A DNA stretch of 37,111 nucleotides, taken from contig JALONO010000007.1 in the NCBI GenBank assembly GCA_025454895.1, positions 1 to 37,111 on the forward strand, read 5' to 3'. The stretch is from Bernardetiaceae bacterium (GTDB lineage Bacteria; Bacteroidota; Bacteroidia; Cytophagales; Thermoflexibacteraceae). Positions 1 to 37,111 of the stretch are shown here, piece by piece (position 1 is the first letter of the stretch; each line of letters starts with the position of its first letter). Under the pieces are notes generated by a model. That model was not told the origin of the DNA, ran no database searches, and saw nothing but the letters and a program-made list of their open reading frames with translations. The position numbers and the translations under genes were made by a program.

Positions 1-1
1 C

Positions 2-229
2 AAAACGGTGGCCGGGGCCCGCGCCCGGGTCGAGATGCTGTCCATTAGCCGGGGGGCCTACCAGTACCTCAACCTCATTTCCCGGCAGGTGTTCACCGGG
101 GGGCTGTTTGCCACCCCGCCCGAGCCATTGCGCGGCAACATCTACGAGCGCGGCAACCGCGGTCGCCCAGCGTTCGGCTATTTCTCCGCCTCGGCTTCCG
201 TAAGCCGCTCGGTAGTGGTGGGCGAGTAA
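2..229 (+). CDS. DUF4249 family protein, C-terminal fragment
   Basis: Only the last 75 codons lie in the window; the reading frame is open at the left edge. The tail, containing LRGNIYERGNRG, then FGYFSASASVSRS and a final VVVGE, matches my recollection of the C-terminus of DUF4249 proteins. These are Bacteroidota lipoproteins usually encoded next to a TonB-dependent receptor and thought to sit at the outer membrane. The family function is not established. A rho-independent hairpin follows 24 bases after the stop, so this is the end of its transcription unit. The internal ATG at 35 is not the true start. Confidence 0.7.
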   Translation, partial: KTVAGARARVEMLSISRGAYQYLNLISRQVFTGGLFATPPEPLRGNIYERGNRGRPAFGYFSASASVSRSVVVGE

Positions 230-252
230 CTTTCCGGCCGCCCCGTTTTTCG

Positions 253-283
253 CCCCACTTGGCTGGTCCAGGTGGGGTTTTTT
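253..283 (+). terminator. Intrinsic terminator after the DUF4249 gene
   Basis: CCCCACTTGG (253-262) pairs with CCAGGTGGGG (268-277), giving ten pairs including one G-U and a five-base loop. Six T follow at 278-283. It separates the DUF4249 gene from the glycogen synthase-like gene. Confidence 0.9.
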
Positions 284-565
284 GGTTCCTGGCTTGTCTG
301 GGGCCCGGCTGCCTACTCCTTGTAAACCCCGTGTACTTTTTTTTCGTAGAATCCATCAAACTTTCACCTCTTGCTAAACCTAGCGATGTTTTCACGTTTG
401 GCCCTGAAAATGAGGCAAATGCCCATCTTTGCCCCCGTTTGGGCGATCAATTCCTCGGTTGCCAACAAAATTTTATATGTGGTAACCTGTTGCCCTTGAA
501 ATATTCATAAAAAATTCATATTTTTGCCCATCGTTCAAGTGTAACCTGTATAAACCAAGGTCATC
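284..565. other. Intergenic region ahead of the glycogen synthase-like gene
   Basis: Between the terminator and the next start codon I see no convincing gene. An 83-codon open frame at 259-510 overlaps the terminator and resembles nothing. The right half is AT-rich and carries the promoter described at 496-526. Confidence 0.6.
496..526 (+). promoter_or_regulatory. Bacteroidota-type promoter for the glycogen synthase-like gene
   Basis: TTG at 496-498 is followed after 20 bases by TATTTTTG at 519-526, an exact match to the TAnnTTTG -7 element with normal -33/-7 spacing. Transcription should begin near 533, about 33 bases before the ATG. No Shine-Dalgarno sequence precedes the gene. Confidence 0.75.
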
Positions 566-1405
566 ATGTCAAGATTGAAGATTTTGTATGTCTCCAGTGA
601 AATTGATCCTTTTCTGAAGACATCCGCCGTTTCGGACTATGTCCGCAAACTTCCGCAAGCGATGCAAGAACGGGGTATGGAAATCCGAATTTTAGTCCCC
701 CGTTTCGGTTTAATCAATGAGCGGAAAAACCGGTTGCACGAAGTAGTAAGGCTCTCCGGGATCAATATTGCCGTGGGCGACGAAGAAAAACCGCTGGTGA
801 TCAAAGTAGCCTCGGTGCCCAACGCCAAACTACAAGTTTACTTTATCGACAACGACGATTACTTCAACCGCAAATCCGTGTTTACTGACAAAGACAACCG
901 GTTTTATTCCGACAACGACGACCGGGCCATTTTCTTCTGCAAAGGTGTAATCGAGACCGTGAAAAAGCTAGGCTGGGCCCCCGACATCGTCCATTGCAAC
1001 GACTGGATGACCGGCCTGATCCCCCTCTACCTCAAAACCACTTATAAAAACGACCCGATGTTCAAAGACGCGAAAGCGGTGTTCACTATCTACGACGATA
1101 GTTATTTTGACCATCAATTTGATGCCTCCCTGCCCGGCAAAGTGAAAATGCTCGATATCGATGATGCCGCCGTGGCTTCTCTCCAAACCTACGATTACAA
1201 GGCATTTATCAAAATCGGGGCCCAGTATTCCGACACGGTGACCAAGGCCGACCGCAACGTGGACAACCGCCTGGCCGACTGCTACGGGCAAGTGCGCACC
1301 GACGAAGTGCCCACCATCGAGGAAAGTGCGGAAACTTTTTCCGATGCCTACTACCAAATTTATAATTCGCTTAAGCCAGTCCCGCTCGAAGCGGCGCAAT
1401 CTTGA
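566..1405 (+). CDS. Glycogen/starch synthase-like protein, catalytic N-domain only
   Basis: The 279 residues match the N-terminal Rossmann-like (acceptor) half of GT5 glycogen synthases. LKILYVSSEIDPF opens the protein, followed by KTSA at 18-21 where GlgA has the ADP-glucose-binding KTGG, and HCNDWMTGLIPLYLK from 143 where GlgA has HxHDW. Full GlgA is about 480 residues, and the second nucleotide-sugar-binding domain is wholly missing. The stop is followed at once by a new promoter, so this looks like the natural end. Half-length versions next to a DUF4270 gene are, from memory, common in Bacteroidota. Glycogen synthase activity is doubtful: a regulatory or glucan-binding role is possible. 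Tail residues after about 215 are not recognised. It has its own promoter. Confidence 0.8.
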   Translation: MSRLKILYVSSEIDPFLKTSAVSDYVRKLPQAMQERGMEIRILVPRFGLINERKNRLHEVVRLSGINIAVGDEEKPLVIKVASVPNAKLQVYFIDNDDYFNRKSVFTDKDNRFYSDNDDRAIFFCKGVIETVKKLGWAPDIVHCNDWMTGLIPLYLKTTYKNDPMFKDAKAVFTIYDDSYFDHQFDASLPGKVKMLDIDDAAVASLQTYDYKAFIKIGAQYSDTVTKADRNVDNRLADCYGQVRTDEVPTIEESAETFSDAYYQIYNSLKPVPLEAAQS

Positions 1406-1435
1406 TGCTTTTTGGCTGGCTAGGCGTTAAATTTG
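1402..1435 (+). promoter_or_regulatory. Probable promoter for the DUF4270 lipoprotein
   Basis: TAAATTTG at 1428-1435 matches TAnnTTTG exactly. The best TTG (1402-1404) overlaps the preceding stop codon and is 23 bases away, slightly long. Transcription should begin near 1442, which argues against a start codon at 1443 and for the ATG at 1497. Confidence 0.55.
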
Positions 1436-1496
1436 TAGCCAGATGCAACCATTTGGCACCCGCCAGCATCCAAAATTGCAGCAACACTACCTACCA

Positions 1497-2894
1497 ATGA
1501 TTAAAAGACTTATAAAATTAGGATTGCTGGGCTCAGTGATCCTAGTTTTTTTTGCGTGCGATGAGAGCTTTGACTTAAGCCTTGACCTCCAACGCGACCC
1601 GTTGTTAAATTCCACCTTTACCGATACGGTGAGCCTCCGCACCTCGGTGGTCCTGCTCGATTCGGTAAACACCACCAAGCAGTTGCTGGTGGGCAGCGTG
1701 GCCGATGCCCAATTTGGCAACCTGCGGGCCACCACCTACACCAAGGTAACGCTCCCGCGCGACACGCTCAAAATTGACTCGATCCCCAATCCCAACTTGG
1801 TATTCGACTCGGCGGTGGTGATCATGAACGTGAACTACCGCTATGGTGACACTACGGTAGCGCAAAATTTCCAGGTCCACCAGTTGCTCCAAACCCCTGA
1901 CTCGGCCCGCTCCTACTACGGTTTCGAGGAATTGCCCACGGGCGAGCTACTGGGGCAAGCCAGCTTCCGGGCTTCGGGGGATAACCGCCAACTGCGGGTG
2001 CGCCTCAGCCAAGCTTTTGGCAACCGCTTTTTTGAACGCGCCAACCGGGGCCGCGATTTTGTGCTATTTCAAGCCGGGATGGATGCCTTCCTCCCCGGCC
2101 TGCGCATCTCGGCCGTGGGGCCTGCCAATGCCACAGTACTGGGTTTTCAGAACTTTGATGCCGCCCTGGCCATTTATTACCGTCGGGCCAGCACGGATAC
2201 CGTCCGTCGGGTGCGGGGCTACCGCTTACTTGATCCTTTCCAGGCCAGCCAGCAAAGCCCGTGGCAGTTTACGCCCCAAAGCTGGGGACAGAGTTTCGTA
2301 CGGTTTGCCCCGGACTTGAGCCGCTCCCGCTTTTTGGCCAACTTGCCCCGCCAGCGCACTTTGTCCACCGTACAAACCAGCAACCAAAGCTACGTGCAAG
2401 AAGGGCTGGGGCTGGCCACTTGGGTGCAGTTCCCCCATATCCAAACGCTGGCCCGCCTGGGCCGCCGGGTGGTGATCAACCGGGCGGTGCTGGTCATCAA
2501 CCCCACGGCCAGCAACTTCGACGCGCCCGACCGCGCCAACCAAGGCGTGCCTACCACCTTGGTAATGAGCCTGGCCGATGCCAATGGCCGCCCGGTGCGC
2601 AACAGCAACGGCACCGAGCGTTTTTTGCAACTTGAATACCAACGGGTAGCCGCCGGGGCCACCCCGCCCCGCGCCGAAGCCGTGTACATTACCGGCGGGC
2701 GCACCTACCCAGACCTTGACATCACCAGCTACTTGCAAGCCGTGTTAGATGGGCGCACGCCTAACAATGGCTTCCTGCTGCGGTCGGGCACTCAGGGCAG
2801 CGGCGTGAACAAGCTCCTGTTCGGCGACTCCCGGGCCACCAACCCGGCCGAGCGGCTGGTGCTGCGCCTCAACTACACGGTGGTAAATGACTAA
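1497..2894 (+). CDS. DUF4270 family outer-membrane-type lipoprotein
   Basis: From the ATG at 1497 the 465-residue protein has a classic lipoprotein signal: MIKRLIKLGLLG, then a hydrophobic run ending in FFAC with Cys21 as the lipidation site. The frame is open back to an ATG at 1443, but that would add 18 residues ahead of the signal peptide and coincides with the predicted transcription start. The body is beta-rich and Asn/Arg-rich, with LVGSVADAQFGNLRATTYTKV near the N-terminus, characteristic of DUF4270. The family has no assigned biochemical function. The last 8 bases overlap the next gene, so the two are probably translationally coupled. Its position after the glycogen synthase-like gene is a recurring Bacteroidota pairing as I recall it. 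Confidence 0.82.
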   Translation: MIKRLIKLGLLGSVILVFFACDESFDLSLDLQRDPLLNSTFTDTVSLRTSVVLLDSVNTTKQLLVGSVADAQFGNLRATTYTKVTLPRDTLKIDSIPNPNLVFDSAVVIMNVNYRYGDTTVAQNFQVHQLLQTPDSARSYYGFEELPTGELLGQASFRASGDNRQLRVRLSQAFGNRFFERANRGRDFVLFQAGMDAFLPGLRISAVGPANATVLGFQNFDAALAIYYRRASTDTVRRVRGYRLLDPFQASQQSPWQFTPQSWGQSFVRFAPDLSRSRFLANLPRQRTLSTVQTSNQSYVQEGLGLATWVQFPHIQTLARLGRRVVINRAVLVINPTASNFDAPDRANQGVPTTLVMSLADANGRPVRNSNGTERFLQLEYQRVAAGATPPRAEAVYITGGRTYPDLDITSYLQAVLDGRTPNNGFLLRSGTQGSGVNKLLFGDSRATNPAERLVLRLNYTVVND

Positions 2895-3375
2895 CCCGGC
2901 TCCGTTAGTGATAGAAAATTTAGGCCGAGTGCGCCGCTTTAACCTGGGCATGGCCCTCGGGTTTGGGCTGCCCCTGGCCGCAGCCTGGCACTGGTCAGAG
3001 TTGGCCCAGTGGCTAGACCCGTTTTACCTGCGCTTGTTCCTGGGCGGTTATTTGCTGGTGCTCATGGGTTTACTGTTCATCAGTCGCCCGGCCTATTGCC
3101 GCTTTGAGCTTACCGAGCGCAAGTTGGTGGCCCGGTCGTTTTACCTCATTCCACTGTTTTTTATGCGTGAGCAACGTTGGCGGCTGGAAGTACTGCGCGC
3201 CGACTTCCGCGATTTTGAGTTTACCGCCCACAATTACGGCCTCACCCGCGAACTGGTGGTTTCCGTGCGCGAGCAGGGGCGGGTGGTAGCCTACCCGCCC
3301 GTGAGCGTGGTGCTGCTGGGTGCATCCCAACGGGCCTCGCTGGCCCAGGCCCTGGCCCAGTGGCAGGTAGGATAA
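2887..3375 (+). CDS. Small membrane protein of unknown function
   Basis: I do not recognise a named family. The 162 residues begin with two hydrophobic segments (about 22-40 and 47-66, the second LRLFLGGYLLVLMGLLFI). A soluble C-terminal part of about 95 residues follows, with alternating beta-like stretches (RFELTERKLVARSFYLIPLFFM, RWRLEVLRADF) reminiscent of bacterial PH-like domains. The ATG at 2887 overlaps the DUF4270 gene by 8 bases, which indicates coupled translation and a role at the envelope with that lipoprotein. No terminator was seen after it. Confidence 0.6.
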   Translation: MTNPAPLVIENLGRVRRFNLGMALGFGLPLAAAWHWSELAQWLDPFYLRLFLGGYLLVLMGLLFISRPAYCRFELTERKLVARSFYLIPLFFMREQRWRLEVLRADFRDFEFTAHNYGLTRELVVSVREQGRVVAYPPVSVVLLGASQRASLAQALAQWQVG

Positions 3376-3533
3376 ATAGGATTTTTACCCAATATTCCCC
3401 TTGGTGCAACGTTTTTGGATGGTGGATGGTAATGGTTTAGGGCAATTACCCGCCGTCGCCAAAACCTTTGGGCCAGTTTGGAGTTTAATTTGATAAAATA
3501 AATACGACTTTTCGACTTACCCACTTAGCCCCC

Positions 3534-4481
3534 ATGCAGAACTACTACGGAAGCGGGAAATTGCTCCTGAGCGGCGAATATTACGTGTTAGACGGAGCTT
3601 TGGCCCTAGCCCTCCCCACCAAACATGGCCAACGGCTGCGCGTAAGCTACGCCCCCTCCGAGCACAAAGTACTGCACTGGAAAAGTTACGACGACAAAGG
3701 CCAACTCTGGTTCGAGGCCCGTTTTGATATCGACAGCTTCGAGTTGCTTGACAATTACCTTTCGCAAAAGTCGCTCACCCTGCAAAAAATCCTGCGCAAA
3801 GCCCGCCAGTTAGCTTCGGGTTTTTTAAAGGGGAAAGAATACGTGCTGGTGGAAACTTTTCTGGAGTTTCCGCTGCTGTGGGGCCTGGGCAGCAGTTCCA
3901 CGCTCATTTTCAACGTGGCCAAATGGGCCGGTATCGACCCTTACGAACTACTGTTCAAAACCGTGGGCGGCTCGGGTTACGACGTGGCCTGCGCCGAGGC
4001 CACCCAGCCCATTTTGTACGAAAAAACCGAAGGCGGCCCCCAAGTTCAAATAGCCGACTTTAACCCGCCTTTCAAACGGAACATCTATTTCGTTTACCTG
4101 GGCAAAAAACAATCAAGCGCGGAGGGCATTGAGCACTACCGGGCCTTAGCCGCCGGGGGCAAAGCCGATTTTGTGGCCCAGCTCACCAAAATTACCCAGG
4201 ACCTACTGCGCACCCAAACCCTAGCCGAGTTTGATACCCTCATTGAGCAACATGAAACTTTGATTGCCAGCAGTTTGCAACTTACGCGGGTGAAAGAGCT
4301 TTACTTCGCCGATTTCTGGGGCCAAGTAAAGTCGCTGGGGGCCTGGGGCGGCGACTTTGTGCTGGTTACCAGCCAGCGCAGCCGGGAAGAGACGCGCCAT
4401 TATTTCGCCAACAAGGGCTACGACGTGTTTTTGAGCTACGGCGAAATGATCAAAGAAGGTACCGAAACCCTGGCCGCCTAA
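3534..4481 (+). CDS. GYDIA-family GHMP kinase
   Basis: The 315 residues show the GHMP small-molecule kinase layout. YGSGKLLLSGEYYVLDG opens the protein (residues 5-21), the ATP-binding glycine/serine loop GLGSSST is at 117-123, and GGSGYDVACAEA at 145-156 is the signature that names this Bacteroidota family. GHMP kinases phosphorylate mevalonate, homoserine, galactose and similar alcohols or phosphates. A mevalonate-pathway role has been suggested for this group, but the substrate cannot be read from sequence. The start ATG follows a 158-base spacer with only an imperfect -7 box (TAATTTG near 3486). The stop codon overlaps that of convergent trpC by four bases, leaving no room for a terminator. 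Confidence 0.85.
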   Translation: MQNYYGSGKLLLSGEYYVLDGALALALPTKHGQRLRVSYAPSEHKVLHWKSYDDKGQLWFEARFDIDSFELLDNYLSQKSLTLQKILRKARQLASGFLKGKEYVLVETFLEFPLLWGLGSSSTLIFNVAKWAGIDPYELLFKTVGGSGYDVACAEATQPILYEKTEGGPQVQIADFNPPFKRNIYFVYLGKKQSSAEGIEHYRALAAGGKADFVAQLTKITQDLLRTQTLAEFDTLIEQHETLIASSLQLTRVKELYFADFWGQVKSLGAWGGDFVLVTSQRSREETRHYFANKGYDVFLSYGEMIKEGTETLAA

Positions 4482-5287
4482 ACCCGGGCCGCAATGCCCA
4501 GTTGCGATTGGGCCGCTTCCACAAACGCGGCGCACGCTTGGCCAGGGTCCTCGGTTTTCATAAAGTTTTCCCCCACCAAAAAGCCCCGGTAGCCCGCTTG
4601 CCACAACGGTAGCAGGTTGGCCGGTTGGCTAATGCCGCTCTCCGAAATTTTGAGGATGCTGGCCGGGATGTGCTCCGCCAGTTGGAGCGATACCTCTAAG
4701 CTCACGTCGAAGTTTTTCAGGTTACGATTGTTCACCCCCACCACGTCCACGTGGTCCAGGGGCGAGGCTTGAAGTTCGGGCAGGTTGTGGACCTCGAGCA
4801 GCACCTCCAACCCCAACGCATGGGCCTGGCGGCTTAACTTGCTGATTTGCCGGGGCGTGAGGCACGCCGCGATGAGCAGGATCGCATCGGCCCCCCAGGC
4901 TCGGGCCTCCAACAACTGGTACTCGTCCACCATAAAATCTTTTCGCAAAATGGGCACGGGCACGTGGGGCCGGGCCGTTTGCAAGTCGGTGGGGCTGCCG
5001 CCAAAAAACGTCTCGTCGGTGAGGATGGATACCCCGGCCGCGCCCGCTTGGGCGTAAGCCGCCGTTACCTGTTCGGGGCGGGCCGCGCCGTTGATCAGCC
5101 CCTTGGAGGGCGACCGCCGCTTGAACTCGGCGATCAGGCCGGGGCCTCGGGCCACCAAACTGGCCCGCAACGACCGCCGCTCGGCCGCCCACAGAGCCTC
5201 CCGTTCCAACTCCCGCGCCGGAACTTGCTGCTTACTTTGGGCTACTTCGGTGAGTTTGTGGGCAACAATGGTGGCCAGGGTATCCAT
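4478..5287 (-). CDS. trpC: Indole-3-glycerol phosphate synthase
   Basis: This enzyme closes the indole ring of 1-(2-carboxyphenylamino)-1-deoxyribulose 5-phosphate in tryptophan synthesis. The 269-residue TIM barrel is full length. It carries IAEFKRRSPSKG with Lys56 and the phosphate-binding SPSKG, ILRKDFMVDEYQ with catalytic Lys116, LLEVHN with Glu165, VGVNNRNLKNF around 183-193, ISESGI at 214-219 and GFLVGENFM at 235-243. No other trp gene is within the window, although Bacteroidota usually keep trpEGDCFBA together, so this is either a detached or a second copy. The ATG at 5287 is the only sensible start. The terminal TAG overlaps the TAA of the convergent kinase. Confidence 0.95.
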   Translation of the reverse strand: MDTLATIVAHKLTEVAQSKQQVPARELEREALWAAERRSLRASLVARGPGLIAEFKRRSPSKGLINGAARPEQVTAAYAQAGAAGVSILTDETFFGGSPTDLQTARPHVPVPILRKDFMVDEYQLLEARAWGADAILLIAACLTPRQISKLSRQAHALGLEVLLEVHNLPELQASPLDHVDVVGVNNRNLKNFDVSLEVSLQLAEHIPASILKISESGISQPANLLPLWQAGYRGFLVGENFMKTEDPGQACAAFVEAAQSQLGIAARV

Positions 5288-5390
5288 AAATAATTTAAAA
5301 AGAGATCGTTAAGAAAAATAGCTGGATCATAAGGCCAAGGCCTATCCCAAGTTGACTATTCACTGGCCACCGCTGAGGGCCGGTGATGGG

Positions 5391-6022
5391 TTAGCGCGGC
5401 GTTTTGGGCAAGGTGCCAAACACCCAGTCCCACAGCGGCGACGACACGCCAAAGGCAATGTCATGGTCTTTGTAGTGGTGGATGCCGTGGTTTACCCACA
5501 GTACTTTCAAAAAGTTTTGCGGCGGGCGGAAGGCGTGTACGGCATAATGTACAAACAGATAGGCCGCGTAGCCCAAGAAAAAGCCGGGCATGAAACCAAA
5601 AGCGAAGTTGCCCAAGGCCAAATAGCCCAAACCCGCTACTCCGGTGGCCAGCAGGGCACTGATCAGTGGCGGCATCGCCAAGCGGGTCTTATCTTTCGGA
5701 TATTCGTGGTGCACGCCGTGGGCCCGGTACTGGAAAGTGGCTTTGGCGGGTGTATCGGGCATGATATGGAACAAATAGCGGTGGACAACGTATTCCACGA
5801 AGGTAAAAACTAGTAGCCCTAAAACGGTCAGCCCCCCAGCAACCAGCCCCAGCCTAGGGGGGTGTTACGCAGGCCATACCCAAACAGCCCGATGGCAAAC
5901 GCCGCAAACATGCCAATGGGTACCGCAATGTGGGTGCGGCTCAGGGCCTCTAAAATTGGGTTCTGGAAAATTTGTTTAGTGCCGTTGTTTTTTGGTTTGA
6001 CATTGACGCTTGACGAGTCCAT
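5391..6022 (-). pseudogene. Fatty acid 2-hydroxylase (FA2H/Scs7-type), frameshifted
   Basis: Two adjacent frames together make one membrane di-iron hydroxylase. The first (6022-5828, from an ATG giving MDSSSVN) ends in WGWLLGG-stop. The second continues as GLTVLGLLVFTFVEYVVHRY to 5391. The second half has the full histidine clusters of the family: HRYLFH, HGVHHEYPKD, HYAVH and NHGIHHYKDHD. It resembles eukaryotic fatty acid 2-hydroxylase, including RLAMPP and a final LWDWVFGTL. Restoring one G to the G6 run (C6 on the plus strand, 5832-5837) rejoins the frames exactly as LLGGLTVL. The cause may be a real mutation, a slippery phase-variable tract or a homopolymer read error. The intact enzyme would 2-hydroxylate membrane, probably sphingolipid, acyl chains. 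The upstream frame extends to a TTG at 6037, but the ATG at 6022 is preferred. Confidence 0.85.
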
Positions 6023-6095
6023 AAAGTTAATTAGCAATGGTGGATAGGTAAATTTAGCCGGTAGCCGCTAGCGGGCAACCCGCCGTAACTGCTTA

Positions 6096-6103
6096 CAAAA
6101 GTA
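6096..6103 (-). promoter_or_regulatory. Promoter -7 element for the hydroxylase gene
   Basis: On the minus strand this reads TACTTTTG, an exact TAnnTTTG match about 74 bases before the ATG at 6022. No TTG lies at the expected -33 distance. A GCGGG/CCCGC inverted repeat (near 6070-6083) falls in the predicted leader. Confidence 0.5.
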
Positions 6104-6173
6104 AATAGGGTGGAGAAATATTTAATCTTTGGCCCTTTGTGCCTGGGGATACGCCTCAAGCATGAACGGACAG

Positions 6174-6203
6174 AAAAAAAGCCACCCCGATGTCGGGATA
6201 GCC
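6174..6203 (-). terminator. Intrinsic terminator, minus strand
   Basis: Read on the minus strand, GGCTATCCCGA and TCGGGGTGGCT form an eleven-pair stem with three G-U pairs, followed by seven T (A tract at 6174-6180). It lies about 285 bases downstream of the DnaJ stop and insulates the hydroxylase promoter from upstream transcription. Confidence 0.75.
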
Positions 6204-6488
6204 TTTCGCTACAACAATTAAAACATATCAACCTATAAATTCACAATACTTTCAATCTTCTGTCGGAAGTTTCTGCCAGAAAAAGAGACCTGGCTAAAAC
6301 CATTGGGGAAATAATGTGGGGTTTTTCACCCGTATCGTATAATGGTTACCTATTTGGCAAAGCCTGTGCCATTGCTTTTATAAACTTGATTATCAAATAG
6401 TTATATAAAATAAATCCGGCTCGCCAACTGGCCTTGGTGTCCGTTTTGGCAGCCGGGCTGTCCGATTTCGCACACTTTTTGGGAACAA

Positions 6489-7430
6489 TTAGCCCTGGCG
6501 GAGCGCCGCCAATTGGGCAAAAAGTTCTTGCTCTTTGGCGGTGAGGTTTTTGGGGGCGGCGATCATGATTTTAACATACAAATCACCTTTTTGCTCCGGG
6601 TGGCCGTAATGAGGCATGCCCTTGCCTTTAAGGCGGAAAATTTTGCCGCTATCGGTACCCGCCGGGAGCGGGAAACTGATTTCTCCGCCCAGAAAACGGG
6701 TTGCTACCTTACCGCCGAGCACGGCGGTGTACAAATCCACCGGCAGGTCGTAGTACAGGTCGTGGCCGCGCCGCTCCACGCCGGCCATTTTGGCAATCTT
6801 GACCTTGACAAACAGGTCGCCGCGCTCGCCGCCGCCGGGGTGCTCGCCGCCGCGGCCCTTGAGCTTGAGCGACTGGCCGTCTTCTACCCCCGGCTTGATC
6901 TGCATCCGCAGCCGCTGGTTGAGCACGTTGAGGATGCGCACCGTGCCGTGATGGGCCTCTTCCAAGGTAATTTCCATCTCGGTTTCAAAGTCTTGCCCCC
7001 GGCTTAGCCGCTGGCCACTGTTGGGCCGTTCTTCGCCCCGGCCAAACCCGCCAAAAATGTTGCGGAAGAAGTCAGAAAAACCGCCGCCGCCCAGCGGGCC
7101 ATCAAAGTCAATATCAGGGCCGGGCTGGTATTGGCCCGTGGGCGGCCGGTAGCTGGGCCGCTTGCTTTTTACGTAGTCGGCCGGGTTGCCGCCAAACTTC
7201 TGGTATTGGGCCCAGTTGGCCCCCAGTTCGTCGTAGTACTTGCGCTTTTGCGGGTCGCTGAGCACGTCGTTCGCCTCGGTAATGTCCTTAAACTTGGCTT
7301 CGGCGGCTTTATCGCCAGGGTTTTTGTCGGGATGGTACTGTTTGGCCAACCTACGGTAGGCTTTTTTGATCTCCTCGGCCGAGGCGGTTTTAGGTACGCC
7401 TAATATCTTATAATAATCTTTGTAGTCCAT
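6489..7430 (-). CDS. DnaJ-family co-chaperone, CbpA type without zinc finger
   Basis: The 313-residue protein starts at the ATG at 7430 ([20 protein letters not shown]). The 30 in-frame residues upstream do not belong to the family. The J domain occupies 1-68, with the Hsp70-stimulating HPD at 33-35. A Gly/Phe-rich linker follows at about 112-133 ([19 protein letters not shown]). The two C-terminal beta-sandwich substrate-binding domains run from about 145 to the end, with [28 protein letters not shown]. The CxxCxGxG zinc motifs of DnaJ itself are absent, so this is a CbpA/DjlA-like class II protein that would deliver clients to DnaK. There is no grpE or dnaK next to it, and it appears to be monocistronic. 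Confidence 0.92.
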
Positions 7431-7607
7431 AAAAGTGAGGTACAAGTAGCAATTTGCCCGGCTACTGTAACGGGCCGTCGTGATTAAGAGGGTGGCAAAT
7501 GCGGGGCAGGTTTTCGCCAAACCCAGCCGGATGCCGGGGTTAGCCTTCCGGGCAAATGAAACCCATTTACCCTAAATACGCAAAGGCGGCCGGATAGTTC
7601 CGCCTGC

Positions 7608-8939
7608 CTACTTGCCGCCCCGGCGCGAGGAGCGCAGCCGGTGCACCGACGGGCGGTGCTCGCCAATGTTGACCCGGTTGAACAAAAACAGGCCCACGGC
7701 AAAAAACACCGTAAGCAACATAATGCCGTTGCGCATATCGCCGCTGAGCTGGCTCACCAAGCCGAACAGGGCCGTGCCCAGTACGATGGACAGTTTTTCC
7801 ATCACATCGTAAAAACTAAAATAGGAAGCGGTGTCCTTCGTGTCGCGCGGGATGAGCAGCGCGTAAGTGGACCGCGACAACGACTGGATACCGCCCATCA
7901 TGAAGCCCACCACGGCGGCCAAACCAAAAAACTGGTATTTGTCAGTAACCACATAGGCCAGCACACACACGCAGATCCAAGCCACCAGCACCGCCCTCAC
8001 CACAGCGTGGTTGCCCCGGGCCTGGGCCAATTTGGCCAAGGTCCAAGCCCCTGGTATGGCCACCAATTGGATGATCAGAATAGTGAGGACTAAGTACTCA
8101 TCCGTAAGCCCCAACTCGGCTTTGGCGTAAGTGGCCGCCAAAAACATAATGGTCTGTACGCCAATGCTGTAGCCCAAAAACGCTGCTAAGTAACGGCGCA
8201 CTTCGGGCAAATGGCCCAATTGTTTCCACACTTTGCGCAGTTCGGCGTAGCCCTTGGTGAGCCAGTGCCCGCGCTCCGGGTGCTGCCAAGGCTGGGTGGG
8301 CAGGTGCTTAAAGCTAAAGTGGGCAAACAAGACCCACCAAATACCTACCCCGGCAAAGGCGAAACGTTGCACCTGGTTGGCCGATGAAAAACCATACTGC
8401 ACGGGCTTGATCATCAGCGCGATCACGGCCACCAAAAACAACACGCTGCCCACGTACCCATAGGCGTACCCGCGCGCGCTCACGGCATTGAACTGATCCT
8501 TGTGGGCAATCACGGGCAAAAACGAATAGTAGAATACCAAGGCCCCCGTGTAGCCAAAGGTGGCCAGGCCAAACATGACCGTGCCGTACAAAATATTGGG
8601 GCCTTGAAAAAAGAACAACCCCGCGCAGGTGAGCGCGCCCAGCCAGGTAAAGCCCTGCATAAACAGTTTTCGTTTATCGCCATAGTCGGCAATGCCGGCC
8701 AGCAGGGGCGAAAGGGCCGCCGCCAGCAAAAACGCGCCCGACAGCGTGTAGGAGTAGAGGACGGTGTTGAGCACGGTCCAGCCGGGCAGCAGTTCCACCA
8801 GCCCGTTTTTGGCCGGGCCTTGGGTAACGTTGAGATAATAAGCGGGAAAAAGGGTGGACAGCACCACCAAATTATAAGCCGAGTTGGCCCAGTCGTACAA
8901 ACACCAGGCGTTAATCACCTTGGCATCGTTTTTTTGCAT
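7608..8939 (-). CDS. UMF1-family MFS transporter (Atg22-like)
   Basis: The 443-residue, roughly twelve-helix membrane protein opens with the diagnostic INAWCLYDWANSAYNLVV of the unknown major facilitator family 1, related to the yeast vacuolar effluxer Atg22. An internal GGIQSLSRSTYALLIP segment is also typical. Substrate is unknown; Atg22 exports amino acids from vacuoles, which does not transfer simply to bacteria. The ATG at 8939 (MQKNDAKVINAW) is preferred: the longer frame begins with a TTG at 8960 and repeats MQKN. It lies 45 bases after the response regulator with no terminator between, so they probably share a transcript. The C-terminal tail is short and basic (RLRSSRRGGK). Confidence 0.9.
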   Translation of the reverse strand: MQKNDAKVINAWCLYDWANSAYNLVVLSTLFPAYYLNVTQGPAKNGLVELLPGWTVLNTVLYSYTLSGAFLLAAALSPLLAGIADYGDKRKLFMQGFTWLGALTCAGLFFFQGPNILYGTVMFGLATFGYTGALVFYYSFLPVIAHKDQFNAVSARGYAYGYVGSVLFLVAVIALMIKPVQYGFSSANQVQRFAFAGVGIWWVLFAHFSFKHLPTQPWQHPERGHWLTKGYAELRKVWKQLGHLPEVRRYLAAFLGYSIGVQTIMFLAATYAKAELGLTDEYLVLTILIIQLVAIPGAWTLAKLAQARGNHAVVRAVLVAWICVCVLAYVVTDKYQFFGLAAVVGFMMGGIQSLSRSTYALLIPRDTKDTASYFSFYDVMEKLSIVLGTALFGLVSQLSGDMRNGIMLLTVFFAVGLFLFNRVNIGEHRPSVHRLRSSRRGGK

Positions 8940-8984
8940 CAGTCCCTCGTTTTTTTGCAAATATAGCCGGGTTTGCGGCCCGGT

Positions 8985-9677
8985 TTAGGTACCCAAGCTG
9001 AGCTTAAAACCCACCCGGTGGATGTTCTCCACGCCCAGGCGGGGGTCGTCTTTGAGGTATTTGCGCAGGCGGGAGATGAACACGTCCAGGCTGCGGCCGT
9101 TGAAATAATCATCGTCGCCCCAAATGGCCAGCAGGATTTCCTCGCGGCGCAGCACCTGGCCGGGCCGGTCGCAGAAGAGCCGCAACAGGTCCGCCTCGCG
9201 CTGGGTGAGCGGCTGCGGGCCGCCGGGGCCGCGCAAGGTAAGGTTGGGATAATCGAACTGGTACTGGCCCAGGGTATAGTGCCCGGCCCGCACCGCCGGG
9301 GGCTGGCCGGGGCGGCTGCGCTTGAGAAAAACTTCTATCTTGAGCACCAGCTCTTCAATGCTGAACGGCTTGGTCATGTAGTCGTCGGCCCCGAGGCGCA
9401 GGCCGCTGAGCCGGTCTTCTTTCTGGGCCTTGGAAGTGAGGAAGATAATCGGCACCTGTTCGTCGGCGGCCCGGATTTGGCGGGCCAGCGCAAAGCCGTC
9501 CAAACCGGGCAACATCACGTCCACTACGCAAAGGTCAAAGGTTTGCTGCTTAAACTGGGCCAGGGCTTTGGCCCCGTCGTCGCACAGGCACACGTGGTAG
9601 CCTTGCAGTTCCAGGTTGTCTTTGGTAACAAAGCCTAGGCTGGGGTCGTCTTCTACGTAAAGAATTTTAGCGGGCAT
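8985..9677 (-). CDS. OmpR/PhoB-family response regulator
   Basis: The 230 residues contain an intact receiver domain: the acidic pair D10-D11 in YVEDDPSLG, phospho-acceptor D53 in VVDVMLPG, the LTSKAQKEDRLSGLRLGADDYMTKPF switch region with the conserved Lys near 103, and a C-terminal winged helix (about 130-228, LTQREADLLRLFCDRPGQVLRREEILLAIWG then RSLDVFISRLRKYL). It resembles the RprY-type regulators common in Bacteroidota. No histidine kinase is adjacent, so it is an orphan here. It probably heads a two-gene unit with the UMF1 transporter. Confidence 0.92.
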   Translation of the reverse strand: MPAKILYVEDDPSLGFVTKDNLELQGYHVCLCDDGAKALAQFKQQTFDLCVVDVMLPGLDGFALARQIRAADEQVPIIFLTSKAQKEDRLSGLRLGADDYMTKPFSIEELVLKIEVFLKRSRPGQPPAVRAGHYTLGQYQFDYPNLTLRGPGGPQPLTQREADLLRLFCDRPGQVLRREEILLAIWGDDDYFNGRSLDVFISRLRKYLKDDPRLGVENIHRVGFKLSLGT

Positions 9678-9697
9678 GAGCGGGTGCGGAAAAAGTT

Positions 9698-9705
9698 CAA
9701 AAGTA
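9698..9705 (-). promoter_or_regulatory. Promoter -7 element for the response regulator
   Basis: The minus strand reads TACTTTTG, an exact TAnnTTTG, 20 bases before the ATG at 9677. A -33 TTG is not present at normal spacing. Transcription would begin about 13 bases before the start codon, giving a very short leader. Confidence 0.5.
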
Positions 9706-9930
9706 AAAAAATCGGGCGGGTTACCACCCCTTAGCCAGCAATTTGCCCTGGTTTTACGCTAAGCCCGCCGCTCGGCTACCGTAGCTCCGGTGTTATAGCG
9801 GATGCCCGTACCCAAGCCCAAAGCTCACGGCCAAAGCCTGCCTGCCTGCGGTACTACTGCATTGAATAGAAGAAAATCGGTTGGGCTGCCCCAGCTAATC
9901 TGAACCAAATACCGCCCGGCTTGGTTATAA

Positions 9931-9957
9931 GAAAAGCCACCGTAATGTGGTGGCTTT
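9931..9957 (-). terminator. Probable terminator after tRNA-Arg
   Basis: AAAGCCACC (9933-9941) and GGTGGCTTT (9949-9957) form a perfect nine-pair stem with a seven-base loop. On the minus strand the stem ends in a T-rich stretch (TTTTCTTATAA). It lies 76 bases beyond the 3' end of the tRNA. Confidence 0.65.
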
Positions 9958-10032
9958 AGGCTAATTTTGTTGAACAAGTGGGGCTGCGGCCCAATAATCC
10001 ATCTGCTTCTGCCCAACTGGCCCCACCAGCCC

Positions 10033-10107
10033 TGGTGACCCCGGCAGGAATCGAACCTGCATCAAAAGTTTAGGAAACTTCTATTCTATCCATTGAACTA
10101 CGGGATC
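10033..10107 (-). tRNA. tRNA-Arg (anticodon CCT), CCA encoded
   Basis: Read on the minus strand, acceptor arm GATCCCG pairs with CGGGGTC, the D stem is GTTC/GAAT, and the anticodon stem GAAGT/ACTTT encloses the loop TTCCTAA. That loop places CCT at positions 34-36, reading the arginine codon AGG. The T arm is GCAGG-TTCGATT-CCTGC. Discriminator A (10036) is followed by a genomically encoded CCA (10033-10035). It stands alone, with a -7 box directly upstream and a hairpin downstream. Confidence 0.97.
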
Positions 10108-10119
10108 GGAAATGGGCCA

Positions 10120-10127
10120 CAAAATTA
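10120..10127 (-). promoter_or_regulatory. Promoter -7 element for tRNA-Arg
   Basis: The minus strand reads TAATTTTG, an exact TAnnTTTG, 12 bases before the mature 5' end of the tRNA. This is where a stable-RNA promoter should be. No TTG occurs at the usual -33 distance. Confidence 0.55.
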
Positions 10128-10175
10128 CCCATAAAAAGCCTGAATATCACTGACCAATTCATCACAATTTTTTCA

Positions 10176-12467
10176 ATGACTAAACCTAAATCGCCGGGCC
10201 AAGAGGGCCCCAAGGCGAAAAAAAAGAACCCTACGCAGCCAACCGGCAACCAGCGCCAAGCCAAAAAGAAGCTACAAAACCAAAATCATAAAGCCCCGGC
10301 CGCCCCGCTTCAAAAAGCGGCCCAACTCATTTTGGCCTTGGTGAACGAGCACCCCAAACGCAAGTTTGCCCAGCGCGATTTTTACCGCCAGTTTGAGGCT
10401 AAGGACCTGGCCGCCCGCACCACCATCGACCAACTGCTGGCCGACCTCACCAGCCGGGGTTTACTCACCAAGGCGGGGCCGCAAGCTTACCAAGCCAACC
10501 GGGCCCCCCAAGGCGAAACCATCCTGGGCCGGGTGGACTACGTGAACCCCGACTACTGCTACGTGCTGCCCGAGCCAGTTCCGGGTGTACCGGTGGACGA
10601 ACTTTCGACCAAGCAAGACATCTGGGTGGCCCGCCGCCACGCTGGCTCGGCCCTGGACGGCGACTTGGTGCGCGTGGTGGTCCACCAATTTAAGCGCGAC
10701 ACCCGCCGCGAGGGCGAGATTGTAGAAGTAGTGCAGCGCGCCCGCACCGAGTTTGTGGGGGTGATTGAGCTAAACCCGCGCTATGCCTTTGTGGTGCCCG
10801 ACAAACGGAAAATGCACCACGACATTTTCATCCGGCTGCGCGACGTAAACGGGGCCCAGCAAGGCCAAAAAGTGGTAGCCGAAATTACCGAGTGGGACGA
10901 GCAGGGCAAAAACCCGGTAGGCCGCGTGAAAAAGGTGCTGGGCAAGGCGGGCGACCACGAAACCGAGATGCACTCGATCATGGCCGAATACGAACTGCCC
11001 TATGAGTTCCCTGACGCAGTGGTGCAAGAAGCCGAAGCCATTGGCGAAGCCATCCCGGCCAGCGAGGTGGCCAAACGCCGCGACTTTAGGGGCGTGCCCA
11101 CCTTCACCATCGACCCCGACAACGCCCAAGACTTTGATGATGCCCTGTCGCTGCGCAAGCTGGACAACGGGCTGTGGGAGGTGGGCGTACACATTGCCGA
11201 TGTTACCCATTACGTGCGCCCCGATACGCTGCTGGAACGCGAAGCCTACCACCGGGCCACTTCGGTGTACCTGGTGGACCGCTGCGTGCCCATGCTGCCC
11301 GAAAAACTGTCGAACCGGCTGTGCTCGCTGCGCCCGCACGAAGACAAGCTCACCTTTTCGGCCGTGTTTCAAATGACGGAACATGGCAAAATCGAACATG
11401 CTTGGTTTGGCCGCACCGTGATCCGCTCGGTGCGCCGCTTCACTTACGAGGAAGCCCAAACCGGGCTCGAATCTGGCCAGGGCGACTTTGCCGAAGAACT
11501 CAAATGGTTGAACCAAACGGCCAAAATTTTCCAACAAAAACGGGTCAAGGCCGGGGCTATCCTGTTCGAGACCACCGAAGTCAAATTCAAGCTGGATGAG
11601 AACAAAAAACCCATCGAATTGGTGCCTAAGGTGCGCCAAGATGCCCACAAGCTCATCGAGGAGTTTATGCTGCTGGCCAACAAGGGCGTAGCCGAGTTTG
11701 TGCATAACCTGCGCAAGGGCAAAACCACCAACACCATGGTGTACCGCACCCACGCCCACCCCGACCCGGAGCGGGTGCAGAACTTCGCCAATTTTGCCCG
11801 CCAGTTTGGCTACAACCTCAAGGTGGACGAAAAATCGGTGTCCAAATCGCTGAACCAACTGGCCCAGCAAACCGAGGGCAAGCCCGAACAAGGCGTGCTC
11901 CAACAACTTGCCATCCGGGCCATGGCTAAAGCCAAGTACACCACCGAGCCCCTGGGCCACTTCGGCTTGGCGTTCGATCATTATTCGCACTTTACCTCGC
12001 CCATCCGCCGCTACCCCGACATGCTGGCCCACCGGCTGCTCCAGCACTACCTGGACGGCGGCGCGCCCGTGGACCCGGTCATCTACGAGGAACGGTGCAA
12101 GCACTCGTCCGACATGGAAAAACGGGCCGCCGATGCCGAGCGGGCGTCCATCAAATATAAGCAAGTGGAATTGATGCAGGATTTGGCCAAGGCCGGTAAA
12201 CTGCGTAACCAGGCCCTGCCCGGGGTGATCACTGGCATCACGGAATGGGGCATGTACGTCGAGATCACCGCCACCCGTTGCGAGGGCATGGCCCGCCTCT
12301 CGGACCTGAAAATGGATTATTACGAGTTCGACGACAAAAAATACCAGGTAACCGGCCGCCGCTACGGGCGCACCTTCCGCCTGGGCGACCCCGTGCGCGT
12401 GTACGTAAAAGCCACCAACCTCGAGAAACGCACCATCGACCTGTTGCTGGACGAGGAGGAGGCGTAG
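10176..12467 (+). CDS. rnr: Ribonuclease R
   Basis: This is a 3'-to-5' processive exoribonuclease for structured RNA and mRNA/rRNA quality control. The 763 residues comprise a lysine-rich start (1-40), a winged-helix region (about 45-105), two cold-shock domains (about 112-255), the RNB catalytic domain (about 300-630) and a C-terminal S1 domain (about 675-760). The RNB metal-binding motif DPDNAQDFDDA is intact, with D313, D319, D321 and D322. HYSHFTSPIRRYPDMLAHRLL is the conserved distal RNB segment. It is transcribed divergently from tRNA-Arg with only 68 bases between them. The ATG at 10176 gives the whole N-terminal domain. No basic tail follows the S1 domain, unlike E. coli RNase R. Confidence 0.96.
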   Translation: MTKPKSPGQEGPKAKKKNPTQPTGNQRQAKKKLQNQNHKAPAAPLQKAAQLILALVNEHPKRKFAQRDFYRQFEAKDLAARTTIDQLLADLTSRGLLTKAGPQAYQANRAPQGETILGRVDYVNPDYCYVLPEPVPGVPVDELSTKQDIWVARRHAGSALDGDLVRVVVHQFKRDTRREGEIVEVVQRARTEFVGVIELNPRYAFVVPDKRKMHHDIFIRLRDVNGAQQGQKVVAEITEWDEQGKNPVGRVKKVLGKAGDHETEMHSIMAEYELPYEFPDAVVQEAEAIGEAIPASEVAKRRDFRGVPTFTIDPDNAQDFDDALSLRKLDNGLWEVGVHIADVTHYVRPDTLLEREAYHRATSVYLVDRCVPMLPEKLSNRLCSLRPHEDKLTFSAVFQMTEHGKIEHAWFGRTVIRSVRRFTYEEAQTGLESGQGDFAEELKWLNQTAKIFQQKRVKAGAILFETTEVKFKLDENKKPIELVPKVRQDAHKLIEEFMLLANKGVAEFVHNLRKGKTTNTMVYRTHAHPDPERVQNFANFARQFGYNLKVDEKSVSKSLNQLAQQTEGKPEQGVLQQLAIRAMAKAKYTTEPLGHFGLAFDHYSHFTSPIRRYPDMLAHRLLQHYLDGGAPVDPVIYEERCKHSSDMEKRAADAERASIKYKQVELMQDLAKAGKLRNQALPGVITGITEWGMYVEITATRCEGMARLSDLKMDYYEFDDKKYQVTGRRYGRTFRLGDPVRVYVKATNLEKRTIDLLLDEEEA

Positions 12468-12806
12468 GCCAAAACTCGAGACAGTTGCCCTGGTTTATTG
12501 CTGGGGCATACTTTGGCAATCTCATGCCAAAATCAAAAAAGCCGATTGCTTACCTCATTTCTTGCAAATAATTGATAATAAACGATAAAAAAATTATACC
12601 TTTTGCAAGATAAATTCTTAATCGGGCAAAAGCCCGGAGTTTCGTTTGAAATCCGCCCTTTTTGGCCCCACCCTGTCCAGCAGCACTGGCTCGCCCCAAA
12701 AGCTCATTCGCTTTTGGTCGTCCGTCGGGGAGGGGACGTAATTACGACCTGAATACGGGTAATGTGCAAGAGGTCTATTGAGTAATTTAGTTTAACCCCA
12801 TTCAGC
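12468..12806. other. Intergenic region with a hairpin and a dispersed structured repeat
   Basis: No gene is seen. After an AT-rich stretch (12560-12620) comes CGGGC-AAAA-GCCCG at 12623-12636, a possible weak rnr terminator with a poor T tail. A 45-base structured repeat at 12690-12734 recurs at 35991-36035. The rest is unexplained. Confidence 0.55.
12690..12734 (+). repeat. Dispersed 45-bp structured repeat, copy 1
   Basis: The element begins CTCGCCCCAAAAGC, has a perfect eight-pair hairpin (CCAAAAGC 12696-12703, loop TCATTC, GCTTTTGG 12710-12717), and continues TCGTCCGTCGGGGAGGG. Copy 2 at 35991-36035 is 43/45 identical in the same orientation. Confidence 0.8.
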
Positions 12807-13130
12807 ATGGCCACCCTTCAAATCAACGCCACCCTGCCCGACTACCAAGCCTACCTCAAGGCCTTGTGCGAAGAGCGCGGCTGGACCGGCAACACCGACC
12901 TGGAACTTTACCTCCTTTTCGCCGAGGAAGTGGGCGAACTGGCCAAGGCCATCCGCCGCCGTCGTAAGCTGTACATCGAGCCTAGCAAGGCCCACAAGCC
13001 CGATAACTTGGAAGAAGAATTTGCCGACGTGTTCGGCTACTTGCTGGACTTGGCCAACCACTTCAACATCGACCTGGAGCAGGCCTTCCGCAATAAGGAA
13101 GCCATTAATGCTCAGCGGGTTTGGCACTAA
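12807..13130 (+). CDS. MazG-like nucleotide pyrophosphohydrolase
   Basis: The 107-residue all-alpha protein is the length of a single MazG domain. It carries the metal-binding EExxE motif at 40-44 (AEEVGELAKAI) and ExxD at 71-74 (EEEFADVFGYLLDLAN), which coordinate magnesium in the family. Members hydrolyse non-canonical or damaged (d)NTPs to monophosphate and pyrophosphate. The preferred nucleotide cannot be read from sequence. The sequence ends LEQAFRNKEAINAQRVWH, similar to single-domain MazG proteins. The gene has its own 70-base spacer to the glycosidase gene, and no shared function with its neighbours is evident. Confidence 0.9.
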   Translation: MATLQINATLPDYQAYLKALCEERGWTGNTDLELYLLFAEEVGELAKAIRRRRKLYIEPSKAHKPDNLEEEFADVFGYLLDLANHFNIDLEQAFRNKEAINAQRVWH

Positions 13131-13201
13131 GCCTTTATTTAGCCCCATGCCTTTCGATTTTCGTGGCAAATGCGCATTTTGCGGGCCTCTAGCTTACGAA
13201 A

Positions 13202-14611
13202 ATGAAAAAAATCTTCCCCGCTTTGTTACTTGGCTTGGTCACCCTGGGCAGCCAGGCCCAAACCCTACCGCCTGCCAACCTGCCCAACCCCGTGCCCAAC
13301 GGCCGGTTACAGGTTTCGCCCAACGGCCGGTTTTTGGTCCACGAAAACGGCAAACCTTTTTTCTGGCTGGGCGACACCGCCTGGGAACTGTTCCACCGGC
13401 TCAACCGCCAGGAAACCGCCCGCTACCTGCGCAACCGGGCCGATAAGGGCTTCACCGTGATCCAAGCCGTGGCCCTGGCCGAGGTGGACGGCCTCAACGA
13501 CCCCAACGCCTACGGCGAAACCCCGCTCACCAATAACGACCCCACCCAACCCCGCGAGGCCTACTTCCAGCACGTGGACTGGGTCATCGACCGGGCCGCC
13601 GAGTTTGGCCTCTACATCGGGTTTTTGCCCACCTGGGGCGACAAGCTCCACAAAGACAGTTGGGGCCAAGGCCCAGAGGTGTTTAACGCCAGCAACGCCC
13701 GCGTGTACGGCCGCTGGCTGGGCAACCGTTACAAAGACCGCAAAAACCTGATTTGGATTTTGGGCGGCGACCGCAACCCCCGCCACGCCGCCGACGTGGA
13801 GGTGTGGCGCAGTATGGCGGCGGGCATCATCGACGGCGTGGGCGGAGCCGACAAAGCCCTATTGACCTTCCACCCCCAGCCCAACAGCCTGGAGGATGGC
13901 GGCTCGTCTAAGTGGTTTCACAACGATAGCTGGTTGGATTTCAATATGTTCCAAACGGGCCATTGCCGTGAGAACAACGTGTGGGACCGTTTGCAAGTGG
14001 CCTATAACCGCCAGCCTACCAAGCCCGTGCTCGACGGCGAGACCATTTACGAAGACCACCCGGTGTGCTTCAACGCCCGCGACCTGGGCACCTCCAGCGC
14101 GTTTGACGTGCGCAAACACGCTTACTTGGCGGTTTTTGCGGGCGGGTTTGGCGAAACCTACGGCTGCCACCCGGTATGGCAAATGTTCGCGCCGGGCCGG
14201 GCACCCATCAACGGCCCGCATTTCCCGTGGTACGAGGCCATCGACCTGCCGGGGGCGGGCCAGATGCAATACCTGCGCCGCCTCATGGAAGCCCGGCCCC
14301 TGCTGGAGCGCGTGCCCGACCAGACCCTAATCGACAACGCCCGCGATGCGCACGACCGCATCCAAGCCACCCGGGGCAATGACTACGCCTTTGTGTACAG
14401 CACCCAGGGGCAGCCGTTTACGGTTAAAATGGGCAAAATCAGCGGCCAGCAACTGGTGGCCCGCTGGTACAATCCCCGCACCGGCGAGAGCAAAGACCCG
14501 CAAACCTTCCCCAACACGGGTGAGCAACGGTTTACCCCGCCCGGTAGTGGTTACGGGCAAGACTGGGTGCTCATCCTGGACGACGCCGCCAAGAATTATC
14601 CCAAACCCTAG
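13202..14611 (+). CDS. Secreted glycoside hydrolase, DUF4038/GH140-like
   Basis: A signal peptide (MKKIFPALLLGLVTLGSQAQ, cleavage near 20) leads a TIM-barrel DUF4038 domain (about 35-375) and a C-terminal putative collagen-binding beta domain (about 380-465). Family landmarks are FFWLGDTAWELFHRL (53-67), WILGGDRNP with Asp190, and DGETIYEDHP with Glu280 and Glu284. The Asp and one of the Glu are the likely acid/base and nucleophile. Characterised GH140 members are apiosidases acting on the pectin rhamnogalacturonan-II, but DUF4038 proteins are broader and no other pectin gene is nearby. The product should be periplasmic or exported. No T9SS tail and no lipobox are present. Confidence 0.88.
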   Translation: MKKIFPALLLGLVTLGSQAQTLPPANLPNPVPNGRLQVSPNGRFLVHENGKPFFWLGDTAWELFHRLNRQETARYLRNRADKGFTVIQAVALAEVDGLNDPNAYGETPLTNNDPTQPREAYFQHVDWVIDRAAEFGLYIGFLPTWGDKLHKDSWGQGPEVFNASNARVYGRWLGNRYKDRKNLIWILGGDRNPRHAADVEVWRSMAAGIIDGVGGADKALLTFHPQPNSLEDGGSSKWFHNDSWLDFNMFQTGHCRENNVWDRLQVAYNRQPTKPVLDGETIYEDHPVCFNARDLGTSSAFDVRKHAYLAVFAGGFGETYGCHPVWQMFAPGRAPINGPHFPWYEAIDLPGAGQMQYLRRLMEARPLLERVPDQTLIDNARDAHDRIQATRGNDYAFVYSTQGQPFTVKMGKISGQQLVARWYNPRTGESKDPQTFPNTGEQRFTPPGSGYGQDWVLILDDAAKNYPKP

Positions 14612-14641
14612 CTAAGGCTGAAAGGATTGCATGACTGAATG

Positions 14642-14705
14642 ACTAAATGATTTTTTCATTTGATTATCAATTACTTACAAGAAGGGAATGCACAATCTCT
14701 ATTTG
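14642..14705 (+). repeat. Dispersed AT-rich intergenic repeat, copy 1
   Basis: The core TTTGATTATCAATTA and the distal AATCTCTA-TTG block are shared, in order and at nearly the same spacing, with 21475-21539. The rest is similar but not identical. Both copies are intergenic in the same orientation. Confidence 0.6.
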
Positions 14706-14887
14706 ATTTTGGCATAAATTGCGTGGAAGCCCCTCCGCGTGGGGCTAATCTCATATGGGTCTCGAGGATTACCCAGGGCACAAAGATCCCGTGAACCGGA
14801 ACTGTTGCCGGGGCTTTTAGCCCGTGCCCTCCGGCAGGCTGGCCCACCGAAAACTTATCACCTTTGCGGGAGGCTACTCCCCAAAAC

Positions 14888-14924
14888 AAAAAACCGGAAC
14901 CAGGACTAGTCCCGGTTCCGGTTT
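14888..14924 (-). terminator. Terminator of the ribosomal protein operon
   Basis: AACCGGAACC and GGTTCCGGTT form a perfect ten-pair outer stem. An inner GGA/TCC extension closes the hairpin after one mismatch. On the minus strand it runs into six T (A tract 14888-14893). It lies 20 bases past the DUF4295 stop. Confidence 0.9.
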
Positions 14925-14943
14925 ACGTTTTGGTACGCAAAGG

Positions 14944-15096
14944 TTACTTACCCAAGGCGTTTTTAGCTTGGTCTTCCGGCACGATCTCCTCTTTGAAGAT
15001 GTAGGCACCGGTTTTGGGCGACTTTACTGCTTTTACGATGCGGGTGTACTTCACGCCGCCTTCTTTTTTAAGCGTAGCAACTACCTTCTTTGCCAT
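14944..15096 (-). CDS. DUF4295 small ribosome-associated-operon protein
   Basis: A 50-residue basic protein, too short for ordinary gene callers, begins MAKKVVATLKKEGG and ends EIVPEDQAKNALGK. This sequence is the Bacteroidota-specific DUF4295 family, normally encoded directly after rpmB and rpmG, as here. Its role is unassigned; its size, charge and position suggest a lineage-specific ribosomal or ribosome-associated protein. It starts 11 bases after the rpmG stop, and the operon terminator follows 20 bases after its own stop. Confidence 0.9.
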   Translation of the reverse strand: MAKKVVATLKKEGGVKYTRIVKAVKSPKTGAYIFKEEIVPEDQAKNALGK

Positions 15097-15107
15097 GGTC
15101 GTTCAGG

Positions 15108-15296
15108 TTATTTAATTTCTTTGTGAACGGTATATTTTTTCAAAATCGGATTGTATTTTTTCAATTCAATCCGCTCAGGAGTGTTCTTGCGGTTTTTGGT
15201 GGTAATGTACCGCGAAATGCCGGGCATGCCCGAATTCTTATGCTCGGTGCATTCCAAAATCACTTGGATCCGCGCACCTTTGCTTTTCTTTGCCAT
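15108..15296 (-). CDS. rpmG: Large-subunit ribosomal protein bL33
   Basis: The 62-residue protein starts [21 protein letters not shown] and contains [25 protein letters not shown], the conserved body of bL33. Only one cysteine is present, so this is the zinc-independent (C-minus) form. It sits in the 50S subunit near the E site. It lies 18 bases after rpmB and 11 bases before the DUF4295 gene in the same operon. Confidence 0.96.
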
Positions 15297-15314
15297 TGCA
15301 GTAATGCGTTAAAA

Positions 15315-15593
15315 TTAAACGGCTTTGGGTTTATTTTTCAACTTCTTCACCGCTTTTTCGGTGAGGGTGCCCTTAGCCTTAGCATCCTTCAATGTGGCAG
15401 TAATGCCTTTCTTGCTAATGGTGCGCAGGGCCGACATGGAAACCTTTAATTCCACCCAACGATCCTCGGCCTCGAGGTAGAATTTCTTCTTTTTCAGGTT
15501 GGGCGTAAAAGTCCGTTTGGTGCGGTTGTTGGCGTGCGAAACGTTGTTACCCACCCGCACGTGCTTGCCAGTAATATCGCAAATTTTTGACAT
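15315..15593 (-). CDS. rpmB: Large-subunit ribosomal protein bL28
   Basis: The 92 residues begin [29 protein letters not shown], the typical bL28 opening, followed by [20 protein letters not shown]. The length is slightly above average because of a lysine-rich tail ([13 protein letters not shown]). It contributes to 50S assembly. It starts 29 bases downstream of the rpsB stop, where Bacteroidota and most other bacteria have tsf. Confidence 0.96.
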
Positions 15594-15622
15594 GAGCTTT
15601 TCGTGTTTTTCGTTACAGAATG

Positions 15623-16432
15623 TTAGCCTTCAATTTCTTCGTCGGCTCCGGCTTCTAACTCGACATCGCCTTCCTCAATATCACCTGCGATCTCACGCTT
15701 CTGGTTCTCCTCGTCTTTGAGCTTGGTGTCGTCGCGGTCTTTCTTACGCTCCATCAGGGCCTCTTCAATGGCTTTGCTAATGGTAGAGGTAATAAGGGCG
15801 ATCGATTTGTAAGCGTCGTCGTTACCGGGGATGGGGAAGTCGACCGAGTTGGGGTCAGAGTTGGTATCGCAAATGGCAAACACCGGGATGTTGAGCCGCT
15901 GGGCTTCCTTCACGGCAATGTGTTCGCGCTTTACGTCCACCACAAACAAGGCGGCCGGGAGGCGGGTTTGGTCGGCCACCCCGCCCAGCACTTTGTGCAG
16001 CTTTTCGCGTTCGCGGCCCATCATGAGGCGCTCGCGCTTAGCCAGCGAGTTGAAGGTAGTTTCGTCCTTCATCATTTTCTCGATGGTCTGAAGCTTCTTC
16101 AACGACTTGCGGATGGTGGCAAAGTTCGTCAGCATCCCGCCCAGCCAACGTTCGGTAACGAAGGGCATTTTAAGGCGGGCAGCTTCGGCGGCCACTACTT
16201 CTTTAGCTTGCTTTTTCGTGGCCACGAACATTACCTTACGGCCCGAACGGATGATTTTCTTCATCGCATCGCTGGCGGACTCCAGACAGGCCAAGGTTTT
16301 GTTAAGGTCAATAATGTGGATCCCGTTGCGCTCCATAAAAATGTAAGGCGCCATTTTGGGGTTCCATTTCCTGGTGAGGTGACCAAAATGCACCCCTGCG
16401 TCCAGTAAGTCTTTATATTCTAAGTTAGACAT
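15623..16432 (-). CDS. rpsB: Small-subunit ribosomal protein uS2
   Basis: The 269 residues are full length: [27 protein letters not shown] at the start, [20 protein letters not shown] in the middle, and [33 protein letters not shown] typical of uS2. The C-terminal tail (after about 230) is strongly acidic ([17 protein letters not shown]). uS2 joins the 30S late and is needed to bind bS1. It follows rpsI by 48 bases. The expected downstream tsf gene is missing. Confidence 0.97.
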
Positions 16433-16480
16433 TGGAATACCGTTTTTAAGATTTTGACAATCGTAAATAAACCACCAAGA

Positions 16481-16867
16481 TTAGCGCTTGCTGAACTGGA
16501 AGCGACGACGGGCCTTGCGGCGGCCGTACTTCTTGCGTTCTACCATGCGCGGGTCGCGGGTGAGGAAACCTTCCTTCTTCAGGGCAGGGCGGTTCTCGAT
16601 GTTGATCGAGCACAAGGCCCGGGCAATGGCCAGGCGCACCGCCTCGGCTTGGCCTTTGGGGCCGCCGCCTTTCACGTTGATCTTGATGTCGTAAGCCCCG
16701 CTGGTTTTAGCCGCTACCAGGGGTTGGTTTACTATGATGCGCAAAATCTCCGAAGGGAAGTAATTGTCAAGCTCCCGTTTGTTAACGGTAATTTTACCCG
16801 AACCGGGCTTTACGTAAATGCGGGCAACGGCGGTCTTTCTTCTACCGATGGTGTTGGTAACTTCCAT
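16481..16867 (-). CDS. rpsI: Small-subunit ribosomal protein uS9
   Basis: The start is placed at the ATG at 16867 ([24 protein letters not shown]), one base after the rplM stop, giving 128 residues as usual for uS9. The frame stays open for 24 codons upstream, but those overlap rpl[20 protein letters not shown] and the basic tail ending RRRFQFSKR, whose last residues reach the P-site tRNA, are conserved. It is cotranscribed and translationally coupled with rplM. Confidence 0.97.
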
Positions 16868-16868
16868 G

Positions 16869-17324
16869 TTAGTACGTGGTGAGGTTGAGTGGTTTAGGTT
16901 GCTGGGCAACGTGCGGGTGCTGTTCGCCCTCGTAAACATAGAGGTTGTGGAAAAGGCGGCGGCCCAAACGGTTTTTGGGCAGCATCCCTTTCACGGCCAT
17001 TTCCACCAAACGGGTAGAAGACAGGCGTTGCTTGATCTGCAGGTTGCTCTGCGACTTTTGGCCACCAGGGTAGCCGCTGTGCGAGATGTGCTCGCGGTCA
17101 GTCCATTTTTTGCCGGTCAGGCGGATCTTGTCGGCATTGATAACGATTACGTTATCTCCACAGTCCACATGCGGGGTAAAGCTAGGCTTGTGCTTGCCCC
17201 GGATGATTTTGGCCACTTCGCTTGCAAGGCGGCCTAAGACTGCAGACTGGGCATCGACAATAACCCAATCTTTGGTAACAGCAGCGCTGTTTACCGAGAT
17301 AGTCTTGTAGCTTAAAGTATCCAT
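16869..17324 (-). CDS. rplM: Large-subunit ribosomal protein uL13
   Basis: The 151 residues include [50 protein letters not shown] and the later [14 protein letters not shown] block, both diagnostic for uL13, an early-assembly 50S protein. It is the first gene of the operon, with a near-perfect promoter at 17373-17403 and a hairpin in its short leader. In other bacteria uL13 can autoregulate its operon through the leader; that is a possibility here, not shown. Confidence 0.97.
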
Positions 17325-17348
17325 TTAATTGATAATAAATAAAATAAA

Positions 17349-17369
17349 CCCCGTTTCAACGAAACAGGG
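17349..17369 (-). promoter_or_regulatory. Leader hairpin of the rplM operon, candidate autoregulatory element
   Basis: On the minus strand CCCTGTTTC and GAAACGGGG form nine pairs (one G-U) around a GTT loop. A T-rich tract (TTTATTTTATTTATT) follows. The hairpin begins almost at the predicted transcription start and ends 24 bases before the rplM ATG. It could protect the 5' end, bind uL13 or act as a weak attenuator. Confidence 0.5.
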
Positions 17370-17372
17370 CCA

Positions 17373-17403
17373 CAAAAGTAGATCAATGGCTTTAGTTTAC
17401 CAA
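17373..17403 (-). promoter_or_regulatory. Promoter of the ribosomal protein operon
   Basis: On the minus strand TTG (plus-strand CAA 17401-17403) is followed after exactly 20 bases by TACTTTTG (17380-17373). This matches the Bacteroidota -33/-7 consensus fully and is one of the two best promoters in the window. Confidence 0.85.
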
Positions 17404-17462
17404 ACCGGCCCAAAAAAATTCATCGGGGTGGGTGTATAGGAGCCATAATGCGGGTAAAGGGC

Positions 17463-18344
17463 TTATAAGGAAGCGGTTATGGCATCTTTATTCACTTTTT
17501 TCACCAGGCCCTGGAGCACTTTGCCCGGCCCGCACTCGATAAACTCGGTGGCCCCGTCGGCCAGCATTTGCTCCACGGTTTGGGTCCAGCGCACGGGGGC
17601 GGTAAGTTGGGCCACTAGGTTGGCTTTGATCTGGGCCACGGCTTGGTGAGGGCGCGCGTCCACGTTTTGGTAAATGGGGCAAATGGGGGCCTGGAACTGG
17701 GTGGCCTCAATGGCGGCGGCCAGCTCGGTGCGGGCCGGTTCCATCAACGGCGAGTGGAACGCCCCGCCCACGGGCAAAGGCAGTACCCGCTTGGCCCCGG
17801 CCGCTTTGAGTAGTTCGCCCGCCTGCTCCACGCCCGCAAAGGTGCCAGAGATGACCAACTGGCCGGGGCAATTGTAGTTGGCGGCCACCACGGTTGGGCC
17901 TTGAGCGTTCACTTGGGCGCAGCAATTTTCCACGGTGGCATCGTCGAGGCCCAGCACGGCGGCCATGGTAGAAGGGTTCAGCTCGCAGGCGCGCTGCATG
18001 GCCGAGGCACGGATGGCCACTAGCCGCAGCCCGTCGGCAAAACTGAGGGCGCGGGCGGCCACCAGGGCCGAAAACTCGCCCAACGAGTGCCCGGCCACCA
18101 TGCCCGGCGCCAGGCCGTGGGTAACCAGGGCCAGCACTACCGAGTGCAAAAAGATGGCGGGCTGGGTAACTTTGGTCTGCTTGAGGGCTTCTTCGGTACC
18201 GCTGAACATCACGTCGGTAATGGTAAACCCAAGGATTTCGTTAGCCTGGGCAAATAGTTCGCGGGCCGGGGCAGAGTTTTGGTATAGCTCGTGGCCCATG
18301 CCAGGGAACTGGGCTCCCTGGCCGGGGAAGATATAGGCTTTCAT
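17463..18344 (-). CDS. fabD: Malonyl-CoA:ACP transacylase
   Basis: This enzyme moves malonyl from CoA to acyl carrier protein to supply fatty acid elongation. From the ATG at 18344 the 293 residues begin MKAYIFPGQGAQFPGMG, the family signature. The nucleophile is Ser87 in AGHSLGEFSAL, QPAIFLHS lies at 61-68, the catalytic His is in VGGAFHSPLM, and FIECGPGKVLQGLVKK near the end is typical. Five in-frame upstream residues (MPPLR, from 18359) are excluded because they run into a leader hairpin. No other fab gene is adjacent. A -7 box (18404-18411) supports independent transcription. Confidence 0.95.
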   Translation of the reverse strand: MKAYIFPGQGAQFPGMGHELYQNSAPARELFAQANEILGFTITDVMFSGTEEALKQTKVTQPAIFLHSVVLALVTHGLAPGMVAGHSLGEFSALVAARALSFADGLRLVAIRASAMQRACELNPSTMAAVLGLDDATVENCCAQVNAQGPTVVAANYNCPGQLVISGTFAGVEQAGELLKAAGAKRVLPLPVGGAFHSPLMEPARTELAAAIEATQFQAPICPIYQNVDARPHQAVAQIKANLVAQLTAPVRWTQTVEQMLADGATEFIECGPGKVLQGLVKKVNKDAITASL

Positions 18345-18357
18345 GCGCAATGGGGGC

Positions 18358-18379
18358 AAGGTGGCACCGGAGCCACCTT
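18358..18379 (-). promoter_or_regulatory. Leader hairpin ahead of fabD
   Basis: AAGGTGGC and GCCACCTT form a perfect eight-pair stem with a six-base loop, ending 13 bases before the fabD ATG. No T tract follows, so it is not an intrinsic terminator. A role in translation control or mRNA stability is possible. Confidence 0.45.
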
Positions 18380-18403
18380 CTTAGTGAGTTTAATTAAAGG
18401 CGG

Positions 18404-18411
18404 CAAAAGTA
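18404..18411 (-). promoter_or_regulatory. Promoter -7 element for fabD
   Basis: The minus strand reads TACTTTTG, an exact TAnnTTTG, with predicted transcription start about 53 bases before the ATG. The nearest TTG is only about 12 bases upstream, so the -33 part is non-consensus. Confidence 0.5.
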
Positions 18412-18500
18412 GCACAAAGCCACCAAGGTTGATGGCCTGCGGCCGCATCGGGCCAGGCTTTAGGGGGCAATTCTTAATACAAAATCTAGGGTAAGAAACT

Positions 18501-19403
18501 TCACTCTAAAATCTCCTTCAAATTGGGGCTGGTAACCAGGCACTTGTACAGGCTATTGTTGCGGCTTAGCACCTCGTTGTGGTTGGCGGGGCTGTGCACA
18601 AAAACCACCCGGCCCTTCTCTAAGTCGGCTAACGACATTTCCAGTTCTTTGACCGCCACCGGGGCCAGGCCCCAATGTTTTAGGTCGGCCAGGAACTCCT
18701 CAGAATGATCGAACGTGCCGCCGCCGTCGGTGTAAATGTTCACCAGCCGGGCCTTGGGATTTTTTTGGAGCCACTGGGCAAACTTGTGCTGCTGGCCGTA
18801 CAGGCCATCAAACAAATAGACCTCGCTCACGGGCAGGCCCCCGTGCTGGGCCAGGTGGGCCAAGCCCCGGTAGGCCCCGCTATGGCCGGCCAGCACCAGG
18901 TGGTCGATGCGGGTGTTGCGCAGCACCTGCTTCTCGATGAGGCGGTTCACCAACTCGTTCATGAGCAGTTGCAAACCGGCGGGCCGCTCGAGCCGCCCAG
19001 CGTAGCTGTCGGGCGCGTTGCGGGCCGTTTCCGGCATGACCAAAATGGCGTTGCGATTGGCCTGCACAAACTGGTTGATGAGGTTGAACTGTACCAAGGC
19101 ACTATCCACCGAGTTATGCCAGCCGTGGAGGTACAGCACCACATCCGTGCCGCTACGGGGCGAAAATTTGCTGGGCACAAACACCAGCACCGTGCTGTCT
19201 TGGTAGTGCTTGGCGGCGGAGTAGGTCTTGCCCTCGTAAGTGTGGCCATTTTCACGCTTACTGTCGGGGAAGGCGGCGTTGGCCAACTTGAAGCGGTGCA
19301 GTGTCCCATAAGGGTTTTCGGGCTTGTCATCATCTTCCTTATTGCTTTGGGCGAACGTCCCCAGCGACCAAAGGAACAGCAACGTGAGTAAGGATACTTT
19401 CAT
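18501..19403 (-). CDS. Secreted alpha/beta hydrolase, substrate unknown
   Basis: A signal peptide (MKVSLLTLLFLWSLGTFAQS, cleavage near 19) precedes a single alpha/beta-hydrolase domain. Visible elements are the oxyanion-hole region LYLHGWHNSVD (90-100), the nucleophile elbow AGHSGAYRG with Ser175, Asp199 in YLFDGLYG, and His275 in HSPANHNEV. Together they make a plausible Ser-Asp-His triad. The total of 300 residues is normal for an esterase- or PHB-depolymerase-like fold. I do not recognise a named family. It would act in the periplasm or outside. It lies 123 bases after murF and 156 bases before fabD on the same strand, and neither neighbour indicates a substrate. Confidence 0.75.
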   Translation of the reverse strand: MKVSLLTLLFLWSLGTFAQSNKEDDDKPENPYGTLHRFKLANAAFPDSKRENGHTYEGKTYSAAKHYQDSTVLVFVPSKFSPRSGTDVVLYLHGWHNSVDSALVQFNLINQFVQANRNAILVMPETARNAPDSYAGRLERPAGLQLLMNELVNRLIEKQVLRNTRIDHLVLAGHSGAYRGLAHLAQHGGLPVSEVYLFDGLYGQQHKFAQWLQKNPKARLVNIYTDGGGTFDHSEEFLADLKHWGLAPVAVKELEMSLADLEKGRVVFVHSPANHNEVLSRNNSLYKCLVTSPNLKEILE

Positions 19404-19526
19404 ATGTTGGCATTAAGTTGAGATGCCCGCAGTTAAAGCCTGCGAGTTAAAACATGGGCAGTAATAGGGGCAAAATATCGTTTTTTAAGCTGGATTGCAA
19501 AACTTTAGGCGCGTTTTTTCTGCGCC

Positions 19527-20819
19527 TCAGGCTTGCAGCAGCGGCAGCAGGGTTTCCAACCCGATTCCCCGCGAACCTTTGAGCAGCACGTGGCTATCGC
19601 GGACGGGGTGGGCGGCCAGCGAGTCGGCTAGTTCGTCCTTGGTCAAAAACGCCTGGGCCTGGTGCCGGGGCAGCCGGGCCGCCGCAAACTCAGGCCCGCA
19701 AACGTAAACCTGGGCCAAGTGTAGCCTGTCCAAATGATCCAGTACGGCCAAATGACGCTCCGGGGCGTAGGTGCCCAGTTCGCGCATATCGCCCAAGATG
19801 GCCACCTTACGGGCGGCGGGCAACCGGGCAAAGCTTTCCAAGGCCGCCTCCATGCTGCTGGGGTTGGCGTTGTAAGCATCGGCAATAATGGTGTTGCTGG
19901 CCCCGCGCACCACCTGCGAGCGGTTATTCGTAGGCGCATAGGCTCGCACGGCCGCGTGGGCGGCTTCGTCGGGCACCCCAAAATACCGGCCCACGGCCAA
20001 CGCCGTGAGCACGTTATCGAAATTGTAAGCCCCTAACAACTGGGTGGTATGCTGCTGGCCCGCGTCGTCGCGGTAGCGGATGTACGGGTCGGTGGCCACC
20101 AACTCCGCGAAATAAAAACTGCTCGGCGTGCCATAATAAACCGCCCCTGGCAACTTGTCCGCCAGCCGGGCCAGTAACTCGTAACGCCCATTGACCAACG
20201 CCGTACCCTGGTGGGACAGCAAATGCTCGTAGAGTTCGTTTTTGGCCTTGACCACGCCCTCGTAGCTACCAAAACCCTCCAAGTGGGCTTGGCCAATGTT
20301 GGTGATGAGGCCAAAATTAGGTTCGGCGATGGCGCAAAGCTCGGCAATATCGCCCACGTGGTTGGCCCCCATTTCCACCACGGCCATTTGGGTAGCCGCC
20401 GTTAAACCTAGCAGGGTGAGCGGCACGCCGATATGGTTGTTCAAATTACCCCGCGTGGCTACCGTGGCAAACTTTTGGGCCAGCACCGCCGCCACCAGTT
20501 CCTTGGTAGTGGTTTTGCCGTTAGTGCCCGTGATGGCCAAAAACGGGATGGCCAACTGCCGACGGTGGTACCGGGCCAGGTCTTGCAGAGCCGTTAACAC
20601 GTTGGTAACCAGCAAACAACCGGTCGTGGTGGCCAGGGCCGGGTCGTCCACCACGGCGTGGGCGGCCCCGGCGGCCAGGGCCGGGGCCGCAAAGGCGTTG
20701 CCGTCGAAATTCGCCCCTTTGAGGGCAAAAAACAGACCGCCGGGCACCACTTGCCGGGTGTCAGTGAACACGGCCGGGTGCCGCTGGTAAACCTGGTAAA
20801 GCTGGGCGGTATCGAGCAT
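19527..20819 (-). CDS. murF: UDP-N-acetylmuramoyl-tripeptide--D-alanyl-D-alanine ligase
   Basis: This cytoplasmic ATP-dependent ligase adds D-Ala-D-Ala to UDP-MurNAc-tripeptide to complete the peptidoglycan precursor. The 430 residues show the three Mur-ligase domains: an N-terminal substrate domain (FTDTRQVVPGGLFFALKGANFDG), a central ATPase domain with P-loop ITGTNGKTTTKEL around 96-108 followed by RGNLNNHIGVPLTLL and VVEMGANHVGDI, and a C-terminal domain with DAYNANPSSMEAALES. It stands alone here rather than in a dcw cluster. A weak GC-rich inverted repeat (19507-19527) overlaps the end. Confidence 0.96.
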   Translation of the reverse strand: MLDTAQLYQVYQRHPAVFTDTRQVVPGGLFFALKGANFDGNAFAAPALAAGAAHAVVDDPALATTTGCLLVTNVLTALQDLARYHRRQLAIPFLAITGTNGKTTTKELVAAVLAQKFATVATRGNLNNHIGVPLTLLGLTAATQMAVVEMGANHVGDIAELCAIAEPNFGLITNIGQAHLEGFGSYEGVVKAKNELYEHLLSHQGTALVNGRYELLARLADKLPGAVYYGTPSSFYFAELVATDPYIRYRDDAGQQHTTQLLGAYNFDNVLTALAVGRYFGVPDEAAHAAVRAYAPTNNRSQVVRGASNTIIADAYNANPSSMEAALESFARLPAARKVAILGDMRELGTYAPERHLAVLDHLDRLHLAQVYVCGPEFAAARLPRHQAQAFLTKDELADSLAAHPVRDSHVLLKGSRGIGLETLLPLLQA

Positions 20820-20971
20820 GAATCAAATAGAAAAAGGACAAAATAACCGCTTTACCCCCAATTGACCACCGGGCGGTTTGGGGTTTTAGGTGGTTGGATG
20901 GAGACGTAGCGGGACATTTTCACGGCTACCTTCGGGGCAGTACCTGCTGGGCGATCCGGCGTTTCGGTTGA

Positions 20972-21442
20972 CTAGCGTTTAGCGGCAAACCGCCCGTCGG
21001 TGATGTTCACGCGGGCGTTGGTGATCAAGTCCACGGCATCGAACCGGAACGTGCCGGAGAGCACGCCGTTAGCCGCCAATCCTGTAACCGTAACGCTGCC
21101 CGCAATGGACCCGAAAGTGCGAAAGGCCGGATCGTTGTACGCGGCTTGCCCGGCATCGAGGGGATAAGTGCCCGGCGTAGCGTCCGGCAGTTCGATGATG
21201 ATGGCCGACTGATCAGTGCCCGTGCCGATCACGGTGGCCAAGCGGCCCAGTCCCGGCGCGCCGATGCTTTGGGTATAGCTGGCGGTGCCGCACCAGGCGG
21301 TACCATTGACCCTCGCCCCCATTTCGCAGTCGGGGGCTGCAGCCTCGTCGGTAGAGGAGCCGCCGCAGGCTGCCAGGCCCAGTAGGGCGGCGGAGACGGC
21401 CCAACGCCGGAGGGTAGCCAATTGGCTAAAACGATGGTACAT
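20972..21442 (-). CDS. Small lipoprotein, DUF6252-like
   Basis: The 156 residues begin at the ATG at 21442 (MYHRFSQLATLRRW); two extra codons from a TTG at 21448 are unlikely. A hydrophobic stretch ends in LLGLAAC, so Cys26 is the lipidation site, followed by GGSSTDEAAA. The body has an opening VNGTAWCGTASY strand, a middle Gly/Thr-rich beta region and a terminal ARVNITDGRFAAKR. This pattern resembles the small Bacteroidota lipoproteins grouped as DUF6252, with no known function. An AT-rich dispersed repeat lies directly upstream. Confidence 0.7.
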   Translation of the reverse strand: MYHRFSQLATLRRWAVSAALLGLAACGGSSTDEAAAPDCEMGARVNGTAWCGTASYTQSIGAPGLGRLATVIGTGTDQSAIIIELPDATPGTYPLDAGQAAYNDPAFRTFGSIAGSVTVTGLAANGVLSGTFRFDAVDLITNARVNITDGRFAAKR

Positions 21443-21474
21443 GATCAATCTTAAAATGATTTATTGGCTGCATG

Positions 21475-21539
21475 ATTAAACGATTTTCCTCTTTGATTAT
21501 CAATTATTTAAAAGATAAAAAATGCGTAATCTCTACTTG
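21475..21539 (+). repeat. Dispersed AT-rich intergenic repeat, copy 2
   Basis: It shares TTTGATTATCAATTA and AATCTCTA-TTG blocks with 14642-14705 in the same orientation. It occupies the upstream region of the small lipoprotein gene, so it could also influence that gene's promoter. Confidence 0.6.
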
Positions 21540-21613
21540 TTTTTATTGTAAGATTAATTGGTAAAGATAGTGCTTCCCCGCTAGCTGGACAAAACTGACG
21601 GATGGAGAACATC

Positions 21614-21654
21614 AAATAAAAATCCCCGCCAACGGCGTTGAGTCGCTGGCGGGG
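21614..21654 (-). terminator. Terminator after the C10 protease gene
   Basis: On the minus strand CCCCGCCA (21654-21647) pairs with TGGCGGGG (21631-21624), a perfect eight-pair stem with a fifteen-base loop. ATTTTTATTT follows. It begins nine bases past the protease stop codon. Confidence 0.85.
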
Positions 21655-21662
21655 GCACGGTC

Positions 21663-24600
21663 TCATCGCTTTACAAATGGCAGCACCCAACTGCCTTGGT
21701 TGTATTCAAACCGCAGGTAGTACACCCCGGCGGCCCAGCCTGCGGTTGGGATTTGCCGTTGCAGGCCCGCAACGGGGACAGGCTGCCAAACGGGCTGGCC
21801 CAAGGCGTTATACACGGCCAGGCGCGCCCCCGGGGCCAGTTGGGCATCCCATTCCACGGTAACCACTTCTTGGGCGGGGTTGGGGTAGAGTTTGAGGCCC
21901 TGGCGGGCCGGATCGGCCTCGAGGGCGGTTATGGCCAACGGCTCGGAGGTAACGGTGCAGCCGTTGGGGTAACTCACCCGCACGGTGTAGGCCCCGGCCT
22001 CGCTGATCTGGAAAGTGGCCCCGGTAGCCCCGGCAATGGCTTGGCCGTTGCGGAACCACTGGGTGGGCACGCCCACTACATTGCTCACTAACAGTGGGTT
22101 AGGCGTGGTGGGGCTTACATTGGTGGGCCTAACCACGGGTCGGGGGGCTGCTTGCACCCGCACGGTGAGCGGGGCCGAAGGCGGGCTGCTGCACCCACCC
22201 TGGCGCACCGTTACCCTAAACGTGTGCGTGCCCGCCGGCAACGTGCCGTTAAACGCCGACCCAGTTACGCTTACGCTGGAACCGGCCCAGTCGTAGCCCT
22301 CGAAACCCGGCGGGGCGGAGATGCTAACGGCCTGGCCCTCGCAGAGTTCGGTGGCCGAGGCGGTGAGGGTGGGTGCGGCCAAGCCCCCAGCGAGGCTCAC
22401 CACTACCGCGTTGGACACCGCCGACTGCGCGCCCACGGTAAGGCGCAGTGTGTAACTGCCCGCCTGGGTAGCGGTAAAACTGCTTTGGTTGGCCCCGGCA
22501 ATGGCCACGTTGTTGTTGAGCCACTGGAAGGTGGCGTTGGCAGGCGGGTTCACGGCGGCCAGCCCCACGTTGCCCCCGTCGCAAAAGCTGGTGGGGCCGT
22601 TGGCCTGGATGGTGGCCGTGAGGGCGGGCGGCGGCCCGGAACCCGCCACGCAGCTCACCGTGGCCTCAAAGCCGGGGCGCACCACGCTCCCGTCGGTAGT
22701 GAAACGCAGGGTAAGGGCCCCGGCGGCATTACTGGCCGTGAGCACAGGCGGCAAGGTGGTGCCCGTGTAGCGGCCCAACCGGGTGGCGGCGGTGGATGAA
22801 CCGTCGTAAACCTCTAAAAAATCGTAACTATTTTCTAAATCAAACACGGTGAAGCTGAGGCGTACCCGCTGGTTAGCCGCCGTAGGCACCAAGGTTTGGA
22901 CCAGGTTCAGGTTGTTGCGGTAAGGGTTGGCCCCGCCATCGTCAGTGAAGGTTCCGCTGCACAGGGCCAACTGGCCGCCGTTGCTCATGGCCACGGAGTT
23001 GGTGGTGGCCGGGGCGGCCACGCAGCTCACGGCGGCCACCCAGCCGGTCTCGGTTACGCTCTCATCGCTCTCGAACACGAAGGTGAGCTGACCGGCCGCG
23101 TTGGTGGCGGTAATTTGCGGAATGGCCGCCGTGCCGGTGTAGCGGCCAATGAGGCGGGCACTGGCATTGGCCCCGTCGTAAATACTGAGGAAATCGTAGT
23201 CATCTTCCAACCTAAACTCCCGGAAACTCACGCGCACGCGCTGGCCTGGGGTGGCGGGGGTGAGCGTGAGGGTTCGCCGCTGATCGTTGCCGTACTCGCC
23301 TGCGTCGCCGCCGCTGTCCGTAAAAAACGCTTGGCAAGTGGTCAACGTGCCGTTCTGCATCCTAATCTGATTGCCCGAACTGCCCGCCTGGGTATAGGTG
23401 ATGGTGCGCTCCACGTTGGTGTTTTGGCCGCGCACGGTTACGGTAAAGCTCCGGGGCGTGTTGCTGGGGTTGGCCTGGTACGAAAAAATGACGCTGCCGT
23501 TGCCCGTACCCGAGGCATCGCTCTCGTAACGCACCCAGGGGAAATTTCGGTCCAAGTTAGTGGCGGTGGCATCGGCCTGCCAGTCGAGGTTGGCGGTAAT
23601 TTGCAAGGTAACCCGGCCCGCTTCCGCCGCCAGGTTTTGGTTGGTAGAAGGGTTGATGCTCAGGTTGGTGGCAGCGGTACCTTCTTGCACAAACATCACG
23701 GACTGTTGCAAATTGCCCGCCGTGGCCACAATGTCGATATTGCGGGAGGCCGTGCCCGTATTGGCCGGGAAGTTGAGGCGTACCGTGGCCGACTCGGTGC
23801 CCGAGACGGGGCTGGCCGTAATGCCCTGCACCCCGCTGTTAGTCCCTAATTGCCAGTTGGTTACGTTGCGCACCCGCACTTCTAGGTTAAAACTGCTGGC
23901 CGCCGCCGGGATCCGCTGCGTGGTGTTGGGGAGCAAGGTCAACTGCGGTGTATTACTCGTAGTAGCGGGCGGCACCAGGTCAATAATGGCGTGCTGGTTC
24001 TCGGTATAATCTAAATCGGTTTCGCGCTGGTTGGTTTGGTTGGCGGGGCGCAGCCGGGTGATCCGGTAGTAGCCGTCGCAGAAACCGTTCCAGCCCCAGT
24101 TAAAGGAGAACGTACCGTCGTCCGCGTACCCGTCGCACACGAAGGCGTGCCCACCCGTGCTGCCCGAACCCGCGTACAAAATGGGCTGGCGGCGGTCCAA
24201 TTGTTGGCGCAGCGTAGCCTCCCACTGGGCGCCCAATTGGCTGCGGAACACCGCCCGGGCCGAGTTGGCAAACCGGAAATAGTTCACCATCGCGTCGCGG
24301 GAGTTGGGCCGCTGGCGGGCCGGGTTGGGGGCCACAAACGCGCCCGAGCCGGAAGGCCCGTAGTCCATCGCCACGGCCACCCCGGCGTGGTAAAGCAAGG
24401 TGGACACCGCCGTGCGCTGGGCCGCCGCACTGTTGGCGTTGATCCGGTTGGGCATATTGCGCCAGTCGTAGCTGGTGGCCCCAAAGTTGGCACTTAACTG
24501 CGTGCCCACGCCACGGGGGGTGTACGAATACGAGCCGTTGCCTTGGGCCGGATACTGGTAATAATGCATGATCAACCCCATCGACACGGCCACGCAGCCC

Positions 24601-25166
24601 ACCAGGGCGCGCCCCCGCTCGCTGGTGGGGCGGTCGTCGTCGTCGTATTGGGTGGCAATGGGGCACAGGGCGTTGTAAGGCGTCGGCTGGTCCCATTTGG
24701 CCTGGATCAGCGGGGCCACGGCCTCGATCCGGGTGGCCAGGTTGCGGGTGGGGCTGCTGGTGTAAACCCGCCAGGCTTCGGCAATTGCCGGGTCGATTTC
24801 CGCCACGGGATAGGCCCGCGCATCGGCCAACTGTTGGGTGTAGCTCTGCATCCACCAATCAATGTGGCTGGGCAGGTTTTTCAGGTCGGGGAAGGGGCCG
24901 CTCTGCCCGTAGCCCAGCAACGGATGGGCCGATTGCTCGGCCGAAACCATCACAAACCCTTGCTTATCAAGGTCAAAGACGTAAAATAAGGTATCAGTGC
25001 CTTTGGTGCGCACTTGCGTGCGGGTGATGAGCGGGCGCAAGCCCAGTTGCCGTTTGGCCACGTGGTAAGCTACTTTTTCGGCTTGGTGGCGGGGCACGGG
25101 CTGGCCCCACAACGGGGAGCAAACCAGCCAAATTAGGCCCAATAGGCCCGGGTAAATCTTTTTCAC
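21663..25166 (-). CDS. Secreted C10-family cysteine protease with BACON, CUB, Ig-like and T9SS sorting domains
   Basis: The 1167-residue modular protein starts from a GTG at 25166 with a signal peptide (cleavage near 21). A Spi-type propeptide (about 25-115) precedes a streptopain/interpain-like C10 catalytic domain (about 145-400) with Cys191 in LVGCVAVSMG, His340 in GGHAFVCDGY, and NWGWNGFCDGYY. Next come two BACON domains (about 405-496 and 502-594), two CUB-like domains (602-715 and 726-839, each with DYDFLSIYDG or YDFLEVYDG), three Ig/PKD-like segments (848-1080) and a type A T9SS sorting domain (1090-1167: LKLYPNPAQE, VYNALGQPVWQ, GVYYLRF). It would be exported by the type IX system and anchored or released. 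Such proteases degrade host or environmental proteins; the targets are unknown. It is monocistronic with its own terminator. Confidence 0.92.
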   Translation of the reverse strand: MKKIYPGLLGLIWLVCSPLWGQPVPRHQAEKVAYHVAKRQLGLRPLITRTQVRTKGTDTLFYVFDLDKQGFVMVSAEQSAHPLLGYGQSGPFPDLKNLPSHIDWWMQSYTQQLADARAYPVAEIDPAIAEAWRVYTSSPTRNLATRIEAVAPLIQAKWDQPTPYNALCPIATQYDDDDRPTSERGRALVGCVAVSMGLIMHYYQYPAQGNGSYSYTPRGVGTQLSANFGATSYDWRNMPNRINANSAAAQRTAVSTLLYHAGVAVAMDYGPSGSGAFVAPNPARQRPNSRDAMVNYFRFANSARAVFRSQLGAQWEATLRQQLDRRQPILYAGSGSTGGHAFVCDGYADDGTFSFNWGWNGFCDGYYRITRLRPANQTNQRETDLDYTENQHAIIDLVPPATTSNTPQLTLLPNTTQRIPAAASSFNLEVRVRNVTNWQLGTNSGVQGITASPVSGTESATVRLNFPANTGTASRNIDIVATAGNLQQSVMFVQEGTAATNLSINPSTNQNLAAEAGRVTLQITANLDWQADATATNLDRNFPWVRYESDASGTGNGSVIFSYQANPSNTPRSFTVTVRGQNTNVERTITYTQAGSSGNQIRMQNGTLTTCQAFFTDSGGDAGEYGNDQRRTLTLTPATPGQRVRVSFREFRLEDDYDFLSIYDGANASARLIGRYTGTAAIPQITATNAAGQLTFVFESDESVTETGWVAAVSCVAAPATTNSVAMSNGGQLALCSGTFTDDGGANPYRNNLNLVQTLVPTAANQRVRLSFTVFDLENSYDFLEVYDGSSTAATRLGRYTGTTLPPVLTASNAAGALTLRFTTDGSVVRPGFEATVSCVAGSGPPPALTATIQANGPTSFCDGGNVGLAAVNPPANATFQWLNNNVAIAGANQSSFTATQAGSYTLRLTVGAQSAVSNAVVVSLAGGLAAPTLTASATELCEGQAVSISAPPGFEGYDWAGSSVSVTGSAFNGTLPAGTHTFRVTVRQGGCSSPPSAPLTVRVQAAPRPVVRPTNVSPTTPNPLLVSNVVGVPTQWFRNGQAIAGATGATFQISEAGAYTVRVSYPNGCTVTSEPLAITALEADPARQGLKLYPNPAQEVVTVEWDAQLAPGARLAVYNALGQPVWQPVPVAGLQRQIPTAGWAAGVYYLRFEYNQGSWVLPFVKR

Positions 25167-25264
25167 GGGGAAAAATTTTTAGTAAGAAGTGAAAAATGTC
25201 TTGCCTGAAATTACCAAAGGGATTGGGGGCCGCAGGTTAACTTGCGCGCAAAAAAAAACGCGCC

Positions 25265-28200
25265 ATGTGGCAAATCTGGATCGACACCGGCGGCACCTTT
25301 ACCGACTGCATCGCCCTTTCGCCCCAAGGGGAACGCCACCGGGCCAAAGTACTGAGCCAGGGGGCCTTGCGCGGTCGGGTCATTCGTCGGCTCGCCCAAA
25401 ACCGTTGGGAAGTCCAATTTCCTTACCTGCAAAATATCTTCCAAGATTATCAATTTAGGTGGTTAGACGGTAAAAATCCCCAAAAAGCGGCAGACCCATC
25501 GCCCGTTCGCGTGGTGGCTTTGCACCCCCGCCCCGGCCAGGGAACCGCAGTGCTCGTGTTGAGCCATGACTGGGGAGAAGATTTACAAGGTGCTGATTTT
25601 GAGCTAACTGCTTGTGAGGAAGCCCCTATTTTGGCTGCCCGGCTGGTTACGGGTACCCCCTTGGGCCAGCCCCTGCCGCCCTGCCAAATGCGGCTGGGCA
25701 CCACCAAAGGCACCAATGCCTTGCTGGAGCGAAAAATTGCGCCAACCGCCCTGCTTATTACGCGCGGTTTTGCCGATTTGCTGGCCATTGGCGACCAGCA
25801 ACGGCCCCACTTGTTCGCGTTGGAGGTGCGCAAACCCGCGCCCCTGGCCACCCACACCCTGGAAGTCAACGAGCGGCTGGACGCGCAGGGCCGGGTGGTG
25901 GAACCCCTCACTGAGGCCGAGTGCGACCGGATTGTTGCCCAACTGCGGCCCTTAGGCGTAACCTCGGTAGCCATCGCTTTGATGCACAGCTACTTAAACC
26001 CCGAACCCGAGCAGCGACTAGCCGCCAAAATCCGGGAGGCCGGGTGGGCGACCGTGTCGGCATCGAGCGCGCTCAGCCCGGCCATTAAGCTACTGCCCCG
26101 TGCCCAAACCGCCGTGGTCAACGCTTGCTTGGCCCCCATTATCAGTGGCTACCTGGGCGGCATTACCCAGCATTTGCCGGCCACCGGGGCTAGCCCGCTC
26201 CTGGTCATGACCAGCGGCGGCAGCTTGGTATCGGCCCCGTTGTTCCAACCTAAGGACAGCCTGCTCAGCGGCCCGGCCGGGGGCGTACTGGGAGCGGCTC
26301 GGGTCGCCCAATTGGCTGGTTATCAAAAAGTCATTGGGTTTGACATGGGCGGCACCAGCACCGACGTTACCCGGATCGACGGCCAGCCCGACCGCCGCTA
26401 CGAAACCACGGTGGGCGAGGCCCGCATCCTCAGCCCCTCGCTGGCCATCGAGACGGTGGCGGCCGGGGGCGGCTCGCTTTGCCAGTTCGATGGGTTTAAG
26501 CTAGTGGTGGGGCCGCACAGCGCGGGGGCCACGCCCGGCCCGGCCTGCTACGGGGCGGGCGGCGACCTCACCCTCACCGACGTGAACCTGCTGGCGGGCC
26601 GCCTCCTGCCGGATAACTTCGGCATCCCGCTCAACCTGGCCGCCGCCGAGGCCGCCCTCGATCGGCTGATTGCGCAAGTGAACGGGGCCAGCGGCGAAAC
26701 GCCCCGGCCCGAACAACGCGCCCAGGTGCTGGACGGCCTGCTCCGCATCGCCAACGAGAAAATGGCCGAAGCCGTCCGCAAAATTTCGGTAGGGCAAGGT
26801 TACCTCCCGGCCGAGTACCCGCTGCTGGCCTTTGGCGGGGCCGGCGGGCAACACGCCTGTCCCTTGGCCCGTTTGCTGGGCATCACCACCATTTTGGTGC
26901 CTTACGAAGCCGGGCTGCTAAGTGCCTATGGCATGGGCCAAGCCGCCATTGAGCGCAGCGCGGCCCGGCAAGTGCTGCGCCCCTGGGCCGAGGCGGCCGC
27001 GCAACTGGGCCACTGGTTGCGCCCGCTGGTGGACCAAGCCCAAACCGAACTGGCCGCCGAGGGCTTTACCCCGGCCCAAAGCCAGGTGCAAAGTGCCCAA
27101 CTTTTCCTGCGTTTTCGCGGCCAAGAAAATACCCTTGCCGTGGATTTTTCCCTGCTTTCCTTCTCAAAAGAAAAAACCATTGCTGTCGCGAATAATCCAT
27201 CTCCAAAAAAATTAAATAATAGTTTAGGAAATTGGAGACAAATGTTTGATAATCAAGATAAAAACGCTATTGATCTCAGCCAGTATTTCATCGTAAAAAA
27301 TCATCTGTACAAAAAGGAAAGCCAAGACGTTATCTCTCCCCAAACTCCGGTTTTAGAGGAAGAAAAATCGTCTCATTTTCTCGAGATCACCCGCCTTGAT
27401 TTTGCCCAGGCCGTGGTGGCCGCGTTTCGCGCGCAATACGAAAAATTGTTCGGCCACTGGCCCCAAAACCAGGTGCTGGAACTGGAAAGCCTCCGCTTAA
27501 CGGCCGCTGCCGGGCAGGCCCCGTCCGTACCCCCGCCCGCCCTCGTGCCCGCCTACGCCCCCGCGCCTGAGCGCACGCACGCGGGCCACCAGGTGTACAC
27601 TTGGGAACGCCTGCGCCCCGGGGCCACCCTCGCTGGCCCGGCCCTGGTGCTGAGCCAAAACTGCACGGTGGCCGTGGATGCGGGCTGGCGGTTTAGCCTC
27701 GATGCGGCCCAAAACGCCGTTCTCCTAGCAGTGGATTTAGAAAAAGAAACGAGTCAATCCGCTGAAAATCAAGATGATCATTCCACCGCCGTGGCCCAGG
27801 CCGTGCAACTGGAACTGTTCACCAACCGGCTGCGGGCCATCGCCGAGCAAATGGGCGAGTTGCTGCGCCGCACCGCTTTTTCGGTCAACGTGAAGGAACG
27901 GCTCGATTTTTCCTGCGCTTTGTTAGATGCCCAGGCCCGGCTGGTGGTCAACGCCCCGCACATCCCGGTGCATTTGGGCAGTTTGGGGGTGTGCGCCCGG
28001 CAAATGCTGGCCGCCCTGCCCCCGCCCGGCGATCCCGAGGGCTGGGTGGCCATTACCAACCACCCGGCCTACGGCGGCTCGCACCTGCCCGACGTTACGC
28101 TGCTGGCCCCTGTGCATTACCAGGGCCAACTGCTGGGCTACGTGGCCAACCGGGCCCACCACGCCGAAATTGGCGGGGAGCGGCCCGGCTCCATGCCGCC

Positions 28201-29392
28201 CCAGGCCACCCAGCTGGCTCAGGAAGGGGTGGTGATCGCACCGCGCTACCTGGTACAGAACCACGAAGTTAAGTGGCCGGAGATCAGTGAGTTGCTCAAC
28301 AGCGGTCCCTTCCCCACCCGCGCCCTGGCCGAAAACCTGGCCGACCTGAACGCCGCCCTGGCGGCCATCCGGGCGGGGCAGGCCGGTTTGCAAGCCCTGG
28401 GCCAACAACACGGCCCCGCCTTGCTCCGGCGGCAAATGGCCCGGTTGGAGGCCCATGCCGCTGGTTGCCTCCGGCGCAGCCTGGGGCAGCACTGGCCCGC
28501 CGAGGCGCCCCGGTCGCTGGCCGCCGAGGAGTTGTTGGACGATGGCCACCGCCTGGCCGTGGCCATCACTTTGGATCAGGCCGCCCTGGCCAACCCGGCC
28601 AGCCCCGGGCCTGGGCTGATTTTCCGGTTCCAAGGCACCTCGCCCCAGCATCCGGGCAACCTCAACGCCAACCCGGCCATTGTGAGCAGCGTGGTCATGT
28701 ATGTGCTCAGGTTGCTCATTGCCAAGTATTTACCGGAGGATGACATCCCCCTCAACGAAGGGCTGCTGGCCCAAGTGCGCCTTGATTTGCCGCCCGGCAG
28801 CCTGCTGCACCCCGCCGCCGACCCCGACCATTGGCCCGCCGTGGTGGGCGGTAACACCGAAACCAGCCAACGCCTCACCGACACCCTGCTCAAAGCCCTG
28901 GGCCTGGCCGCGTGTAGCTACGGCAGCATGAACAACCTGCTGTTCGGCAACGCCCAGTTTGGCTATTACGAAACCATTGGCGGCGGCACCGGGGCCGGGC
29001 CGGGCTTTGCCGGGGCCGACGCCGTGCACCAGCACATGACCAACACCCGCCTCACCGACCCCGAGGTGATGGAACTGCGCTACCCGGTGCGCCTGGAGCA
29101 AATGGCCGTGCGCGCCCACTCGGGCGGGGCGGGCGCGTACCCCGGCGGGTGCGGCATCCGGCGCGTGATCCGGTTTTTGGCCCCGGTGTCGCTGAGTTTG
29201 CTCACCCAGCACCGGGTGGTGCCGCCCTACGGCCTGGCTGGGGGGCAGCCCGGTGCCCTGGGCCAGCAATACCTGCTCCGGGCCAACGGCCAAACCGAGC
29301 CGCTAGCGGGCCTGGCCCAGGCCGAGCTGCTCCCCGGCGACCAGTTGGTGATGCTCACGCCGGGTGGGGGCGGATGGGGCGAGACGGCTTGA
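25265..29392 (+). CDS. Fused HyuA-HyuB hydantoinase/5-oxoprolinase-like enzyme
   Basis: The 1375 residues join both subunits of bacterial hydantoinase/oxoprolinases, as in eukaryotic 5-oxoprolinase (about 1290 residues). The HyuA half opens [15 protein letters not shown] (ASKHA phosphate-binding loop) and has [39 protein letters not shown] and [17 protein letters not shown]. The HyuB half begins near residue 845 ([40 protein letters not shown]) and ends in LTPGGGGWG. The family couples ATP hydrolysis to opening of 5-oxoproline or related cyclic amides; the substrate here is unproven. Residues about 630-705 form an unusual AT-rich insert not expected in the family, and a second short AT-rich linker (about 824-840) joins the halves. 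It is divergent from the C10 protease gene. Confidence 0.88.
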
Positions 29393-29434
29393 GTTAAATT
29401 ATTGATTAATAGTAATTTGCGATTTCTAATTACT

Positions 29435-29471
29435 AAAACGCCCCGTCCATTAGCAAAGAATGGACGGGGCG
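29435..29471 (-). terminator. Terminator after lipoprotein A
   Basis: CGCCCCGTCCATT (29439-29451) and AATGGACGGGGCG (29459-29471) form a perfect thirteen-pair stem. On the minus strand it is followed by TTTTAG. The same stem, with a two-base different loop, follows lipoprotein B at 31411-31443. It could also stop plus-strand transcription from the HyuAB gene. Confidence 0.85.
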
Positions 29472-29490
29472 GGTGAGATCAAAAAACCGA

Positions 29491-30000
29491 TTATTCTTTC
29501 GCCAAAGTAACTTCCGCCACGGGGTCGTTTAAAGCGGGCACGCCGGGGATTTGGTAACTAACGTTGGTTACAAAAACCAACTCCCGGCGACCTAAACTGT
29601 TAATCCGGGTTCGGCCCCAAAAGGCGATTTTGGGGTCAGGGGCATTGAACACGTTGATATAAAATTCATCCAATTGCTCGAGAGGCTGGCGGTCAGCCGT
29701 GTAGGTGAAGTTTTGCCGCACTCCTTCTATTTCGTAGACCCCCGGACAACTACCGTTGCCGCTCTCCTTCAACTTGCAATGGTCAAACTGGAAATAACCT
29801 TGTGGGTTAGGTAGGTCAACTATTGGGTTACCAGAACTATTTCTTGGCTTAAATTGAACCTTGGTAACCCGCCACCGCCCGCCCAGGTCATTGACTAAGT
29901 TTTGGTCGTTGGGGCGGCCAAAGTCCACCATCGAACAACCAAACGAGGCGATAGTGAGGGAAAGAAGTCCGGCTAATCTGAAGATGCGCTTTTTTGCCAT
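29491..30000 (-). CDS. Lipoprotein A, lipocalin-like, paralogue of 31463-31975
   Basis: The 169 residues carry a lipoprotein signal ending in ASFGC (Cys22), then SMVDFGRPNDQNLVNDLGGRWRVTKVQF. The G-x-W motif near the start of the body is reminiscent of lipocalin-like proteins. KLKESGNGSCPGVYEIEG and the C-terminal PALNDPVAEVTLAKE are shared with the paralogue. No function is recognised. It ends the minus-strand cluster, 83 bases after beta-barrel A, and is followed by a strong terminator. A weak promoter candidate precedes it (TTG 20 bases before TATTTTCA, 30036-30066), with two mismatches in the -7 box. Confidence 0.7.
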   Translation of the reverse strand: MAKKRIFRLAGLLSLTIASFGCSMVDFGRPNDQNLVNDLGGRWRVTKVQFKPRNSSGNPIVDLPNPQGYFQFDHCKLKESGNGSCPGVYEIEGVRQNFTYTADRQPLEQLDEFYINVFNAPDPKIAFWGRTRINSLGRRELVFVTNVSYQIPGVPALNDPVAEVTLAKE

Positions 30001-30083
30001 AAATTTGTTTTATACCAAGATACTCTACATAACATTGAAAATAAGAAAATTAGTCAAATAAGTCAACGCACCATGCCTGGTGC

Positions 30084-30704
30084 TCAAAGCCGCACCCCCA
30101 CCAGAACCCCGCCCTGGACAATTTGGCTATTGACGGTATCGATTTGGTAAGCCCCCCAGCCGCCTATCAGCCACCGCTGGCCCAGGTAATACTGGTACAT
30201 CACCTGCCCCACCCCGCCGAGTGCCAGGGTGTACTGAGGCGTGGTAGCTTCGGTTAAGAAGAGTTGGAGCGGAAAATCGGGGTTGCGCGGGGGGAAAACC
30301 GTAATCGGCTGTACCGACGATGACTGGTAGCGCAGCAACGGCCCGGCCAGCAAGCTCAACTGATGCTTGGCCCGGCGCAATAGGCTATACCCCACCTGCG
30401 GGGCTAATTGTACCCCCAGCATATCTTGCCGCACTTCTACCTCAAGCAAATCACCCTGTGGCCCAACGAAAGAGGGCATTGGCACCGCGCGGTCGTGCAT
30501 GGTTACGCTCAGGCCCAGGCAAGCTGACCACCGGAGCGAGAAATGGTAGCCATATTGCCCGGTGAGACTGGGCCCCCAATTGTCCAGAGATTGGTGCCGT
30601 CCATAGCCCACCAAAACTTGGAAGGTATGCCGGGACGGGACGGTTTGACCCAAACTAACCGCCACGTTAGCCAGCCAAAAACCGATGAGCAAGAAGCTGC
30701 GCAT
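30084..30704 (-). CDS. Outer-membrane beta-barrel-like protein A
   Basis: The 206 residues have a signal peptide (MRSFLLIGFWLANVAVSLGQ, cleavage near 19). A body of alternating aromatic/hydrophobic beta strands follows, including GQYGYHFSLRWSACLGLSV, VGYSLLRRAKHQLSLLAGPLLRYQSSS and GGVGQVMYQYYLGQRWLIGGWGAYQ. It ends in a strand, GVLVGVRL. This fits a small OmpW- or OmpX-like outer-membrane barrel. No specific family is recognised. It lies 33 bases after a frameshifted paralogue and 83 bases before lipoprotein A, so barrel and lipoprotein may work as a pair. Confidence 0.7.
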   Translation of the reverse strand: MRSFLLIGFWLANVAVSLGQTVPSRHTFQVLVGYGRHQSLDNWGPSLTGQYGYHFSLRWSACLGLSVTMHDRAVPMPSFVGPQGDLLEVEVRQDMLGVQLAPQVGYSLLRRAKHQLSLLAGPLLRYQSSSVQPITVFPPRNPDFPLQLFLTEATTPQYTLALGGVGQVMYQYYLGQRWLIGGWGAYQIDTVNSQIVQGGVLVGVRL

Positions 30705-30737
30705 TTGATAAAAATCTTAAAAATTGAGAAAAACGGA

Positions 30738-31363
30738 TCAAAGGCTTAAACCTACCGATAGGTTGGGAATGTGCCAGATCAAATCACCGAGCGAGTCGAG
30801 CTGCCCGGCTAAGCCCAGGCCCGCGTACAACCGGCCCGTTACTTGGCGACGGTAATAAAGTTGCACTAGCCCGGCCGCCACCAGCACCCGCTGCGAGGGG
30901 GCATAAGTTACATAATAGGCCGGGACATCTAACCCGGTACCAATACCAGGGAAGAACGTGCTAAAAGAGGTGTACTGAGACGAAGACTCATAGCGTAGCA
31001 CTGGCCCGGCCAACAAAGCAAAGTCATGCTTTAGGTTACGAGAAATGCTAAAGCCGACTTTACCTACCCATTGAAACCCCACTACATTATACGCAAGGCA
31101 TAGTTTGGCAGGTTGCTGCTAGGCTCGGTCGGAAAAGATATCAGTTCGGATGAATGAAATGTAGCCCCCAGCCCAGTGGCCAACGACCAGCGATGGCTTA
31201 AGAAATGCTGGTACTCGTAATGAATGCCCCCTCCCAGGATATCGCCACTAGTGAGGAATACTGAACCTAAGTCCATCCGTACCGACTGGGGGGCCAGGCC
31301 GGGTGATTGGGCCAGGGCCGAACTTGCCCACCCCAGGCTGAAAATCAAAGGCAGGAGTCTCAT
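30738..31363 (-). pseudogene. Beta-barrel protein B, interrupted by a one-base frameshift
   Basis: The first frame (31363-31082) has a signal peptide and ends NYALRIM-stop. The second (31082-30738) continues VGFQWVGKVGFSISRNLKHDFALLAGPVLRYESSS to a terminal NLSVGLSL strand. Joined, they align along their length with barrel A, for example SISRNLKHDFALLAGPVLRYESSS against LLRRAKHQLSLLAGPLLRYQSSS. One missing base near 31083-31090 accounts for the break. The stop and a possible GTG start overlap as TAGTG, so reinitiation making a second polypeptide cannot be excluded. There is no homopolymer at the break, which makes a simple read error less likely than for the hydroxylase. Confidence 0.75.
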
Positions 31364-31406
31364 GAGCGCGCGATGGCTGATTGTGGTGGATAAGTTGCTA
31401 GTTACT

Positions 31407-31443
31407 AAAACGCCCCGTCCATTGGTAAAGAATGGACGGGGCG
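31407..31443 (-). terminator. Terminator after lipoprotein B, duplicate of the one at 29435
   Basis: The same thirteen-pair stem CGCCCCGTCCATT/AATGGACGGGGCG (31411-31423 and 31431-31443) has loop GGTAAAG instead of AGCAAAG and is followed on the minus strand by TTTTAG. It should end transcription before the barrel genes. Confidence 0.85.
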
Positions 31444-31462
31444 GGTAAGATCAAAAAACCGA

Positions 31463-31975
31463 TTATTCTTTCGCCAAAGTAACTTCCGCCACTGGGTCGT
31501 TTATACTGGGCACACCAGGGATTTGATAACGGACATCTGAGACAAAAGTCAGATTTCTGCGATCTAACACCGTGATCGTACTTTTCCCCCAAAAGTTGAT
31601 CATAGGTTCTGGCGGATCGGGGAAGTTGAGATAAAATATATCTGGGCCTTGACCTTGCGGCTGGCGATTAGCCGTAAACACAAAGCCAACTCGTTCGCCA
31701 TTGATTTCATAAACCCCTGGGCAACTGCCATTACCACTCTCTTTCAGCTTGCAAACTTCAAACTGAAAATAACCTTGCGGGTTGGGCAATACCACGCTCT
31801 CATTGTTGGCCCTAAAGCGACGCATCAACTTAACCTCAACTATCCGCCACCGGCCGCCCAGGTCGTTGACCAAAGTTTGATCGGTGGGGCGGCCCAGGTC
31901 AATCACTGAGCAGCTTATTAAGCCAACAACTACTGTTAACAACTTTACTGGCCTTAAAATCGATTTGATAATCAT
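31463..31975 (-). CDS. Lipoprotein B, lipocalin-like, paralogue of 29491-30000
   Basis: The 170 residues have a lipoprotein signal ending in GLISC (Cys22), then SVIDLGRPTDQTLVNDLGGRWRIVEVKL. Shared blocks with lipoprotein A include LPNPQGYFQF, KLKESGNGSCPGVYEI and SINDPVAEVTLAKE. In between, the two differ at many positions. No function is recognised. It lies 109 bases after the large lipoprotein gene and is followed by a terminator identical in its stem to that of lipoprotein A. Confidence 0.7.
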   Translation of the reverse strand: MIIKSILRPVKLLTVVVGLISCSVIDLGRPTDQTLVNDLGGRWRIVEVKLMRRFRANNESVVLPNPQGYFQFEVCKLKESGNGSCPGVYEINGERVGFVFTANRQPQGQGPDIFYLNFPDPPEPMINFWGKSTITVLDRRNLTFVSDVRYQIPGVPSINDPVAEVTLAKE

Positions 31976-32084
31976 GGTTAAAAGATTGTTTTGAGCTAAA
32001 ACAAGTTAATTTAATCAAAGAGATGTTCATTAAAGGAGCGTTTAAGAGCACCCAGAAACAAATCATCCGAATTGGCTAGCACTG

Positions 32085-33311
32085 TTATTGGCCGGTTTTG
32101 AAAACAAATCCGCTACCAATCGGCAACTCGATCGTGCAGTCCCTAAAATCAATCCAACGCTGACCAATAATATCATCTGTATCACGAGTACCAAACTTGA
32201 GGCCAATGGTTGACTCGATTGATGGGCTAGTGCTGAAATTCCTTCCGACGGAAACCGTAACTTCTTGCAAACCCAAATGAGGCCAATCTTCCTCTGTCCA
32301 ATGGTAAGTTACAATATTACCTATCGCGCCAGTACTCCAAGGGAAGAGATTGTAGCCGACCGCCCTAAACTCCTGCTGTACTAGACGACGGATTTCTTCG
32401 TAGGGGTGTTCACTGGCAAAGCGAGCATCAGGGCCAGACGCATTAGGTACCGCAATTCTTAGCCTGACCTCCACGTCCCCCGCTAACCAATCTTCGTACA
32501 TGTTTATATCAGTGAACTTGAAGCCACCCAATATTTCGCTTCGCATGTCAACGCGGCAAGCCTCCAAACGGGCATTGGAAGGGTTAGCTTGTACCGGCCC
32601 TAAACCCCGCCAATCAGAACTAAGGTAGTAATCGGAGCCACGCAGACCTTCACGTTCGTTCAAGCCCACTACTACTACCGGAACTCCCGGTTCACGTTTG
32701 GCATCCAGCCAAACCACTTCACCATCACCGTTATAAGCCTTAACTCTAGTGGCGGTGGCTTCGTCATAGTCCACCGGGAATATCGCCACCAGGGGGACAA
32801 ATTTATCGGTATCCCAATCCTCGATGTGAACAGGTACAGAGAAGTTAAGCAGGGGATGGACACTCGCCTCTAAATCCTGCGAATTACCAACAAAGGTATT
32901 CAAGCCGTTGGGCAGGCGATCGAGGCTTGATGACAGAACACTTTTAAACAATTGACCATCAACTGATTGATCTTTAAGCAAGGAGTACAAGGCATCAAAT
33001 TGACCATTTCGGCGTTTACTGGCTTCAGCTTTAATCAATTCCCTGAAGCCTTTGCTTTGTAAAGCTTTAGCTGCCCCCTGCGCAATAACTTCAAACTGGG
33101 CGTTGAGCTTTTTCGCATCCTCCCGCGTAAGGGCAGGGCCTATGTCTGCAGCTAATGGATTAAGCATTCGGTCAAGCTTTGTTGGCGGCAAATTAGCAAC
33201 ACGCGGTTCGCTAGCTGGCGATATTTCCTCCTCGTTCCCACAACCCGAAAAAACCATCAACCCCAAAGCCAATACCCCTGCTTGGTTGAATAACTTCAAT
33301 GTTTTGTTCAT
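32085..33311 (-). CDS. 408-residue lipoprotein of unknown function
   Basis: A lipoprotein signal ends in VFSGC (Cys24), followed by GNEEEISPASEP. An alpha-helical, charged segment (about 55-150, LTREDAKKLNAQFEVIAQGAAKALQSKGF) precedes a beta-rich C-terminal half with FVPLVAIFPVDYDEATATRVKAYNGDGEVVWLDAKREPGVPVVVVGLNERE. That central part faintly recalls DUF3103 proteins, but from memory only. It would be anchored in the envelope. Codon and base composition are more AT-rich than the housekeeping genes, consistent with an accessory gene. Two exact 19-bp repeats lie between its start and the preceding regulator gene, suggesting direct control by that regulator. Confidence 0.65.
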   Translation of the reverse strand: MNKTLKLFNQAGVLALGLMVFSGCGNEEEISPASEPRVANLPPTKLDRMLNPLAADIGPALTREDAKKLNAQFEVIAQGAAKALQSKGFRELIKAEASKRRNGQFDALYSLLKDQSVDGQLFKSVLSSSLDRLPNGLNTFVGNSQDLEASVHPLLNFSVPVHIEDWDTDKFVPLVAIFPVDYDEATATRVKAYNGDGEVVWLDAKREPGVPVVVVGLNEREGLRGSDYYLSSDWRGLGPVQANPSNARLEACRVDMRSEILGGFKFTDINMYEDWLAGDVEVRLRIAVPNASGPDARFASEHPYEEIRRLVQQEFRAVGYNLFPWSTGAIGNIVTYHWTEEDWPHLGLQEVTVSVGRNFSTSPSIESTIGLKFGTRDTDDIIGQRWIDFRDCTIELPIGSGFVFKTGQ

Positions 33312-33373
33312 CTTTGCGTTAGTTTGTAAATGAATGATATTGCAAAGAAAAACCCTTGAAAGTAGCGGGTTTC

Positions 33374-33392
33374 TAGTAAAAGTGTACTATTT
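33374..33392. promoter_or_regulatory. Operator-like repeat, copy 1
   Basis: TAGTAAAAGTGTACTATTT occurs here and again at 33408-33426 with no mismatch. Its core, TAGTA-N6-TACTA, is an inverted repeat of the type bound by dimeric HTH regulators. It lies 63 bases upstream of the 408-residue lipoprotein start. Confidence 0.6.
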
Positions 33393-33407
33393 AAACGGTG
33401 GGTAGCC

Positions 33408-33426
33408 TAGTAAAAGTGTACTATTT
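33408..33426. promoter_or_regulatory. Operator-like repeat, copy 2
   Basis: This is an exact second copy of the 19-bp sequence, with a start-to-start distance of 34 bases (a little over three helical turns). It abuts the stop codon of the LuxR-type regulator gene. Confidence 0.6.
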
Positions 33427-34035
33427 TTATTTGCCAAGCATTTTGGCCACTTCGTAAAGCTCTTCCACGCCCTTCAACCCCCATTTTTCCACGATATTGG
33501 CTTTGTGATTTTTTATCGTATGGTAACTACGGCAAAGGACTTCGGCAATGGCCGAAGCCCGCAAGCCCTTGGCGATTAAGTCCAACACTTGCCGCTCGGT
33601 GCGGGTTAGCAACCGCAGGTCGCAGCCCTTAGGTAGGCTTGGTGGTGGCACCAGGTTGGGCGGGGGCAGTAGTCCGGCTTCTAAACTTAGGCATTGCCAC
33701 ACTTGGTGGTCGGTAGGCAGTTCGGGTAAAAACCCGTCAATCCGTAGTAGGTGCTGCTCGCCCAGGCTGGTTTGCAACGCGGGCGGGGCCATAACCACCA
33801 GGCGGCAAGCTGGGAACCTTTGCCGGCACAACCGCAACTTATCCAGGTAGCCGTTTTCCAGGCTGGGCATGCCTAAAAAAATCAGTTGGGGGTTACTAGC
33901 TGCGCCTAAGCTCCCTAACGTTTCAGGGCTGGGGTTTACCAGCACCAGCCAGTTGCTTTGCGCCAAAACCTGGGTAACTGGGCCTAAACCAGAGGCCCCT
34001 ACCCCGCACAAATAAGCTACGGAGGGGTTGTTCAT
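33427..34035 (-). CDS. LuxR-type transcriptional regulator with a degenerate receiver-like domain
   Basis: The 202 residues end in a clear GerE/LuxR helix-turn-helix (143-190: LTRTERQVLDLIAKGLRASAIAEVLC then SYHTIKNHKANIVEKWGLKG). The N-terminal 115 residues look like a receiver fold (VLVNPS, PQLIFLGMPSLENG, RLVVMAPP). However, the phospho-acceptor Asp position is Gly55 and the N-terminal acidic pair is missing, so it is unlikely to be phosphorylated in the normal way. A proline-rich linker (124-136) joins the parts. It is transcribed from a consensus promoter through a leader containing a C12 tract, and the lipoprotein gene 115 bases downstream is the likely target or operon partner. Confidence 0.8.
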   Translation of the reverse strand: MNNPSVAYLCGVGASGLGPVTQVLAQSNWLVLVNPSPETLGSLGAASNPQLIFLGMPSLENGYLDKLRLCRQRFPACRLVVMAPPALQTSLGEQHLLRIDGFLPELPTDHQVWQCLSLEAGLLPPPNLVPPPSLPKGCDLRLLTRTERQVLDLIAKGLRASAIAEVLCRSYHTIKNHKANIVEKWGLKGVEELYEVAKMLGK

Positions 34036-34099
34036 AGCGGCAAGGGGATCACCGCCCCGGTTAAAATGGGGAAAACTTTGATCGCCAACCGAGAGTCGC

Positions 34100-34111
34100 G
34101 GGGGGGGGGGG
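34100..34111 (-). repeat. Poly-C/poly-G tract (12 bases) in the regulator leader
   Basis: Twelve consecutive G on the plus strand (C on the transcribed sense strand) lie between the predicted transcription start and the regulator ATG, 64 bases before the ATG. Tracts of this length are prone to slipped-strand length change. Confidence 0.8.
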
Positions 34112-34162
34112 TAACGGGTTGAGAAGCATTGAGTTACAAGTATAGTTGAAGAACGAACAATC

Positions 34163-34192
34163 CAAAGTTACTCGATTTTATTAATTTAACAA
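34163..34192 (-). promoter_or_regulatory. Promoter of the LuxR-type regulator
   Basis: On the minus strand TTG (CAA at 34190-34192) is followed after 19 bases by TAACTTTG (34170-34163), an exact TAnnTTTG. Transcription should start near 34156, giving a leader of about 120 bases. Confidence 0.75.
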
Positions 34193-34241
34193 ATAATTTC
34201 TTAAAAAGAATTGGCCGATGAAAATAATGGCTCTGGCTACA

Positions 34242-34787
34242 TTAAAGAACCATTCGTCGCTCCGCCCACTCCTCCCGCCCCACCCGAAACACCGCCGTCG
34301 ACAGCGGCTTGATGGGCAACGGCCGCCCGTCCAGTTCGGTTACCGGCGTGGCCCCGATTTTGGCCAGGGCCATTTGCGAGCGCAGGTTATGTTCGTTCAC
34401 ATAGAACAAAGCGTGGCCCACCGCGCCAAAGGCATGGCCCAGCATCAGGGTTTTAACGGCCAGGTTGTAACGCCCGCCCCAGTAGGCTCGGGCCAGGTAA
34501 GTCCACCCGATCTCGATGGCCTGCGGGAACCCGGCCACCGGGGCGTAGCGGCTGCTGCCAATGGTTTGGCCACTGGCCTGGTCAATGACCACCAAGGCCC
34601 CGCCACTGGCCAGCGACTCGGCGAAAAAGGCGGCAAACCCGGCCGGTTCGCTACGTTGCTTGGCCGGGTGTTGGGCCCAAATGAGCGGGTCGGAAGCCAC
34701 CTCGTAAAGGGCGGCCTCGTCGGTGGGCTGGAGGGGCCGCAGCCGTACCAGCGGACCTGTCAATGTAGGCTGCAAATCGAAGAACAT
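34242..34787 (-). CDS. GNAT-family N-acetyltransferase, RimJ/RimL-like
   Basis: The 181 residues match the Acetyltransf_3 branch. LTGPLVRLRPLQPTDEAALYEVASDPLIWAQHP opens the fold, GGALVVIDQASGQTIGSSRYAPV is the central sheet, and EIGWTYLARAYWGGRYNLAVKTLMLGHAF is the acetyl-CoA-binding region, although the usual Q/RxxGxG/A appears here as YWGGRYN. VNEHNLRSQMALAKIGA is the conserved distal motif. Family members acetylate protein N-termini, antibiotics or small amines; the substrate is unknown. Upstream and downstream genes give no clue. It is separated from the regulator gene by that gene's promoter region. Confidence 0.88.
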   Translation of the reverse strand: MFFDLQPTLTGPLVRLRPLQPTDEAALYEVASDPLIWAQHPAKQRSEPAGFAAFFAESLASGGALVVIDQASGQTIGSSRYAPVAGFPQAIEIGWTYLARAYWGGRYNLAVKTLMLGHAFGAVGHALFYVNEHNLRSQMALAKIGATPVTELDGRPLPIKPLSTAVFRVGREEWAERRMVL

Positions 34788-35035
34788 GGCGAGTGAGGGG
34801 TGAGGGAGAGAGGAGTGAAGGATAAGCTAGGGGTTGAGTTTTAGCTAAAAAAAACAAGCCGCCCGGTTGGGATTCGGCGTGGGGGTACCGTGCTTTTCAC
34901 CGTAATGATAAGCCCTTTTGCCTCTAGACGTGATGAGGAGTCATATTTGGCACCTGACCGAGCATTGATAAGTAATGGCCGAGCTTTCGGCCCGGTGTTT
35001 CATCTGTAACTTGGCCCGGCCAAATCCCAATACTT

Positions 35036-35908
35036 ATGAGCCTCCCCATTTTAGCTGCCCCGCCCCGTCGTTTGGCCCTTAACTTGGTGCTCGCCGCCCT
35101 TTTTGGCAATATGTGGAGCCTCATGGGTTGGATTTTCATGGGCATTTGCCTGCCCGTTGCGGTGGGGCTGGGCGTGTTCAATTCTACGTTAACCACTGGT
35201 TGGCGGTTTATGGGCGATTTGGCCCAAGCCCCCGGCCAAGTGATCCGCTGCGAGGAAACCGGCTGGGAAATGAACGACGCCGACGTGTGGGAATGGAAGT
35301 ATTCTTTTGATTATCAGGGTCGTAACTACATCGGCAAATCGTACCAAACCGCCTTTACCGGGGCCGAGGTGGGCACGCCCGTTACGGTGGAGTTTGCGCC
35401 CGGCACGCCCGGGCGTTCGCGCATTGTGGGGCAGCGGGAGTCGCCCGTGCCCGCTTGGTTTGCGTTGCTCATGGGCGGCACCATGTTACTAATGCCTTTG
35501 GTTTTCTTGGGCGTTGGCAGTTACCGAGTGCCCCGGTATTTGCGGCTGCTCCGGCACGGCCATTTGGCCCAAGGGCAGCTAAGCAAGCGCGAGCCTACCA
35601 ATGTAAAAGTGAACAACCAAACGGTTTACAAATACGCCTACTCTTTTGTGAACCCGGCCAACCGTCGCGAGTACCAAGCCTATGCCCATTCGCACCACGC
35701 ATCCTGGCAAAAACGACGGCTGGAAATCGTGCTGTTTGACCCCGAAAAACCCAGCCAAGCCCTGGTGCTGGCCTACTTGCCCGGCGAGCCTTTTGTAAAC
35801 AGCCAAGGCGAATTAGAACTCACCCGCAAAACCCAACTTTATTTACTGGCCCCCTTGTTTACCCTCCTGGTTACCGGGCTGGTTATTTACCTCAAATTCA
35901 TCCGTTAA
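35036..35908 (+). CDS. DUF3592-like membrane protein
   Basis: The 290 residues contain an N-terminal hydrophobic region (about 13-48), a second membrane segment (about 140-162) and a third near the C-terminus (about 267-287). Two similar extracytoplasmic beta modules lie between them: 65-130 (GQVIRCEETGW, EWKYSFDYQGRNYIGKSYQT, VTVEFAPGTPGRSRIV) and 178-245 (AQGQLSKREP, YKYAYSFVNPANRREYQAYA, EIVLFDPEKPSQALVL). The repeated pattern of a Y-x-F/Y-x-F strand followed by a PGxP- or PxKPS-type turn is typical of DUF3592 proteins, whose role is unknown. No partner gene is adjacent. The start was chosen as the first ATG preceding the first helix. Confidence 0.7.
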   Translation: MSLPILAAPPRRLALNLVLAALFGNMWSLMGWIFMGICLPVAVGLGVFNSTLTTGWRFMGDLAQAPGQVIRCEETGWEMNDADVWEWKYSFDYQGRNYIGKSYQTAFTGAEVGTPVTVEFAPGTPGRSRIVGQRESPVPAWFALLMGGTMLLMPLVFLGVGSYRVPRYLRLLRHGHLAQGQLSKREPTNVKVNNQTVYKYAYSFVNPANRREYQAYAHSHHASWQKRRLEIVLFDPEKPSQALVLAYLPGEPFVNSQGELELTRKTQLYLLAPLFTLLVTGLVIYLKFIR

Positions 35909-35990
35909 GCATAAAGCAGGGTTCACTAGGTTAAATAGAACTCTTGCCTATTAGCAGTGGTCAGGTTGAAATTGCGTCCCTACCCATATA

Positions 35991-36035
35991 CTCGCCCCAA
36001 AAGCTCATTCGCTTATGGTCGTCCGTCGGGCAGGG
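35991..36035 (+). repeat. Dispersed 45-bp structured repeat, copy 2
   Basis: It matches 12690-12734 at 43 of 45 positions. The hairpin stem has one mismatch (GCTTATGG in place of GCTTTTGG), so the sequence rather than perfect pairing is what is preserved. It lies in the 201-base convergent spacer between the DUF3592-like and permease genes. Confidence 0.8.
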
Positions 36036-36058
36036 CTGATCCGTTCAAAAATATTTCT

Positions 36059-36093
36059 CGCAAAGACGCAAAGAGTAGAAGGGGCTCGCCCCT
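36059..36093. repeat. CGCAAAGA tandem octamer and adjacent GC hairpin
   Basis: CGCAAAGA occurs twice in tandem (36059-36074), followed by AGGGG-CTCG-CCCCT (36080-36093). Such CGCAAAGA runs are scattered between genes in many unrelated bacteria. The hairpin, with a weak T-rich follow-on in the minus direction, could end the permease transcript. Confidence 0.55.
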
Positions 36094-36109
36094 GCCTGGT
36101 AGGCGACAA

Positions 36110-37111
36110 TCACGACAGGTTAGCCCCGGCCGCTTTGGCCAGTTTGCTATGCCGCGCCCCATAAAAGAAGTAGATGGCCAGGCCCACCGCCGTCCAAACG
36201 GCGAACAAAGTCCAGTTAGCTACGCCCAGTTCGGTCATGAGGTACAAATTGGCCAGCAAGCCCAGCACCGGCCAAAGCGAAAGCTTATACCGCAAACAGA
36301 AGTAACCAATGAACCCACAAGCAACAATAAAATGCCACATCGGGATTTTGTGCTTAAATACTTCCCAACTTTGGTAGGTAAAAAAGTCTAGGAATTTTTC
36401 CTGGCGGGTCCAATAGGTGGCGATGAATACCCCGATGAGAAAAATGGGGACAATGAATTGACTATTTACATAAGGGATTTTAAACCGGGCGTTGCGGCTG
36501 AGGCCCTTGGCATCCATGTACAACACGCCGCCGCACACAATGGCAAAGGCCGAAAGCGTGCCGATGCTGGTCAGGTCGGTTACTTCTTTTAAGTTCAAAA
36601 ACAAGATGGGGATGCCCACCAAAAAACCCGTTACAATGGTGGCAAACGAGGGGGTTTTGAATCGGGGATGAATAGTGCTAAACGACCGGGGCAGTAGGCC
36701 GTCGCGGCTCATGGTCATCCAAATACGGGGCTGGCCCATCTGGAACACCAGCAGCACGCTGGCCATGGCCACCACCGCGCTAAAAGCCACGATGCCTTTC
36801 ATGAAATGGAGGTCTAACAAATCGAATACGTGGGCCAGCGGATCGCCCACGGCCAGTTCCTGGTAGTGGACCATGCCGGTGAGTACCAGGGCAATAATGA
36901 TGTAAAGCACCGTGCAAATGAGCAGCGACAAAAACATCGACCTCGGCAGGTCGCGCTGCGGGTTTTTGCACTCCTCGGCGGCGGTGGAGATGGCATCGAA
37001 CCCGATGTAGGCGAAAAACACCGCCGACACGCTCTTGAGCACCCCGTCCATGCCGTTGGGCGCAAAGGGCACCCAGTTGGCCGGCGTAACGTAAAACACG
37101 CCTACCCCAAT
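36110..37111 (-). CDS. APC-family amino acid permease, C-terminal part
   Basis: The frame is open to the right edge; reading in from it gives IGVGVFYVTPANWVPF, so the GTG at 37099 is internal. The visible 333 residues contain SAVFFAYIGFDAISTAAEECKNPQRDLPRSM (the conserved intracellular loop of cationic amino acid transporters and YfnA-like permeases), VFQMGQPRIWMTMSRDGLLP, and TPSFATIVTGFLVGIP, plus about eight membrane helices. It probably imports an amino acid; specificity is unknown. The missing N-terminal helices lie outside the window. The short tail ends LAKAAGANLS. Confidence 0.9.
   Translation of the reverse strand: MGVGVFYVTPANWVPFAPNGMDGVLKSVSAVFFAYIGFDAISTAAEECKNPQRDLPRSMFLSLLICTVLYIIIALVLTGMVHYQELAVGDPLAHVFDLLDLHFMKGIVAFSAVVAMASVLLVFQMGQPRIWMTMSRDGLLPRSFSTIHPRFKTPSFATIVTGFLVGIPILFLNLKEVTDLTSIGTLSAFAIVCGGVLYMDAKGLSRNARFKIPYVNSQFIVPIFLIGVFIATYWTRQEKFLDFFTYQSWEVFKHKIPMWHFIVACGFIGYFCLRYKLSLWPVLGLLANLYLMTELGVANWTLFAVWTAVGLAIYFFYGARHSKLAKAAGANLS

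Follow-up and report, generated by a model that had tools for sequence, protein, structure and literature searches.

Six consecutive minus-strand genes in a 37,111-nucleotide stretch of a Bernardetiaceae genome (this whole stretch is the window) raise the question of whether a regulator, a large lipoprotein and four small envelope proteins form one system and, if they do, how it is controlled. An initial annotation had proposed one regulator-controlled system. The order and location of the genes are as it described, except that one of the beta-barrel genes is split by a frameshift.

34163..34192, minus strand: Bacteroidota-type promoter of the regulator, TTG-N19-TAACTTTG, read from sequence
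34100..34111, minus strand: C12 homopolymer in the regulator leader, candidate slipped-strand switch (tract and open-frame inspection)
33427..34035, minus strand: LuxR/NarL-type regulator with a degenerate receiver-like N-terminus, 202 aa
33373..33426, minus strand: two exact 20-bp repeats with the palindrome TAGTA-N6-TACTA, candidate operators
33343..33350, minus strand: TTTCTTTG, candidate -7 element of the lipoprotein gene (consensus match only), with no TTG at the -33 position
32085..33311, minus strand: DUF3103-like lipoprotein, 408 aa, residues 253-408 predicted to be C2-like
31463..31975, minus strand: lipocalin-like lipoprotein 1, 170 aa
31411..31443, minus strand: intrinsic terminator after lipocalin-like gene 1
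30738..31363, minus strand: beta-barrel gene 1, broken by a frameshift into two ORFs, 31082-31363 and 30738-31082 (DUF3575 match)
30084..30704, minus strand: beta-barrel gene 2, 206 aa, intact
29491..30000, minus strand: lipocalin-like lipoprotein 2, 169 aa
29439..29471, minus strand: intrinsic terminator after lipocalin-like gene 2, nearly identical in sequence to that of gene 1

Composition of the cluster

The cluster has the accessory look previously ascribed to it, duplicated and partly decayed. GC3 of its genes is 0.47-0.70 (0.47 in the gene of the 408-aa lipoprotein) compared with 0.63-0.81 in 20 other window genes. The two lipocalin-like lipoproteins are 60% identical, in agreement with their description as paralogs, and their genes share a duplicated tail and the same strong terminator (fold z=-7.5). 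Because each lipocalin gene is followed by its own terminator, a single transcript is unlikely. Beta-barrel gene 1 is not intact: it consists of two ORFs in different frames, separated by a single frameshift. Each of the two is homologous to intact barrel gene 2, in line with the proposed paralogy. Lipocalins typically have an 8-strand calyx and a G-x-W motif close to the N-terminus; here G41-x-W43 is invariant in all eight homologs, and neither Pfam, curated NCBIfam nor PDB sequences yielded a match to these proteins. A search of Rfam gave no match, and the HTH of the regulator was the only match to defense-system models.

Family and predicted fold of the lipoprotein

The lipoprotein, with its lipobox cysteine at C24, matches positions 77-138 of the DUF3103 profile (PF11301) at 22.7 bits (E=5.6e-5), under the gathering cut-off of 25 bits. 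Its relatives match strongly, with 26 of the 36 members of the lipoprotein alignment hitting PF11301 (best 4e-81), so we use the label DUF3103-like for what is, on sequence grounds, a divergent member of the family. A narrow profile search of genome contigs for the lipoprotein family recovered seven loci.

No function has been described for DUF3103, and we found no mention of it in the literature searched; the C2-like C-terminal half is a proposal of the present analysis. The structural model has a pLDDT of 77 and a pTM of 0.76 (an earlier AF2 model from seven sequences had a pLDDT of 50). In structure comparisons with residues 253-408, essentially all of the top 50 aligned entries are C2-domain proteins, at Z of 5.4-6.2, which is below 8; the best alignment of the predicted model covers 102 residues (Z 6.2, rmsd 3.3). 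Foldseek alone found no significant match in the PDB, a PDB sequence search with the family profile gave nothing meaningful, and sequence-level searches for a C2 domain, including Pfam, gave no match. The predicted beta-sandwich, with its acidic positions and a DIIG at the third loop, resembles the C2 domains of synaptotagmin, PLC-delta and Munc13, but the third loop carries an insert of about 30 residues, sequence-level similarity is lacking and Z is only about 6. In the aligned sequences, acidic residues are conserved at E273 (33/36), E281 (36/36), E340 (31/35), D342 (35/35) and D379 (32/35), and position D380 is acidic in 25/35; D279 is not conserved, and E281 is conserved instead. In our own alignment to the synaptotagmin loops, E273, E340, D342 and D380 may correspond to four of the five Ca2+ ligands that C2 domains carry in loops 1 and 3. 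The C-terminal half is predicted, from the model, to resemble these Ca2+/lipid-binding domains.

Simple sequence repeats in DUF3103-family genes

The repeat tracts are the most informative feature. Counting tracts within 150 nt of the 5' end of a gene, simple sequence repeats are present in 13 of 55 DUF3103-family genes compared with 3 of 266 other genes of the same loci (OR 27, p=1e-8), and the enrichment persists relative to secreted-type genes (4 of 194; p=1e-6). Most of the family, 42 of 55 genes, is without a repeat at these thresholds, a point against the phase-variable reading. The tracts are diverse (C9-13, TC, AC, 5-mers and 8-mers), with units of 1, 2, 5 or 8 nt, none of them divisible by 3. 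Twelve of the 13 genes have an ATG 7-31 nt upstream from which reading runs into the repeat. In these 12, the repeat itself sits within the frame that stays open through signal peptide and protein, and the ATG is out of frame in 11 genes and in frame in one. Orthologs differ in tract length and frame. Among those with C tracts, C7 is in frame (L120) whereas C9 (L056) and C13 (L124) are out of frame, and among those with AC repeats, (AC)13 is out of frame (L121) and (AC)6 is in frame but followed by a later stop (L128). These comparisons are between species, with one genome per species, and homopolymer lengths may be miscounted in assemblies. From their sequences, genes of the DUF3103 family look phase-variable.

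The architecture resembles that of the contingency loci of Neisseria, Haemophilus, Campylobacter and Helicobacter, in which repeats with units that are not multiples of 3 likewise lie near the starts of surface genes and orthologs occur in and out of frame (PMC11868660, PMC8355987). It differs in being found in environmental Bacteroidota and in a family of no described function, and its switching is putative. Phase variation driven by repeats has mainly been described in pathogens with small genomes, and the presence of long simple repeats goes along with dependence on a host (PMC11475388, PMC4060949); we found no literature on repeat phase variation in Cytophagales. The repeated attachment of different units to one surface-lipoprotein family of environmental Cytophagales suggests strong fluctuating selection on the protein, for example, by phages or rivals.

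Regulator, C12 tract and candidate operators

The gene of the window lipoprotein has no repeat, and its start and signal peptide are intact. The C12 tract between the promoter and the regulator is the longest homopolymer in the window and its sole C/G run of at least 8. An ATG lies at 34129, 18 nt upstream of the tract. It is shifted by one base relative to the reading frame of the regulator, which stays open across C12 (an open frame of 246 aa). An alternative start, the ATG at 34035, is downstream of the tract; if the regulator starts there, C12 is merely in the 5' leader and may be without effect. Unlike the classic loci, in which the repeat precedes a surface gene, the window tract precedes a dedicated transcription regulator. 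We infer that this tract is the switch for the cassette, and in the window stochastic switching probably acts in trans via the regulator.

The features of the regulator itself agree with earlier predictions. Its promoter is a perfect match to the Bacteroidota-type consensus (TAACTTTG at 34170-34163, TTG at 34192-34190). Residues 142-197 form a GerE/LuxR HTH (Pfam, E=6.8e-11), and alignment with typical response regulators places a Gly at the position of the phosphoacceptor Asp and reveals neither the acidic pair nor the conserved Lys, which bears out the proposal of a receiver that is not phosphorylatable; control by phosphorylation is unlikely. Like LuxR/NarL regulators with atypical receivers, the protein combines a GerE HTH with a receiver-like N-terminal half, but it differs from them in that all phosphorylation residues are missing and the leader has C12. 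No close ortholog was found.

The operator-like repeats previously noted ahead of the lipoprotein gene are likewise real as repeats and remain candidates as operators. Two copies of TAGTACACTTTTACTAG (33407-33423 and 33373-33389, 34 nt from start to start), each an imperfect palindrome, lie in tandem, each within a copy of an exact 20-bp repeat. The chance expectation within the window is 0.01, and no further copy exists in the whole genome when up to two mismatches are allowed. Two species of one genus with the same gene order (L053, L109) have a tandem 22-bp repeat between a LuxR-type gene and a DUF3103-family gene.

Given the repeat architecture of the family, the gene adjacency described below and the tandem palindromes, all of which are read directly from the DNA, we favor a phase-variable surface-lipoprotein cassette with a DUF3103-family protein at its center, and assign this reading a probability of roughly 55%.

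Gene neighborhoods in relatives

A small secreted gene encoding a barrel or a lipocalin-like lipoprotein is directly downstream of 27 of 52 DUF3103-family relatives in other Cytophagales compared with 16 of 225 control genes. A profile of the lipocalin-like lipoproteins found after DUF3103-family genes in six other genomes hits the window lipocalins (2e-9). The window barrels have a homolog in genome G161, where it lies 48 bp past the end of a DUF3103-family gene. A LuxR-type HTH gene is directly upstream of lipoprotein relatives in Runella aurantiaca (L046) and in the two species with the 22-bp repeat. Homologs scattered and never adjacent would speak against one system, as the initial annotation had put it; the genes are often adjacent, so its reading survives, with partners that appear interchangeable.

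It survives only in part, because the partner genes occur elsewhere too. In other genomes, 9 of 10 barrel homologs stand alone, and the barrel search, which found mainly such homologs in one genus, led us to reject an obligate barrel-lipoprotein pair. Single-protein and two-sequence searches with the lipocalins returned almost nothing in up to 390 genomes, and a conserved lipocalin ortholog was likewise rejected; the sole significant match of an unbiased lipocalin search is not beside a DUF3103 gene. In a different family of the class, the DUF3103 genes of two genomes have no barrel beside them. Upstream regulators also differ in type (LuxR HTH, small HTH, Crp-like and LytTR). Together with the separate terminators, low GC3 and frameshifted barrel, the scatter of barrels and lipocalins would fit a cluster brought together by chance, made up of accessory envelope genes that evolve fast, are richer in AT and share no function, with a regulator that controls only itself or nothing. 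The enriched downstream adjacency, the LuxR-type genes directly upstream in two other genera and the unique tandem palindromes between regulator and lipoprotein make such a cluster unlikely.

The lipoprotein gene is followed by a small gene for a secreted protein, which is often nonhomologous across genera and has orphan copies elsewhere. This pattern could also reflect a toxin-immunity cassette, in which the lipoprotein is a displayed or released antibacterial, the variable downstream gene (for a lipocalin-like lipoprotein or a barrel) provides immunity or a resistant receptor, and the scattered copies are orphan immunity genes. In Bacteroidales, BSAP genes adjoin a resistant form of the outer-membrane protein that they target (PMC4999547), and immediately downstream of BcpT there is an immunity gene encoding a small lipoprotein (PMC9308784); the window likewise has a lipoprotein gene beside genes for outer-membrane barrels and small lipoproteins. 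The lipocalin-like partner in L094 aligns with the NCBIfam immunity family BSAP-5i along almost all of its length, but with a low score (19 bits; cut-off 150), and the remaining matches to this family are mostly to signal peptides or N-termini. A MACPF domain is a feature of all BSAPs (PMC12853789), whereas neither this nor a known toxin domain was found by Pfam, NCBIfam or defense-system models, and no sequence similarity to BSAPs or BcpT was detected in the window lipoprotein, which is not known to be toxic. Its C-terminus is also conserved rather than polymorphic. We consider a toxin-immunity function improbable, at about the level of the chance cluster.

Behind the lipoprotein-lipocalin pair lie genes for a TonB-dependent receptor and a DUF4249 lipoprotein in Runella (L046) and L094, and a receptor gene in L137. 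Proteins of the DUF4249 family have been proposed to partner TonB-dependent transporters (PMC11003636). The lipoprotein, lipocalin-like lipoprotein and barrel could assist such a transporter in binding and importing a substrate. But there is no receptor near the window genes or most relatives, and random ON/OFF switching is unusual, though known, in nutrient capture; we regard this role as quite unlikely.

A candidate mechanism of switching

Under the phase-variable cassette that we prefer, polymerase slippage in the relatives would alter the length of the repeat between start codon and signal peptide. A joined frame would allow the lipoprotein to be made and a broken frame would not, at random in each cell. 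In the window, the regulator would take over as the switch, through the C12 tract in its leader behind the ATG that is one base out of frame. The regulator may bind the two palindromes just past its own stop codon and activate the lipoprotein promoter, which has no -33 element. The lipoprotein would be anchored in the outer membrane, where its predicted C2-like domain may bind a ligand, lipid or other, perhaps together with Ca2+. Its envelope partners, the lipocalin-like lipoproteins and small barrels, would be interchangeable, and are duplicated and partly decayed here. Cells would then differ from one another in a surface component, with phages, predators or competitors as the most likely selective agents.

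More tentatively, and at somewhat less than even odds, the locus may belong to a contingency system that extends across a Cytophagales family of C2-like DUF3103-type lipoproteins with several independent kinds of repeat. The window would then be a variant in which the switch has moved to a LuxR-type regulator, so that one tract controls the cassette in trans, and the lipoprotein could serve as a weapon at the cell surface, paired with an exchangeable immunity or receptor protein. A slippery repeat before a unit's own regulator is an arrangement mostly known from host-dependent pathogens rather than from environmental bacteria of this group. The predictions offer a first functional handle on DUF3103: a protein at the cell surface with a C2-like domain, expressed stochastically and accompanied by an envelope partner that can be exchanged.

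On average, lipoprotein export signals do not differ between the lipoprotein and the lipocalins, and a distinction on this basis was dropped. The C12 tract had been overlooked in the initial annotation, as had repeat tracts generally. Counting against the phase-variable reading, the genome has 19 C tracts of at least 9, several away from gene starts. In its favor, two further DUF3103-family genes of this genome (L051, L052) have C10 and C9 tracts with an ATG 13 nt upstream, two genes for secreted proteins (L236, L237) have C12 and C13, and another LuxR-type regulator (L244) has C9 near its start.

Simple sequence repeats at the 5' ends of DUF3103-family genes

The lipoprotein of the cluster is a divergent DUF3103-like protein. 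Its score is 22.7 bits (cut-off 25), and in its alignment 26 of 36 sequences match DUF3103, the best at 4e-81. A search found relatives in 42 of 390 genomes of the order; those compared are Cytophagales, including Runella aurantiaca and Hymenobacter. In the window, the gene is preceded by that of the regulator:

33427-34035, minus strand, LuxR-type regulator (ORF, GerE HTH)
32085-33311, minus strand, lipoprotein of 408 aa (ORF)

The loci around DUF3103-family genes, 540 kb in all, contain just six C/G runs of at least 9. Five of them lie no more than ~115 nt from the 5' end of such a gene, and in each the coding strand reads C. A general scan detected 5' simple sequence repeats in 13 of 55 DUF3103-family genes; the figure was 3 of 266 for control genes (p=1e-8) and 4 of 194 for genes of secreted type (p=1e-6). 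Repeats include C9-13, TC, AC, CTCTA, AATTC, AAATTTCC, and ACAAAAAC. In 12 of the 13 genes, reading from an ATG a few codons 5' of the repeat leads into it, and the repeat is inside the frame carrying the signal peptide and protein; as assembled, this ATG is out of frame in 11 and in frame in one. Orthologues with C tracts have C7 in frame (locus L120) and C9 (L056) or C13 (L124) out of frame. Those with AC repeats have (AC)13 out of frame (L121) and (AC)6 in frame with a later stop (L128), and Hymenobacter orthologues have C11 or G7, out of frame. Judged from sequence, this is how genes with slipped-strand phase variation are classically built. The use of different units by different lineages points to selection having acted here more than once.

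Neisseria, Haemophilus, and Campylobacter are well-known cases of repeat-driven phase variation (PMC11868660, PMC8355987), and a general mechanism based on homopolymeric tracts at 5' ends has been proposed (PMC2831843). A search of literature with few subscription journals found no account of repeat phase variation for Cytophagales or DUF3103. At L116, which also holds a DUF3103-family cassette, a 667-aa lipoprotein gene (8289-10292) has a tandem octanucleotide, AAAACACA, between its ATG and signal peptide, in frame.

A C tract in the leader of the regulator

In the window, the lipoprotein gene carries no repeat; its ATG is in frame and a signal peptide is encoded. The longest homopolymer of the window is a 12-C run (34100-34111) in the regulator leader. 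An ATG at 34129 is 18 nt ahead of the tract and one base off the regulator frame, which is open through the tract. Two starts are conceivable for the regulator: 34129, in cells whose tract differs in length, or 34035, which leaves the tract in its 5' leader. That the tract takes part in switching is the inference favored here, since C tracts occupy the same position in two other DUF3103-family genes of this genome (contigs C23 and C216) and in two other secreted-protein genes, and a C9 is near the start of another LuxR-type regulator. The genome has 19 C tracts of 9 or more, a number not above simple chance expectation, and not all are placed this way.

In the two other secreted-protein genes, a C12 (G000:C222:444-455, L236) and a C13 (G000:C261:3302-3314, L237) tract come 11-22 nt behind an ATG that is out of frame, so switchable surface genes in this genome seem to form a larger set. 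A C9 tract (G000:C255:14994-15002, L244) is near the start of a second LuxR-type response regulator, whose receiver motif is intact (VLVADDHP). Two contigs end in C tracts (G000:C123:1-9, L247; G000:C151:6-15, L246), which would be expected from assembly breaks at repeats of variable length.

Regulator and candidate operators

The initial annotation had proposed a non-phosphorylatable receiver, a consensus promoter, and operator-like repeats before the lipoprotein gene, and all three hold. The N-terminal half of the regulator is alignable to receivers and has none of the phosphorylation residues. Upstream of the gene is a perfect Bacteroidota-type promoter, TTG-N19-TAACTTTG. Directly 3' of its stop codon are two exact 20-bp repeats (0.01 expected by chance in the window), each holding the palindrome TAGTA-N6-TACTA, with no further copies elsewhere in the genome at up to two mismatches. 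For the lipoprotein gene, the candidate -7 element has no TTG upstream, which makes activation from the palindromes plausible. Loci L053 and L109, from two species of one other genus, have the same order of a LuxR-type HTH gene then a DUF3103-family gene, and a tandem 22-bp repeat with CTCA-N5-TGAG is likewise 3' of the HTH gene. A paralogous LuxR-type regulator in the window's genome (L057:402-1076, G000:C83) has an equally degenerate receiver.

Predicted fold of the lipoprotein

An AlphaFold2 model built with 36 sequences was usable (pLDDT 77, pTM 0.76). For residues 253-408, the 50 entries shown by VIA-align are essentially only C2-domain proteins (Z 5.4-6.2). As all Z are <8 and a Foldseek search by itself found nothing significant, the C2-like fold is a prediction. 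It agrees with three sequence motifs, E-x-W-x-x-G-x-x-E, W-x-E-x-D, and DD-x-I-G, which were seen before the structure search and whose acidic residues are kept in most sequences.

Gene cluster and partner genes

The source genome is a draft of 4.58 Mb in 389 contigs, of which the window is one. All six minus-strand genes annotated initially were found; besides the regulator and lipoprotein genes there are two lipocalin-like lipoprotein genes and two barrel genes, only one of them intact and the other split by a frameshift. GC3 is 0.47-0.70 in cluster genes versus 0.63-0.81 in the rest of the window, a deviation that fits the accessory origin suggested earlier. Elsewhere in the window, a small lipoprotein (20972-21448) is a weak match to NCBIfam family Riean_0653, at 35.5 bits and under the cut-off.

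That the cluster forms one system is borne out only in part. A small secreted protein is the next same-strand gene within 125 bp for 27 of 52 DUF3103-family genes versus 16 of 225 controls, which are other genes in the same loci, with related genomes in the count not independent. The partners are either lipocalin-like lipoproteins or barrels, the latter from several families. The window barrels are homologous to a gene 48 bp downstream of a DUF3103-family gene in genome G161 (2e-18). A profile of lipocalin-like lipoproteins 3' of DUF3103-family genes in six other genomes matches the window pair (2e-9 and 9e-9, against a background of DUF3103-family loci only). The window's genome has a second lipoprotein copy, apparently split across two contig ends (C23, C161), and the barrel 3' of it has a homologue also 3' of a DUF3103-family gene in genome G006 (4e-28). 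However, in unbiased searches 9 of the 10 homologues of the barrels in other genomes are stand-alone genes, and the sole significant lipocalin match is not beside a DUF3103 gene. Thus, by these comparisons, partners are recurrent but interchangeable.

In the most likely mechanism, clonal cells would vary in tract length and hence in the amount of regulator, which, once made, would bind both palindromes and turn on the surface lipoprotein. The lipoprotein would work at the outer membrane via a C2-like domain, and the lipocalin-like and barrel proteins would be its partners in the envelope. Selection would come from phages, predators, or rivals exploiting the surface component. A less likely alternative is an antibacterial role on the lines of BSAP and BcpT (PMC4999547, PMC9308784), in which the interchangeable partner would give immunity. 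Some relatives show a link to TonB-dependent uptake, with a receptor 3' of the DUF3103-family gene (PMC11003636).

In G006, L049:1-14252 is a long array of near-identical small HTH genes (~80 aa), lipoproteins, and barrels. Its DUF3103-family gene has AAATTTCC octamers at the start, and the array looks like several cassettes in tandem. At L046, L094, and L137, a TonB-dependent receptor is 3' of the DUF3103-family lipoprotein gene, and at L046 and L094 (not L137) so is a DUF4249 lipoprotein.
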